Source: an uncultured Caulobacterales bacterium (GTDB lineage: Bacteria > Pseudomonadota > Alphaproteobacteria > Caulobacterales > Maricaulaceae). From it: 45,783 nt of DNA. The notes under the pieces were generated by a model that was not told the DNA's origin, made no database searches, and saw nothing but the letters and a program-made list of their open reading frames with translations. Positions 1-45,783 of this stretch are shown here, piece after piece. Each line of letters starts with the position of its first letter. Position 1 is the first letter of the stretch. The stretch is from assembly GCA_937923115.1 (NCBI GenBank), contig CAKZTE010000096.1:1-45783 (forward strand), read 5' to 3'. The position numbers were made by a program, and so were the translations under genes.

Positions 1-40
1 TCAAAAGAGCTTGCTCCTTTGAGACGCATATACGTCTTGA

Positions 41-115
41 GCGGGCGTAGCTCAGTGGTAGAGCACAACCTTGCCAAGGTTGGGGTCGTGAGTTCGAATC
101 TCATCGCCCGCTCCA
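41..115 (+). tRNA. tRNA-Gly (anticodon GCC)
   Basis: Complete cloverleaf. The acceptor stem GCGGGCG pairs with CGCCCGC, the D arm reads GTAGCTCAGTGGTAGAGC, the anticodon loop TTGCCAA gives anticodon GCC, the T arm contains GTTCGAATC, and an encoded CCA closes the gene after discriminator T. It decodes GGC and GGU glycine codons. Two short dyads lie just upstream (1-40). No integrase gene or 3-prime tRNA duplicate is seen next to it. Confidence 0.97.
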
Positions 116-456
116 TTTTCTACATTTTGGACTGATTTGTCGTTATTATGTCCCGTACGCCGTACCCCGCACCATGGGCAGCGCATGGCGATGGCCGATT
201 TTACAGCGCTTTAGTGTCTAAAATTCAACGGAGTCTACTTCTGGCATCATCGAAAAAACAAACAAAATTGACTCGGCGCGAGGTGAGGCCCGCGAAACTC
301 CAAACATGGAACTCCAAATAAGAGGATAAATTTCAATTTAAAATAGTGTTATTAAAGTAATGCGCGCTATTGCAACTGTACAAATCCTTTACAGTCTGTT
401 AACGTGGTAACAAGAGTAATGCTGATTTGGCGTGAATCGATAAGATCGGAATCCCC
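116..456. other. Intergenic leader between tRNA-Gly and first receiver gene
   Basis: About 340 bases without a convincing gene. It becomes AT-rich towards the 3-prime end and contains a short imperfect repeat (GAAACTCCAAA / GGAACTCCAAA near 292-317). A promoter for the downstream receiver gene is expected here, but I cannot assign one with confidence. The antisense ORF at 399-722 is a shadow of the receiver gene. Confidence 0.5.
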
Positions 457-846
457 TTGGCGCATGTTTTAGTTGTAGATGACAGTGAGTTTGATCGCCG
501 TATGATTATGCGCGCGCTTAGCCGTACGGATAAGTCATTGGGCTTTGCGGAGCTCAGTAATGGCAGCGGCGTGCTTGAAACGCTGAAATTATCTCTCCCC
601 GACTTAATCTTGCTTGATATCCGTATGCCTGGGCCAAGCGGATTTGAGGTCTTGGACGCGATAAAAGGGCATGAAAACTTCAATAGCTGCAATGTTGTTA
701 TGATTTCAGGGTCTAAGGCCAAATGCGATAAGCAGATGGCAGAAGAGAAAGGCGCGGCGGCTTACTTCCCCAAACCTAATTCCAAGGCGGGCTATATGGC
801 TTTGGCCGAACGGATCAGCGAGACCTATTTACAATTTGCGGCTTAA
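457..846 (+). CDS. Stand-alone response regulator receiver protein
   Basis: A 129-residue single-domain receiver with no output domain. The acidic pair is D8-D9 (VVDDS), the phospho-acceptor is D54 in LLDIRMPG, the switch serine is S84 (MISGS) and the conserved lysine is K106 (FPKP), so it should accept phosphate. The TTG start is needed to keep the first beta strand; an in-frame TGA lies 24 bases upstream, no ATG or GTG lies between, and GGA sits 6 bases before the TTG. The likely partner is the large CheB/CheR hybrid kinase two genes downstream, in the same orientation. Single-domain receivers usually act as phosphate shuttles or protein-interaction switches; which one applies here is not visible. 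Confidence 0.9.
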   Translation: MAHVLVVDDSEFDRRMIMRALSRTDKSLGFAELSNGSGVLETLKLSLPDLILLDIRMPGPSGFEVLDAIKGHENFNSCNVVMISGSKAKCDKQMAEEKGAAAYFPKPNSKAGYMALAERISETYLQFAA

Positions 847-914
847 TGCATTGTGGCCTTGCCTCTCGGCCATGGCCGTTATACCTTAAACGCTTGGGCA
901 AATGAGGAATGAGC

Positions 915-1274
915 GTGCTAAACATTTTACTGATTGATGATGATCCCGTTGAGCACAAGCTGATTCAAAGAATGCTGAAGGATTGTTATACGCAGCCTTA
1001 TCTTCTGCGCTACGCTGATACTGTCGACAAGGGTATCGCCATTATGAAAACGCAGCAGATTGACCTTATTCTTCTCGACGATAAGCTGAAAAACGGACTA
1101 ACGGCCGAACAATCTGTTCCGCGCCTTCGCGAATTTTCGAATAATATCGCGATGATCCTGATTTCGAGCTCAATTAACGCTGCCCACTTGCGCGATAAGG
1201 CTATCTTGGATGTTTACGATATTGTCGATAAATTTCACCTCAGAAGCCGTATTCGTGAGGGGCTGCTGACCTAG
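915..1274 (+). CDS. Stand-alone response regulator receiver protein
   Basis: A receiver of about 119 residues. Numbered from the upstream ATG, it has the acidic cluster D10-D12 (LIDDDP), acceptor D57 in LLDDKL, a serine run at S86-S88 in the switch position, and K108 (VDKFH). The ORF track starts at ATG 909, but the only good ribosome binding site, GAGGA at 904-908, touches that ATG and lies 6 bases before GTG 915, so GTG 915 is the better start. The acceptor loop lacks the usual MP of receivers and the LKNG region is unusual, so it is a divergent member. It lies between the first receiver and the hybrid kinase, all on the plus strand. Confidence 0.85.
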   Translation: MLNILLIDDDPVEHKLIQRMLKDCYTQPYLLRYADTVDKGIAIMKTQQIDLILLDDKLKNGLTAEQSVPRLREFSNNIAMILISSSINAAHLRDKAILDVYDIVDKFHLRSRIREGLLT

Positions 1275-1382
1275 TTCTCATCTCAGTTGTCATGGGGCTG
1301 CACTTAAAAGATTAAATGTTGCACTATTGTGAAGGGTTCATCTTCCTTGTAGACTTACGCATCGGGGCGGGAACGGATTTAA

Positions 1383-4300
1383 ATGGCGGACAGCAAAAAA
1401 ATGGCTCCTAAGGACAAATTGACCGCGCCTTCTGCTGCAAGGTCTAATAAGAAAAAAGTGTCCATGGTCGCGATTGGGGCTTCGGCGGGCGGACTTGAGC
1501 CATTTGAGCGTTTTTTTGATGCTATGCCGGTCAATTCTGACACCGCTTTTGTCATTATTCAGCATTTGTCGCCTGATTTTGAAAGCATGATGGATGAGCT
1601 TTTATCGCGCCATTCCAGCATGGATATTGAGCGCGTCGTCAATGAGCTTCCCGTAAAACCAAACACAATTTACTTGAACCCGCCGCGGTCTAAAATGATC
1701 ATCAAGAATGGCAAGTTCATTCTCCAAGATAAGCCTGAGAGCCGTGAGCTTAATCTACCAATTGATATTTTCTTTGACTCATTTGCGCAGGAATATGGCC
1801 GCGAAGCTATTGCGATTGTTCTGTCTGGTACGGGCAGTGACGGGACGCGCGGGGCCGCCATGATTAAAGGGCATGAGGGCACAGTTTTGGTCCAAACGCC
1901 CGCTAGCGCAAAATTTGACGGCATGCCACGTTCCGTAATCGAAAGCGGAAACTTTGATGCCATGGCAACGCCGTCTGAATTGCCGACCCTCATTAAGCGA
2001 ATCCGCGAAGGTAAAACAATTGACCAGTCCTATACGGGCGAGATTGAAGACGATCCTGAAAAGCATATCTTCCTGAGATTACGTGATAAATACGGCACAG
2101 ACTTTGGCTATTACAAAGAAGCCACGCTGACGCGCCGATTTGAACGCCGCGCGACCCTCGCCGGCACAGATCTTATTGGCTATGCCAAGCGCCTCGCGAC
2201 AGACGCCGAAGAACTCGATGCCCTTTATGCGGATATGCTGATTGACGTCACCTCATTCTTTCGCGACATCAAGGGCTTTAAGGCCATAACCAAACACGCC
2301 ATTGCGCCACTTGCGGCAAAAATGACCCATGACAAGCAAATTCGCGTTTGGGTGGCCGGGTGCTCAAGCGGCGAAGAGGCTTACTCTTTCGCGATCGCAT
2401 TTGCCGAACACGCGCGGGAAAACAATATACCGCTTAATCTGAAAATTCTCGCTACAGATGTTCACCAGCGCTCTCTTGGGGCGGCGGCCGAGGGGCTTTA
2501 TCCGAAGTCCTCATTGACGGGTTTAACTGAAGAGCAAATCGAGCGCTATTTCGAAAAGCATGTTGATTATTATCAAGTGCGTCAGCAATTGCGCCGACTT
2601 GTTGTGTTTAGCCGTCATAACCTTTTGCGCGATCCGCCGTTCACGCGCATGGACCTTGTCAGTTGCCGCAATGTGATGATCTATTTTAAAGAGCAAGCCC
2701 AGCAAAAGACCTTGGCGCTGTTTCACTTTGCTCTGCGCACCGATGCGTTTTTATTCCTCGGCCCCAGCGAGTCGCTTGGACGGCTAGAGGACGAGTTTGA
2801 AACGCTCGACCGACGCTGGAAGATTTACAAAAAATTGCGTGATGTGCGCCTGCTTGAAGCGACCTCTCTTCTGCCGCGCGATAGTGCCAATCGGCCAAAG
2901 CCGGAATTTACGCCGCCCTATCTCACGGGCCGTACGGGCACATTGCAGCGTTTCCAAAAAGCGCATGGCGAAGCCTTGGAGATGATGCTCAAGGACTTTG
3001 CGCCTCCAGGCTTCCTTTTGAATAAGAAAGGCGAAATTGTTCACGTCTTCGGGAATGCTGGCAAATTTGTATCCATTGACGGCGGCGTGTTTAGTAACCT
3101 CATCGTCGACCTCATTGATCCACAGCTCAAGCTTGCTGTGATGACAGGGCTTGAGCGTTTAACGGCGGCTGAAAAACTAACATTTGAGCGCCGCGTGATT
3201 ATGACCGATGATGACGGGATTTTGGAACAATCTGTCGTCGTCTCGCTAAAATCTCTATCCGAGAGCACGATTGGCCCGAACCACTTCTTGCTGACGTTGG
3301 TGTCATCGGTCCACGACCGCCTGGCAGAGGAGCCGTTGCCTAAGTATTTGGATGCGGGCGAATCCTCCCAGCTCTTGCAAAACCGGATCAAGGATTTGGA
3401 GCGTGATTTGGGCTCAACCGAGCAAAGCCTTCAGGCTTTGGTCGAAGAACTGCAAACCAGTAACGAAGAGCTCCAGGCCACGAATGAAGAATTGATGGCG
3501 TCAAACGAAGAGCTGCAGTCCACAAATGAGGAACTGCATTCTGTAAACGAAGAACTTTACACTGTTAGCTCAGAGCATCAGCGTAAAATTGATGAGCTGA
3601 CCGTCCTTAGCGATGATATGAATCTGCTGCTTCATGCGACATCAATTGGTATTTTGTTCCTAGGCGAGAACCTACATATTCGCCGGTTTACACCGTCTGC
3701 GGCCGAAGTCTTTAATCTTATGGCCCAAGACATTAGCCGGCCGTTTGCGCATACCACCTATAAATTCCAAGACAAGTCGTTTCAGAAAAAAGTCAAAACG
3801 GTTCTCAAAACTGAAGTGCCACATGCCCAAGAGGTGCAGGTTGAGGGTAAGACCTATATTCTCACTATTCTGCCTTATGTGACAGCTGTAAAAGAGGCGT
3901 CTGGCATTGTGATTACAATGGTCGAGATTACAGACCTTAAAGCGGCCGAACGGGCCCGAATTGCCGAGAAAGAAATCTACGAAACTGTGCTCAATGATCT
4001 GTCAGAAGCCGTCTTCCGGGTGCACTTATCTGATGGCACGCTGGTTACGTGTAATGAGCAATTTGTTAACCGCTATTGCCCAGACCTAAAGATTAATCAG
4101 GTTATCGGCAAAACGCTTGAAGAGGTTGTTGACCCTGAATTCAAGACAACTATTTTTGATCGCGTGAAAGGCCAGAAAGTCGGAGAGTTGACAACCGTCC
4201 TCATGAAACGCGATGGCATCGTTACGTCAGGTCAGTTGAGATTGCTTGCCGATGAAAAAGGCAACCCTGAGGTTTTGCAAGCGACCGCGATGGATATCAC

Positions 4301-5513
4301 GGCGCAGTACCGATACACAGAGGCGCTTGAGGAAATCCTGAAGGTTGAAGAAGTCGGAAGCTATAAATTTGACGAGGGTGTCGATCTCGAAAAGCTTTTA
4401 GAAATTGGCCGTAATTACCTTGATGTGCCTTATGCTCTGATAACAAAAACCGATGATGACAAAAGCATAATTACACACGCTAAGGGCTTTAAAAAAGCGC
4501 CCAAAGATAGCGATGCGGCCGTTTTTTACAATTTTGAAGACGTCTTAGAGGAGGGTCTCGACTCACTTGTTATGACACATGTTGAGAACAACATGATTGA
4601 GAACGCATTGGGTCTAAAGGACTATATAGGTGTGAGAATTTTGACCCATCGTGAAAAATATGGGATAATGCATTTTGCTAATAATAATGCCCGCAACAAA
4701 CCATTTACGGATATGGAACGCAACGTTGTCCAGTTGCTGTCGCGCTTAGCGGGATTCTTCCTTGATCGAAAAATTCAACTTGAGAATATTCAAAAGCGGC
4801 AGGAAGCTCTTGAAAACGTCAATGAAGGTTTGAACCGCTTTACCTATCTGGCATCACATGATTTGCAAGAACCTTTGCGTAAAATTCAGCAAAGTGGTGA
4901 AATGCTCCATATTGATACGGAAGGGTTACTTGATGAAGACAGTGCTTATTTCTTAAAAATCATGATTGAAGCCTCGGGGCGTATGCGCTCGTTGATTGAC
5001 GACCTTCTGCTTTATTCAGCTTCTGCGAATCAGGACTTTGTTACGGAGGATATTGATCTCGAACGGCTCATCGAACAAGCGGTTAAAGATTTGCAAGGCT
5101 CCATTAATGAGTCTAATGCTACGGTGCATGTCGCCAGCCTGCCCATTGTGGCATGTGATCCCGTTATTATGAAGCAAGTTTTTGTTAATATACTTAGTAA
5201 CAGCCTAAAATACAGGCATGAGGGTACAGAGCCAAAAATCACAGTCTCTGCAAAGACACTAAAATCCGTTACTCACCTTAGCTTTAAAGATAATGGGATT
5301 GGCATGGAGCTTGACGGTAAGATTGATATTTTCGAACCCTTTATTAGGCTCCATTCAAAAACTGTTTATTCTGGTTCAGGCATCGGACTCGCAATCTGTA
5401 AAACAGTTTGCGACCGACATGGTTGGGAAATAGATGTTAAAAGTAAGTTGGATGAAGGCACCGAGGTTATTTTTATTATTCAAAATTCACAAGTAACTAA
5501 AAAATACCCCTAG
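1383..5513 (+). CDS. CheB-CheR-PAS-GAF hybrid histidine kinase
   Basis: A 1376-residue fusion. Residues 28-210 form a CheB methylesterase domain (S34 in GASAGG, H61 in IIQHL, D153 in GTGSDG). Residues 225-480 form a CheR methyltransferase (SAM loop VWVAGCSSGEEAYS, then SCRNVMIYF). Residues 660-740 are a coiled coil of repeated NEEL heptads. Two PAS-like segments (about 745-855 and 865-980) and a GAF-like domain (about 985-1130) follow. The kinase has H1159 in ASHDLQEP, the N box around N1269/N1273, DNGIG and GSGIGLA, so all core elements are present. CheB here lacks its own receiver. The architecture is known in proteobacteria. Five receiver-like genes surround it, and no chemoreceptor, CheA or CheW is in the window, so a non-chemotaxis phosphorelay is the inference. 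Confidence 0.95.
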   Translation: MADSKKMAPKDKLTAPSAARSNKKKVSMVAIGASAGGLEPFERFFDAMPVNSDTAFVIIQHLSPDFESMMDELLSRHSSMDIERVVNELPVKPNTIYLNPPRSKMIIKNGKFILQDKPESRELNLPIDIFFDSFAQEYGREAIAIVLSGTGSDGTRGAAMIKGHEGTVLVQTPASAKFDGMPRSVIESGNFDAMATPSELPTLIKRIREGKTIDQSYTGEIEDDPEKHIFLRLRDKYGTDFGYYKEATLTRRFERRATLAGTDLIGYAKRLATDAEELDALYADMLIDVTSFFRDIKGFKAITKHAIAPLAAKMTHDKQIRVWVAGCSSGEEAYSFAIAFAEHARENNIPLNLKILATDVHQRSLGAAAEGLYPKSSLTGLTEEQIERYFEKHVDYYQVRQQLRRLVVFSRHNLLRDPPFTRMDLVSCRNVMIYFKEQAQQKTLALFHFALRTDAFLFLGPSESLGRLEDEFETLDRRWKIYKKLRDVRLLEATSLLPRDSANRPKPEFTPPYLTGRTGTLQRFQKAHGEALEMMLKDFAPPGFLLNKKGEIVHVFGNAGKFVSIDGGVFSNLIVDLIDPQLKLAVMTGLERLTAAEKLTFERRVIMTDDDGILEQSVVVSLKSLSESTIGPNHFLLTLVSSVHDRLAEEPLPKYLDAGESSQLLQNRIKDLERDLGSTEQSLQALVEELQTSNEELQATNEELMASNEELQSTNEELHSVNEELYTVSSEHQRKIDELTVLSDDMNLLLHATSIGILFLGENLHIRRFTPSAAEVFNLMAQDISRPFAHTTYKFQDKSFQKKVKTVLKTEVPHAQEVQVEGKTYILTILPYVTAVKEASGIVITMVEITDLKAAERARIAEKEIYETVLNDLSEAVFRVHLSDGTLVTCNEQFVNRYCPDLKINQVIGKTLEEVVDPEFKTTIFDRVKGQKVGELTTVLMKRDGIVTSGQLRLLADEKGNPEVLQATAMDITAQYRYTEALEEILKVEEVGSYKFDEGVDLEKLLEIGRNYLDVPYALITKTDDDKSIITHAKGFKKAPKDSDAAVFYNFEDVLEEGLDSLVMTHVENNMIENALGLKDYIGVRILTHREKYGIMHFANNNARNKPFTDMERNVVQLLSRLAGFFLDRKIQLENIQKRQEALENVNEGLNRFTYLASHDLQEPLRKIQQSGEMLHIDTEGLLDEDSAYFLKIMIEASGRMRSLIDDLLLYSASANQDFVTEDIDLERLIEQAVKDLQGSINESNATVHVASLPIVACDPVIMKQVFVNILSNSLKYRHEGTEPKITVSAKTLKSVTHLSFKDNGIGMELDGKIDIFEPFIRLHSKTVYSGSGIGLAICKTVCDRHGWEIDVKSKLDEGTEVIFIIQNSQVTKKYP

Positions 5514-5619
5514 GTTAAACTTTCATTTACCATATAAATTGTATGAGGATTAACCATTATGGTGTAATAATTATCATGCATGATATTTGGTGCAAAATGA
5601 TAGTACTCTGGTGAATTGT

Positions 5620-6048
5620 ATGACTTATAGTAACGCCCCGCTGCGTATCGTTATGGTGGATGATGACAAGGATGATATATTTTTAACCAGAATGGCATTT
5701 AAACGCGCTGATTTAACCTCAATATTCATGGGTTTGGAATCGGGTAAAGACCTTTTCGACTATATTAAAAACAATGGCATTGGTTCGATAGATTTGCTCC
5801 TGCTGGACCTTAATATGCCAGTTCAGGATGGTCATGCCATTTTAAAAGAGCTTGCCGACTATCCGCATTTTAAAGAACTTTGCACGGTTATGTTTTCAAC
5901 GTCGCGTCGGGTTGTTGATAAAGAGGTTTCTAAGAATTTGGGTGCAACGGCATTTATAGTGAAACCAAGCACTGCTCCCGAAACAGACGCTTTTGTTAAA
6001 AATGTATCTGAAATTGTTCGATCACGTGAGTATGCAGTTGCTTGCTAA
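5620..6048 (+). CDS. Rcp1-like stand-alone response regulator
   Basis: A 142-residue receiver counted from ATG 5620; the track extends to a TTG at 5587, but the added residues do not resemble the family. The acidic run is VMVDDD, the acceptor is D63 in LLDLNMP, the switch residues are S93-T94 and the lysine is K115 (IVKPS). The extended loop after the acceptor (NMPVQDGHAILKEL) matches the Rcp1 class, which usually serves phytochrome-like or bacteriophytochrome-type kinases. It is a clear paralogue of the gene at 6662-7081. A hairpin TGCTAAT-GACA-ATTAGCA spans the stop codon (6043-6060), followed by a short T run, and could be a weak terminator. Confidence 0.9.
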   Translation: MTYSNAPLRIVMVDDDKDDIFLTRMAFKRADLTSIFMGLESGKDLFDYIKNNGIGSIDLLLLDLNMPVQDGHAILKELADYPHFKELCTVMFSTSRRVVDKEVSKNLGATAFIVKPSTAPETDAFVKNVSEIVRSREYAVAC

Positions 6049-6190
6049 TGACAATTAGCATTTAAACTGATCTGTGATAAATCCAATTTTAAAGCCTAAT
6101 AATAGCCCAACTTGGCGCTGAACAAAATAGCTGTTTTTCGACCGTAATTAGTATAAGCATAACGCAAGAGCGTTAGTAGGCGAGCTGGTT

Positions 6191-6616
6191 ATGAAAAAAG
6201 TAGCAATTCAGAGAAGTTATGGTGAAAATCAGTCGTCATGGAAGCGGGTTTTTGAGTTAAATTCGTTCGAAGTTGAATCGTGTAGCGATCATGAACAATT
6301 TCGACTTTTGCTGGATAAAGGACAGTATGACCTGTTAATTATCGAACTTTGTCCGCACAAGAAAGTTAATAATCTTACCAGCCTATTGAACATTATAAAG
6401 CTTGGCAAACTTGCTCCTCCAACAATTATAATTTTGCAAGAAGACATGTGTATGTTGTACAGGTCAGACCTAAAAGAATTCGTTAAAAGAAGATTTTTTA
6501 ATAGAAACGCCAAAATAATTTCCAAACCCTTTGTCGTTCCAGACCTTATAAGTGAGTCGATTGATTTATTGGATAATTCAGCACAATTTGATCCAATGTT
6601 GGCTCGGCTGTATTAA
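6191..6616 (+). CDS. Degenerate receiver-like protein
   Basis: A 141-residue protein with the outline of a receiver but not its chemistry. The N-terminus (VAIQRSYGEN) lacks the acidic pair. The acceptor position in YDLLIIELCPHK carries glutamate where aspartate is expected. The C-terminal SKPF keeps the conserved lysine-proline. A glutamate here can mimic a permanently phosphorylated state, or the protein may be a pseudo-receiver used for binding only. ATG 6191 is preceded by AGGCGAG. Base composition is more AT-rich than in the flanking receivers. It is sandwiched between two paralogous Rcp1-like receivers. The family assignment is inference from the pattern of hydrophobic strands. Confidence 0.7.
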   Translation: MKKVAIQRSYGENQSSWKRVFELNSFEVESCSDHEQFRLLLDKGQYDLLIIELCPHKKVNNLTSLLNIIKLGKLAPPTIIILQEDMCMLYRSDLKEFVKRRFFNRNAKIISKPFVVPDLISESIDLLDNSAQFDPMLARLY

Positions 6617-6661
6617 ATTAACTGAAAATGGGTTAAGATGCGTTGAGGTTCGGGGGTAAAA

Positions 6662-7081
6662 ATGAGTTCAGGAGAAAACCTATTACGCATTGTAATGGTT
6701 GATGACGATCGAGACGATATCTTTTTAACAAAAATGGCTTTTAAAAAATTCCCCGCGCCATATACGTTCACTGGGCTTACTTCAGGTGATAATTTCTTTA
6801 CGCACATCGAAACAAACGGGATAGAGTCGATTGATTTGGTTCTTTTAGATTTGAACATGCCCGTCAGAGATGGGCATGATGTATTAGCGGAACTTCAAAC
6901 TTACCCAAATTTTGAAAATCTGACTGTAATTATTTTCACGACATCTAATCGTAGTTTTGATAAAGATATATCTGAAGTTTTAGGCGCGGACGCTTACTTC
7001 GTTAAGCCTGCTACAAAAGTTGAAGTAAATGAATTCTTACGGCTTGTATCGGAGATAGTTAAAGCGCCAAAGCCAATTTAG
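6662..7081 (+). CDS. Rcp1-like stand-alone response regulator
   Basis: A 139-residue receiver: VMVDDDRDD acidic cluster, acceptor D63 in LLDLNMP, switch T93-T94, lysine K115 (FVKPA). Identity to the receiver at 5620-6048 is high across the full length (LRIVMVDDD, DDIFLT, MAFK, LLDLNMPV, DGH), so the two arose by duplication. ATG 6662 follows GGGGG at 8 bases. Like the others it has no output domain, so it probably passes phosphate to another protein or regulates by contact. The gene ends 24 bases from a convergent TerB-like gene. Confidence 0.9.
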   Translation: MSSGENLLRIVMVDDDRDDIFLTKMAFKKFPAPYTFTGLTSGDNFFTHIETNGIESIDLVLLDLNMPVRDGHDVLAELQTYPNFENLTVIIFTTSNRSFDKDISEVLGADAYFVKPATKVEVNEFLRLVSEIVKAPKPI

Positions 7082-7105
7082 CTGTTTCTCGCAAATGATT
7101 TGTCA

Positions 7106-7597
7106 CTAAGACATCATAGACGTTTTCGCTTGCCGAATAAGAACCTCTTCATGCACGTCATTGCCGCGTACATTCCAAAACAAGATTGTTTTCTTGATGA
7201 ATAGCTCTTCTTTCGCGCCGTAATCCCCATCTGCGATGGCTACTTTTACCATGGCGGTCAGCACGTCCAGCTTCTGCGGCAGGTGACGCATGTGGCTAAA
7301 GATGTCGATTAGCGTTTCTTCATAGGCCAAGCTCTCAATGACCGCGACAAGGTCGGCCTTATTGTGGACAAACCAGTCAAAGACCATTTTGCGAGTCATA
7401 ACAACTTTTGGATCAATCACGGCGGCAAGCTCAATCATAACGTCTTGATAGGTATCAAGCTCTTCTTTGACGACTTTTCCGTTCGCAACAACGATGAGCC
7501 CGACAAGCTTAAAAATTTGCTTCCAATTTGAGGCGCCAAACCGTCTTTCGGATGCGACAATGCGTTTCTTTGAGTCACTAACGTCTGATGATGTCAT
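7106..7597 (-). CDS. TerB-like domain protein
   Basis: About 163 residues. I place the start at ATG 7597, preceded by AGGAC, rather than the track start at 7645. Two segments carry the TerB signature of a hydrophobic helix followed by an acidic DG-type loop: IVVANGKVVKEELDTYQDV near residues 31-50 and VAIADGDYGAKEELFIKK near 118-135. TerB domains form helical bundles linked to tellurite resistance and, more widely, to membrane stress and metal-dependent signalling complexes. No other ter gene is nearby, so tellurite resistance should not be inferred. It is transcribed towards the receiver island. Confidence 0.65.
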   Translation of the reverse strand: MTSSDVSDSKKRIVASERRFGASNWKQIFKLVGLIVVANGKVVKEELDTYQDVMIELAAVIDPKVVMTRKMVFDWFVHNKADLVAVIESLAYEETLIDIFSHMRHLPQKLDVLTAMVKVAIADGDYGAKEELFIKKTILFWNVRGNDVHEEVLIRQAKTSMMS

Positions 7598-7645
7598 TGT
7601 AAGTCCTAATTTCGTTTGACTATAATGGCATTGACATCTTAACAA

Positions 7646-8010
7646 TGTGTTATGAAGTGGCCAGATTAACAGTCAGGTTGCAAATTACAAAACATCGCCC
7701 AAAAATGCAAGGTCAATGCCAGGTTCAACTCCTAATAGTTATATAGCAAGACGTTTACACTCTAGAAACCATAAAATGGTTAATGGATATTAACTTTTTG
7801 ACGTCCACATTTAACCTGTGGAAAACCTCGGTTTTATTGGGGATATTAACCTTTTTCAGCTGATTTTAAACTCTTAAATTGCAAAGATTTCAAAATTTGA
7901 ACGTCCTAAAATGAACGGGCGGCCTGCTTGCGTTCATCTTCATGCGCTAATGAGAAGGTGTTGGTATTTTAGCGCGACCTCTTGGCTGTGCTCGAAGAAA
8001 GGCTTTTAAA
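7646..8010. other. AT-rich leader with DnaA-box-like and repeated motifs
   Basis: An intergenic stretch of about 360 bases between divergent genes. It contains two copies of GGATATTAAC (7785-7794 and 7841-7850), each followed by a pyrimidine and a T run. TGTGGAAAA lies between them (7817-7825), one mismatch from the reverse complement of the DnaA box. A near-miss CtrA-like pair, TTAA-N6-TTAA, falls at 7781-7794. The downstream gene encodes a ParB-like protein. The stretch could be a regulatory region or a relic of a replication or partition site; nothing proves either. Confidence 0.4.
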
Positions 8011-8730
8011 ATGACGATGATGCTCATTCCGTTAAAAGATTTAACCGCGCTTGATAATGTTCAGCGGTTTTCTGCTCGCAGACGCCGTGAGCTTGATCCC
8101 ATTAAACGCTCCATCACAAATGATGGCCTTCTCAATCCGCTTATCGTTATGAAGCAAAGCGGTCGTTATCAAGTAATTGACGGTAAAAAGCGTCTACAAG
8201 TCATTCGCCAGCTCGTGAAAACCAAAAAGCAAACACGCGCGCTGAACAAGATTCCATGCGTCATTCAAGAGACTCCATCACACGTTATTTCCGAACCCAG
8301 CCGCCCAATGCTGCTGAGCGGGCCAGAACTTGCGCACGCGATTATAACGCAGATGGATTTGGGGCATCCGCCTGTCTCCGTGGCGCAACGCTTTGAGTGC
8401 GGCATTAACGTCGTAGAGGACGCAATGAGCCTCAAGTCGCTGCACCCGACAATGTTGACACATTTCAACAATAAAGCGATCACGCTTGAGCAAGCGTCGG
8501 CCTTTGCGACTATTCCAAACCCTGAAGCACAGCTCAGCCTGCTATTGCAGCTTGGCCCGTTCGTTTCGAATATGGACATTATTGAGGCGATTAAATCAGG
8601 CGAGACGGTTATTGAGGTCCCAAATGGCGACGTCGTTATCTTACCAAGCCGCACGCAAACCCCGGCGCGCCGCCCGCTGGCCGCTACCAAGACGCGAGAT
8701 AACATTTACCCCTTACACGCCGCTGCTTAA
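8011..8730 (+). CDS. ParB/RepB-like partition family protein
   Basis: A 239-residue protein. The N-terminal ParB/Srx nuclease-like domain spans about residues 4-90 (IPLKDLTAL, IKRSITNDGLLNPLIVM, YQVIDGKKRLQVI). A helix-turn-helix segment follows around residues 113-150 (GHPPVSVAQRFECGINVVEDAMSL), then QASAFATIPNPEAQL. This order matches RepB-type partition proteins of alphaproteobacteria and relatives of chromosomal ParB. No parA or replication gene is adjacent, and it is shorter than ParB of the chromosome, so it may be an orphan regulator or DNA-binding protein derived from the family. RBS GAAAGG lies 8 bases before ATG. The gene ends ahead of a strong terminator at 8812. Confidence 0.8.
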   Translation: MTMMLIPLKDLTALDNVQRFSARRRRELDPIKRSITNDGLLNPLIVMKQSGRYQVIDGKKRLQVIRQLVKTKKQTRALNKIPCVIQETPSHVISEPSRPMLLSGPELAHAIITQMDLGHPPVSVAQRFECGINVVEDAMSLKSLHPTMLTHFNNKAITLEQASAFATIPNPEAQLSLLLQLGPFVSNMDIIEAIKSGETVIEVPNGDVVILPSRTQTPARRPLAATKTRDNIYPLHAAA

Positions 8731-8811
8731 TTTCAGCCTTCCCCGGCAATAACAAGCAGTGTCGTCCCGCACAAAATAGTATAGCCCCTCCCTTGGCTAC
8801 TATGTGTGCAT

Positions 8812-8846
8812 AACAGCCGGAGCCTTGTGCTCCGGCTGTTTCTTTT
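8812..8846 (+). terminator. Strong rho-independent terminator
   Basis: A perfect 12-bp stem, AACAGCCGGAGC with GCTCCGGCTGTT, separated by a 5-base loop and followed by TCTTTT. It lies 81 bases after the ParB-like gene and should end its transcript. Confidence 0.93.
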
Positions 8847-8861
8847 ATCGAGCGCTACTCA

Positions 8862-9173
8862 TTAATGAACAGCTTCTAAAGAGTTGGTCCTGCGTTTGTG
8901 TTCAAAAGGACGTGTGGCGTTCGCTATTTTATAGTCATAATAGTAAGCCCACACCGTTAAACAGGCGAGCTTGTTTGCGCATTTGAACGTCAGGAGATTG
9001 TTTAGGCATTTTTGTTCGCGGTCAAACGGAGGTTTGTAACCCATTATTTCATGCGTCTCTTGGAGCGCTATTTCAGACTCGGCCGCGGAATCCGCGCGGT
9101 ATACGTCGGTCAAGGGGTCTAACCACGATTGAATGTTTCTCAAAAGAGAACTGCTGTAAGGCTCAGATATCAT
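8862..9173 (-). CDS. Doubtful small ORF, unknown
   Basis: A 103-residue open frame on the minus strand in a region otherwise without genes. The N-terminal half (about residues 1-55) has a plausible protein composition; the C-terminal half, with a cysteine-rich and aromatic run and PFEHKRRT, looks random. No clear ribosome binding site precedes the ATG. No family is recognised. It may be a remnant or a chance ORF. Confidence 0.2.
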   Translation of the reverse strand: MISEPYSSSLLRNIQSWLDPLTDVYRADSAAESEIALQETHEIMGYKPPFDREQKCLNNLLTFKCANKLACLTVWAYYYDYKIANATRPFEHKRRTNSLEAVH

Positions 9174-9251
9174 AAAAGTCTACGGGTTGGTCGAGAGAGG
9201 CCGGGGCGGCATCTTGCCCTTAAATATGCGGGAGTCTTTCTGAACGAAAGC

Positions 9252-9268
9252 CGACTCTGGCAGGCCTG
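9252..9268 (+). repeat. 17-bp upstream repeat, copy 1
   Basis: CGACTCTGGCAGGCCTG, 16 of 17 bases identical to the copy at 9357-9373. The core CAGGCCTG is itself a perfect palindrome. Position about 180 bases upstream of the predicted sigma-54 start suits an enhancer-binding site; which activator binds is unknown. Confidence 0.7.
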
Positions 9269-9356
9269 GAAGGGTTAAATAGAATTCATTATGAATTTTC
9301 TCTTAATCACATCCCCGCCGCTCCCACCTCATGCCGAAAAAGGTCCGCGCGGGCCG

Positions 9357-9373
9357 CGATTCTGGCAGGCCTG
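9357..9373 (+). repeat. 17-bp upstream repeat, copy 2
   Basis: CGATTCTGGCAGGCCTG, the second copy, 105 bases (about ten helical turns) from the first, on the same strand and about 75 bases before the predicted start site. Confidence 0.7.
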
Positions 9374-9397
9374 AGATACATAATAATGTCGTGACAT

Positions 9398-9447
9398 CGC
9401 TATAATAGCGCTAGGATATCTTTGGCACGGAGTTTGCTACAATAGCA
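9398..9447. promoter_or_regulatory. Pair of short palindromes flanking the sigma-54 -24 element
   Basis: CGCTATAATAGCG at 9398-9410 and TGCTACAATAGCA at 9435-9447 are near-identical dyads (GCTAYAATAGC) 37 bases apart. The second overlaps the -12 element, so a protein bound there would be expected to block the promoter. Its identity cannot be told from sequence. Confidence 0.5.
9423..9438 (+). promoter_or_regulatory. Sigma-54 (RpoN) promoter
   Basis: TGGCACGGAGTTTGCT matches the -24/-12 consensus TGGCACG-N4-TTGCW without mismatch, and GG and GC are exactly 12 bases apart. The predicted start is near 9449. It faces the sugar transferase gene at 9700, leaving a leader of about 250 bases. Confidence 0.8.
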
Positions 9448-9699
9448 GGCGACGAGGGGTCGTGAGAGATAGAGGGGATTGCAATTATTGTTATCTCATT
9501 GTTTAAAGTGTATTTTTTAAGCAAATACGACTGCTTTTTTACCTAACAAGGTCTTAAAAACAGTTGAAATTTGGCTCAGCCTGTGACAATGGCTCCACAG
9601 GATGACTTAAGAAATCGTACGAATTTTCGGTCTTGCTGAAATGACGAATGAGGAAATAGTTGTGAATATGAATTTAACGAAACGTGGGGCTATGTTTCA

Positions 9700-10299
9700 A
9701 TGACATCTTTATTGTCACATTTTAAAGCGCTTTATCCTGTGATGAAGCGCCTCATAGATATCTCTGTATCGGCTGTGGCGCTGGTTATTCTTTCGCCGAT
9801 CCTGCTTATTCTCTGCCTACTCGTACGCGTGACGAGCAAAGGGCCAGCCATGTTCTGGTCTGAACGCACGGGACACCTCGGAGAGCCATTCATGATGCCA
9901 AAGCTGCGTACTATGACGCAGTGCTCCAAAGTGATGTCGCGCGAGAGTGCCGATGCGGGTGATATTTCTGTCACGCGCCTTGGGAATATATTACGTAAAT
10001 CTAGTCTCGATGAATTGCCGCAATTATGGTGTGTTCTCAAAGGTGAAATGAGCCTCATTGGGCCGCGCCCCTTGCTTGTAAACGACCGGCTTGCAGAGCA
10101 GCGCCGTGCCCGTCCTGAGATATTTAATGTCAAGCCAGGTATTACGGGGCTTGCGCAAGTCAATGGCCGCAACTTTATCTCAATGCGGAATAAGGTTCGT
10201 TATGATGCCTTTTACGCTGAGCGTGTCTGCCTCTTCCTTGACGCCAAAATACTGTACCGGACTGTGGGAACAGTTCTTAACGTAAAGCTCGTGCAATAA
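9700..10299 (+). CDS. Bacterial sugar transferase (polyprenyl-phosphate glycosyl-1-phosphate transferase)
   Basis: A 199-residue minimal member of the sugar transferase family that loads the first sugar phosphate onto a polyprenyl-phosphate carrier at the inner membrane. One hydrophobic helix lies at about residues 17-41. The family motifs follow: KLRTM, LRKSSLDELPQLW, GEMSLIGPRPLLV and RPGITGLAQVNGR-like (KPGITGLAQVNGRN). It lacks the extra N-terminal membrane segments of WbaP/ExoY-type long forms. It is followed by ugd 82 bases downstream and preceded by the sigma-54 promoter. The start ATG overlaps the stop of a short upstream frame. The sugar used cannot be deduced. Confidence 0.93.
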   Translation: MTSLLSHFKALYPVMKRLIDISVSAVALVILSPILLILCLLVRVTSKGPAMFWSERTGHLGEPFMMPKLRTMTQCSKVMSRESADAGDISVTRLGNILRKSSLDELPQLWCVLKGEMSLIGPRPLLVNDRLAEQRRARPEIFNVKPGITGLAQVNGRNFISMRNKVRYDAFYAERVCLFLDAKILYRTVGTVLNVKLVQ

Positions 10300-10381
10300 A
10301 CGCCGCTTAGCCTTCGCGTCATTTTTTAAATTGCCACCTACAGGTCCGCAAATGCGGGCTGCGTAACTTGAGCGAGAGACT

Positions 10382-11731
10382 ATGCGCGTTGCAATGATCG
10401 GAAGCGGATATGTAGGTCTTGTCTCTGGGGCTTGCTTTGCTGATTTTGGTCATGTTGTTACCTGCGTAGATAAAGACGTCAGCAAGATAAACGATCTACA
10501 AAACGGTAAAATTCCAATATTTGAGCCAGGGCTAAAGAAGCTCGTGGCGAGGAACGTTGCAGAGAACCGCCTGTCTTTCACCACCGACACAGCTGGCGCT
10601 GTACGCGACGCCGACGCGGTCTTTATTGCTGTTGGCACGCCGTCTCGACGCGGCGATGGGCATGCAGATCTCTCTTATGTCTATGCCGCGGCAGAAGAGA
10701 TAGCGGACATAATCGAGGGTTTTACCTTGATTATCACCAAATCCACAGTTCCAGTGGGCACAGGAGATGAAATCGAAGCAATCATAAAACGGGTCAGGCC
10801 CGACGCAGAATTTTGCGTTGTTTCCAATCCTGAATTTCTGCGCGAAGGCGCAGCCATTAATGACTTCAAGCGGCCTGACCGCGTTGTTGTCGGGCTGAAC
10901 GGGGACGCGCCTGCGGCCGCGCGAGCGGCTGATATCATGCGCCAGATTTACCGCCCACTCTATCTGAACGAAACGCCCATGCTTTTTACAAATCGGCGCA
11001 CATCAGAACTCATTAAATATGCAGCCAATGCATTTTTGGCCACAAAAATTACCTTCATTAACGAAATGGCAGATTTATGCGAGCAGGTCGGCGCGGACAT
11101 ACAGCAAGTTTCGCGCGGCATTGGTCTTGATGGCCGCATTGGCGCAAAATTTCTTAATGCAGGCCCCGGTTACGGCGGCTCCTGTTTTCCTAAGGACACA
11201 CTCGCTATAATTAAAACAGCGCAGGATTTTGGCTCTCCTGTGACAATAATCGAGGCCGTTGAAAAGGCAAATAAGGCCCGCAAGCTGTCTATGGCAGGCA
11301 AAATCATTCAGGCCTGCGGCGGCGATGTTGCGGGAAAGACAATTGCGCTACTGGGCCTGGCTTTTAAACCCAATACTGATGATATGCGCGACGCGCCTAG
11401 TCTTGATATCGTGCCAGCGCTACAAGCTGCCGGGGCAAAAATTACGGCCTATGATCCAGAAGCTATGGGCGAAGCGCGCCGCCTGCTCAAAGATATTAGC
11501 TACGCGGACAATGCATATGCGGGACTCGATGGCGCTGATGCCCTCGTGATCCTCACTGAATGGGACCAATTTCGCGCGCTTGACCTGCGACGGGTGAAGA
11601 CCTTGCTCCGCGCGCCAATCGTCGTTGATCTGCGAAATATATACCGTCCCGAGGATATGACCGCTCTCGGTTTTGAATATACAGGGATCGGCCGTCCTCA
11701 GACGACTATCCATGAGTTGAAGTTGTCATAA
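10382..11731 (+). CDS. ugd: UDP-glucose 6-dehydrogenase
   Basis: A 449-residue protein of normal family length. The N-terminal NAD-binding motif is GSGYVGLVSG (residues 7-16). Further motifs are VGTPSR, STVPVGT, NPEFLREG, the central-domain helix KYAANAFLATKITFINE, and the catalytic GPGYGGSCFPKDT with Cys268 and Lys271. The C-terminal NAD/UDP domain includes LGLAFKPNTDDMRDAPS. It oxidises UDP-glucose to UDP-glucuronate in the cytoplasm and supplies acidic sugar for polysaccharide. It is co-directional with the sugar transferase upstream and probably shares its sigma-54 transcript. The stop codon lies inside a perfect TGTCAT-N4-ATGACA palindrome. Confidence 0.97.
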   Translation: MRVAMIGSGYVGLVSGACFADFGHVVTCVDKDVSKINDLQNGKIPIFEPGLKKLVARNVAENRLSFTTDTAGAVRDADAVFIAVGTPSRRGDGHADLSYVYAAAEEIADIIEGFTLIITKSTVPVGTGDEIEAIIKRVRPDAEFCVVSNPEFLREGAAINDFKRPDRVVVGLNGDAPAAARAADIMRQIYRPLYLNETPMLFTNRRTSELIKYAANAFLATKITFINEMADLCEQVGADIQQVSRGIGLDGRIGAKFLNAGPGYGGSCFPKDTLAIIKTAQDFGSPVTIIEAVEKANKARKLSMAGKIIQACGGDVAGKTIALLGLAFKPNTDDMRDAPSLDIVPALQAAGAKITAYDPEAMGEARRLLKDISYADNAYAGLDGADALVILTEWDQFRALDLRRVKTLLRAPIVVDLRNIYRPEDMTALGFEYTGIGRPQTTIHELKLS

Positions 11732-11784
11732 TAATGACATAAATGCCGCCTATAATCACATTAATGATGTCATTTATCGTGTCA
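11724..11784. promoter_or_regulatory. Cluster of TGTCA dyads
   Basis: The perfect palindrome TGTCAT-AATA-ATGACA at 11724-11739 spans the ugd stop codon. A further TGTCAT at 11768 and TGTCA at 11780 follow; AATGACAT (11733) can also pair with ATGTCATT (11767) as an 8-bp stem. No T run follows, so this is more likely an operator array for the gene at 11942 than a terminator. Confidence 0.45.
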
Positions 11785-11941
11785 GGAGCGAAACTATTAA
11801 GTTCACTCGTAATAAAAGAGAAAATTAAGTTATTTGGGCTAAAAAACTCATTTAAAAGCAGGTGATTTACGATTCACGTGTTGCGAACTAAAATCTCCCA
11901 TGATATAGGGCCAACAACTATTCAATTAAGGATGTGGAATA

Positions 11942-12472
11942 ATGAAATTTACAAAAACTCTAGTGGCTGCTGTAGCTTTGGCTGCATTCGCTATGCCAAC
12001 AACGGCGACAGCCCAAGTTGGTCCAAACGACGTGATCGGTAACATGAGCTCTGTTACAGGTCCCGTATATATCAAGCGTTCAGGCCAAGTGCTTCGCGTT
12101 ATGAATGACAGTGCTGTTGTTGCTGGCGACATGATTGTTGCTGAAATGGGCGGCTCTGCAATGGTAAACCTAAACGGTTGTAACGGTAAATTTACACCGT
12201 GTAACCAATTTGTCTCTGGCGGCAACATGGTTTCACTGGCTTCTGGCAACTATTGCGGCGATCTAGCGGCTCTTTTGCCAATGGGTCCAGGTGATGCCGT
12301 TCTTACAGCAGCGTCTAACGCTGGCGGTTCAGTTCTTGGTGGTGCTTCACTACCATCAATTGGTACAGCGATGTCTGCGAAAACAATCCTTGCTATCCTC
12401 GGTGCAGGTATTGCGGGCTATGGCATTTATTCAATCATCGAAGATGACGATGATGAGCCAACATCACCATAA
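11942..12472 (+). CDS. Secreted FecR-like protein with acidic tail
   Basis: A 176-residue protein. Residues 1-24 form a signal peptide ending ATA-Q. Residues 35-80 (SVTGPVYIKRSGQVLRVMNDSAVVAGDMIVAEMGGSAMVNLNG) follow the beta-rich pattern of FecR-type periplasmic domains. Four cysteines occur between about residues 80 and 105, possibly disulphide-bonded in the periplasm. A hydrophobic glycine-rich helix (about 144-166) precedes the tail EDDDDEPTSP, so the C-terminus may be membrane anchored. It lies between ugd and a terminator and probably belongs to the surface polysaccharide region. No specific function is known; the FecR assignment is by pattern only. Confidence 0.7.
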   Translation: MKFTKTLVAAVALAAFAMPTTATAQVGPNDVIGNMSSVTGPVYIKRSGQVLRVMNDSAVVAGDMIVAEMGGSAMVNLNGCNGKFTPCNQFVSGGNMVSLASGNYCGDLAALLPMGPGDAVLTAASNAGGSVLGGASLPSIGTAMSAKTILAILGAGIAGYGIYSIIEDDDDEPTSP

Positions 12473-12496
12473 TATTATCTGATTCATTCAGAAAAA

Positions 12497-12526
12497 GAGC
12501 CGTCCCTTTGGGGGCGGTTTTTTTTT
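12497..12526 (+). terminator. Rho-independent terminator
   Basis: A stem CCGTCCC / GGGGCGG with a 4-base loop (one T-G pair), followed by nine T residues. It ends the FecR-like gene transcript. Confidence 0.92.
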
Positions 12527-12603
12527 AACGCAATGATAAATTTAGGCGCGGCAGTAGGCCCTCACGGTTTCCCGATAGGTGAAAAACTAGGCTGTTGTTA
12601 AGA

Positions 12604-13383
12604 CTAACTTCCCAGCGCGTCCGATTCGATGAACTTTTCTTCACCCGCGCAAAGGCGAACTGCCGTTAATGGCCGGCCCTTATGCGCGCCGGTGTCAATG
12701 GCAATTCGATTGCTGTGGTTCTCGGGGCCATCATCCACAACACTGTGACCGTGCACGACCTTAACAGGATGGGGTTTTTTGTAATCTAAGAAACTCGAGC
12801 GAATCCAGCGCATATCATAGGGTGATTGGTTCTCTATGGCGACTTTGGGTTTGATGCCAGCATGAACCAATAGATAATCCCCAAAAGCAAAGGCATCAGA
12901 AAAACTATCCAAGAACGCCAGATGCGTCTTCGGAACGCTGCGCTGTAGCGCCATCATAATATGATCAGGATTAATATGCAGCTGCCCAAAGTTATCTACG
13001 CCGTAACTGCGCGCACAATCCTTACCGCCAAATTCAAACCACGACCGCATGGCGGAAATATTCCCGCTCAACACGTCAAGCATAACCTCTTCATGGTTTC
13101 CGCGAACGAATGCCAGCTCTGTCCAGTCAGGATTAAAGGTCATCAAAAATTCAACAACCTCTTTCGAAGCGGGTCCTCGATCAATAAGATCGCCTAAGAA
13201 AACAACGGTAGATTTGCCTTCAGGCCGGCTTCGCCTATCGACCTCTATTCTGTCTAGGAGATTAAGCATCGACAAATAGCAGCCGTGAACATCGCCAATG
13301 GCGTAGACAATCTCGCCCTCAGGCATGTTATAGCGCCGCAATTCACCTTCAGGCTTTGATTTTTTATTCAGAAACTTAAACAT
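12604..13383 (-). CDS. PPP-family metallophosphoesterase (serine/threonine phosphatase-like)
   Basis: A 259-residue protein with the complete metallophosphatase signature: GDVHG (D31, H33), GDLIDRG (D65, D68, R69), RGNHE (N96, H97), then H174 (LLVHAG) and HGH (H211, H213), which together bind the two metals. Length and motifs match bacterial PrpA/PphA-like protein phosphatases and the related symmetrical dinucleoside tetraphosphatases; sequence alone does not separate these. RBS AGGAT lies before ATG 13383. It is divergent from the aminotransferase and may be unrelated to polysaccharide synthesis. Confidence 0.9.
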   Translation of the reverse strand: MFKFLNKKSKPEGELRRYNMPEGEIVYAIGDVHGCYLSMLNLLDRIEVDRRSRPEGKSTVVFLGDLIDRGPASKEVVEFLMTFNPDWTELAFVRGNHEEVMLDVLSGNISAMRSWFEFGGKDCARSYGVDNFGQLHINPDHIMMALQRSVPKTHLAFLDSFSDAFAFGDYLLVHAGIKPKVAIENQSPYDMRWIRSSFLDYKKPHPVKVVHGHSVVDDGPENHSNRIAIDTGAHKGRPLTAVRLCAGEEKFIESDALGS

Positions 13384-13635
13384 GCCATCCTAAAACTAAA
13401 TTGCTGACTTAACATAGGCTCATTGCAAAGACTATCAAGACAAGCCTGTACGTAAGCTGTCAAAATAACCTTGAAAAACAAAGGCGCAGCGTTAAGACAA
13501 ACCAAGATTTTCCAAGAGGACTGAGCCCGCCCATTGCCGTGCTGGACTAATTCTTGCAGGATTGTGTGCGCGGAAAATGGGCAGGCGGCGCGCACGCTTA
13601 TTGATTTGACATCTGCTCTAAAAAGGATTGTCTTG

Positions 13636-14820
13636 ATGACTGACTTTAATGAGAAAGTTGATACGCTGATAGCGTCCATTCGCCAGGTCTATGGCGATGA
13701 CTTTATCCCGCTTCACCGCCCCGTTTTTGAAGGTCATGAGCGCCAATACCTTGTCGACTGCATAGACAGTAACTTCGTCTCTTCAGTCGGAAAAGAGATT
13801 GTTCAGTTTGAAAATATGGTCTGTGACTTTACAGGTGCCGCCCATGCTGTCGCGACGGTAAATGGCACGGCTGCGCTCCATGCTGCGCTGATATGCGCGG
13901 GGGTCACACGCGGTGATGAGGTCCTCTCGCAGGCACTCACATTTATCGCCACCTGTAACGCAATCTCCTACGCAGGCGGCAAGCCTGTCTTTATTGATGT
14001 CGACAAAGACACAATGGGCATGAGTCCAACCGCCCTGCGGTCTTGGCTTGAGGCCAATACCCGTCAAGAAAACGGTTTTTGCGTCAATAAAAAAACGGGC
14101 GCAATCATTCGCGCCTGCGTCCCCATGCATACTTTTGGTCTTGTCCTGCGCATTCAAGACATTGCTGACATATGCGAAGCGTTCAACATTACCCTTGTCG
14201 AAGACGCAGCAGAAAGCCTTGGAAGCTGGGACGGCGACACCCATACAGGGCGATTTGGCGCCATGGCGACACTCTCTTTTAACGGTAATAAAGTCATTAC
14301 GACAGGGGGCGGCGGTATGATCCTGACAGAGGATGAAGCGCTCGCGAAAAAGCTAAAGCATATTACGACCACAGCAAAGGTTCCTCACCCAACAGAATTT
14401 GTGCATGACCAAATTGGCTATAACTACCGCATGCCAAATCTAAACGCCGTCCTTGGCGTCGCGCAGATGCAAACCCTGCCGTCTATGATGTCCATCAAGT
14501 CAGAAATTGCAGCGTTCTACAAAGAGCTCGGCACGCAGCAAGGCTGGCATGTTGTGCAACCCCGCGAAGGCACGACGTCCAATAATTGGCTTATTGCGAT
14601 TTGCCTCGACTCTCCACAGCAGCGTCAAGATTTCTTAATTAGAACAAATGCTGCCGGCGTGATGACGCGCCCCATTTGGCGCTTAATGAACGAACTGGAC
14701 ATGTTCAGCGACTGCCAACATGACGGGCTGGAAGTCTCAAAATGGCTTGAACAGCGCATTGTAAATGTTTCAAGCGGTGTGCCTGACGCGCGGTTAAAGG
14801 ATGTAAAAGTCAGCGTTTAA
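13636..14820 (+). CDS. LegC-type DegT/DnrJ/EryC1 aminotransferase
   Basis: A 394-residue PLP enzyme. ATG 13636 has AAGGA 8 bases upstream; the longer track start at 13534 is unsupported. The N-terminal IPLHRPVFEGHERQYL and DSNFVSSVG blocks are typical of the LegC subgroup. Cofactor residues are D190 and E193 (VEDAAES) and the Schiff-base K219 (SFNGNKV), followed by TTGGGGM. Enzymes of this group aminate a 4-keto sugar nucleotide, as on routes to legionaminic acid or bacillosamine-type sugars. The dehydratase and later enzymes of such a route are not in the window, so the exact product is unknown. It is followed 57 bases later by a second sugar transferase. Confidence 0.93.
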   Translation: MTDFNEKVDTLIASIRQVYGDDFIPLHRPVFEGHERQYLVDCIDSNFVSSVGKEIVQFENMVCDFTGAAHAVATVNGTAALHAALICAGVTRGDEVLSQALTFIATCNAISYAGGKPVFIDVDKDTMGMSPTALRSWLEANTRQENGFCVNKKTGAIIRACVPMHTFGLVLRIQDIADICEAFNITLVEDAAESLGSWDGDTHTGRFGAMATLSFNGNKVITTGGGGMILTEDEALAKKLKHITTTAKVPHPTEFVHDQIGYNYRMPNLNAVLGVAQMQTLPSMMSIKSEIAAFYKELGTQQGWHVVQPREGTTSNNWLIAICLDSPQQRQDFLIRTNAAGVMTRPIWRLMNELDMFSDCQHDGLEVSKWLEQRIVNVSSGVPDARLKDVKVSV

Positions 14821-14877
14821 CGCGGCTTGAAGTAAAAACTACGCGCGCAAATCTGCGCCAAATTTAAGGTCGTCAAA

Positions 14878-15558
14878 ATGTTGAAACGCCTCTTTGATAT
14901 ATTAAGTAGCGCATGCGGATTAATTCTACTCTCGCCTATCCTTCTGATTTGTATGGTAATTTTGAAATTCACGGGTGAGGGAGAAGTCTTCTTTTTGCAA
15001 AAACGTATGGGCTATAAAAATGAGCCTTTTCACATCACAAAATTTGCGACCATGCTCAAATCCGCTGCAGTCATGAAAGACGGTGACTACACGGTTCAAA
15101 ATGACCCCCGCGTTTTGCCTATCGGGAAGTTTCTGCGTAAATCGAAACTCAACGAGTTGATGCAGCTTTGGGACGTGTTTCGCGGTAAGATGAGTCTTGT
15201 CGGCCCGCGTCCCCAAATGGTGCGGGTCCATGACATGTATCCGCCAGAATTTGAAGTGGTCCTAGATAAAGTCCGGCCTGGCGTAACGGGTGTTGGCTCA
15301 ATCGTCTTTAGGGACGAGGAACGCTTGTTAACCCAAGCCGTTGATCGGGACTGGTGTTACAAAAATGAAATCGTGCCTTACAAAGCCCAACTTGAAATCT
15401 GGTACGCTGAAAACGCGAACCTTTGGCTTGATATCAAACTCATCTTTTTAACCGCTTGGGCTATCATCAATCCAAAAAGCCAAGGCCTTATGTCCATGTT
15501 GCCACCAGAGCTTCGCCGCGATGTGAATACATTTAAGGGCGCGCCAGAAACTAATTAG
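14878..15558 (+). CDS. Bacterial sugar transferase, second copy
   Basis: A 226-residue polyprenyl-phosphate sugar-1-phosphate transferase. It has one N-terminal membrane helix (residues 9-31), then KFATML, LRKSKLNELMQLWDV, GKMSLVGPRPQM and RPGVTGVGS. The C-terminus is longer than in the copy at 9700 and the two are only moderately similar, so they probably load different sugars. Being next to a LegC-type aminotransferase, it is a fair guess that it uses the amino sugar made there. It converges on btuD with a 14-base gap and no terminator is visible between them. Confidence 0.92.
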   Translation: MLKRLFDILSSACGLILLSPILLICMVILKFTGEGEVFFLQKRMGYKNEPFHITKFATMLKSAAVMKDGDYTVQNDPRVLPIGKFLRKSKLNELMQLWDVFRGKMSLVGPRPQMVRVHDMYPPEFEVVLDKVRPGVTGVGSIVFRDEERLLTQAVDRDWCYKNEIVPYKAQLEIWYAENANLWLDIKLIFLTAWAIINPKSQGLMSMLPPELRRDVNTFKGAPETN

Positions 15559-15572
15559 GGGAATGCGGCGGA

Positions 15573-16334
15573 TTAAAGTATGCCATGAATTACAACGGAG
15601 CGCCCCTTTACATCCGCGCGTACGCCGTAAATCTCGGCAAGGGATTTGGATGATAAAACTTGCAGGGGCGTTCCGCTGCTTTTGATACGTCCGTCCTTCA
15701 TGAATATAAGTCTGTCTGCGTAATGCGCGGCAAGGGCCACATCATGCAGCACAACGAGCGCCCCGCCGCCGTCTTTCACATAGGCGCTCATTAAATCCAT
15801 CACGCGAAACTGGTGCCGCGGGTCGAGCGCAGCGACTGGTTCATCGGCAATTAAGAACGGCGCTTGCGCCGCCATAGCCCGCGCGCAGTGAACTCGCGCA
15901 AGCTCTCCGCCCGATAGGGTTTCCGCATTTCGGTCCGAAAGGTGCGTAATATCGCAGGCTGCAATTGCGCTTTCTACGGCCGCTAAATCTGTTCCTTTAA
16001 GCTTGCCCATAGCTGCGCCGTGAGAAAACCGCCCCAGAGCAACAATGTCTTTCACGCGGTTGGGCCAGGCGAGCGGCCTAGCTTGCGGAAGATAGGCGAC
16101 CTGCCGTGCCCGCTGCAAGGGCGATAGCGCGCCAACTTTGGTACCCGCTAGGCTGGCCTCCCCCGTGCGGAGTTTTTCAAGTCCCAACAGCGCGCGTAAA
16201 GCGGTTGTTTTTCCAGCCCCGTTCGGGCCTAGCAGGGCGACAAACTCGCCGCGTTTGAGGCAGAAACTAACATCTTCAATCAGCGCCTTCCCGCCAAGGC
16301 TGACGCTCATATTCTGGGCGCGTACATCAGTCAT
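15573..16334 (-). CDS. btuD: ABC transporter ATP-binding protein, B12 uptake
   Basis: About 253 residues from ATG 16334, which has AGAGG upstream and overlaps the btuC end by 8 bases; the longer track start at 16397 lies inside btuC. Walker A GPNGAGKTT is at about residues 36-44, with the Q loop YLPQ, signature LSGGE, Walker B FLIADEP and switch histidine VLHDV. It powers import by the FecCD-type permease encoded upstream. Assignment to cobalamin, rather than heme or siderophore, rests on the riboswitch and operon, not on the protein itself. Confidence 0.88.
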   Translation of the reverse strand: MTDVRAQNMSVSLGGKALIEDVSFCLKRGEFVALLGPNGAGKTTALRALLGLEKLRTGEASLAGTKVGALSPLQRARQVAYLPQARPLAWPNRVKDIVALGRFSHGAAMGKLKGTDLAAVESAIAACDITHLSDRNAETLSGGELARVHCARAMAAQAPFLIADEPVAALDPRHQFRVMDLMSAYVKDGGGALVVLHDVALAAHYADRLIFMKDGRIKSSGTPLQVLSSKSLAEIYGVRADVKGRSVVIHGIL

Positions 16335-17331
16335 GGCGGCGGCCTCTTTGTAGGGCAATCCAAATAAAGGCGGGCGCACCAAAGATAGCGGCAACAACCC
16401 CCAGCTTTAACTCGGATTGGGTCGGCAGCAGGCGCACACCAATGTCTGCAATGACAAGAAATAATCCGGCCAGCAACGCAGAGGGCAATAAGGAGCGCGC
16501 TGGGTCATGCCCTACAAAGGGCCGAACAATATGCGGGGCGACGATGCCAACAAACCCAATAGCGCCTGCAATAGAGACGGCGGCGCCTGTGGCCAATCCC
16601 GCGCCCAATACGATCGAAATTCTTTGGACTTTTAAATTCAGGCCAAGGCCGCTCGCGGCTTCCTCGCCCAATGTTAAAGCAGAAAGGCCGCGCCGCGCAC
16701 CATATAAAACGGCAAAACCAACGGCCATGAAAGGCGCGGCAAATCCAATCTCGCGGTAGCTTCTGTTGCTCACAGAACCCAGCATCCAATTGACCATATC
16801 GGATAGAGAAAAAGGGTTGGGCGCAAAGTTCATCAATAGGCTCATGGCCGCGCCTGCGAAACTGGACAGCCCAACTCCGATTAAAATGAGAGTCACAACC
16901 GATTGTGTGCGTATCGCCGCCAGCGCAATTATGGCCGTAGCGATAAGCGCGCCAATAATAGAGGCAATGGGCAAAGCCCAAGGGCTAATGGCGGTGAGGC
17001 CGTAATATAGTGATAAAGTTGCGCCCAAAACAGCGGCTGAGGACACCCCTAGCACGCCCGGTTCAGCCAGCGGATTGCGCAGCAACCCTTGCAGGGCCGC
17101 GCCGCTTACGCCGAGCGCGCCGCCCACCATAAAGGCGGCAAGGGCGCGCGGCAGCCGTATTTGCCAAATTACTAAACTATCACCCGCAGGCCCTTGTCCT
17201 GCGATTGCTGCTAAAACGCGCGGTAGGCCCATGGGTGTTGAGCCCAAAAGACAGGCCGCTATGAGCGCTGCGGTGCAGGCAAGGGAGAGCCCCGCAATAA
17301 GCCCGCGATCAGAGGTCACGCGGCGGCTCAC
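16327..17331 (-). CDS. btuC: FecCD-family ABC permease, B12 uptake
   Basis: A 334-residue polytopic inner-membrane permease with about ten hydrophobic helices. Family landmarks are RLPRALAAFMVGGALGVSGAALQGLLRNPLAEPGVLGVSSAA near the N-terminus, and GAIGFVGIVAPHIVR with the ATPase-coupling region GHDPARSLLPSALLAG near the C-terminus. It overlaps the btuF end by 23 bases and btuD by 8, so the three genes are translationally linked. Confidence 0.92.
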   Translation of the reverse strand: MSRRVTSDRGLIAGLSLACTAALIAACLLGSTPMGLPRVLAAIAGQGPAGDSLVIWQIRLPRALAAFMVGGALGVSGAALQGLLRNPLAEPGVLGVSSAAVLGATLSLYYGLTAISPWALPIASIIGALIATAIIALAAIRTQSVVTLILIGVGLSSFAGAAMSLLMNFAPNPFSLSDMVNWMLGSVSNRSYREIGFAAPFMAVGFAVLYGARRGLSALTLGEEAASGLGLNLKVQRISIVLGAGLATGAAVSIAGAIGFVGIVAPHIVRPFVGHDPARSLLPSALLAGLFLVIADIGVRLLPTQSELKLGVVAAIFGAPAFIWIALQRGRRHD

Positions 17332-18178
17332 GGTTTTGCCCCAAAGGCGCGGCGGCTAAAGCTTCAATTGCGTCCATCAAAAACCAGCCGCCGCAAGAGG
17401 TCCACGCCCCTTGAAGGCTGACGGTTGGGAGGTTGGCCATTTGCGCGCGCGCAATTGGATGATTGGCAGACCCCCACGCATCGGTGTCATTGACATTGCT
17501 GTCAAAAAAAGCGGCGGCAATCATATCGGGTTTATCGTATACCAAACGCTCTAGCGGGAGGGAACGCCAGCCTGGCTGGGTTTGAAAATTTGTTAGACCT
17601 GCTGTGACTATCATCTCGTGGATAAGCGAGCCTTCGCCCGTGGTGACGCCTGTGGGCGTCATATAAAGGGCCTCGCGTTGTGCAGATGGCGTTTTTAGCG
17701 CGCTAATACGGGCTTGCATGTCGTTTACTACCGCGAGGCCTCTTTCGGGCTCCCCGAGTTTTTCAGAGGTTTTGCGCATCACCGACATAATGCCGTCAAT
17801 GTCGCTCGCCCAGCCCAGCGTAATAACGGGCACGCCTGCGCTGTTAAAAAACCCTTCAGCATTGGGGCCTCCGCCGTAACTACGCACTATTAGATCGGGC
17901 TCTAAAATCAGCACATCTTCTGCGGTTGGCCTGACATGGGGCAGACCTTTTGCCGCCTCTCGCATATAAGAAAAATCTTTCACCGCATCAGGGGAAAGGG
18001 CGAGAATACGGCTGCGATCGACAAGTTTTAAGACAAATTGGTCTGAGCAAAAATCAAGACTCACAATACGCAGCGCTTTTTGCGCGGGGGCAACTTTCTT
18101 TTGCATAGCGCCTGTTGCCTTCGGAGGCTGGCAGCCCCCTAACACTAAAACGCTTATTATCGCTGCCAGTCTTTTCAT
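17309..18178 (-). CDS. btuF: Periplasmic cobalamin-binding protein (lipoprotein)
   Basis: A 289-residue cluster A-type substrate-binding protein. The N-terminal signal ends in the lipobox LVLGGC, so the protein is probably lipid-anchored. The body begins RIVSLDFCSDQFVLKLV and contains LILEPDLIV, which is characteristic of the BtuF/FhuD class, with a rigid helix joining two lobes. It captures the substrate in the periplasm and delivers it to BtuC. It starts 3 bases after the btuB stop codon. Confidence 0.87.
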   Translation of the reverse strand: MKRLAAIISVLVLGGCQPPKATGAMQKKVAPAQKALRIVSLDFCSDQFVLKLVDRSRILALSPDAVKDFSYMREAAKGLPHVRPTAEDVLILEPDLIVRSYGGGPNAEGFFNSAGVPVITLGWASDIDGIMSVMRKTSEKLGEPERGLAVVNDMQARISALKTPSAQREALYMTPTGVTTGEGSLIHEMIVTAGLTNFQTQPGWRSLPLERLVYDKPDMIAAAFFDSNVNDTDAWGSANHPIARAQMANLPTVSLQGAWTSCGGWFLMDAIEALAAAPLGQNREPPRDL

Positions 18179-18181
18179 AGC

Positions 18182-20059
18182 TTACTTTAATGTGAAGCCA
18201 ATGAACACGCCAGCCCCCGTATTGTTGTAGCTAAACAGATCTTGGACCGTCTGGTTGAGCAAGTTCTCACCCCGCAGCGTGACCGCGAGGCGGTGCGTGA
18301 GCGGATAAGTGAGGTTGGCCGAAAGCAGCACATAGTCACTGAGCGTCACGCGCTGCGCGGGAAAGGCGCCAAAATTGAAATCATCCTGCGCGCCGACATA
18401 GTCAGCCGCGAGCCCAAAACGCAGTCCCTCTTTGCGCTGGGATTGCCAATTGGCGGCAAGACTGCCTGTAGTCTTTGGGCGGCGAATTTCATCCTCCCCG
18501 CTATTATCCTTGGCGGAGATATTGGACACCGTACCCATTAGGGTGACGCTGTCTGATAGCGCCCAATCTACCGCGAGCTCTATGCCAGAGCGCGTGCTGT
18601 CATTCGTAAGGTTCGCAGGGCTCGAGCTAAAGTCTGGATTAAACCGCGTCGTGATTTCATTTTCTAGCGCGGCATCAAAATAGGTGAGGGAGGCTTGAAG
18701 GGTGCCTAAGTTCTGCTCATATCCCACTTCCCAGCTGTTAGACTTTTCGGGAATTAAGCCTGGGTTGCCAATAAAACTGCCGGGGAAGAATCCGAAAAGC
18801 TCAGTAAAAGTTGGGTTCTTAACGCCTGTTCCCGTGCTGGCGCGGAGTTTTCCGCCAAAACCAAAATTATAAGCCGCGCCAACGCGCCACGTTGTCGTGT
18901 CTTCAAACCGCCCGTCATTATTGTCGCGGCGCACAGAGCCATTGACCGCAGCATTGCCCAAACTCATGCGCGCTTCGCCCGCAAGCCCAAAAGTCTCAAA
19001 GCTTTGCGATTGATTAGGGTCACCAAAGACAGTGTCGGTATCAATGCGCTGATAGGTCTCATCCTCCCAATCGGCGCGGGCCGAGAGGGTGAGGCGGGCC
19101 GCGCCTCGCTCTGCAGCGAAAGAAGGGCTATAGCTAAGTTTTGTACGCTGCCCGATTGTTTCATTGGCAAAAACCCCATTAGTATCCGATACGGTGGAAA
19201 CATCCGTATAGTTAGCGCTTAGGCGGTGGCTTAGGCCCCCTGTTTGTCCAGAAAGATTTGCGCCGACGATGATTTGTTCGGCGGCGGCGTCTTGGTCTGT
19301 ATTATTCAGCGCGCCGTCAAAATCTGTATCAGAATCAAAGTCTACGTCTGAACGCCGAAAGCTGGCCAGTCCGCCAATCTGCCAATCGGGGGAGAGCGTG
19401 ATCCGTGCATTGGCTAAGATAGAATAAGCTGATGAGCCGTCTTTCTCGCCGTCAAGTCCAGCGGTGTCCACGCCGTCTGTGTCAAAGGCCGAGACGGAGA
19501 GGCCAAAGGACGCGTCTTCAACGTCAAACCCGAGGCCCGCTTGGCCGCGAAATGTATCAAACGCCCCATATTCAACTGCGGCATTCAGGCCGTCATTTTT
19601 TGTTGTGATGGCAATAACGCCGCCAATGGCGTCCGATCCATAAAGCCCTGATTGTTCGCCGCGCGCGACTTCTATGCGCGCGCTGCCAAGGCCTGACCAC
19701 AGACCAAAATCGGTTTCGCCTGTTACGGGGTTTGACACTTCAATACCGTTTAGCAGGACAAGTGTGTGATTGCCTTCGGACCCGCGCAGCCGAATTTGGG
19801 TTAGGCCGCCGGCCGCGCCTGAGCGAGAGACAGCAAGGCTAGGCACGGCGCGAAGCTGATCGGCGATATAGGGCGAGTTGCGCAGGGCAAGATCTTGCGC
19901 GTCAATAACGGTTACGCTGGTGGTGATGTCTTTTTCAGCAACGGCGCGCAGGCCGGTGACAATAATTTCATCTGTATCAGTTTGGATAGATTGCGCGAAA
20001 GCAGCGGGCGGGAGTGCGCCGCAAAGCGCCGTTCCAAGAAGAAGGGTTTTGTAAAACAT
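18182..20059 (-). CDS. btuB: TonB-dependent cobalamin receptor
   Basis: A 625-residue outer-membrane receptor. A signal peptide (residues 1-22, AFAQ) is followed by a TonB box-like segment TDEIIVTG. The plug domain follows (SVTVIDAQDL, LRGSEGNHTLVLLNGIEV, ARGEQSGLYGSDAIGGVIAITT), then a 22-strand type barrel ending in F-x-L-K. Length matches BtuB of enteric bacteria. The cobalamin riboswitch in its leader supports the substrate. It heads the btuB-F-C-D operon. Confidence 0.92.
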   Translation of the reverse strand: MFYKTLLLGTALCGALPPAAFAQSIQTDTDEIIVTGLRAVAEKDITTSVTVIDAQDLALRNSPYIADQLRAVPSLAVSRSGAAGGLTQIRLRGSEGNHTLVLLNGIEVSNPVTGETDFGLWSGLGSARIEVARGEQSGLYGSDAIGGVIAITTKNDGLNAAVEYGAFDTFRGQAGLGFDVEDASFGLSVSAFDTDGVDTAGLDGEKDGSSAYSILANARITLSPDWQIGGLASFRRSDVDFDSDTDFDGALNNTDQDAAAEQIIVGANLSGQTGGLSHRLSANYTDVSTVSDTNGVFANETIGQRTKLSYSPSFAAERGAARLTLSARADWEDETYQRIDTDTVFGDPNQSQSFETFGLAGEARMSLGNAAVNGSVRRDNNDGRFEDTTTWRVGAAYNFGFGGKLRASTGTGVKNPTFTELFGFFPGSFIGNPGLIPEKSNSWEVGYEQNLGTLQASLTYFDAALENEITTRFNPDFSSSPANLTNDSTRSGIELAVDWALSDSVTLMGTVSNISAKDNSGEDEIRRPKTTGSLAANWQSQRKEGLRFGLAADYVGAQDDFNFGAFPAQRVTLSDYVLLSANLTYPLTHRLAVTLRGENLLNQTVQDLFSYNNTGAGVFIGFTLK

Positions 20060-20170
20060 AGTCTATTCCATGAAGCCGCGCCGCGTCTGGCGGTGCGCTT
20101 AAACAACAACTAAAGGCCCGCCAAAAGGCGCAGACGTGGCCAATCACAGTCGCTGCTAGGACTACTCCTA

Positions 20171-20200
20171 ATCCGGCATGGCTGAACCCGGCCACCGGAT
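20171..20200 (-). promoter_or_regulatory. Hairpin following the riboswitch (possible expression platform)
   Basis: On the transcript, AUCCGG-UGGC pairs with GCCA-CCGGAU around an 8-base loop with a 2-base bulge. No U run follows, so it is not a simple terminator. It may act in translation control or in rho-dependent termination. Confidence 0.45.
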
Positions 20201-20204
20201 GAAC

Positions 20205-20366
20205 GACGCGATGGCAGGTTTCCTGACTTACCGCTTAGCGCTTGCGCCGCCTTCCCAAAACACAAAAGCGTTTCAGTGGCATAGGGCGTAAGCATACGGC
20301 TTACAGTTACGGGCATAGTGCCAGGTTCTCACTGGCTTCCCTTTTCACTCCTATTACAGAGCACCA
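20205..20366 (-). ncRNA. Cobalamin riboswitch
   Basis: Read on the minus strand, the leader carries the conserved parts in order: GGTGC near the 5-prime end, AAAAGGGAAGCCAGTGAGAA, a GCCCGTAACTGTAAGC core, GCCACTG, and the B12 box AAGTCAGGAAACCTGCCAT (20211-20230 on the plus strand). It lies about 150 bases upstream of btuB and should repress the operon when adenosylcobalamin or a related corrinoid is abundant. Confidence 0.96.
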
Positions 20367-20532
20367 TCTAATTTTCGCTATGAAAGATAAGCCGTAACCT
20401 GTCAATTCATGTTTATGTGGCGTGGCGAAATTAACTCAAGCTTGAGACTTAAGAGACAGTGAAGACAACTTTTAGTCTACTCAGATTCGATCAATTATGC
20501 TGAGTATTAGCAGATTCAATCGTTTTAAAGCG

Positions 20533-20547
20533 TTAACTTTACGTTAA
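20533..20547 (+). promoter_or_regulatory. CtrA-type box
   Basis: TTAACTTTACGTTAA, a perfect TTAA-N7-TTAA, 38 bases before the start of the winged-helix membrane protein gene. CtrA is the cell-cycle regulator of many alphaproteobacteria; binding here is inference. Confidence 0.55.
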
Positions 20548-20584
20548 ATCATGATAGAAATGGCGGTAATTGGGGACACAAAGA

Positions 20585-22213
20585 ATGCCGCTTTCTCATA
20601 GACGCCAAACAGTTGACCTTGAAAGCATAGAGGCCGTCATCAGTGATGTTAAGGCGTCGCGGTGTTTTGGGAAATCCTCCCGTCAGCTAAAACTATTTGA
20701 ATATTTATTAACCCGCTCCGTCTCAGGAAAGTCCTCTGAGATAACCCAATATTCTGTCGCGCTAGATGTTCTAGACCGGCCCGAAAGTTTTGACCCCACA
20801 ACAGATAGTATTGTTCGCGTAGAGCTTCATCGTCTGCGCGCCAATTTAAAGGTCTATAATAACTCAACTGGCGCAGGTTATCATATCACCGTCCCGCCTT
20901 CGAGTTTCGATATTGTCATAGAGCCACGCCGCCAATCTCTTTTATCAAAATGGTCTTTGAAATCTTGGCCTATTGTCGGGGCTTTGGTTTTGGGTGCTGC
21001 TGCGATTGGTTATGGGTTTAGCGCATTACAGCCTTCCGCTTCGCAATTTTCGGCAAGCTGCTCTGCGCTCAAACCTAATCTCAAAATTACCTATGACGGG
21101 GACTCGTCCGATGCTCAAGAGTATATTGGCAGCGTCTTGCGCTCGACTCTGTCGCAGCATACGGGCCTGAATATTCTTGAGGCTACGCAGGATTGCAGGG
21201 CAGAGGCGGCCCCTCTATTTGATGTGCAATACACCATCATCCAGCAAGAGAGCCTGTTTAACCTCGCGATTAAAGTGCTCAATGTTGAAAAAAATGAGAT
21301 CGTAGAATCGCGCCATATCGTGGGTACGATTGATGACACCCAAAAAGACACGGCGCTTTATTATAAACTTGTGGAAACCGCCAATGGGCTCGCCATGCCA
21401 AGCGGAACATTGGCCCGCTATGCCGCGAGGGGCCGCTGGAGTTTGCCTGAAGCGCAAGCAAGTTATGCCTGCTTAGTGGCGATGTACGACTCTTATGCAG
21501 GCGAAATTGACCAAGAATTTGAAACAATCCATGAATGCCTCGAGACATCTGTACAGAGCGGTTTTGCGCCGCTCGATAATGTCGGGGCCTTAGCCTCGAG
21601 TTATCTGGATCAATACCGCAATCAGCGTCGGTCAAACGAAAGCGATCCCCTCGCCGCGGCTAAGGCGCTTTTTGAAGCGCATGGTGATGGCTGGATTGAA
21701 AGTAATGAATTTGCGATTGCGAAAATCTATTACGAAGCGGATCGGCCAGAATTCAACGCCGAGAGAATGGAATTTGTTCTAGCAGCGTCTGAGGCGAAAT
21801 TTAATACAAATCCGCAGGTTCTCTTTATGATTGCGGCGAATTATGGTTACGCGCTGGGGCAGTGGGACAAAGCTAAAGCTTTGTCAGATTACGCAAAACG
21901 TATTTATGACATTAGAGACCAGTCCATATTTGAGATTGATGCGTCTCACGCGATTGTCACCCAGGCTTCTGGCGCGGCCTTTGAGCATTGCTATAAATTT
22001 TATTCGGAAAGTTCCGTGTTTGTGAATATAGTCGTAAACGCTTGCGCGCGTTTGGATGAGAATGATGCTTGGCTTAAAGTGACAGAAGATAATCTTGTGC
22101 GCTCTGGCATGAGCGAATTTTCTGACAGGATAGGCTATATGGATAAACATGTTCATGACCCAGTGTTTATGACCCGTCTTAAAACGATTCTCGCGGATGA
22201 TTCTGGCGATTAG
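20585..22213 (+). CDS. Winged-helix membrane protein with periplasmic C-terminal domain
   Basis: About 542 residues from ATG 20585, which has GGGGA 8 bases upstream. The track uses a TTG at 20570 with no ribosome site. Residues 25-110 hold a winged-helix-like module found in alphaproteobacterial membrane regulators (LFEYLLTRSVSGKSSEI, FDPTTDSIVRVELHRLRANLKVYY-like, GYHITVPP). One membrane helix lies at about 128-147, with basic residues before it (PRRQSLLSKWSLKS), placing the DNA-binding-like part inside. The remaining 390 residues would be periplasmic, rich in helices and possibly TPR-like, with cysteines that could pair. It fits a one-component membrane regulator; target genes are unknown. 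A CtrA-type box lies just upstream. Confidence 0.7.
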   Translation: MPLSHRRQTVDLESIEAVISDVKASRCFGKSSRQLKLFEYLLTRSVSGKSSEITQYSVALDVLDRPESFDPTTDSIVRVELHRLRANLKVYNNSTGAGYHITVPPSSFDIVIEPRRQSLLSKWSLKSWPIVGALVLGAAAIGYGFSALQPSASQFSASCSALKPNLKITYDGDSSDAQEYIGSVLRSTLSQHTGLNILEATQDCRAEAAPLFDVQYTIIQQESLFNLAIKVLNVEKNEIVESRHIVGTIDDTQKDTALYYKLVETANGLAMPSGTLARYAARGRWSLPEAQASYACLVAMYDSYAGEIDQEFETIHECLETSVQSGFAPLDNVGALASSYLDQYRNQRRSNESDPLAAAKALFEAHGDGWIESNEFAIAKIYYEADRPEFNAERMEFVLAASEAKFNTNPQVLFMIAANYGYALGQWDKAKALSDYAKRIYDIRDQSIFEIDASHAIVTQASGAAFEHCYKFYSESSVFVNIVVNACARLDENDAWLKVTEDNLVRSGMSEFSDRIGYMDKHVHDPVFMTRLKTILADDSGD

Positions 22214-22247
22214 ACCTCTGTTAAAAACACTACTTTAAATTTTATTG

Positions 22248-22291
22248 TTGACTTTCTTAAGGTTGTAATCATATCTATGACTGCAATCATA
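22248..22291 (+). promoter_or_regulatory. Sigma-70-like promoter with two direct repeats
   Basis: TTGACT (22248-22253) and TATCTA (22272-22277) are separated by 18 bases. TGTAATCATA (22264-22273) and TGCAATCATA (22282-22291) form a direct repeat with an 18-base period, overlapping the spacer and flanking the -10. A tandem-bound repressor is a reasonable guess. Confidence 0.5.
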
Positions 22292-22308
22292 AATAGAAAG
22301 GTAAAATT

Positions 22309-22563
22309 ATGAAACTGCTATATCTTACAACCACTGCTATAACTCTTGGTGCTTTTGGCACCGCTCACGCTGAAACCCCTTCAGTCACCACTCTGTCTAC
22401 GGCGCAGTTCACGCAAATGCAGGAGGCGGTGCAAACGGCTTCATCGGCGATTGGTCTTCACACAGGTGACTTTCAAATCAATACACGAGCCGCAAAAACG
22501 CAGCACATGTATAAAGGCGACGGCGCGTCATTGATGTTCACTATCCGTCGTCATAGAGACTAG
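22309..22563 (+). CDS. Small secreted protein, unknown
   Basis: An 84-residue protein with a signal peptide (residues 1-21, cleavage after AHA). The mature part of about 63 residues is rich in threonine, serine and glutamine in its first half and basic at its end (IRRHRD). No family is recognised and there are no cysteines. RBS AAAGG precedes ATG 22309. It is followed 8 bases later by the unknown 343-residue protein, so the two are probably cotranscribed. The surrounding membrane proteins with periplasmic domains make a periplasmic partner role conceivable, but this is speculation. Confidence 0.65.
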   Translation: MKLLYLTTTAITLGAFGTAHAETPSVTTLSTAQFTQMQEAVQTASSAIGLHTGDFQINTRAAKTQHMYKGDGASLMFTIRRHRD

Positions 22564-22571
22564 AGAGACCA

Positions 22572-23603
22572 TTGTTCTTATCTTACGATACTGTTGAAGC
22601 TTTCGCTGTGAAGCGAAATCCTTCGATGAGCTTTCCATTCTTGAAAGAGAATGGGGAGCTCCTTTCCGTTTGCGCCAATGCGGCCGTTCTTATTGAACCC
22701 AGAGCGTTGGAACTTTACATGAATTTCTACGACAATGCGGTGAAGCTGACCGAGCGCTATCCCCAATATTACCGTTTTACGTTGGGAATGGTTCTGGACC
22801 TTGAACTGGGCGGCATTGTTGGGGATCAGGGACAAAGGCTCGCGCGTTATATTGCCCAAGAAAACTATGTCCGCTTTGATACATCAGATGTCAGAAAGCT
22901 CGAAACCCTCTCTATGCTCCGTCAAGCGGGCCAGATGTCTCAAGAAAACGAAACACTCTATGAGGATATAGTCGGACGCATTGATGACTTTGTGCAAAAT
23001 CCCGCTTGGTATACAAAATTCAATAAGCCCCTATTCTATGACCTGACTCATATCATCTTTTTCCTGACAGATTATGGAAAGCAGCCAAACCCGCTGCAAA
23101 GCGATCTGAACGCCTGCCTTATGCACATGGGGACTTTAGCCTTGCTTGATAATGATGCCGATCTGTTATCAGAGATTTGTGTGTGTCTTTTATATATCGG
23201 GCGCCCTGTTCCTGAGTATTGGGATGCCTACCTTACGCAATATAGCCGCGCAATTCGAATTACCTATGACGGCACTGTTGCTTCGGCGCTGAATCCGAAT
23301 GTTGACGAATATCACATTTATCTGGTCCTCAATGCTTATCATGCTGTACGGGGACGGCCGGTTTTCCAAACACGGTTTCGCGGCCGCGCCCCAAGCTTCT
23401 CGCTTCCGCAGGCCCAGCCCACAGTGCTGGAAAAACTCTCTCATTTCTCGCACCAGCAGCATTTCGCCGCTAAGCGCCGCCCGGAACCTTTGGGTAAATT
23501 TGTTACGACTTTGGACAAGACCGACTATTGTCATTGGCAAAGCACATTGGCGTCTTCCAAAAACGGACAAGACCTTATCGAGGCTTTCTCAGGTCTGTCT
23601 TAG
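22572..23603 (+). CDS. Conserved-looking protein of unknown function, 343 residues
   Basis: A soluble, mostly helical protein without signal peptide or membrane segment. Recognisable stretches include MNFYDNAVKLTERYPQYYRFTLGMVLDLE and DEYHIYLVLNAYHAVRGRPVFQTRF. It resembles uncharacterised alphaproteobacterial proteins of this size, but I cannot name the family. The start is uncertain: the TTG at 22572 follows AGAGAG, and the next in-frame ATG is residue 19. The stop codon TAG (23601-23603) falls inside the first of three tandem 19-bp repeats. The gene sits between a secreted protein and a TIR-domain protein, all on the plus strand. Confidence 0.7.
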   Translation: MFLSYDTVEAFAVKRNPSMSFPFLKENGELLSVCANAAVLIEPRALELYMNFYDNAVKLTERYPQYYRFTLGMVLDLELGGIVGDQGQRLARYIAQENYVRFDTSDVRKLETLSMLRQAGQMSQENETLYEDIVGRIDDFVQNPAWYTKFNKPLFYDLTHIIFFLTDYGKQPNPLQSDLNACLMHMGTLALLDNDADLLSEICVCLLYIGRPVPEYWDAYLTQYSRAIRITYDGTVASALNPNVDEYHIYLVLNAYHAVRGRPVFQTRFRGRAPSFSLPQAQPTVLEKLSHFSHQQHFAAKRRPEPLGKFVTTLDKTDYCHWQSTLASSKNGQDLIEAFSGLS

Positions 23604-23655
23604 AGCGATCAGACTTGCTTAGAGCGACCAGACTTGCTTAGAGCGATCAGACTTG
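23599..23655 (+). repeat. Three tandem 19-bp repeats
   Basis: CTTAGAGCGATCAGACTTG occurs three times without gaps (23599-23617, 23618-23636, 23637-23655); the middle copy has one change (GACC for GATC). The array covers the stop codon of the upstream gene and lies about 90 bases before the TIR gene. No spacers occur, so it is not CRISPR. Confidence 0.9.
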
Positions 23656-23745
23656 GGCTAAGGCGGGCGCTTCCTGCTATCCTAAGTTCTTTCTCCTATT
23701 TACATCTCTTGCACTGGGGTTAAACTCAGGCGGGGGAGTATTTAG

Positions 23746-25251
23746 ATTACGGCGCAATATAGATACGCAGGTTTTTTGTCATATGCGCATGCCGATGCGG
23801 ATATTGCCGCGCGACTGCATAGAGCCATAGAGACGTACCGCGTTCCTAAAACTCTTACGGCACGCGGTAAGAAAAAACTCGCGCCGATTTTTCGCGATAC
23901 CGCGGAACTCACGGCGCATCATAATCTGTCTGAGAAAATCCGAGAGGCCGTAAACCGCTCGCGATTTTTGATTGTATTGTGCTCGCCAGCCGCAAAGATA
24001 TCTCACTGGGTCAATGAAGAAGTGCGGCTATTTAGAAAAATTCACGGCGATGAAGCAGTGCTGTGCGTGCTGGCGACCGGAACGCCTGAGACCTCTTTCC
24101 CTCCAGCTCTGACGGAGGGCGGGCGCGAACCGCTCGCCGCGAACCTCTCGGGCGGGAAGGATAGTTTTCGTCTCGGCGTGACGCAATTGGCCGCCGCCAT
24201 GCTCGGAGTTGGACTAGACGCGCTTATACAGCGAGAAGAACAGAGGCGCAGAAACAGATTATGGCTAATAACCTCCAGCTCTGTGCTGTTCTCTGCTATT
24301 ATGGGCGGTATGGCCTTTACCGCTGTGAAGGCGCAAAATGCAGCGGAGACAAGCCGCAGCGAAGCCGAGAAGATGGTTGAGTTCATGCTTACAGATTTAC
24401 GGCAGGATTTAGCGCCAATCGGAAAGCTAGATATTCTGAATAATGTCGGAAGCCGCGCCGCTGAATATTATAATGCTATTCCGAATGCCAATATGGATGA
24501 CGACCGGTTGGCACGGGAAGCGCGCGCTCGGCATTTGCTGGCGGAAGTTGCTCTGGATCAGGGAGATATCGCCAAAGCCGAAGCTGAAATAGAAGCCGCT
24601 TATCTTGCAACCCAAGAGGTCTTGCGGCGTAATCCAAAACAAACCGGGCCCCTTTTTGCTCACGCACAAAGTGCTTATTGGCAAGGTGAGCTGCGACGCC
24701 GTGCAAAAAAGTACCCGCAGATCATCCCATATTGGCAAGAGTACGAAGCTTTAAGCGCTCAACTGCACGGCCATAATCCAGACAATGTTGACTGGATAAA
24801 GGAGGCGGCCTTCGCGCAAAATAATTTAGGCTTCGCCCTAAGACAGCTCAAGGAGTACGATAAGGCGCTCGTGCATTACGAAGCCTCTACAGAATTGTTC
24901 AAGCGCGCATTAAGCCTTTCACCGGGGGATAGTCTTATCTCTTTTGAGCTCGCCAACGTTCTTGCAGGCGCTTCACTATTGGCTTCTAATCTTGGCCAGC
25001 ATCGCGCAGCAAAATCATATCGTCTTGAGCAAATTGAGATTTATGAGGCCCTCCTTTTGGATGACCCAAAGAATTATCCGCTTCTATTTCGCAAAGCCCA
25101 ATCCATGCGGGTTTTCTTTGAAAATTTTGAACCCGATGAAAGCGTGCGGGCGGCGGGTTTAAACGAGGTGAAATCTCAGCTCCGTTTACTCATTGAGCAT
25201 GATGCCAATAACATTTTATGGAACCAAGAATATGAGATGATTAAACCTTAG
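23746..25251 (+). CDS. TIR domain / membrane helix / TPR protein
   Basis: About 501 residues if translation begins at ATT 23746, 491 from the TTG 23776 in the ORF track. The frame upstream of the TTG reads YRYAGFLSYAHADAD, which completes the first TIR strand, and GGGGGAG lies 7 bases before the ATT; an in-frame TAG directly precedes it. TIR features: FLSYAHAD, DTAEL, SRFLIVLCSP and SHWVNEEVRLF, where the second glutamate fits the catalytic position of NAD-cleaving TIR domains. A membrane helix lies about 160 residues in, after basic QRRRNR, so the TIR side is cytoplasmic and the TPR-rich C-terminal 300 residues periplasmic. NADase activity and a defence role are inference. Confidence 0.85.
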   Translation: MTAQYRYAGFLSYAHADADIAARLHRAIETYRVPKTLTARGKKKLAPIFRDTAELTAHHNLSEKIREAVNRSRFLIVLCSPAAKISHWVNEEVRLFRKIHGDEAVLCVLATGTPETSFPPALTEGGREPLAANLSGGKDSFRLGVTQLAAAMLGVGLDALIQREEQRRRNRLWLITSSSVLFSAIMGGMAFTAVKAQNAAETSRSEAEKMVEFMLTDLRQDLAPIGKLDILNNVGSRAAEYYNAIPNANMDDDRLAREARARHLLAEVALDQGDIAKAEAEIEAAYLATQEVLRRNPKQTGPLFAHAQSAYWQGELRRRAKKYPQIIPYWQEYEALSAQLHGHNPDNVDWIKEAAFAQNNLGFALRQLKEYDKALVHYEASTELFKRALSLSPGDSLISFELANVLAGASLLASNLGQHRAAKSYRLEQIEIYEALLLDDPKNYPLLFRKAQSMRVFFENFEPDESVRAAGLNEVKSQLRLLIEHDANNILWNQEYEMIKP

Positions 25252-25265
25252 CCTAACGTCGTGGC

Positions 25266-25892
25266 CTAATTTCCTTGATCTGTACCATCGTTATTTGTAC
25301 CGGGATCAATGATAATTGGCGTTTCCATTGCAATGCCGTCAATCATTTGGGAAATAGTCACATGAAGGTTAAATTTTAGGCCTTCAGGGTTACTGCGGCA
25401 GCGATTGGCCAATAGCAGGTAATTTCTGTCATTGAGCGTGCAAATTTTCTCAAAGTTTCTGAGTAAATCATCCCGATCATTCTCTGTGCTATATTGCTGC
25501 CCTTTAGAGAATTTCCAATTATCTCGAGGGAGATGAAATAACACCCAAACATGTTTGTTCATGTTTAAATCAAGCGGTGTTGGAAGCGGGCCTTCCTTCG
25601 AGTCGCCTTCTTTGAAGTAGCTAATGTAGTCATCAAAGACGCTTTGTACATCAAAGGGATTAAGATGTGTGTTTGACATAAAGTCTGGAATTTCGTCTTT
25701 ACAGTTTTCAAAAACATGTTCGACTTTATCCGCTTTAATGCGGTTACGGGTGAGTTCGCCGTCGCGGTTAATATTAATGGCAACAGGCAGGAGAATGGGT
25801 GTCGGACCGGGACGGTCCTTTTGATATTCATCCCAATCTTTGAGATAACGCTGATTGGGGTTGATGGTCTTTTTTGATGTTGGTCTGGACAT
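25266..25892 (-). CDS. Unknown protein, 208 residues
   Basis: A soluble protein without signal or membrane helix. The N-terminus is basic and polar; the middle contains PVAININRDGELTRNRIKADKVEHVFENC, and the C-terminus FNLHVTISQMIDGIAMETPIIIDPGTNND suggests beta strands. I do not recognise the family. RBS GGGAG precedes ATG 25892. It begins 76 bases after the protease gene on the same strand, so the two form a probable operon convergent with the TIR gene, whose stop is 14 bases away. Confidence 0.7.
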   Translation of the reverse strand: MSRPTSKKTINPNQRYLKDWDEYQKDRPGPTPILLPVAININRDGELTRNRIKADKVEHVFENCKDEIPDFMSNTHLNPFDVQSVFDDYISYFKEGDSKEGPLPTPLDLNMNKHVWVLFHLPRDNWKFSKGQQYSTENDRDDLLRNFEKICTLNDRNYLLLANRCRSNPEGLKFNLHVTISQMIDGIAMETPIIIDPGTNNDGTDQGN

Positions 25893-25968
25893 GTGGGTCT
25901 CCCATTTCGATGGTCTTAAGTTAATGCGGTCTGTTTAAGGGAGTTCAGTTTTTTGTCTGTGACCAGAA

Positions 25969-27789
25969 TCACGCGCGGCCCCCGAAAGACTTCAGGCTCG
26001 GATGCTCGGTAAGCTGCGCGATTGCCATGGCAAGATTAGCGGCTTCTTGTTTGTTAAAGATTTTGAAACCCGCAAAATGAACTCCCAAGAGATCTCCTGT
26101 TTCTATATCAAGAATGGGCGATCCCGAATTACCGCTTAGCGTTGACGCATTATGGCAAATCGCCTGCATTGGAAACCGTGTGGTCTCATCCTGGTCAATA
26201 AAAGCCTGTACGCCGTAAGGGTTTTCGTTATCCGTCGAATGTCGAAAAATGCGTCCTTGGCTGATGCGCTTAACGGCAAAGACGGGGTCCTCTTCAAAGG
26301 CCGCCAAGATATCTGGGTCATCAGGCTCATGGGTGTCGGGATAGCCAATGACGGCAATAGCGCGTCCGTCTAGCGTCTGGGTTGGAATAGACACGCGGTC
26401 GATTGGCGTTCGATTCTTTACAGAGCGGGCGAGCGTATAAATCGCAATATCCAGACCCTTAATCAGTAAAGGCGGCTGCCCGTTAAAGGGTATAAAATCA
26501 GAGGCATCCTTATCTTTCTCCGCGATAAATTCAATACCGCCGCAATCCTCTTCACTCGTCAGATAATGCCCGTAAAAACCGTGTACATGACGGTTGGTCA
26601 TGACGTGGTCGGGCGTAATTAAAAACCCTGTGCCAAATGAATAATCCTGGGCAGAGGGCACGCCCTCTTGCGCGTATCCAATACGTCCCGTTGCATGATA
26701 GGCAGGGCGTAAGACCTTAAACGGCCCCGTGAGCATTTGCAGATTAGACGCTGTTAATTGCCCCGCAGGGCTAAGCGGCGCCGCGACATTCGCGGCATGA
26801 AGGGGGCTGCCAGGGAAAATGACGCCGCCATTTTCTGGCCTCTTAGATAAATTAGAGGGGCGCTTTTGCACGCGCCCTAATGACCTTTGTAGTGGTAAAC
26901 CCTTGGCGCCATGGGGCAGCGGCGCTTTAGGCCGCCTCAAGGATAGCGTCCCAAGACCTATCGCGAGCAGGCCTAACGCGGCCGCAGCAATTATCCATAT
27001 AAGGCTGCTGCCTGAAGGTTCCGCCGGGCCCGTTGTCTGGGCCCCGCCCGTACTGCTGCTCTCGCCGCTGTCCGCGCCACTGCTTAAAGGAGGGAGGTTA
27101 ATGAGGCTTGAGCAGGGCAAGGTGTAAATTGCGTATCGCGCATCACCCCAACTGCCCGGTAACATTAAAAGCTTTGGATCTTGACCCTTTGGTATTGTGG
27201 TGAAAAACTCTGCGAAGGGATAAGTCTCTTGTCCCTTAAAAGGTTTGCCGTCACGCGGGCTTGTTGACTTTATTATCCTTTCTGGCGGCGAAAGCGAGGC
27301 CATTATTTCGGCCCAATGGGCGGGGTCCAAAGGCTCCCCATTTGCAGGACCAAAAAAATCTGCAGTCATTGACGCATAAGCCGCCGTAAAATCACCCTGT
27401 CCAGAGATAACGCTTTTATCAGCCCACACCCGTCCCGCGAGACCTGGCGTAAAAAAGATATCCATGCTGCCGCCGCGATTGAACTCTTCTTGTAAGGTTT
27501 CGCTAACCTGTTGCCGCCATGTAATGAACCGCACAGAACAGTCATTAATTTCTTCCCGGGACGTATTAATGTTAAAGTTAAACAGCGCAGGATTATCCGC
27601 GCGCGTTCTAAAATTCTCTGGGTCGCTATACTTAAGGCTCAGCCTATCGCCTTGCTGCTGTAGGACAATAAAATCATATCCCGCGATAATTTCGGCTTTT
27701 ACTTGTCTGGTTATAGGTTCAGCCTGAACCACCGCGTGTAGCCATCCGGCCGCAATCACGGCAATAACCCTCATATAGTTGAATTTCAT
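25969..27789 (-). CDS. Membrane-spanning protein with trypsin-like protease domain
   Basis: A 606-residue protein. Residues 1-23 form a signal peptide (VVQA-E). Residues 24-260 are a domain of unknown type ending in a serine/glycine-rich linker. A membrane helix lies at about 262-284, followed by basic RRPK. The C-terminal chymotrypsin-fold domain (about 360-600) has the triad H401 (TNRHVHG), D447 (GLDIAIY) and S555 (SGNSGSP). A cleaved signal plus one helix with positive charges after it places the protease in the cytoplasm and the N-terminal domain in the periplasm. This differs from DegP-type proteases, which are periplasmic. RBS GGGGGAG is strong. The substrate is unknown. Confidence 0.85.
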   Translation of the reverse strand: MKFNYMRVIAVIAAGWLHAVVQAEPITRQVKAEIIAGYDFIVLQQQGDRLSLKYSDPENFRTRADNPALFNFNINTSREEINDCSVRFITWRQQVSETLQEEFNRGGSMDIFFTPGLAGRVWADKSVISGQGDFTAAYASMTADFFGPANGEPLDPAHWAEIMASLSPPERIIKSTSPRDGKPFKGQETYPFAEFFTTIPKGQDPKLLMLPGSWGDARYAIYTLPCSSLINLPPLSSGADSGESSSTGGAQTTGPAEPSGSSLIWIIAAAALGLLAIGLGTLSLRRPKAPLPHGAKGLPLQRSLGRVQKRPSNLSKRPENGGVIFPGSPLHAANVAAPLSPAGQLTASNLQMLTGPFKVLRPAYHATGRIGYAQEGVPSAQDYSFGTGFLITPDHVMTNRHVHGFYGHYLTSEEDCGGIEFIAEKDKDASDFIPFNGQPPLLIKGLDIAIYTLARSVKNRTPIDRVSIPTQTLDGRAIAVIGYPDTHEPDDPDILAAFEEDPVFAVKRISQGRIFRHSTDNENPYGVQAFIDQDETTRFPMQAICHNASTLSGNSGSPILDIETGDLLGVHFAGFKIFNKQEAANLAMAIAQLTEHPSLKSFGGRA

Positions 27790-27936
27790 GTGTCTGCTCC
27801 CCCAAAACTACACATACAGATTGACAGGAGAGTATCCATAAGAAAAGTAGAACTACCATGACGGCCATCACGTTGGTGGCTGGAATTTAAATATAGAAGA
27901 TGAAGCAGGGCACTTTATCTTTTGAAGAAAAACGCT

Positions 27937-29457
27937 ATGACCTTTGCAATGAACGCCCCCTCACACCATGACTTTATCGGGAGCTATGAAAGCGCCATAA
28001 AAGGATTAGAGAGCGCGCCCGATAATCGCGTGCTACAGCATCAGGCTGTACTGGCGCTCGCTCGCATGGGGTCGCTCGATTTAGCCCTCTCTGAATATGA
28101 ACGCTACGGTCTATCGTCGGTCCGCAATCATGAGGATATAATGGCGCTGGGGGCGCGCCTGTCCAAAGACCTTTATTTGGCGACGTCAGGCGCAGCGTCT
28201 AAACAGCATGGCCTGAACTCAGCCCAAAAATATGAAGCTGCCTATAATGACACGCGCGGTTATTATTCAGGCATTAACTCTGCAACCATGGCTTTGCTGG
28301 CCGACATGCCGGGCGACATTGTAAAATCGCGCGCGCTGCACATACAAAAAACATTGCCGCCGGTGAAAAACCTGACGCCAACGGATTATTACTTTATCGA
28401 AGCGACGCGCGCCGAGTGTTTTTTACTGTTGGATGACATTGAAGGCGCGGTGAAAAGCCTGCGCCTTGCCATTGACTTTGATCCGCTCAATTATACCGCC
28501 CACGCCACAAGCTTAAAACAGTTTCGCCTCATTCAGCGCAAGAAACAGTCTGCGGTCGATTGGCTCGAGGAATTTATGCCGCCGCGCCCCGCCCATTTTG
28601 CTGGGCATATTTGGAACCATGAAAGCCCGCCCTCACGCCCATTGTATGAAAACATGCTCAATCAAATATCAGATGCTATTCAGCAAAACGATATTGGATA
28701 TGGCTTTGGCGCGTTAGCGGCGGGCGCTGATATTGTTATTGCTGAGCGGCTCATTCAAGAAGGCGCTGAACTGCATGTTATTTTGCCAAGCGGGGCTGAT
28801 AATTTTGTCGAGACCTCTGTGCGTCCATTTGGGAGTGATTGGGTGCCGCGTTTTGCGGCCTGTATGAAGCAGGCCGCCTCTACAAAAATCATGCACCTCT
28901 CAAGCCAAGCTAAGCAAGAAGACCTCTATTTGATTGCTGGGAATGTGGCGATGGGGCAGGCGATAATAAAGGGGCAGCAATTTGACGTCGAAGCCGCGCA
29001 AGTTTTAATTCTGGACGACAGCGTAAAAGGGTCGATGACCACGCTGCATTCCGCTAAATGGCAAAAGACGACATTGCCGCAAATTTTAGTACCCGCGTCA
29101 CTTACCGCAAGCCAAAGCAAATCTCTCCGCCGCGCGCCCAAGGAGCTTGATATTGTTATGATGATTTCAGGGCAGGAAAAAACGCAAAATTTCACCTCTC
29201 TTGGCAGCGCTCTCAAAGCGGCGCGCGAGATGTTGACGGGTGATGAAACACTCACAATCGCTTTGGCTTATGCTTATGATGATGTCGAGGCAACACTCGC
29301 GGCCTTGACCGCCAGAGGGCTATCCGCCTCTATTTTGATGTCTTATGAAATCGCGGCTTCGGTTGCGCTTAGCGAGACAAGTGAAAATGTCGGCTATGCG
29401 GGTATCATAAAAGGCGCGTTTGAGCGCATGGAACACGTCTTTACCATGCGGCGTTAA
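27937..29457 (+). CDS. TPR protein with SLOG-like module and decayed cyclase-like tail
   Basis: About 506 residues from ATG 27937; the track starts at a TTG 15 bases earlier. The N-terminal 220 residues are helical and TPR-like. Residues about 245-310 read GYGFGALAAGADIVIAERLIQEGAELHVILPSG...FVETSVRPFGSDWVPRF, the pattern of a Rossmann/SLOG-like module seen in proteobacterial proteins joined to class III nucleotide cyclases. The C-terminus (SYEIAASVALSETSENVGYAGIIKGAFERMEHVFTMRR) lines up with the end of a cyclase domain, but the metal-binding aspartates are not apparent, so a catalytically dead relic is inferred. It is divergent from the protease gene and convergent with the Crp/Fnr gene. 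Confidence 0.7.
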   Translation: MTFAMNAPSHHDFIGSYESAIKGLESAPDNRVLQHQAVLALARMGSLDLALSEYERYGLSSVRNHEDIMALGARLSKDLYLATSGAASKQHGLNSAQKYEAAYNDTRGYYSGINSATMALLADMPGDIVKSRALHIQKTLPPVKNLTPTDYYFIEATRAECFLLLDDIEGAVKSLRLAIDFDPLNYTAHATSLKQFRLIQRKKQSAVDWLEEFMPPRPAHFAGHIWNHESPPSRPLYENMLNQISDAIQQNDIGYGFGALAAGADIVIAERLIQEGAELHVILPSGADNFVETSVRPFGSDWVPRFAACMKQAASTKIMHLSSQAKQEDLYLIAGNVAMGQAIIKGQQFDVEAAQVLILDDSVKGSMTTLHSAKWQKTTLPQILVPASLTASQSKSLRRAPKELDIVMMISGQEKTQNFTSLGSALKAAREMLTGDETLTIALAYAYDDVEATLAALTARGLSASILMSYEIAASVALSETSENVGYAGIIKGAFERMEHVFTMRR

Positions 29458-29474
29458 GGGCCATTATTGCGGGC

Positions 29475-30134
29475 CTATTTGAACGCATCCGCGAGCTTTT
29501 GCGGCTGTTCAACAATTAAGGCGCCTGGCTGGCGCGATAAAATCCCGAGCTTTTGCAAGTCACTCACCGTGCGCGATACCGTCTCCCGCGTAGAATTAAC
29601 GCGCCGCGCCAGGTCAACATAAACAGGGTTGGGGCGAATAATGTGTTTGTTGGGATCAATCCCAATCTCGCAAGAGAGGCGTATAAGCTCGGCGCAAATG
29701 CGTCCCTTAGCTGATAAAGCATAGGCTTGGACAAGACTGTGCGTCATGCGCCCCAGGCGTTTTGCAAAATCATTTATGACGGCGTGTTGAAGGGTGTTAT
29801 CGGCGTCCATCAACTCTCGCATCTTTGCGGCAGGCAAACGGTAAAGTGTTGTTTGGGTCGCCGTGACTAGTTCAAATTGGCTTGGGAGAGCGCCCAAAAA
29901 TGCCATGTGCCCGATGAAATCGCCCGATTTAAACTCGCCTATCCAGATTTGGTCACCATTTTCAGACAGAACAATCGCTTCAACGGAGCCCGAAACCACC
30001 AGTCCAAAATATTCTGAGGCTTGGCCTTGAAAGTCTAAAGTTTGGTTTGGCGCATAGGTTTTTTGAACAGCATTTTGCTCAAATAGCCTCCACCACATGT
30101 GCCCCGCGTGACTCTCCATGCAATCTGCTAACAT
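29475..30134 (-). CDS. Crp/Fnr-family transcriptional regulator
   Basis: A 219-residue protein with an N-terminal cyclic nucleotide-binding-type beta roll (about residues 15-125, FGLVVSGSVEAIV, GEFKSGDFIGHMAFLG), a dimerisation helix, and a C-terminal winged helix (VYVDLARRVNSTRETVSRTVSDLQKLGIL). No N-terminal cysteine cluster is present, so it is not an oxygen-sensing Fnr with an iron-sulphur centre. The phosphate-binding RxS motif of true cAMP receptors is not evident, so the ligand is unknown. It is divergent from the pilus operon and shares its intergenic region, making it a candidate regulator of those genes. ATG at 30134; a second ATG five codons in is possible. Confidence 0.92.
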   Translation of the reverse strand: MLADCMESHAGHMWWRLFEQNAVQKTYAPNQTLDFQGQASEYFGLVVSGSVEAIVLSENGDQIWIGEFKSGDFIGHMAFLGALPSQFELVTATQTTLYRLPAAKMRELMDADNTLQHAVINDFAKRLGRMTHSLVQAYALSAKGRICAELIRLSCEIGIDPNKHIIRPNPVYVDLARRVNSTRETVSRTVSDLQKLGILSRQPGALIVEQPQKLADAFK

Positions 30135-30138
30135 AATA

Positions 30139-30163
30139 AGAAATAGAGTGAAATATTATTTCT
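30139..30163. promoter_or_regulatory. Inverted repeat upstream of the Crp/Fnr gene
   Basis: AGAAATA and TATTTCT, perfect 7-bp arms with an 11-base spacer, 4 bases in front of the regulator start. Possible autoregulatory operator; it does not match the classical TGTGA or TTGAT half sites. Confidence 0.4.
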
Positions 30164-30239
30164 AAAAAAAGCGTGTCCCAGCAAGGCCTTGCCTTTCAGA
30201 AAGGTTTTGTGCCTCAAACAAACTTTTGCCTTTACGCGC

Positions 30240-30254
30240 TTAATCGCCTTTTAA
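30240..30254 (+). promoter_or_regulatory. CtrA-type box 1 ahead of the pilus operon
   Basis: TTAATCGCCTTTTAA followed by CC: a full TTAA-N7-TTAAC site, 107 to 121 bases before the cpaB start. Confidence 0.7.
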
Positions 30255-30262
30255 CCTTTTTA

Positions 30263-30277
30263 TTAAGGGATTCTTAA
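30263..30277 (+). promoter_or_regulatory. CtrA-type box 2 ahead of the pilus operon
   Basis: TTAAGGGATTCTTAA, a second perfect TTAA-N7-TTAA. It is offset by 23 bases (about two helical turns) from box 1. CtrA is known to control pilus genes in Caulobacter, which supports the reading. Confidence 0.7.
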
Positions 30278-30360
30278 ACCGCGTCTTTTCACCAATGTTT
30301 TGTGCCTGCCCTGTACACCTTAGTTCTGCGATTGGGATCGTAGTGAGTGAGGAGCGCGAT

Positions 30361-31329
30361 ATGAGGATGAATACGTTAGTGACATTGGGGGCCTCTGCGG
30401 CCTTTGGTATTATGGCGATTGTTTTAGCGCGCGGTTGGATTGAGGGCGCGGTTGAAAAAGAATTTAGCAATACACGTGCTGTGTCGGCACAGACAACGGC
30501 GCCTAAAATCTATGATACAGTCCCTGTGGTTGTCGCCGATGTTCCGCTAAACTTTGGCGATAAGCTTTCGCGCGAAAATTTGCGTCTTGTTGATATGCCT
30601 GATGAAATTGTCCCCGAAGGCGCCTATACAAGTTTTGAAGAGCTCTTATCGGATCCCAGACAGCAAACCGTTGTTTTAGCACGCATGAGTTATAACGAGC
30701 CCATCATAGGCTTTAAAATTAGCGGTCCAGGCGGCAGAGGGTCTTTATCGGCGCTTATTTCTGAGGGTAAACGCGCAACCGCTATTCGCGTCACTGACGT
30801 GGCTGGTGTGGCGGGTTTTGTCCTGCCAGGCGATAGCGTCGATATCATTTATACGCGCGATGAGGCCAACAGCAGAGGCGGCGACGGCGTCTTGCTGTCG
30901 GATGTTTTGCTGCAAAATGTGCGCGTCTTGGGCATCGATCAAAACCTGAGCAATCAATCGAGCACGCCAGATGTTGTTAGTACAATTACCGTAGAAGTAT
31001 CAAATAAGGACGCGCAAAAATTGCACCTCGCGATGGATGCAGGCCGCCTGAGCTTAACCTTGCGCCGCGCCGGCGAGACGGCGCTTAAGCAAGAAAGCCG
31101 CCTGACATCAAAGGGACTTGTCAACGCTGCCAAACCAAAACCCAATCGCTGGAAAGCGCCTGCGCTGGCTCAGAAAATGACGCCGCCAAAGCCAGTCGAC
31201 CAAGTCGCTAATATTACAATCATTCGCGGTGAAGACCGCAATGAAGTCAGCGTCGCTATGGAAGGTGTTCTGCCGAGCGCCGAAGCGCATGACGACTTGA
31301 CGCTCGATAACACATTGGCGGGAGGATGA
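30361..31329 (+). CDS. cpaB: Flp pilus assembly protein CpaB (RcpC)
   Basis: About 322 residues from ATG 30361, which has GAGGAG 7 bases upstream; the track start at 30295 is not supported. A membrane anchor at residues 4-22 is followed by an SAF domain (VPVVVADVPLNFGDKLSRENLRLVDMP) and the RcpC/CpaB domain (GKRATAIRVTDVAGVAGFVLPGDSVDIIYTR). CpaB is thought to act with the secretin in the periplasm during assembly of Flp pili. First gene of an eleven-gene run; cpaC starts 1 base after its stop. Confidence 0.95.
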   Translation: MRMNTLVTLGASAAFGIMAIVLARGWIEGAVEKEFSNTRAVSAQTTAPKIYDTVPVVVADVPLNFGDKLSRENLRLVDMPDEIVPEGAYTSFEELLSDPRQQTVVLARMSYNEPIIGFKISGPGGRGSLSALISEGKRATAIRVTDVAGVAGFVLPGDSVDIIYTRDEANSRGGDGVLLSDVLLQNVRVLGIDQNLSNQSSTPDVVSTITVEVSNKDAQKLHLAMDAGRLSLTLRRAGETALKQESRLTSKGLVNAAKPKPNRWKAPALAQKMTPPKPVDQVANITIIRGEDRNEVSVAMEGVLPSAEAHDDLTLDNTLAGG

Positions 31330-31330
31330 T

Positions 31331-32761
31331 ATGATAGGCAGAAAAACATCAAAGCTTAACCGCTCTTTGGCCGCCTCTCTTTTGCTTGGAGCCTTACTTC
31401 TGCCCGCCAGCGCGGCGCAGGCTAAGTCATGGGTTGACCAAGCCGCCTCAGGAGAGCGTACGTCAACACAGGTCATTAAAGACGACTCTATTGTCATGCG
31501 CACAAGCACGGCCTTTAAAGAGGTCCGCGTCGCTAATGCCAAAATCGCGGATATCGTGGTACTGACTGACCGTTCTTTCCAAGTGCTGGGTAAGACGGCG
31601 GGTAAGACCAATGTCATGCTTTATGATGCCAATAACCGCCTCGTGGATATCGTTGACATCAATGTCGGCTTTGACCTGCAAGGTCTTAAGCGGGCACTCT
31701 ATGAAACTTTCCCGCGCGAGGCAGTGCAGGTTCGCGCAATGGCGGGCGGGGTTTATCTTTCGGGCAAAGTGACGAACGGCAATATTGCCGCGCAGGTCGA
31801 AAAAGTGGCCCAAGCCTATGCGCCTGATAAGGTGACAAATGGCATGTCTGTGCGTGATAGCCATCAGGTCATGCTAGAAGTGCGCTTTGTCGAAGCCTCG
31901 CGCGACGCCGCTAAAGAACTTGGCATTGGGGTGCTGACGCAGAAAGCGGGTCAATTTGCTTTTCAATCGGCCGGCGGCATTGTTTCAGGCATTTCACCGA
32001 GTTTTGGCGGCGTAATTTCGGGCAATAGACATAATATCGCTCTGGATGCCCGCATTGAGGCCTTAGAAGAGGACGGCGTTATTCGCACTTTGGCTGAGCC
32101 TAATTTGGTGGCGATGTCAGGCGAAACGGCGAGCTTTCTGGCGGGGGGTGAATTTCCTATCCCTGTCCCCAGCGGACAAGGCGACATTGCGATTGAGTTT
32201 CGCGAATTTGGCGTTGGCCTGTCCTTCACGCCAACGGTTTTGGATGACGGCATTATTAATTTAAAAGTGGCGCCAGAAGTCAGCCAGCTTGATACAAATA
32301 ATTCTGTGCGCATCGCGGGTATCGAAGTGCCGTCATTGCGGGTTCGCAGAGCGGATACGACGGTTGAACTTCGCAACGATCAAAGCTTTGCTATTGCGGG
32401 CCTCTTGCAGAACACGACCAATAACACGAAAATCCAAACGCCGTGGCTTGGGGATGTACCTATCCTTGGCGCGCTTTTTCGGTCCTCGCGCTATCAAAAA
32501 TCCGAAACAGAGTTGATGATTATTGTTACGCCGCGTCTTGTGCAGCCTGTTTCGGATATCTCGCGGCTACGCTCACCGATCGATACGCTCACACTGCCCA
32601 GTGACATTGAACAATTTCTTGGCGGCATGATTGAAGGCCGCCCGGCAGGGGAGGCGGCAGGCCTTGAAAAAATGGGCGACAATAAAACCCAGCCTACGCC
32701 GCATAAATCAACCGTCATTGGCGGCGGTCTTGCCGCGCAATATGGCCACTCGCTGCATTAG
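31331..32761 (+). CDS. cpaC: Flp pilus secretin CpaC (RcpA)
   Basis: A 476-residue outer-membrane secretin. A signal peptide (residues 1-31, AQA-K) is followed by an N-terminal pilus/secretin domain (VRVANAKIADIVVLTDRSFQVLGKTAGKTNVMLYD), a BON-like segment (VYLSGKVTNGNIAAQVEKVAQAY), and the C-terminal secretin domain (VMLEVRFVEASRDAAKELGIG, EPNLVAMSGETASFLAGGEFPIP, GLSFTPTVLDDGIINLKVAPEVSQLD, TELMIIVTPRLV). It forms the channel through which the pilus leaves the cell. Confidence 0.96.
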   Translation: MIGRKTSKLNRSLAASLLLGALLLPASAAQAKSWVDQAASGERTSTQVIKDDSIVMRTSTAFKEVRVANAKIADIVVLTDRSFQVLGKTAGKTNVMLYDANNRLVDIVDINVGFDLQGLKRALYETFPREAVQVRAMAGGVYLSGKVTNGNIAAQVEKVAQAYAPDKVTNGMSVRDSHQVMLEVRFVEASRDAAKELGIGVLTQKAGQFAFQSAGGIVSGISPSFGGVISGNRHNIALDARIEALEEDGVIRTLAEPNLVAMSGETASFLAGGEFPIPVPSGQGDIAIEFREFGVGLSFTPTVLDDGIINLKVAPEVSQLDTNNSVRIAGIEVPSLRVRRADTTVELRNDQSFAIAGLLQNTTNNTKIQTPWLGDVPILGALFRSSRYQKSETELMIIVTPRLVQPVSDISRLRSPIDTLTLPSDIEQFLGGMIEGRPAGEAAGLEKMGDNKTQPTPHKSTVIGGGLAAQYGHSLH

Positions 32762-32770
32762 GGACTTGAT

Positions 32771-33004
32771 ATGAAACCGATTTTACTCGCCCTGCCACTC
32801 CTCGCTTTATCGGCTTGCGCAACTGCGCCGTCGCCTCTTGGCGCGGCTATCGCGCACAGTAAGCAGGTCCAAGCTGTTGCGCCAACGGCTGAGCAGAAAA
32901 ACAATACCTTTATACCCGCTGATAGAGCGCGCCAAAAACACGCGCGCGATGCCTATCAAAAGGGCGAGGTGAAAAAACTAGAAAGACTTGGGACACGCAA
33001 ATAA
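32771..33004 (+). CDS. Small lipoprotein in the CpaD position
   Basis: A 77-residue lipoprotein. The signal ends in the lipobox LALSACAT (Cys at about residue 16); the mature part is charged and ends KKLERLGTRK. In most alphaproteobacterial cpa operons this slot holds CpaD, a lipoprotein of about 200 residues that helps place the secretin. This protein is far shorter and shows no CpaD motif I can recognise. It may be a functional replacement or an unrelated small lipoprotein. It starts 9 bases after cpaC. Confidence 0.75.
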   Translation: MKPILLALPLLALSACATAPSPLGAAIAHSKQVQAVAPTAEQKNNTFIPADRARQKHARDAYQKGEVKKLERLGTRK

Positions 33005-33022
33005 CGCCCGGAAGATATAGCT

Positions 33023-34537
33023 ATGTCTATTCAAATGCAAAAGAGGCTAACAATGTGGATTGGAACGTTTCGCGCCAATAAAGATGGCTCTGTTGCGATT
33101 TGGGCGGCAGCGGCCCTGCCTATACTGTTGGGCGGCGCGGCTTTGTCCATTGATGCGGCGCGTCTTTATAATACAGACCAAGACCTGCAAAGCGCGGCGG
33201 ATGCCTTTGCGCGTGCAGGTGCCGCAGAGCTCGATCAGCGTAATGATAGCCTTGTGCGGGCGGACCGCGCCGTCACGACCCTTGTTAACAATGAGCAAAA
33301 ATTTGCCGCCCAAGGACGCGGCAATGTGCGGGTTTCCTCGATTCGTTATCTCAAATCTATTCCCGGCAAAGACTATCAAGACGTTCCCGCTAGCGCGGTC
33401 ACAACAAACCCAACCGAAGCAAAATATGTTGAGGTTGAGGTTGTGCCAGAAAATGTCTCCACCCTTTTTCCGCAAGGCTTCGTGCGCAGCATTACCTCTG
33501 TGCAGCTTGGCGCAAGCTCTACGGCGGGCTTTAGCCAAGATGTGTGCGGGGCCGCGCCCGTATTCATTTGCAACCCGTTTGAGTTTAGCACCCAGACATC
33601 TCTTTATGACGCGATGGAAGACCCAAGTTTTCGCCGCCGCCAGATAAAGTTTAAAACCCAAGGGCCCAATGCCCGCTACAGTCCTGGTAACTTTGGATAT
33701 CTGGATCCGTTTGAAGGCAATTCTGGCGCGGGTAAAATTAAAGACGCAATTGCGATTGATAAGCCAACTGTCTGCTTGTCTAAAACCGAGGGCGTGAAGC
33801 TACGCCCCGGTAATATTAACAGCGCCTCTCAGGCGATGAATGTGCGCTTCGATTTATACGAAGGGCCGTATAAGGGCCTGAGAAATGACCCCGCCTTTGC
33901 GCCTGCCGCCAATGTCGTGAAAGGGTACTCCGCGCCTAAAAACAAGGCCTGTAATGCGCGGCCTGATAATGATGCGCTGGCGATGCCCAATGACGACGAC
34001 TTTGCGGCAGCGCCTGGATCGGCCTCAACATCCGATCAATTCGGGACGGGTGATTGGGATTTTCTAAATTACATGCGCGTCAATCATAACGCAAAGCGCT
34101 CTATCACCATAGAGGGCGTAACCTATCTTCTTGATTATGTGAATGGGCGTGTTTCGCCTGCTGCGCCGCCCTCCCGCTATGCGCTTTACCGCTGGGAGAT
34201 TGATAATAACCAGATACCCGGCGCGCTCTCTTATGGCAGCAGCGCCAGTACGCCAGAAGAAGGTATCCCACAATGTCATGCGGCGGGGGCTCACAGCGAC
34301 CCTGACATTGACCGCCGCGTCATTCACGTCGCGGTCTTAAATTGCGGAGCGCTTGAGGCGTCTGGACAATCGATGAATGGCCGCACGGATTACCTGCCTG
34401 TTGAGACATTTGTCAAAGTGTTCCTGACTGAACCTATGGCGTCGGGCAGCGAGAGTACGATATATGGAGAAATCGTCGGTCCCGTTGTTCAAGGCAAGGA
34501 TTTCGGAGCGCGCGATAGAATTGCGCTAAACCGCTAA
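33023..34537 (+). CDS. TadG-like pilus assembly protein
   Basis: A 504-residue protein. The N-terminal segment FRANKDGSVAIWAAAALPILLGGAALSIDAARLYNTDQDLQSAADAFARAGAAEL is typical of TadG/pseudopilin-like Tad proteins, with the membrane helix followed by a large periplasmic part. Three starts are possible; ATG 33023 follows GGAAG, and ATG 33053 (MWIGTF) follows AGAGG at 7 bases and would give the shorter N-terminus usual for the family. Several cysteines in the C-terminal part could form disulphides. Its last base overlaps the start of the next gene. Confidence 0.85.
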   Translation: MSIQMQKRLTMWIGTFRANKDGSVAIWAAAALPILLGGAALSIDAARLYNTDQDLQSAADAFARAGAAELDQRNDSLVRADRAVTTLVNNEQKFAAQGRGNVRVSSIRYLKSIPGKDYQDVPASAVTTNPTEAKYVEVEVVPENVSTLFPQGFVRSITSVQLGASSTAGFSQDVCGAAPVFICNPFEFSTQTSLYDAMEDPSFRRRQIKFKTQGPNARYSPGNFGYLDPFEGNSGAGKIKDAIAIDKPTVCLSKTEGVKLRPGNINSASQAMNVRFDLYEGPYKGLRNDPAFAPAANVVKGYSAPKNKACNARPDNDALAMPNDDDFAAAPGSASTSDQFGTGDWDFLNYMRVNHNAKRSITIEGVTYLLDYVNGRVSPAAPPSRYALYRWEIDNNQIPGALSYGSSASTPEEGIPQCHAAGAHSDPDIDRRVIHVAVLNCGALEASGQSMNGRTDYLPVETFVKVFLTEPMASGSESTIYGEIVGPVVQGKDFGARDRIALNR

Positions 34538-35028
34538 TGGCGCGCGGGGCAAGCATTATACAGCGCTGCATCAGGCTTTACGCTGCGGACACAGGCGGCG
34601 GCGCAGCAGTGGAAGCCGCAATTGCAACGCCGTTTTTGGCCTTGCTTGGCTTAGGCGCTATCGACGGCTCTTACATGCTTTTACAAAATCATAAGATGGA
34701 GCAGGCCTTGGTTTCTGCGGCAAATTTCATGGCGCTCGCAGAAGACCCGCGCCTTGTAGAAACACAGGCTAAGCAGATTGCCGTATCGGGGACAACAAAC
34801 CCCGCCGCGCCGCCGCGTATAAAAAACTGGACGGTGGGCGATATCACGATTGCCTATAGGCTTGTTGCCAATTCAAATAATGCCTATCGCGGGGGAGGCT
34901 TCATACGCATCGTCGATATACAGACATCGCACCGCTATGACGGCTTTGGTATTATTAAGGCGGCCTCTCGCGGGCAGGTCACGTTAACCGCTCAATATCA
35001 GCAGCGTATGACGGGAACCGTGCTATGA
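34537..35028 (+). CDS. TadE/TadF-like pseudopilin
   Basis: A 163-residue protein with one membrane helix near the N-terminus in the sequence GGGAAVEAAIATPFLALLGLGAIDGSYMLLQNHKMEQAL. The G-AAVE-A motif ahead of a hydrophobic helix is the TadE/F signature for processing by a prepilin peptidase. The start overlaps the preceding gene's stop (TAATG) and the end overlaps the next start (ATGA). It is expected to act as a minor pseudopilin. Confidence 0.88.
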   Translation: MARGASIIQRCIRLYAADTGGGAAVEAAIATPFLALLGLGAIDGSYMLLQNHKMEQALVSAANFMALAEDPRLVETQAKQIAVSGTTNPAAPPRIKNWTVGDITIAYRLVANSNNAYRGGGFIRIVDIQTSHRYDGFGIIKAASRGQVTLTAQYQQRMTGTVL

Positions 35029-35642
35029 GTTTGTGGGGGCGATATAAAACCAGTCAAGACGGCGCAGTCGCTGTGGAAGCGTCTTTGATTACGACGATTA
35101 TGGTTGTGCTTACCCTCGCGGCTTTTGAAATTGTCTACGGCTTTTTTCAATGGAACGCCGCCCAGCAAGCCGTGCGCCTTGGCGCGCGATTAGCGGCGAC
35201 AAGCCCGCCCGTCTCTCAAGCGCTAGAGACGCTGACAGGTTTGGAAAACGGCGGTGAAGCGGGCGACCCCATGCCAGATTACACACACAGCTGCGCGGGC
35301 GCGAGTGCAAGCTGCTCGGCGGGAGGCTTTAATGCCGCTGTGCTAAACGAGATTGTTTTTGGCCCTGACAATGACGGGCTCTGCGCTGCGACGTCGCGGG
35401 CACGGCGCGGCATGTGCGATATTTTTGAACGCGTCAGCCCCGAGAACGTTACAATTGAATATAGGAATTCTGGCCTTGGGCGCGCGGGGGTGCCAGCTTG
35501 GCCCGCCCCGCTCATTACGGTCACGCTCACAGACGTAGAATTTGACTTCGCGCTGCTCCGTTATTTTACGCCCAATGCCATTCGTAAAATGCCGCCTGTC
35601 AGCGTGACCGTTATCGCTGAAGACATGCAATCAGGGCGTTAG
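35025..35642 (+). CDS. TadE-like pseudopilin
   Basis: A 205-residue protein with DGAVAVEASLITTIMVVLTLAAFEIVYGFFQWNAAQQAVRLGARLAAT, the clear TadE motif (cleavage region G-AVAVE, then hydrophobic helix). The periplasmic part has four cysteines between residues 90 and 130. It overlaps the previous gene by 4 bases (ATGA) and is followed 12 bases later by cpaE. Confidence 0.9.
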   Translation: MSLWGRYKTSQDGAVAVEASLITTIMVVLTLAAFEIVYGFFQWNAAQQAVRLGARLAATSPPVSQALETLTGLENGGEAGDPMPDYTHSCAGASASCSAGGFNAAVLNEIVFGPDNDGLCAATSRARRGMCDIFERVSPENVTIEYRNSGLGRAGVPAWPAPLITVTLTDVEFDFALLRYFTPNAIRKMPPVSVTVIAEDMQSGR

Positions 35643-35654
35643 GAAAACTAGACC

Positions 35655-36809
35655 ATGGATGATTTTTTGAATTTTTTAGACATAGCTGACAGTAACGCGG
35701 CGTGCGGGGACGATAGCCTTGCTATTCCTGAGCCAAAACCCAATGGCGATATTCGGCCCAATCCCTTTCCTATGCAGGCGTCGGCTCCCGTGACTTTGGA
35801 TAGAGGGGCTGCGGATCGTGCTGCGAATAATGAGGAAAGGGTGGTCAAAAGCATAAATTTCTACGATAATACTGATCAAGAGGACGCTGCTAAAAACCCG
35901 TCAGATCCCGCGACCTTTACTGTGCGCGCCGAAGATAAAGCGGCAGACTTTATGCCGCTTCAGACCCGCGATAGCGGCAATGAAAATGATGCAAAATGTT
36001 TCGCCTTTATGGGCGCGAGCGGCGGGGCGGGCGTCACCACATTGTGTATACAAATGGCGTATGACATCGCAAAACGGACTAAAAAATCTACTGGTTTTGG
36101 CGCAATTGCAGACCCCACAGTTTGCATTATAGATCTTGATTTTGAAACGGGCAGCTGCGCCTCTTATCTGGATGTACCGCCTGCCCTCACGATTGATGAT
36201 ATTTGCGGTCCGCCTGATCGTATAGATGCCTCTATTGTGCAGGCTTTAATGAGCCATCATGAAAGTGGGATCGCGGTTATTTCGACCCCAAATGCTCTAG
36301 GTGCTAATACGCTCGCGAAACCTGAAACCGTTTTGGCCTTGCTGGACGCCGCCTCTCAAGTTTACGATCATATCATTCTTGATTTACCCCGAATATGGCA
36401 GCCTTGGATTGGCGCGGCTATTGCGGGGGCAGACCATTTTGCGCTCGTCGGAGAGCTGACGATTCCGTCGCTGCATACGGCGCGGGCGCGAATCGCAAAT
36501 ATTGAAAAAGTCCTCGGCGCGCGGGTGAATTGCGAAATCGTTCTGAACAAGGTCGAACGCCGCTCATTTCGTAATTCTGTGCGCCTTGCTGATGCAGAAA
36601 AAGCCTTGCAGCGCAGCGTTAGCGCGACAATCTGTGTGGATTATGACACAACGCGCGAAGCCATAAATTGCGGCGAAGCTGTGCAGGTTATTCGCCCAGA
36701 AGCCCGCTATGTCAAAGATGTGCGTTTGCTGTCTCTTTTGTGGGCGCCTGTACGCGTCACAGGGAAAAAAGCTGCAAAGGAGCGCCGTAAAAGCCGAACG
36801 GCGGCCTAG
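35655..36809 (+). CDS. cpaE: Pilus localisation ATPase-like protein CpaE (TadZ)
   Basis: A 384-residue MinD/ParA-like protein. The deviant P-loop is GASGGAGVTTL (about residues 118-128) where canonical ParA proteins have GKGGVGKST; both lysines are absent. CIIDLDFETGSC, ILDLPR and VLNKVERRSF follow. The first 100 residues are polar and low in conservation and do not look like an intact receiver. CpaE/TadZ proteins mark the cell pole for pilus assembly. The loss of the lysines, known in some TadZ proteins, may weaken ATP hydrolysis. Confidence 0.92.
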   Translation: MDDFLNFLDIADSNAACGDDSLAIPEPKPNGDIRPNPFPMQASAPVTLDRGAADRAANNEERVVKSINFYDNTDQEDAAKNPSDPATFTVRAEDKAADFMPLQTRDSGNENDAKCFAFMGASGGAGVTTLCIQMAYDIAKRTKKSTGFGAIADPTVCIIDLDFETGSCASYLDVPPALTIDDICGPPDRIDASIVQALMSHHESGIAVISTPNALGANTLAKPETVLALLDAASQVYDHIILDLPRIWQPWIGAAIAGADHFALVGELTIPSLHTARARIANIEKVLGARVNCEIVLNKVERRSFRNSVRLADAEKALQRSVSATICVDYDTTREAINCGEAVQVIRPEARYVKDVRLLSLLWAPVRVTGKKAAKERRKSRTAA

Positions 36810-36813
36810 AATA

Positions 36814-36828
36814 TTAACACCATATTAA
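36814..36828 (+). promoter_or_regulatory. CtrA-type box between cpaE and cpaF
   Basis: TTAACACCATATTAA, perfect TTAA-N7-TTAA, in the 67-base gap before cpaF. It may mark an internal promoter for cpaF-tadB-tadC-tadD. Confidence 0.6.
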
Positions 36829-36876
36829 GGGCATCTTTCAACTGGCCTTTAGGGGACTAACCCTAAAAATGTCATC

Positions 36877-38436
36877 ATGGGTCGTTTTTCAAAATTCCTA
36901 ACCGAAGAGCCGCAGTGCGCGCCAGGCGTACAGCAACATGATGCGCCGCAAGCTAATGCCTTACCTCTTGCGCCTAGCGTTGGACCCGAGGCCCTTATTA
37001 CCGCTGTCCATTCGGCAGATGTTCCTAGCCCTCGCCCTGCTACCGTTAAAGACCTCGCCGCAAAACCAGAAGAGACGGCTGATGAACTTCGTAAAGCGGC
37101 AAATAAAGCGTGGCTTGAAACGAAAGTGCGCATCCATGCCCGCCTTATTGAAGACATTAACCTCGCCGCGCTAGATGGTTTGGACACGCCGGACCTTCGG
37201 GCGCAAGTTCTCAAGATTGTCCGCGAAATCGTCGTTGACGAAAAACTTAAACTGACATCGCCAGAGATTCAGAACCTTGCGGATGGTATTTTTGACGAAA
37301 TGACAGGGCTCGGCCCGCTCGAGCCTTTGCTGCAAGATGACTCTGTCTCCGATATTCTCATCAACACCCATGAACACGTCTATGTCGAGCGCGGCGGAGA
37401 GTTAGAGCTGTCTGGTGTTCAATTTGCCAATGAACCGCATTTATTGCGTATCATTAACCGCATTGTAGCAACGGTTGGCCGCCGCGTTGATGAAAGTCAG
37501 CCGCTTTGCGATGCGCGCTTGCTTGACGGATCGCGGGTAAACGTGGCCATTGCACCGATTGCGGTTGACGGTCCGCTCGTCTCTATTCGCAAGTTTTCAA
37601 AGACGCCTTTCACGCTCGACAGGCTTGTAGAATTTAACGCCATACCTGATGCCGTGGCGCAGTTTATATGGGCGGCGTGCCGCGCTCGGGTTACTATTCT
37701 TATTTCCGGCGGTACGGGTTCAGGCAAGACCACATTGCTGAACGCTTTGTCGCAATCTATTTCAGAAAAAGAACGGCTCATCACCATTGAGGATGCGGCC
37801 GAGTTACAATTACAGCAGCCCCATGTCGCGCGTATGGAAACCCGCCCCGCTAATATCGAAGGCAATGGCGAAATTAAACAGCGCGAGCTTGTGAAAAATG
37901 CGCTGCGAATGCGCCCAGACCGCGTCATTCTTGGCGAGGTTCGCGGCGAGGAAGCCTTTGATATGTTGCAGGCCATGAATACAGGCCACGAAGGCTCTAT
38001 GGCCACGCTGCACGCCAACACACCGCGCGATGCGATTACGCGGCTCGAACAAATGGTTGCCATGGGTGATATGAAAATTACGCCTGAAGCAGTGGCCGGG
38101 CAAATCGCCAGCGCGGTTGGGATTATTGTTCAAGCACAGAGACTGTCCGATGGGCAGCGCAAAATTACCTCCGTGGCGGAAATTGTGGGAATGGAGGGCG
38201 CGATTATTCAGATGCAGGAAATTTTCAATTATACGCGAACGGGCACGGGGCCTAACCATGAAGTGCTTGGAGAGTTTAGGGCCACAGGTATTCGACCAAA
38301 ATGCTTAAACCTCATTGAGACCCGAAATTTTAATTTGCCAGAGGGCCTGTTTGAACCAAAGGCGATGCCAACGGGGCGTTTGCTAGAGGGTGATATTAAA
38401 ACGCGGGTTTTAAGCAAAAATGAGGATAAGTCGTGA
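36877..38436 (+). CDS. cpaF: Type II/IV secretion ATPase CpaF (TadA)
   Basis: A 519-residue hexameric ATPase that drives Flp pilus assembly from the cytoplasmic side. A variable N-terminus of about 80 residues is followed by the N-terminal domain (GLGPLEPLLQDDSVSDILINTHEHVYVERGG). Walker A is ISGGTGSGKTTLLN, the aspartate box ITIEDAAELQLQQPHV, Walker B RVILGEVRGEEAFDMLQAMNTGHEGSMATLHAN, with the histidine box within it. All catalytic elements are intact. It overlaps tadB by 4 bases. Confidence 0.97.
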   Translation: MGRFSKFLTEEPQCAPGVQQHDAPQANALPLAPSVGPEALITAVHSADVPSPRPATVKDLAAKPEETADELRKAANKAWLETKVRIHARLIEDINLAALDGLDTPDLRAQVLKIVREIVVDEKLKLTSPEIQNLADGIFDEMTGLGPLEPLLQDDSVSDILINTHEHVYVERGGELELSGVQFANEPHLLRIINRIVATVGRRVDESQPLCDARLLDGSRVNVAIAPIAVDGPLVSIRKFSKTPFTLDRLVEFNAIPDAVAQFIWAACRARVTILISGGTGSGKTTLLNALSQSISEKERLITIEDAAELQLQQPHVARMETRPANIEGNGEIKQRELVKNALRMRPDRVILGEVRGEEAFDMLQAMNTGHEGSMATLHANTPRDAITRLEQMVAMGDMKITPEAVAGQIASAVGIIVQAQRLSDGQRKITSVAEIVGMEGAIIQMQEIFNYTRTGTGPNHEVLGEFRATGIRPKCLNLIETRNFNLPEGLFEPKAMPTGRLLEGDIKTRVLSKNEDKS

Positions 38437-39392
38437 GCGGCAATAACTCTATTTTAGTCTATGTTTTCATCTTCGCAGCCGCCGTGCTTGCGATGCAAAG
38501 CTTTATTGGCATGGGGCGTCATGCTGTTAAAAAAGCCAAGCTGGCCAATGATAGAATGAAACGCTTGGCCAATGAAAAAGACACAACGGTGGTTTTGGCA
38601 AAACTGCGCACACGTAGGGGCATGACCCGAGAGGGTGATCTTATTGGGGCTATTATTTGGCTGAAGAAACTCGTGCTTCATTCGGGTTTGCCTTTAGGAA
38701 ATTACGGCGTTTTTCTTGTGATAATAGGCTTCTCTCTAAGCTCGACAATTTTTGCTCTGCTGTTCAAAGGAACCTTTATTTGGATGTCTGCCGGCTTTGC
38801 TTTTGGGCTTATCATGCCGATTGTTGTCCTTAAGGTTTTAGCTTCACGGCGGCGAAAGAAAGCGGTAACGCAATTGCCCGAAGCCTTGGATGTTATTGTG
38901 CGGTCCTTAGGCGCGGGCCATCCTGTCCCCGTCGCCATGGCACTTGTGGGCCGCGAAATGTCAGACCCGATTGGCTCTGAATTTGGTATTGCCAGCGACG
39001 AAATTACCTACGGCGCGAGCATTAGCCAAACCGTGCAGCGTCTTGCCGACCGTGTTGGGCATGAGGATTTTGATTTGTTTTCAGCCATGATACGCCTCCA
39101 AGAACGGACAGGCGGTAATCTTGCGGAGCTTTTACGTAAAAGCGCGGACACTATTCGGGACCGCCAAAAAATGCGGCTAAAGGTCAAGGCTGCGTCCGCC
39201 GAAGGGCGGATGTCCGCTATGATTTTGAACATTGCGCCAATCTGCCTGTTTTTACTCATAAATTTAGCGGCACCAGATTTTTATGGGGACGTTAAAGATC
39301 ATAAGCTTATGACGTATGGCGCTTACGGAATTTTCATATGGATGGTAATTGGGAATTTGGTCATGAAAAAAATGATCAATTTTAAGATCTAG
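38433..39392 (+). CDS. tadB: Flp pilus membrane protein TadB
   Basis: A 319-residue inner-membrane protein of the GspF/TadB family. It has an N-terminal helix (residues 6-24), two central helices (about 88-130), and two C-terminal helices. The cytoplasmic T2SF domain in between reads LPEALDVIVRSLGAGHPVPVAMALVGREMSDPIGSEF, then LAELLRKSADTIRDRQKMRLKVKAASAEGRMSA. Start and stop overlap both neighbours. It works with TadC as the platform for pilin assembly. Confidence 0.95.
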   Translation: MSGNNSILVYVFIFAAAVLAMQSFIGMGRHAVKKAKLANDRMKRLANEKDTTVVLAKLRTRRGMTREGDLIGAIIWLKKLVLHSGLPLGNYGVFLVIIGFSLSSTIFALLFKGTFIWMSAGFAFGLIMPIVVLKVLASRRRKKAVTQLPEALDVIVRSLGAGHPVPVAMALVGREMSDPIGSEFGIASDEITYGASISQTVQRLADRVGHEDFDLFSAMIRLQERTGGNLAELLRKSADTIRDRQKMRLKVKAASAEGRMSAMILNIAPICLFLLINLAAPDFYGDVKDHKLMTYGAYGIFIWMVIGNLVMKKMINFKI

Positions 39393-40315
39393 TGTCCATT
39401 TCAACTTACCAAAATGCGCTCACGATTTCGATTTCGCTACTGTTCTTACTCATTAGCGTATCACTCGTGGTCCTCGCGATCCGGTCCGCCTTGCAGCATA
39501 ATGCTCAAATAGAACGCCGCCTTGCTGGAGGCGCGGGCGAGGCGATGGATGAACAACCTCAAACATCTCAAACTCTTTTCTCAAAGATTGGTCAGCATTT
39601 AACCCTGCCTGGTCCAGAGGACATCAGCCGTATTCGTTTTGAGCTGTCACAGGCGGGCTTTTACAGCGCTTCCGCTGTACAGAGCTATCACGCTATTCGG
39701 GTGACGTGCCTGTTTATCCCGCAGCTTTTGCTGCTGATGCTTATTCCTTATCTGGCCAACCATATGAGTTTTTCGGCCTTATTGACGCTCTTTTGCGCTT
39801 CTTTAATGCTCAGCCTTTACGCGCCTATTCTTGTGGTACGCTGGCGGACAACAAAGCGCAGAGATGAATGCCGCAACGGCTTTCCCGATATGATGGATTT
39901 GCTGATTGCCTGTATCGAAGCCGGCCTTGGGATGGACGCGGCCCTTGTGCGGGTGGGCCACGAAATTGGCGCGCGCTATCCGACTTTGCGGATTAATCTG
40001 GACATTATGAATTTGGAGCTTAGAGCCGGACGAGAGCGCAACGCCGCCATGATAAATTTTGCCAAGCGTGTGAACCTCGAAGAAGCACGCTCACTTGCGG
40101 TCATGCTCAAGCAAGCTGAAGAAATGGGCGCCAGCGTAGGCCGTACGCTGCGCACCTTTGCCGATGAAATGCGTATGAAGCGTATGATGAAAGCTGAGGA
40201 AAAGGCGATGGCGCTTTCAGCCAAACTCACCGTGCCGCTTATCCTTTTCATTTTCCCGACTATTATTTGTATGGTCATGTTGCCGGCGGGCATTCGTATT
40301 TCGCAAGGCTTATAG
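39392..40315 (+). CDS. tadC: Flp pilus membrane protein TadC
   Basis: A 307-residue inner-membrane protein paired with TadB. It has an N-terminal helix (about 9-28), a helix pair near 105-150, and the T2SF domain DMMDLLIACIEAGLGMDAALVRVGHEIGARYP, then LAVMLKQAEEMGASVGRTLRTFADEMRMKRMMKAEEKAMALSAKLTVPLILFIFP. The start codon is ATG's neighbour GTG (39392) directly overlapping the tadB stop. Confidence 0.95.
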   Translation: MSISTYQNALTISISLLFLLISVSLVVLAIRSALQHNAQIERRLAGGAGEAMDEQPQTSQTLFSKIGQHLTLPGPEDISRIRFELSQAGFYSASAVQSYHAIRVTCLFIPQLLLLMLIPYLANHMSFSALLTLFCASLMLSLYAPILVVRWRTTKRRDECRNGFPDMMDLLIACIEAGLGMDAALVRVGHEIGARYPTLRINLDIMNLELRAGRERNAAMINFAKRVNLEEARSLAVMLKQAEEMGASVGRTLRTFADEMRMKRMMKAEEKAMALSAKLTVPLILFIFPTIICMVMLPAGIRISQGL

Positions 40316-41272
40316 ATGAAACGGGTTTTCTCTGTCATGGCTGCGCCTCTTTTGTTTGTGGGCTGTGCCAGCACGCCAACGGCTTTGCCAGACGTGCAGT
40401 TAGCCGCCGTGCCAGAGCGAGCCTTAAAACTCGACATAGCTTCAGCGCCAAATCGGCTCAAAGCGGGCGCGATATCGGCCCCCATCGCGGTGCGCGCGGC
40501 CTCTCGTCAACACCCGCATTTACTGGCGATTAAAGATCCTATCACCCTTGCCGTTGAGGCACGCGTGGAGGGCGATTACGAAAAAGCCTATCAGCATTTT
40601 TACGCTGCGTGGCTTGCGACGCCAGAAAGCCAAGATGTCGTGATTAGCTTGGCGAACATGGCGCTACGGATTGGCAAATTTGAGGAGGCTTACGCGCTAA
40701 CCTCAGCTTTGGACGGAACATCAATGCATCCGGCTTTAATTGCCGCCCATGTTCTTGCTGAAATTGGGACCAATAAAAGCCACGACCCCGAAGGGCGGCT
40801 TAGAGATGCGCTTAAGGCCGCCCCGCATGATTACCGCCTGTGGAATGCACTCGGGCGCTATTTTGACGGGCAGGGCCAGCCAGACCGCGCCCAAGCCAGC
40901 TATCAAACCGCGCTTAAAGAGGGCGGGGCGGCTGCGGGCGTGTTCAATAATTTAGGCATGTCATTCCTCCTGCAAGGAAAGCAGGCGGATGCGCTCTCGC
41001 AATTTGAGCAAGCTGCTCTGATAGACCCGAAAACGCTGCTTTATGATAATAACCGCCGCCTGACCTTAGCGCTTATGGGGGATTATCGCCGCGCCGTAGC
41101 AGGGCTTGATGGCAATCGCGCCGCAGATATTTTTAACGATGCAGGTTATATTGCTAAGTCTCGCCAGAATGTAGAGAATGCCGCGGCCTTATTTGAAGCC
41201 GCGATTGCGCAAAGCACATCCTATCACTCGCGAGCCCATGCTAATTTAAAGGCATTGCGTAAACTGCCCTAA
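40316..41272 (+). CDS. tadD: TPR lipoprotein TadD
   Basis: A 318-residue protein with a lipoprotein signal (lipobox LLFVGCAS, Cys at about residue 17) and TPR repeats from about residue 75 to the end (EGDYEKAYQHFYAAWLATPES, WNALGRYFDGQGQPDRAQASYQTALKEG, FNNLGMSFLLQGKQADALSQFEQAALIDP). It is thought to help secretin assembly as a pilotin-like factor. Its ATG follows the tadC stop directly. It is the last gene of the pilus run; no terminator is obvious after it. Confidence 0.93.
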   Translation: MKRVFSVMAAPLLFVGCASTPTALPDVQLAAVPERALKLDIASAPNRLKAGAISAPIAVRAASRQHPHLLAIKDPITLAVEARVEGDYEKAYQHFYAAWLATPESQDVVISLANMALRIGKFEEAYALTSALDGTSMHPALIAAHVLAEIGTNKSHDPEGRLRDALKAAPHDYRLWNALGRYFDGQGQPDRAQASYQTALKEGGAAAGVFNNLGMSFLLQGKQADALSQFEQAALIDPKTLLYDNNRRLTLALMGDYRRAVAGLDGNRAADIFNDAGYIAKSRQNVENAAALFEAAIAQSTSYHSRAHANLKALRKLP

Positions 41273-41396
41273 GCGGCCTAGAGGCGTTGCCTATTTCATG
41301 AGCGGGCCGAAATGTAATATTGCCTATTCACTCACAAACCGCTTATATCCAGATGACGATAGCGTTGACGTTAGATGATTTGCAGAAAGCCGCCCC

Positions 41397-42179
41397 ATGA
41401 ATGCCTCATCCGAACCGCTCCAATTTCAAATGATGACAACGCAGATTGGCCGCATAACCCTGAACAATCCTGGTCGGCGCAATGCCTTGACCGCAAAGAT
41501 GTGGAACCGTCTCACCGAGAGCTTGGCCGCGGCGGCCGCGGAAGATGAGCTAAGAGTCCTTGTTATTACGGGGGCAGGGGAGCATTTTGCGGCGGGCGCG
41601 GATATATCAGAATTTAGTACACATTACGCCACGCCAGAAACTTCGGCGCAAATCTCCCGAAAAATATCAATCGCGCTTGATGCCGTGGCGAATTTTCCGC
41701 GCCCAACCCTAGCGAAAATTAGCGGAGCGTGCGTTGGAGGCGGCGCGGGTATCGCGCTAGCTTGTGATATCAGATTTGCCGATGCGAGTAGCAAATTTGG
41801 TATCACGCCAGCCAAACTGGGTCTTGTCTATCCCTTTGCTGATGTGCGCCGATTGGTGCAAGCCGTTGGCCTGTCAAATGCCAAAGACATGTTGTTCTCG
41901 GGTCGAATAATTTCGGCAGAAGAGGCCAAATCAATGGGATTGATTGATACGTTAGCCGAGCCTTATGCGCTGGATCAAACTGTTCGCGATTACGCGCTTA
42001 GCCTCTGCGAGACATCCAAAGAGTCAGTTCGCGTAATGAAGCAAATGTTTATGGCCATTGCCGAAGGGCAAAGAGGCGAAACGGCCTCTACGAAACAGTG
42101 GTTTCTTGAGGCCTTTGCCAGTGATGATTTCAAAGAGGGCTACCAGGCCTTTTTAGAAAAGCGCAAGCCAAAGTTCTGA
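41397..42179 (+). CDS. Enoyl-CoA hydratase/isomerase-family protein
   Basis: A 260-residue crotonase-fold protein. The oxyanion-hole segments are present: HFAAGADISEF and KISGACVGGGAGIALACDIRFAD. In the active-site stretch FGITPAKLGLVYPFADVRRL the first catalytic glutamate of true hydratases (P-E) is alanine, and the second position appears as aspartate (AKDMLFSG). It may therefore be an isomerase, decarboxylase or hydrolase of the same fold rather than a hydratase. The next gene, 52 bases on, encodes a CitE-like lyase; both act on CoA esters and may share a pathway. Confidence 0.85.
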   Translation: MNASSEPLQFQMMTTQIGRITLNNPGRRNALTAKMWNRLTESLAAAAAEDELRVLVITGAGEHFAAGADISEFSTHYATPETSAQISRKISIALDAVANFPRPTLAKISGACVGGGAGIALACDIRFADASSKFGITPAKLGLVYPFADVRRLVQAVGLSNAKDMLFSGRIISAEEAKSMGLIDTLAEPYALDQTVRDYALSLCETSKESVRVMKQMFMAIAEGQRGETASTKQWFLEAFASDDFKEGYQAFLEKRKPKF

Positions 42180-42231
42180 TTGTCTTTGGGCCATCAATTT
42201 GGGCCTGATGTGTGGGCCAAAAGGGAATAAT

Positions 42232-43050
42232 ATGCATTACCGGTCTCAATTATTTGTTCCTGGCAACCGTCCGGACCGTTTTGAAAAAGCCTGCCAAGCG
42301 GGGGCTGATTTAGTTTGTATTGACCTTGAGGACGCTGTTGGACCAGGTGAAAAAGACGCCGCCCGAGACGGGGTGCTTGAGTGGCTCTCTCAATCCAGCC
42401 ATTCCCACGTATCCTTGCGTATTAACGGACTTACCACGCCAGATGGCCGCCGCGATATTGCTGCGCTTAAATCTTGCGGGCTTAAGCTGCCGTTTATTAT
42501 GATACCCAAAGTCGCGTCTCGCGCGCAAATGAATGATTTGGACGATGATTTACCCGATGATCTTGGGCCGTTTTTTGCAATTATTGAAAGCGCAGAAGGC
42601 CTGCTGAACTGCGAAGACATTTTTTCTAATGGCCGCGTGACATTGGGCATGTACGGCGCGGTGGATTACGCAGGTGATGTGGATTGCGATCACACTTGGG
42701 AGACGCATCTCTACGCCCGCTCGCGCCTTATCGCCGCCGCCGCCGTTTTTGATGTGCAGCTCTTTGATGTGCCACATATTAATGTGCGCGATTTGGACGA
42801 TTGCGAATCCAGCACCCGCCGCGCCAAAGCGCTCGGTATTCATGCCCGCTCCGCTATTCATCCTGCGCAAATAGAGCGAATTCATGCCGCCCTCTCGCCG
42901 TCCGTGGATGAGGTCGCTCACGCTGAAAAGGTTATCGCCGCCTATAAAGACGCGAAAGGGAATGTCGTCCTACTTGACGGAAAATTCATCGAAGCCCCTG
43001 TCGTCAAAAAAGCAATGCGGGTTCTCGCCTACAAAAACCGCTTAGCCTGA
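42232..43050 (+). CDS. CitE-like CoA-ester lyase (HpcH/HpaI family)
   Basis: About 272 residues from ATG 42232, which has AGGGAA 6 bases before it; the track start at 42199 is not supported. Motifs: RSQLFVPGNRPDRFEKA, GADLVCIDLEDAVGPGEKDAAR (metal and substrate binding), SLRINGL, IPKVAS, AIIESAEGLLNCEDI, LGMYGAVDYAGDV, and SAIHPAQIERIH near the C-terminus. The family cleaves malyl-, citramalyl- or citryl-type acyl-CoAs; stand-alone CitE-like proteins without citF and citD, as here, are usually malyl/citramalyl-CoA lyases or malate thioesterases. The substrate cannot be fixed from sequence. Confidence 0.9.
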   Translation: MHYRSQLFVPGNRPDRFEKACQAGADLVCIDLEDAVGPGEKDAARDGVLEWLSQSSHSHVSLRINGLTTPDGRRDIAALKSCGLKLPFIMIPKVASRAQMNDLDDDLPDDLGPFFAIIESAEGLLNCEDIFSNGRVTLGMYGAVDYAGDVDCDHTWETHLYARSRLIAAAAVFDVQLFDVPHINVRDLDDCESSTRRAKALGIHARSAIHPAQIERIHAALSPSVDEVAHAEKVIAAYKDAKGNVVLLDGKFIEAPVVKKAMRVLAYKNRLA

Positions 43051-43336
43051 GTGCCTTAAGAACTCCCAGTCCTATCCCCTTGAACCCAACAAAATACCAG
43101 CATGAAAATTTTCCGCGTCCCTGTGATTTGCACGCCCCTATCCCTATAGTGTCGGCTGGGTAGCAATGAGGCCGCGATCGTAATACGGTTCAGCATGCCC
43201 GTGGCCCCGCTGCGCAAAGCCTAGCTGCCGAATTAGGGCAAAGTTTCCCCTGGTTTCAAAAAAAAGCAGCTTTAGCGAGGGCCGTAATTCCATCTTAATA
43301 ACTCTAGGGTAGTCCACGCTCAGAAGTGGATTGCAA
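43051..43336. other. Intergenic region before haloperoxidase
   Basis: About 285 bases. I see no small gene and no clear promoter. The minus-strand ORF 43144-43527 runs antisense into the haloperoxidase signal region and is a shadow. Confidence 0.4.
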
Positions 43337-45085
43337 ATGCTGAAACATATGAAAATCAAAAAATCGGCCAGACAGTCAGTCAACAAGCCTGTTGATACAT
43401 TCTCGCGCAGAGCTTTCGTCCAAGGGATGAGTGCCTGTTCGGCTGTCGCCTTACAAGCCTGTGGCGGCGCCGCCGCGCCCCTTGAGGGCGCCTCGTTTTT
43501 TGGCGGAAGCGGCGGAACCACCCCCACAATCCCAGTTGAGCCAGCTGGTAGTGGACAACATCCTATTTTCGGAGCCGATAAAATGACCAGACAAACACAA
43601 GCCTATCAAACCCGCGAACTGGCTGCGAAAGCGCAACAGGCAATAGATTACGGAACACAAGCCACAAATGGTGATGAAGGCCTCTATGCCGATTATCGCG
43701 GAAGCTATTCCAAGGGCCTTCCTCATAACGCGCAAGGCGAGGTTGATACCGGTGCCTATCAGGCCCTACTCGACGCGCTTGAGTCTGCTGAAAATAGAGA
43801 TTTTGAAGCCATTCCAATGGGCGGCGTGCGTAAACTCGCCAATCCGCAGGCCGCTTATCGCTTTGAAATGGTTGGATTGGATTCTCATAAAACATTTATG
43901 CGCCCTGCGCCAGAATTTGCCAGCCTTGAAACGGCTGCCGAAATGGGCGAGCTTTATTGGAAGGCGCTTTGCCGCGATATTCCCTTCGCGCAATATGAAA
44001 GCAATACAACAATTCAGGCTGCCATCAATGACTTGAACGCCTTCTCCAGCACAGTTGGTCCTAAGTCGGGCGGAAAAATTGATCCGCTTACCGTATTTCG
44101 CGGTGCCACGACTGGGGATTTGACGGGGCCATATATCTCTCAACTTCTATGGCAGGATATACCTTACGGTAATACCTCTATCGAACAGCGATATGAGTCT
44201 GCGTCCTCTGGCGCAGACGCGATGACAAATACAGCGTCTTGGCTCAATGTTCAGCGCGGCGGCGGCACAACACCGCTCTTTCTGGGCAATAAGCGCTACA
44301 TTAACGACGCACGGGCGTTGAGTGAGTATGTTCACTCCGACTTCTCTTATCAGGCCTATTTGAACGCTGCGCTTATCCTGCTTAAAATTCCGGGCAGCTT
44401 TGACTTTGATAATCTTTATAACAGCTCAGTCACGCAAGGGGCATTCGCGACTTTGGGCGGCCCCGATGTTTTAGATCTTGTCGCTAAGGCAGGCAATCTC
44501 GCCCTTTCTGGCGCGTGGTATCAGAAATGGCTCGTTCATAGACGTGCCCGTCCTGAAGCCTATGCGGGCAAGCTTCATTATCAGAAGAGCAATGTTAAAG
44601 ATTATGGTCTGCCTTCTGAAATTTTGGACTCTGACGGCGTGGGACGCACATTTGCTAGAAATGAAACCTATCTTCTGCCGCAAGCCTACTCTGAAGGGTC
44701 TCCAACACATCCGGCGTATCCTGCAGGGCATGCCACTATCGCAGGGGCTTGCGCGACAGTCCTGAAAGCTTATTTTGAAGAGAGCGTGTCTTTCCCAGAT
44801 ACTGTTGTTGCGAGCGCTGATGGCCAGAGACTGTCGGCTTACTCTGGCGCAAACCTTACGCTGGGCGGCGAAATTGATAAGCTCGCGCACAATATATCCC
44901 TTGGCCGCGATTGGGCTGGTGTTCACTACCGCTCAGACGGCGAGGACGGATTACTGGTCGGTGAACAGCAAGCCATTAGCTTACTTTTAGACTATTCACG
45001 CACCTATAAAGAAGATTTCAACGGTTTTAATCTTACTAAGTTCAACGGCGAGAAAATCAGAATTCAACGCGGCGTCATTTTCTAG
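43337..45085 (+). CDS. Vanadium-dependent haloperoxidase/PAP2-superfamily protein
   Basis: About 582 residues from ATG 43337 (TTG 43331 and ATG 43349 are alternatives). A twin-arginine signal (TFSRRAFVQG, R24-R25) ends in a possible lipobox ALQACGG (C42), so export folded and lipid-anchored is likely. The vanadate/phosphate site is recognisable: KWLVHRRARPE (K397, R403 or R405), SPTHPAYPAGHATIAG (H465) and SLGRDWAGVHYRSDG (R524, H530). The usual serine of PSGH is alanine, as in many bacterial homologues. Members oxidise halides with peroxide; some only hydrolyse phosphate. No neighbour clarifies its role. Confidence 0.9.
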   Translation: MLKHMKIKKSARQSVNKPVDTFSRRAFVQGMSACSAVALQACGGAAAPLEGASFFGGSGGTTPTIPVEPAGSGQHPIFGADKMTRQTQAYQTRELAAKAQQAIDYGTQATNGDEGLYADYRGSYSKGLPHNAQGEVDTGAYQALLDALESAENRDFEAIPMGGVRKLANPQAAYRFEMVGLDSHKTFMRPAPEFASLETAAEMGELYWKALCRDIPFAQYESNTTIQAAINDLNAFSSTVGPKSGGKIDPLTVFRGATTGDLTGPYISQLLWQDIPYGNTSIEQRYESASSGADAMTNTASWLNVQRGGGTTPLFLGNKRYINDARALSEYVHSDFSYQAYLNAALILLKIPGSFDFDNLYNSSVTQGAFATLGGPDVLDLVAKAGNLALSGAWYQKWLVHRRARPEAYAGKLHYQKSNVKDYGLPSEILDSDGVGRTFARNETYLLPQAYSEGSPTHPAYPAGHATIAGACATVLKAYFEESVSFPDTVVASADGQRLSAYSGANLTLGGEIDKLAHNISLGRDWAGVHYRSDGEDGLLVGEQQAISLLLDYSRTYKEDFNGFNLTKFNGEKIRIQRGVIF

Positions 45086-45507
45086 GCACCCGCTCGGGCC
45101 TGAACTCTTTATGACGAGAGATCATTGCGACCTGGGTTGCATGGGAACACATAAGGCGTAAGCCAAGGTGCGATCATCGGGCCTGGCTGACGCAATCTGA
45201 CCACATCAATATAGGAAATGCGTTCTGGAAGATGCTAGGCTGCGTTGTTCCAATGATTTAACGACCTTGAGAATGAGAGAAGTGACGCACCGAGGATGCG
45301 GCTTGAAAAATCCAATAATCATTTATTATCAAATACTTAGAAAGTCATCAACCACAAAAAGTAGCACGATGTGAGTACTATTTGTAGCACAATCTAGTGT
45401 AGTGATAGGAGGCTTTTTTCATGATTTTCAAATACCAGTCGCGAACGTTTCCAAATTGGCTTCGTCTAAGGGGGCGAAGCTGAAATTAGAAAACTAAACC
45501 TTAGTAG
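45086..45507. other. Intergenic region, unassigned
   Basis: About 420 bases, GC-poor in its right half. The only structure found is a short direct repeat GTAGCAC (45361-45367 and 45384-45390). No coding frame, tRNA or terminator was recognised; the low GC and lack of genes differ from the rest of the window. Confidence 0.4.
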
Positions 45508-45783
45508 TTAAATGTCACTTAGAAATTTTTCCAGAGTAGACTCTATGCCTAAATTTTTAATCTCTTGAGCGTATTCAATGATAGAGGTCATGAAATCCGT
45601 TTGATTGGAAAAATCGAAATTTTCTGCATTAGAAATTTCTAAGAAGCTTTGAACGCGCTCACCGATATCGTTTTGATTTGCCCGTTCAAAGTCAGCTTTA
45701 TTAGGATCATTCAGCACACCGTTTTTTAAAGTCGTTTCAATAAAAACAGTCCAGGCTGCGAGGCATAAGGCGAAATACTTACT
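45508..45783 (-). CDS. Partial gene of unknown function, cut by window end
   Basis: The frame is open from the stop at 45508 through the window edge. The track starts at GTG 45717, but 22 further codons upstream are open (SKYFALCLAAWTVFIETTLKNG) and read like protein, so the true start lies outside. At least 91 residues are visible: a helical, acidic C-terminus (IIEYAQEIKNLGIESTLEKFLSDI). No family is recognised. Codon use is AT-rich compared with the pilus genes. Confidence 0.6.
   Translation of the reverse strand, partial: SKYFALCLAAWTVFIETTLKNGVLNDPNKADFERANQNDIGERVQSFLEISNAENFDFSNQTDFMTSIIEYAQEIKNLGIESTLEKFLSDI

Follow-up and report, generated by a model that had tools for sequence, protein, structure and literature searches.

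A TIR-domain gene with a probable AUU start codon in a clade with recurrent AUU, AUC or AUA starts

In the window (the whole stretch of 45,783 nt that was analysed), the gene at 23746–25251 on the + strand, whose product has a TIR domain at its N-terminus, followed by a membrane helix and TPR repeats, is very probably translated from an AUU codon at 23746, judging from its reading frame, its ribosome-binding site and its aligned homologues. Relatives in other genera carry AUU, AUC or AUA (together AUH) at exactly this codon, and therefore the odd start appears to be a lasting and probably regulatory feature of the TIR clade across genera and no sequencing slip. The whole account proposed here, AUU initiation driven by a strong Shine-Dalgarno (SD) sequence on a short leader, giving a low and IF3-repressible output of a potentially toxic TIR protein, is given a probability of roughly 0.8.

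The open reading frame counted from the ATT comprises 501 codons and ends at a TAG (25249–25251). Reading directly from the sequence, another TAG (23743–23745) lies in frame immediately before the ATT (23746–23748, codon 1) and bars any upstream start, while the SD sequence GGGGGAG (23732–23738) ends 7 nt before the ATT and forms a duplex of −8.6 kcal/mol with the 16S tail, that is, a strong and correctly spaced site as expected of an AUH-started gene. The original prediction had named all three elements, and each was found, in the stated frame, on direct sequence check. Near the N-terminus, the sole canonical start codon is a TTG at codon 11 (23776–23778), inside the predicted strand A of the TIR domain.

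Start codons were then compared among 20 distinct clade members, the window included, which were read base by base. The codon aligned to the ATT was AUH in 11/20: ATT in five (the window, L003, L008, L017 and L019), ATC in five (L014, L015, L020, L021 and L052) and ATA in one (L011). The remaining nine members have ATG (7) or GTG (2), at codon 1 or a few codons away. ATG occupied the exact codon in L006, which is 70% identical to the window protein, and in L010 and L012, which answers the earlier proposal to look for such homologues, and GTG occupied it in L013; one codon downstream lie the ATG of L005 and the GTG of L007, an ATG (and a GTG) lies just upstream in L022, and an ATG lies four codons upstream in L016 and L018. 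The presence of AUH, ATG or GTG at the aligned codon supported the predicted use of the ATT as the start. Over the stretch that begins at the in-frame stop upstream and runs through codon 60, L008 (ATT) and L014 (ATC) contain no ATG, GTG or TTG, and the window has just the TTG at codon 11. The other eight AUH members beside the window (L003, L011, L015, L017, L019, L020, L021 and L052) do have an upstream in-frame ATG, GTG or TTG, most of which lack a spaced SD or fall 5′ of or within the predicted promoter. In detail, upstream in-frame ATG or TTG codons lie inside or before the predicted promoter in L015, L017 and, for its distant codons, L003, and the TTG two codons 5′ of the ATT in L003 abuts the SD directly with zero spacer. 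These results indicated AUH starts without a usable canonical start, forced in the window, L008 and L014, and a start class that is conserved among relatives (11/20, with one all-AUH clade of six) without being universal. A class-wide search added two more full-length relatives and a partial third outside the order; there, L220 has an ATG right after an in-frame TAG, and L219 has several canonical starts. As a separate observation, a truncated and broken second TIR copy that starts with ATG (G037, L049, about 5150–5380, − strand) adjoins the intact ATT-start copy L017.

The SD duplex energies of the AUH members were −5.5 to −10.9 kcal/mol, 8/11 of them at or below −8.4 kcal/mol, a level reached by 6% of ordinary genes, whose median was −3.7 kcal/mol (119 ATG genes of G001, calculated with the standard 16S tail GGATCACCTCCTT). 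The AUG and GUG members of the clade have similarly strong sites, and the SD sequence is identical in the sister pair L011 (ATA) and L013 (GTG). In the window, a sigma-70-like promoter, TTTACA-16-TAAACT, is predicted at 23699–23726 (+), with a predicted leader of about 13 nt. Across the clade, the −10 element of the best promoter match ended 14–34 nt before codon 1 in 15/20 members (p about 1e-6), positions that would give leaders of about 10–23 nt. The leader and start region gave no RNA fold beyond shuffles (z 0.87), which provides no evidence for a riboswitch-like element at the TIR start, and no Rfam element was found in this region. Elsewhere in the window, a cobalamin riboswitch lies at 20196–20383 (−), upstream of a TonB-dependent receptor gene (18182–20059), and the 19-nt unit CTTAGAGCGATCAGACTTG is repeated three times in tandem at 23599–23655, one of the copies carrying a single change; the repeats overlap the terminal part of the DUF6902 gene as well as intergenic sequence ahead of the TIR promoter.

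Column analysis gave pairwise identities of 0.72, 0.72 and 0.22 for the three bases of codon 1, while codons 0 and 2–5 were mostly near random identity and a G-rich peak lay two to three codons 5′ of codon 1. Codon 1 is thus a conservation spike in an unconserved stretch, with AU retained and the third base free. Of the codons in long open reading frames, 6.0% are ATH, yet every clade member without an ATG or GTG start carries ATH at exactly codon 1, more than expected by chance. A background set comprised 528 non-overlapping open reading frames with cross-genome homologues, in which a canonical start was sought near the onset of conservation; 17/528 had none, and three of the 17 belong to the TIR family, the rest being mostly IS copies, fragments or genes with an ATG a few codons later, with about two plausible AUH starts. 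The 208-aa protein, TPR-S and CRP-type regulator genes of the same locus had canonical starts in 37/37 copies, and AUH in the TIR gene differed from the starts of these neighbours at p 1e-6 (Fisher test, run with 36 neighbour copies). On the family tree, the AUH label requires 6 changes, at least 3 of which are forced by well-supported branches; six long-branched members that form a supported clade are all AUH, with U/C changes and no AUG. Two further open reading frames are recorded here: an acyl-CoA carboxylase beta-like one (L117, G044:C2:178054-179701, −) seems ATT-started (CAGGAGCGCCCC ATT CCC GTC) and has an ATG-started homologue in G001, and for a membrane-protein one (L176, G001:C1:746461-748150, +) the sole nearby start looks like the ATC following AAGGAGTGGCCT.

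Several other readings of the TIR start were weighed. Translation from TTG 23776, giving a shortened TIR protein, would use the first standard start 3′ of the TAG, and a weak AGGT (23769–23772) lies just before it, so that the original statement that such a start would have no ribosome site was slightly too strong. On this reading the strong, conserved SD would go unused. The residues 5′ of the TTG, ITAQYRYAGF, complete the first TIR strand, and strand A spans residues 7–12 in the AlphaFold2 prediction, so a TTG start would remove residues 7–10 of it, including Y7 and F10, which are invariant in 20 homologues, confirming the predicted loss of the first strand. Moreover, codon 11 is TTG in the window only, the clade members having GTA, ATA, ATC, ATT, TTA or ATG there, so this TTG is not a conserved start, and no homologue begins at its position, the case that had been named as one that would speak against AUU; we consider this reading highly improbable. 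An error that turned ATG into ATT is conceivable in the window's metagenome-assembled genome (G000, 2.11 Mb in 164 contigs, 73% complete), but ten sequences from another nine genomes also have ATT, ATC or ATA at this position, among them L003 from the window's own genus, whose genome is a single contig, so that the possibility of a sequencing error, raised with the original prediction, does not hold and is the least credible of all. Codon 1 could also be an internal Ile of a longer protein begun upstream, at least in some members, since in-frame ATG codons lie 22 codons upstream in L003 and 8 codons upstream in L017. Against this, an in-frame TAG stands at −1 in the window and at −6 in L008, L014 lacks any canonical start, no amino-acid conservation was found 5′ of codon 1 beyond the G-rich site, and the upstream codons fall within the predicted promoter or 5′ of it, making an internal Ile very hard to sustain. 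Initiation upstream followed by a programmed frameshift was likewise rejected, as the other frames offered no useful start there.

A reading that leaves the AUU start in place holds that it is real but neutral, in that a strong SD makes the identity of the start codon nearly irrelevant at small amounts and the third base drifts with no selected IF3 control. The random identity of the third base (0.22), the equally strong SD of the AUG and GUG members and the roughly six switches of start class on the tree all fit this. However, AUH with an extended SD still costs about 90% of output in S. aureus (PMC13009471), drift to AUH is not seen in the ordinary genes of these genomes (about 2/511), and the six-member long-branched clade kept AUH throughout its U/C changes. 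Neutrality is therefore rated unlikely, though well above the readings of the preceding paragraph.

In the account preferred here, the very strong SD, placed right at the 5′ end of the predicted, very short leader, would set the initiator tRNA, whose use at this codon we infer, on the near-cognate AUU. Except on AUG, GUG and UUG, initiation complexes are destabilised by IF3, so a low TIR output would be expected, with a rise under IF3 shortage, parallel to infC and Streptomyces sigR. An AUU with a strong and well-placed SD is the arrangement of infC and other verified noncanonical starts, and together with the sigR and S. aureus precedents it suggests weak, IF3-sensitive translation; on this analogy, IF3-dependent low expression of the TIR gene is somewhat favoured. 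A demand for only small amounts of a TIR protein that would cleave NAD and may be toxic would preserve the weak codon, or at least permit it. Keeping a toxic effector under tight control is a plausible role for such a start, as had been suggested from the sequence, but that it was selected as a safety device can be put forward only tentatively: with AUG or GUG in nine of 20 members and a free third base, the weak start may be tolerated and not selected, and the equally strong SD of the AUG and GUG members suggests that control can be given up.

The gene for IF3 itself, infC, is the textbook AUH-start gene. In the window's bacterial family, the 26 infC genes read start with ATA (23) or ATC (3), ATC being the codon of the window's genus, so the host has the AUH arrangement that underlies IF3 feedback. 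Like the TIR clade, infC combines an AUH start with an SD and, from genus to genus, keeps AU but changes the third base. Unlike the TIR clade, infC is autoregulated and was never ATG among the 26 read, whereas the TIR genes mix AUH with AUG and GUG and encode no translation factor. At the infC loci, the IF3_N model scored about 80–93 bits in TIR-clade genera vs. about 103–114 bits in genera g12 and g15.

Among other genes with unusual starts, Streptomyces sigR begins with GTC (GTT in two species) behind a conserved strong ribosome-binding site, and its repression by IF3 is experimental (PMC5472188). It resembles the TIR gene as a non-translation gene with a noncanonical start and a strong conserved site, and is usually misannotated; it differs in that its codon is GTC and not AUH, and in that its IF3 control rests on experiment, whereas we infer that of the TIR gene (PMC5472188). 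When S. aureus was grown in poor medium, output from AUU or AUA behind an extended SD was about 10% of that from AUG, and Staphylococcus cvfC1 (AUU) and ccpN (AUA) share conserved AUH codons and extended SD motifs with the TIR clade, while being Firmicute genes of other function, with no minimal leader described in the available part of the source (PMC13009471). The Borrelia gene pncA/BBE22 also starts with AUU, and an annotation that ignores this codon yields a truncated protein that is structurally impossible, but it is reported as a single gene and not clade-wide (PMC13398362). The literature searched yielded no description of TIR genes with AUH starts, nor, with the terms tried, of such starts in Alphaproteobacteria.

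The 501-aa protein matched PF13676 (TIR_2, 1.9e-10), PF08937 (ThsB_TIR, 3.3e-8) and TPR models. When the TIR part was modelled alone, Foldseek matched it to TLR1, AbTir and SARM1, a predicted TIR fold with strand A intact, while the full-length model matched TPR proteins only, and a PDB sequence search with the protein returned TPR-type proteins only and no TIR match. Glu92 (24019–24021, +) of a WVNEE motif is invariant in 20/20 members and is the likely catalytic Glu expected of TIR NADases; we take it to correspond to the catalytic Glu of SARM1. The predicted fold near AbTir, SARM1 and TLR and the invariant WVNEE make NAD cleavage likely and a low output sensible. The bacterial TIR NADases AbTir, PdTIR and ThsB, and SARM1, share the TIR fold and a W-x-x-x-E motif with the window protein, which differs from them by its fusion to a membrane helix and TPR repeats and by a predicted NADase activity; no AUH start was found for any of the four in the literature searched.

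The TIR gene heads a conserved locus in the order TIR (+), 208-aa protein (−), membrane trypsin (−), TPR-S (+) and CRP-type regulator (−), and the same order and orientation were found in several genera, partly without TPR-S and the CRP-type regulator. The 208-aa partner (25266–25892, −) has weak matches to pNTSase1 and cyclase tails (pNTSase1 tail, Pfam 2.5e-4, below the cut-off), and apart from the window, 13 genomes have it next to the TIR gene. The membrane trypsin-like protease is encoded at 25969–27789 (−; PF13365, 1.3e-11), the predicted sensor TPR-S at 27922–29457 (+; PF20308, 2.5e-12; probable start ATG 27937), and the CRP/FNR-type regulator at the edge of the locus at 29475–30134 (−; PF00027, PF13545). 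Trypsin-like domains are parts of predicted counter-invader systems (PMC8195603), and the TPR-S module, going by its family name, is also predicted to be part of such systems. The cassette at 25266–30134 keeps its gene order in many genomes and resembles a conflict or stress system not yet described. Thoeris (ThsA/ThsB) was considered and rejected, as the ThsB match is weak and the neighbours are the 208-aa protein, trypsin, TPR-S and CRP-type genes instead of ThsA. It is a long shot that the clade's membrane TIR-TPR effectors are IF3-controlled through AUH on almost leaderless mRNAs, with the TIR/protease/TPR-S locus armed when IF3 or initiation fidelity falls, e.g., when an invader perturbs translation.

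Genes that start with AUU, AUC or AUA are very few and mostly known singly, as infC, pcnB, pncA, cvfC1 and ccpN. AUH starts are thus a known kind, and what stands out here is a whole clade of immune-type TIR effectors that uses them repeatedly across genera. An annotation pipeline that allows no start besides ATG, GTG and TTG would probably give the proteins of this clade a wrong N-terminus, either truncated or extended. The natural AUH, GUG and AUG members make it directly testable by comparison whether a weak start is a control device for dangerous proteins.
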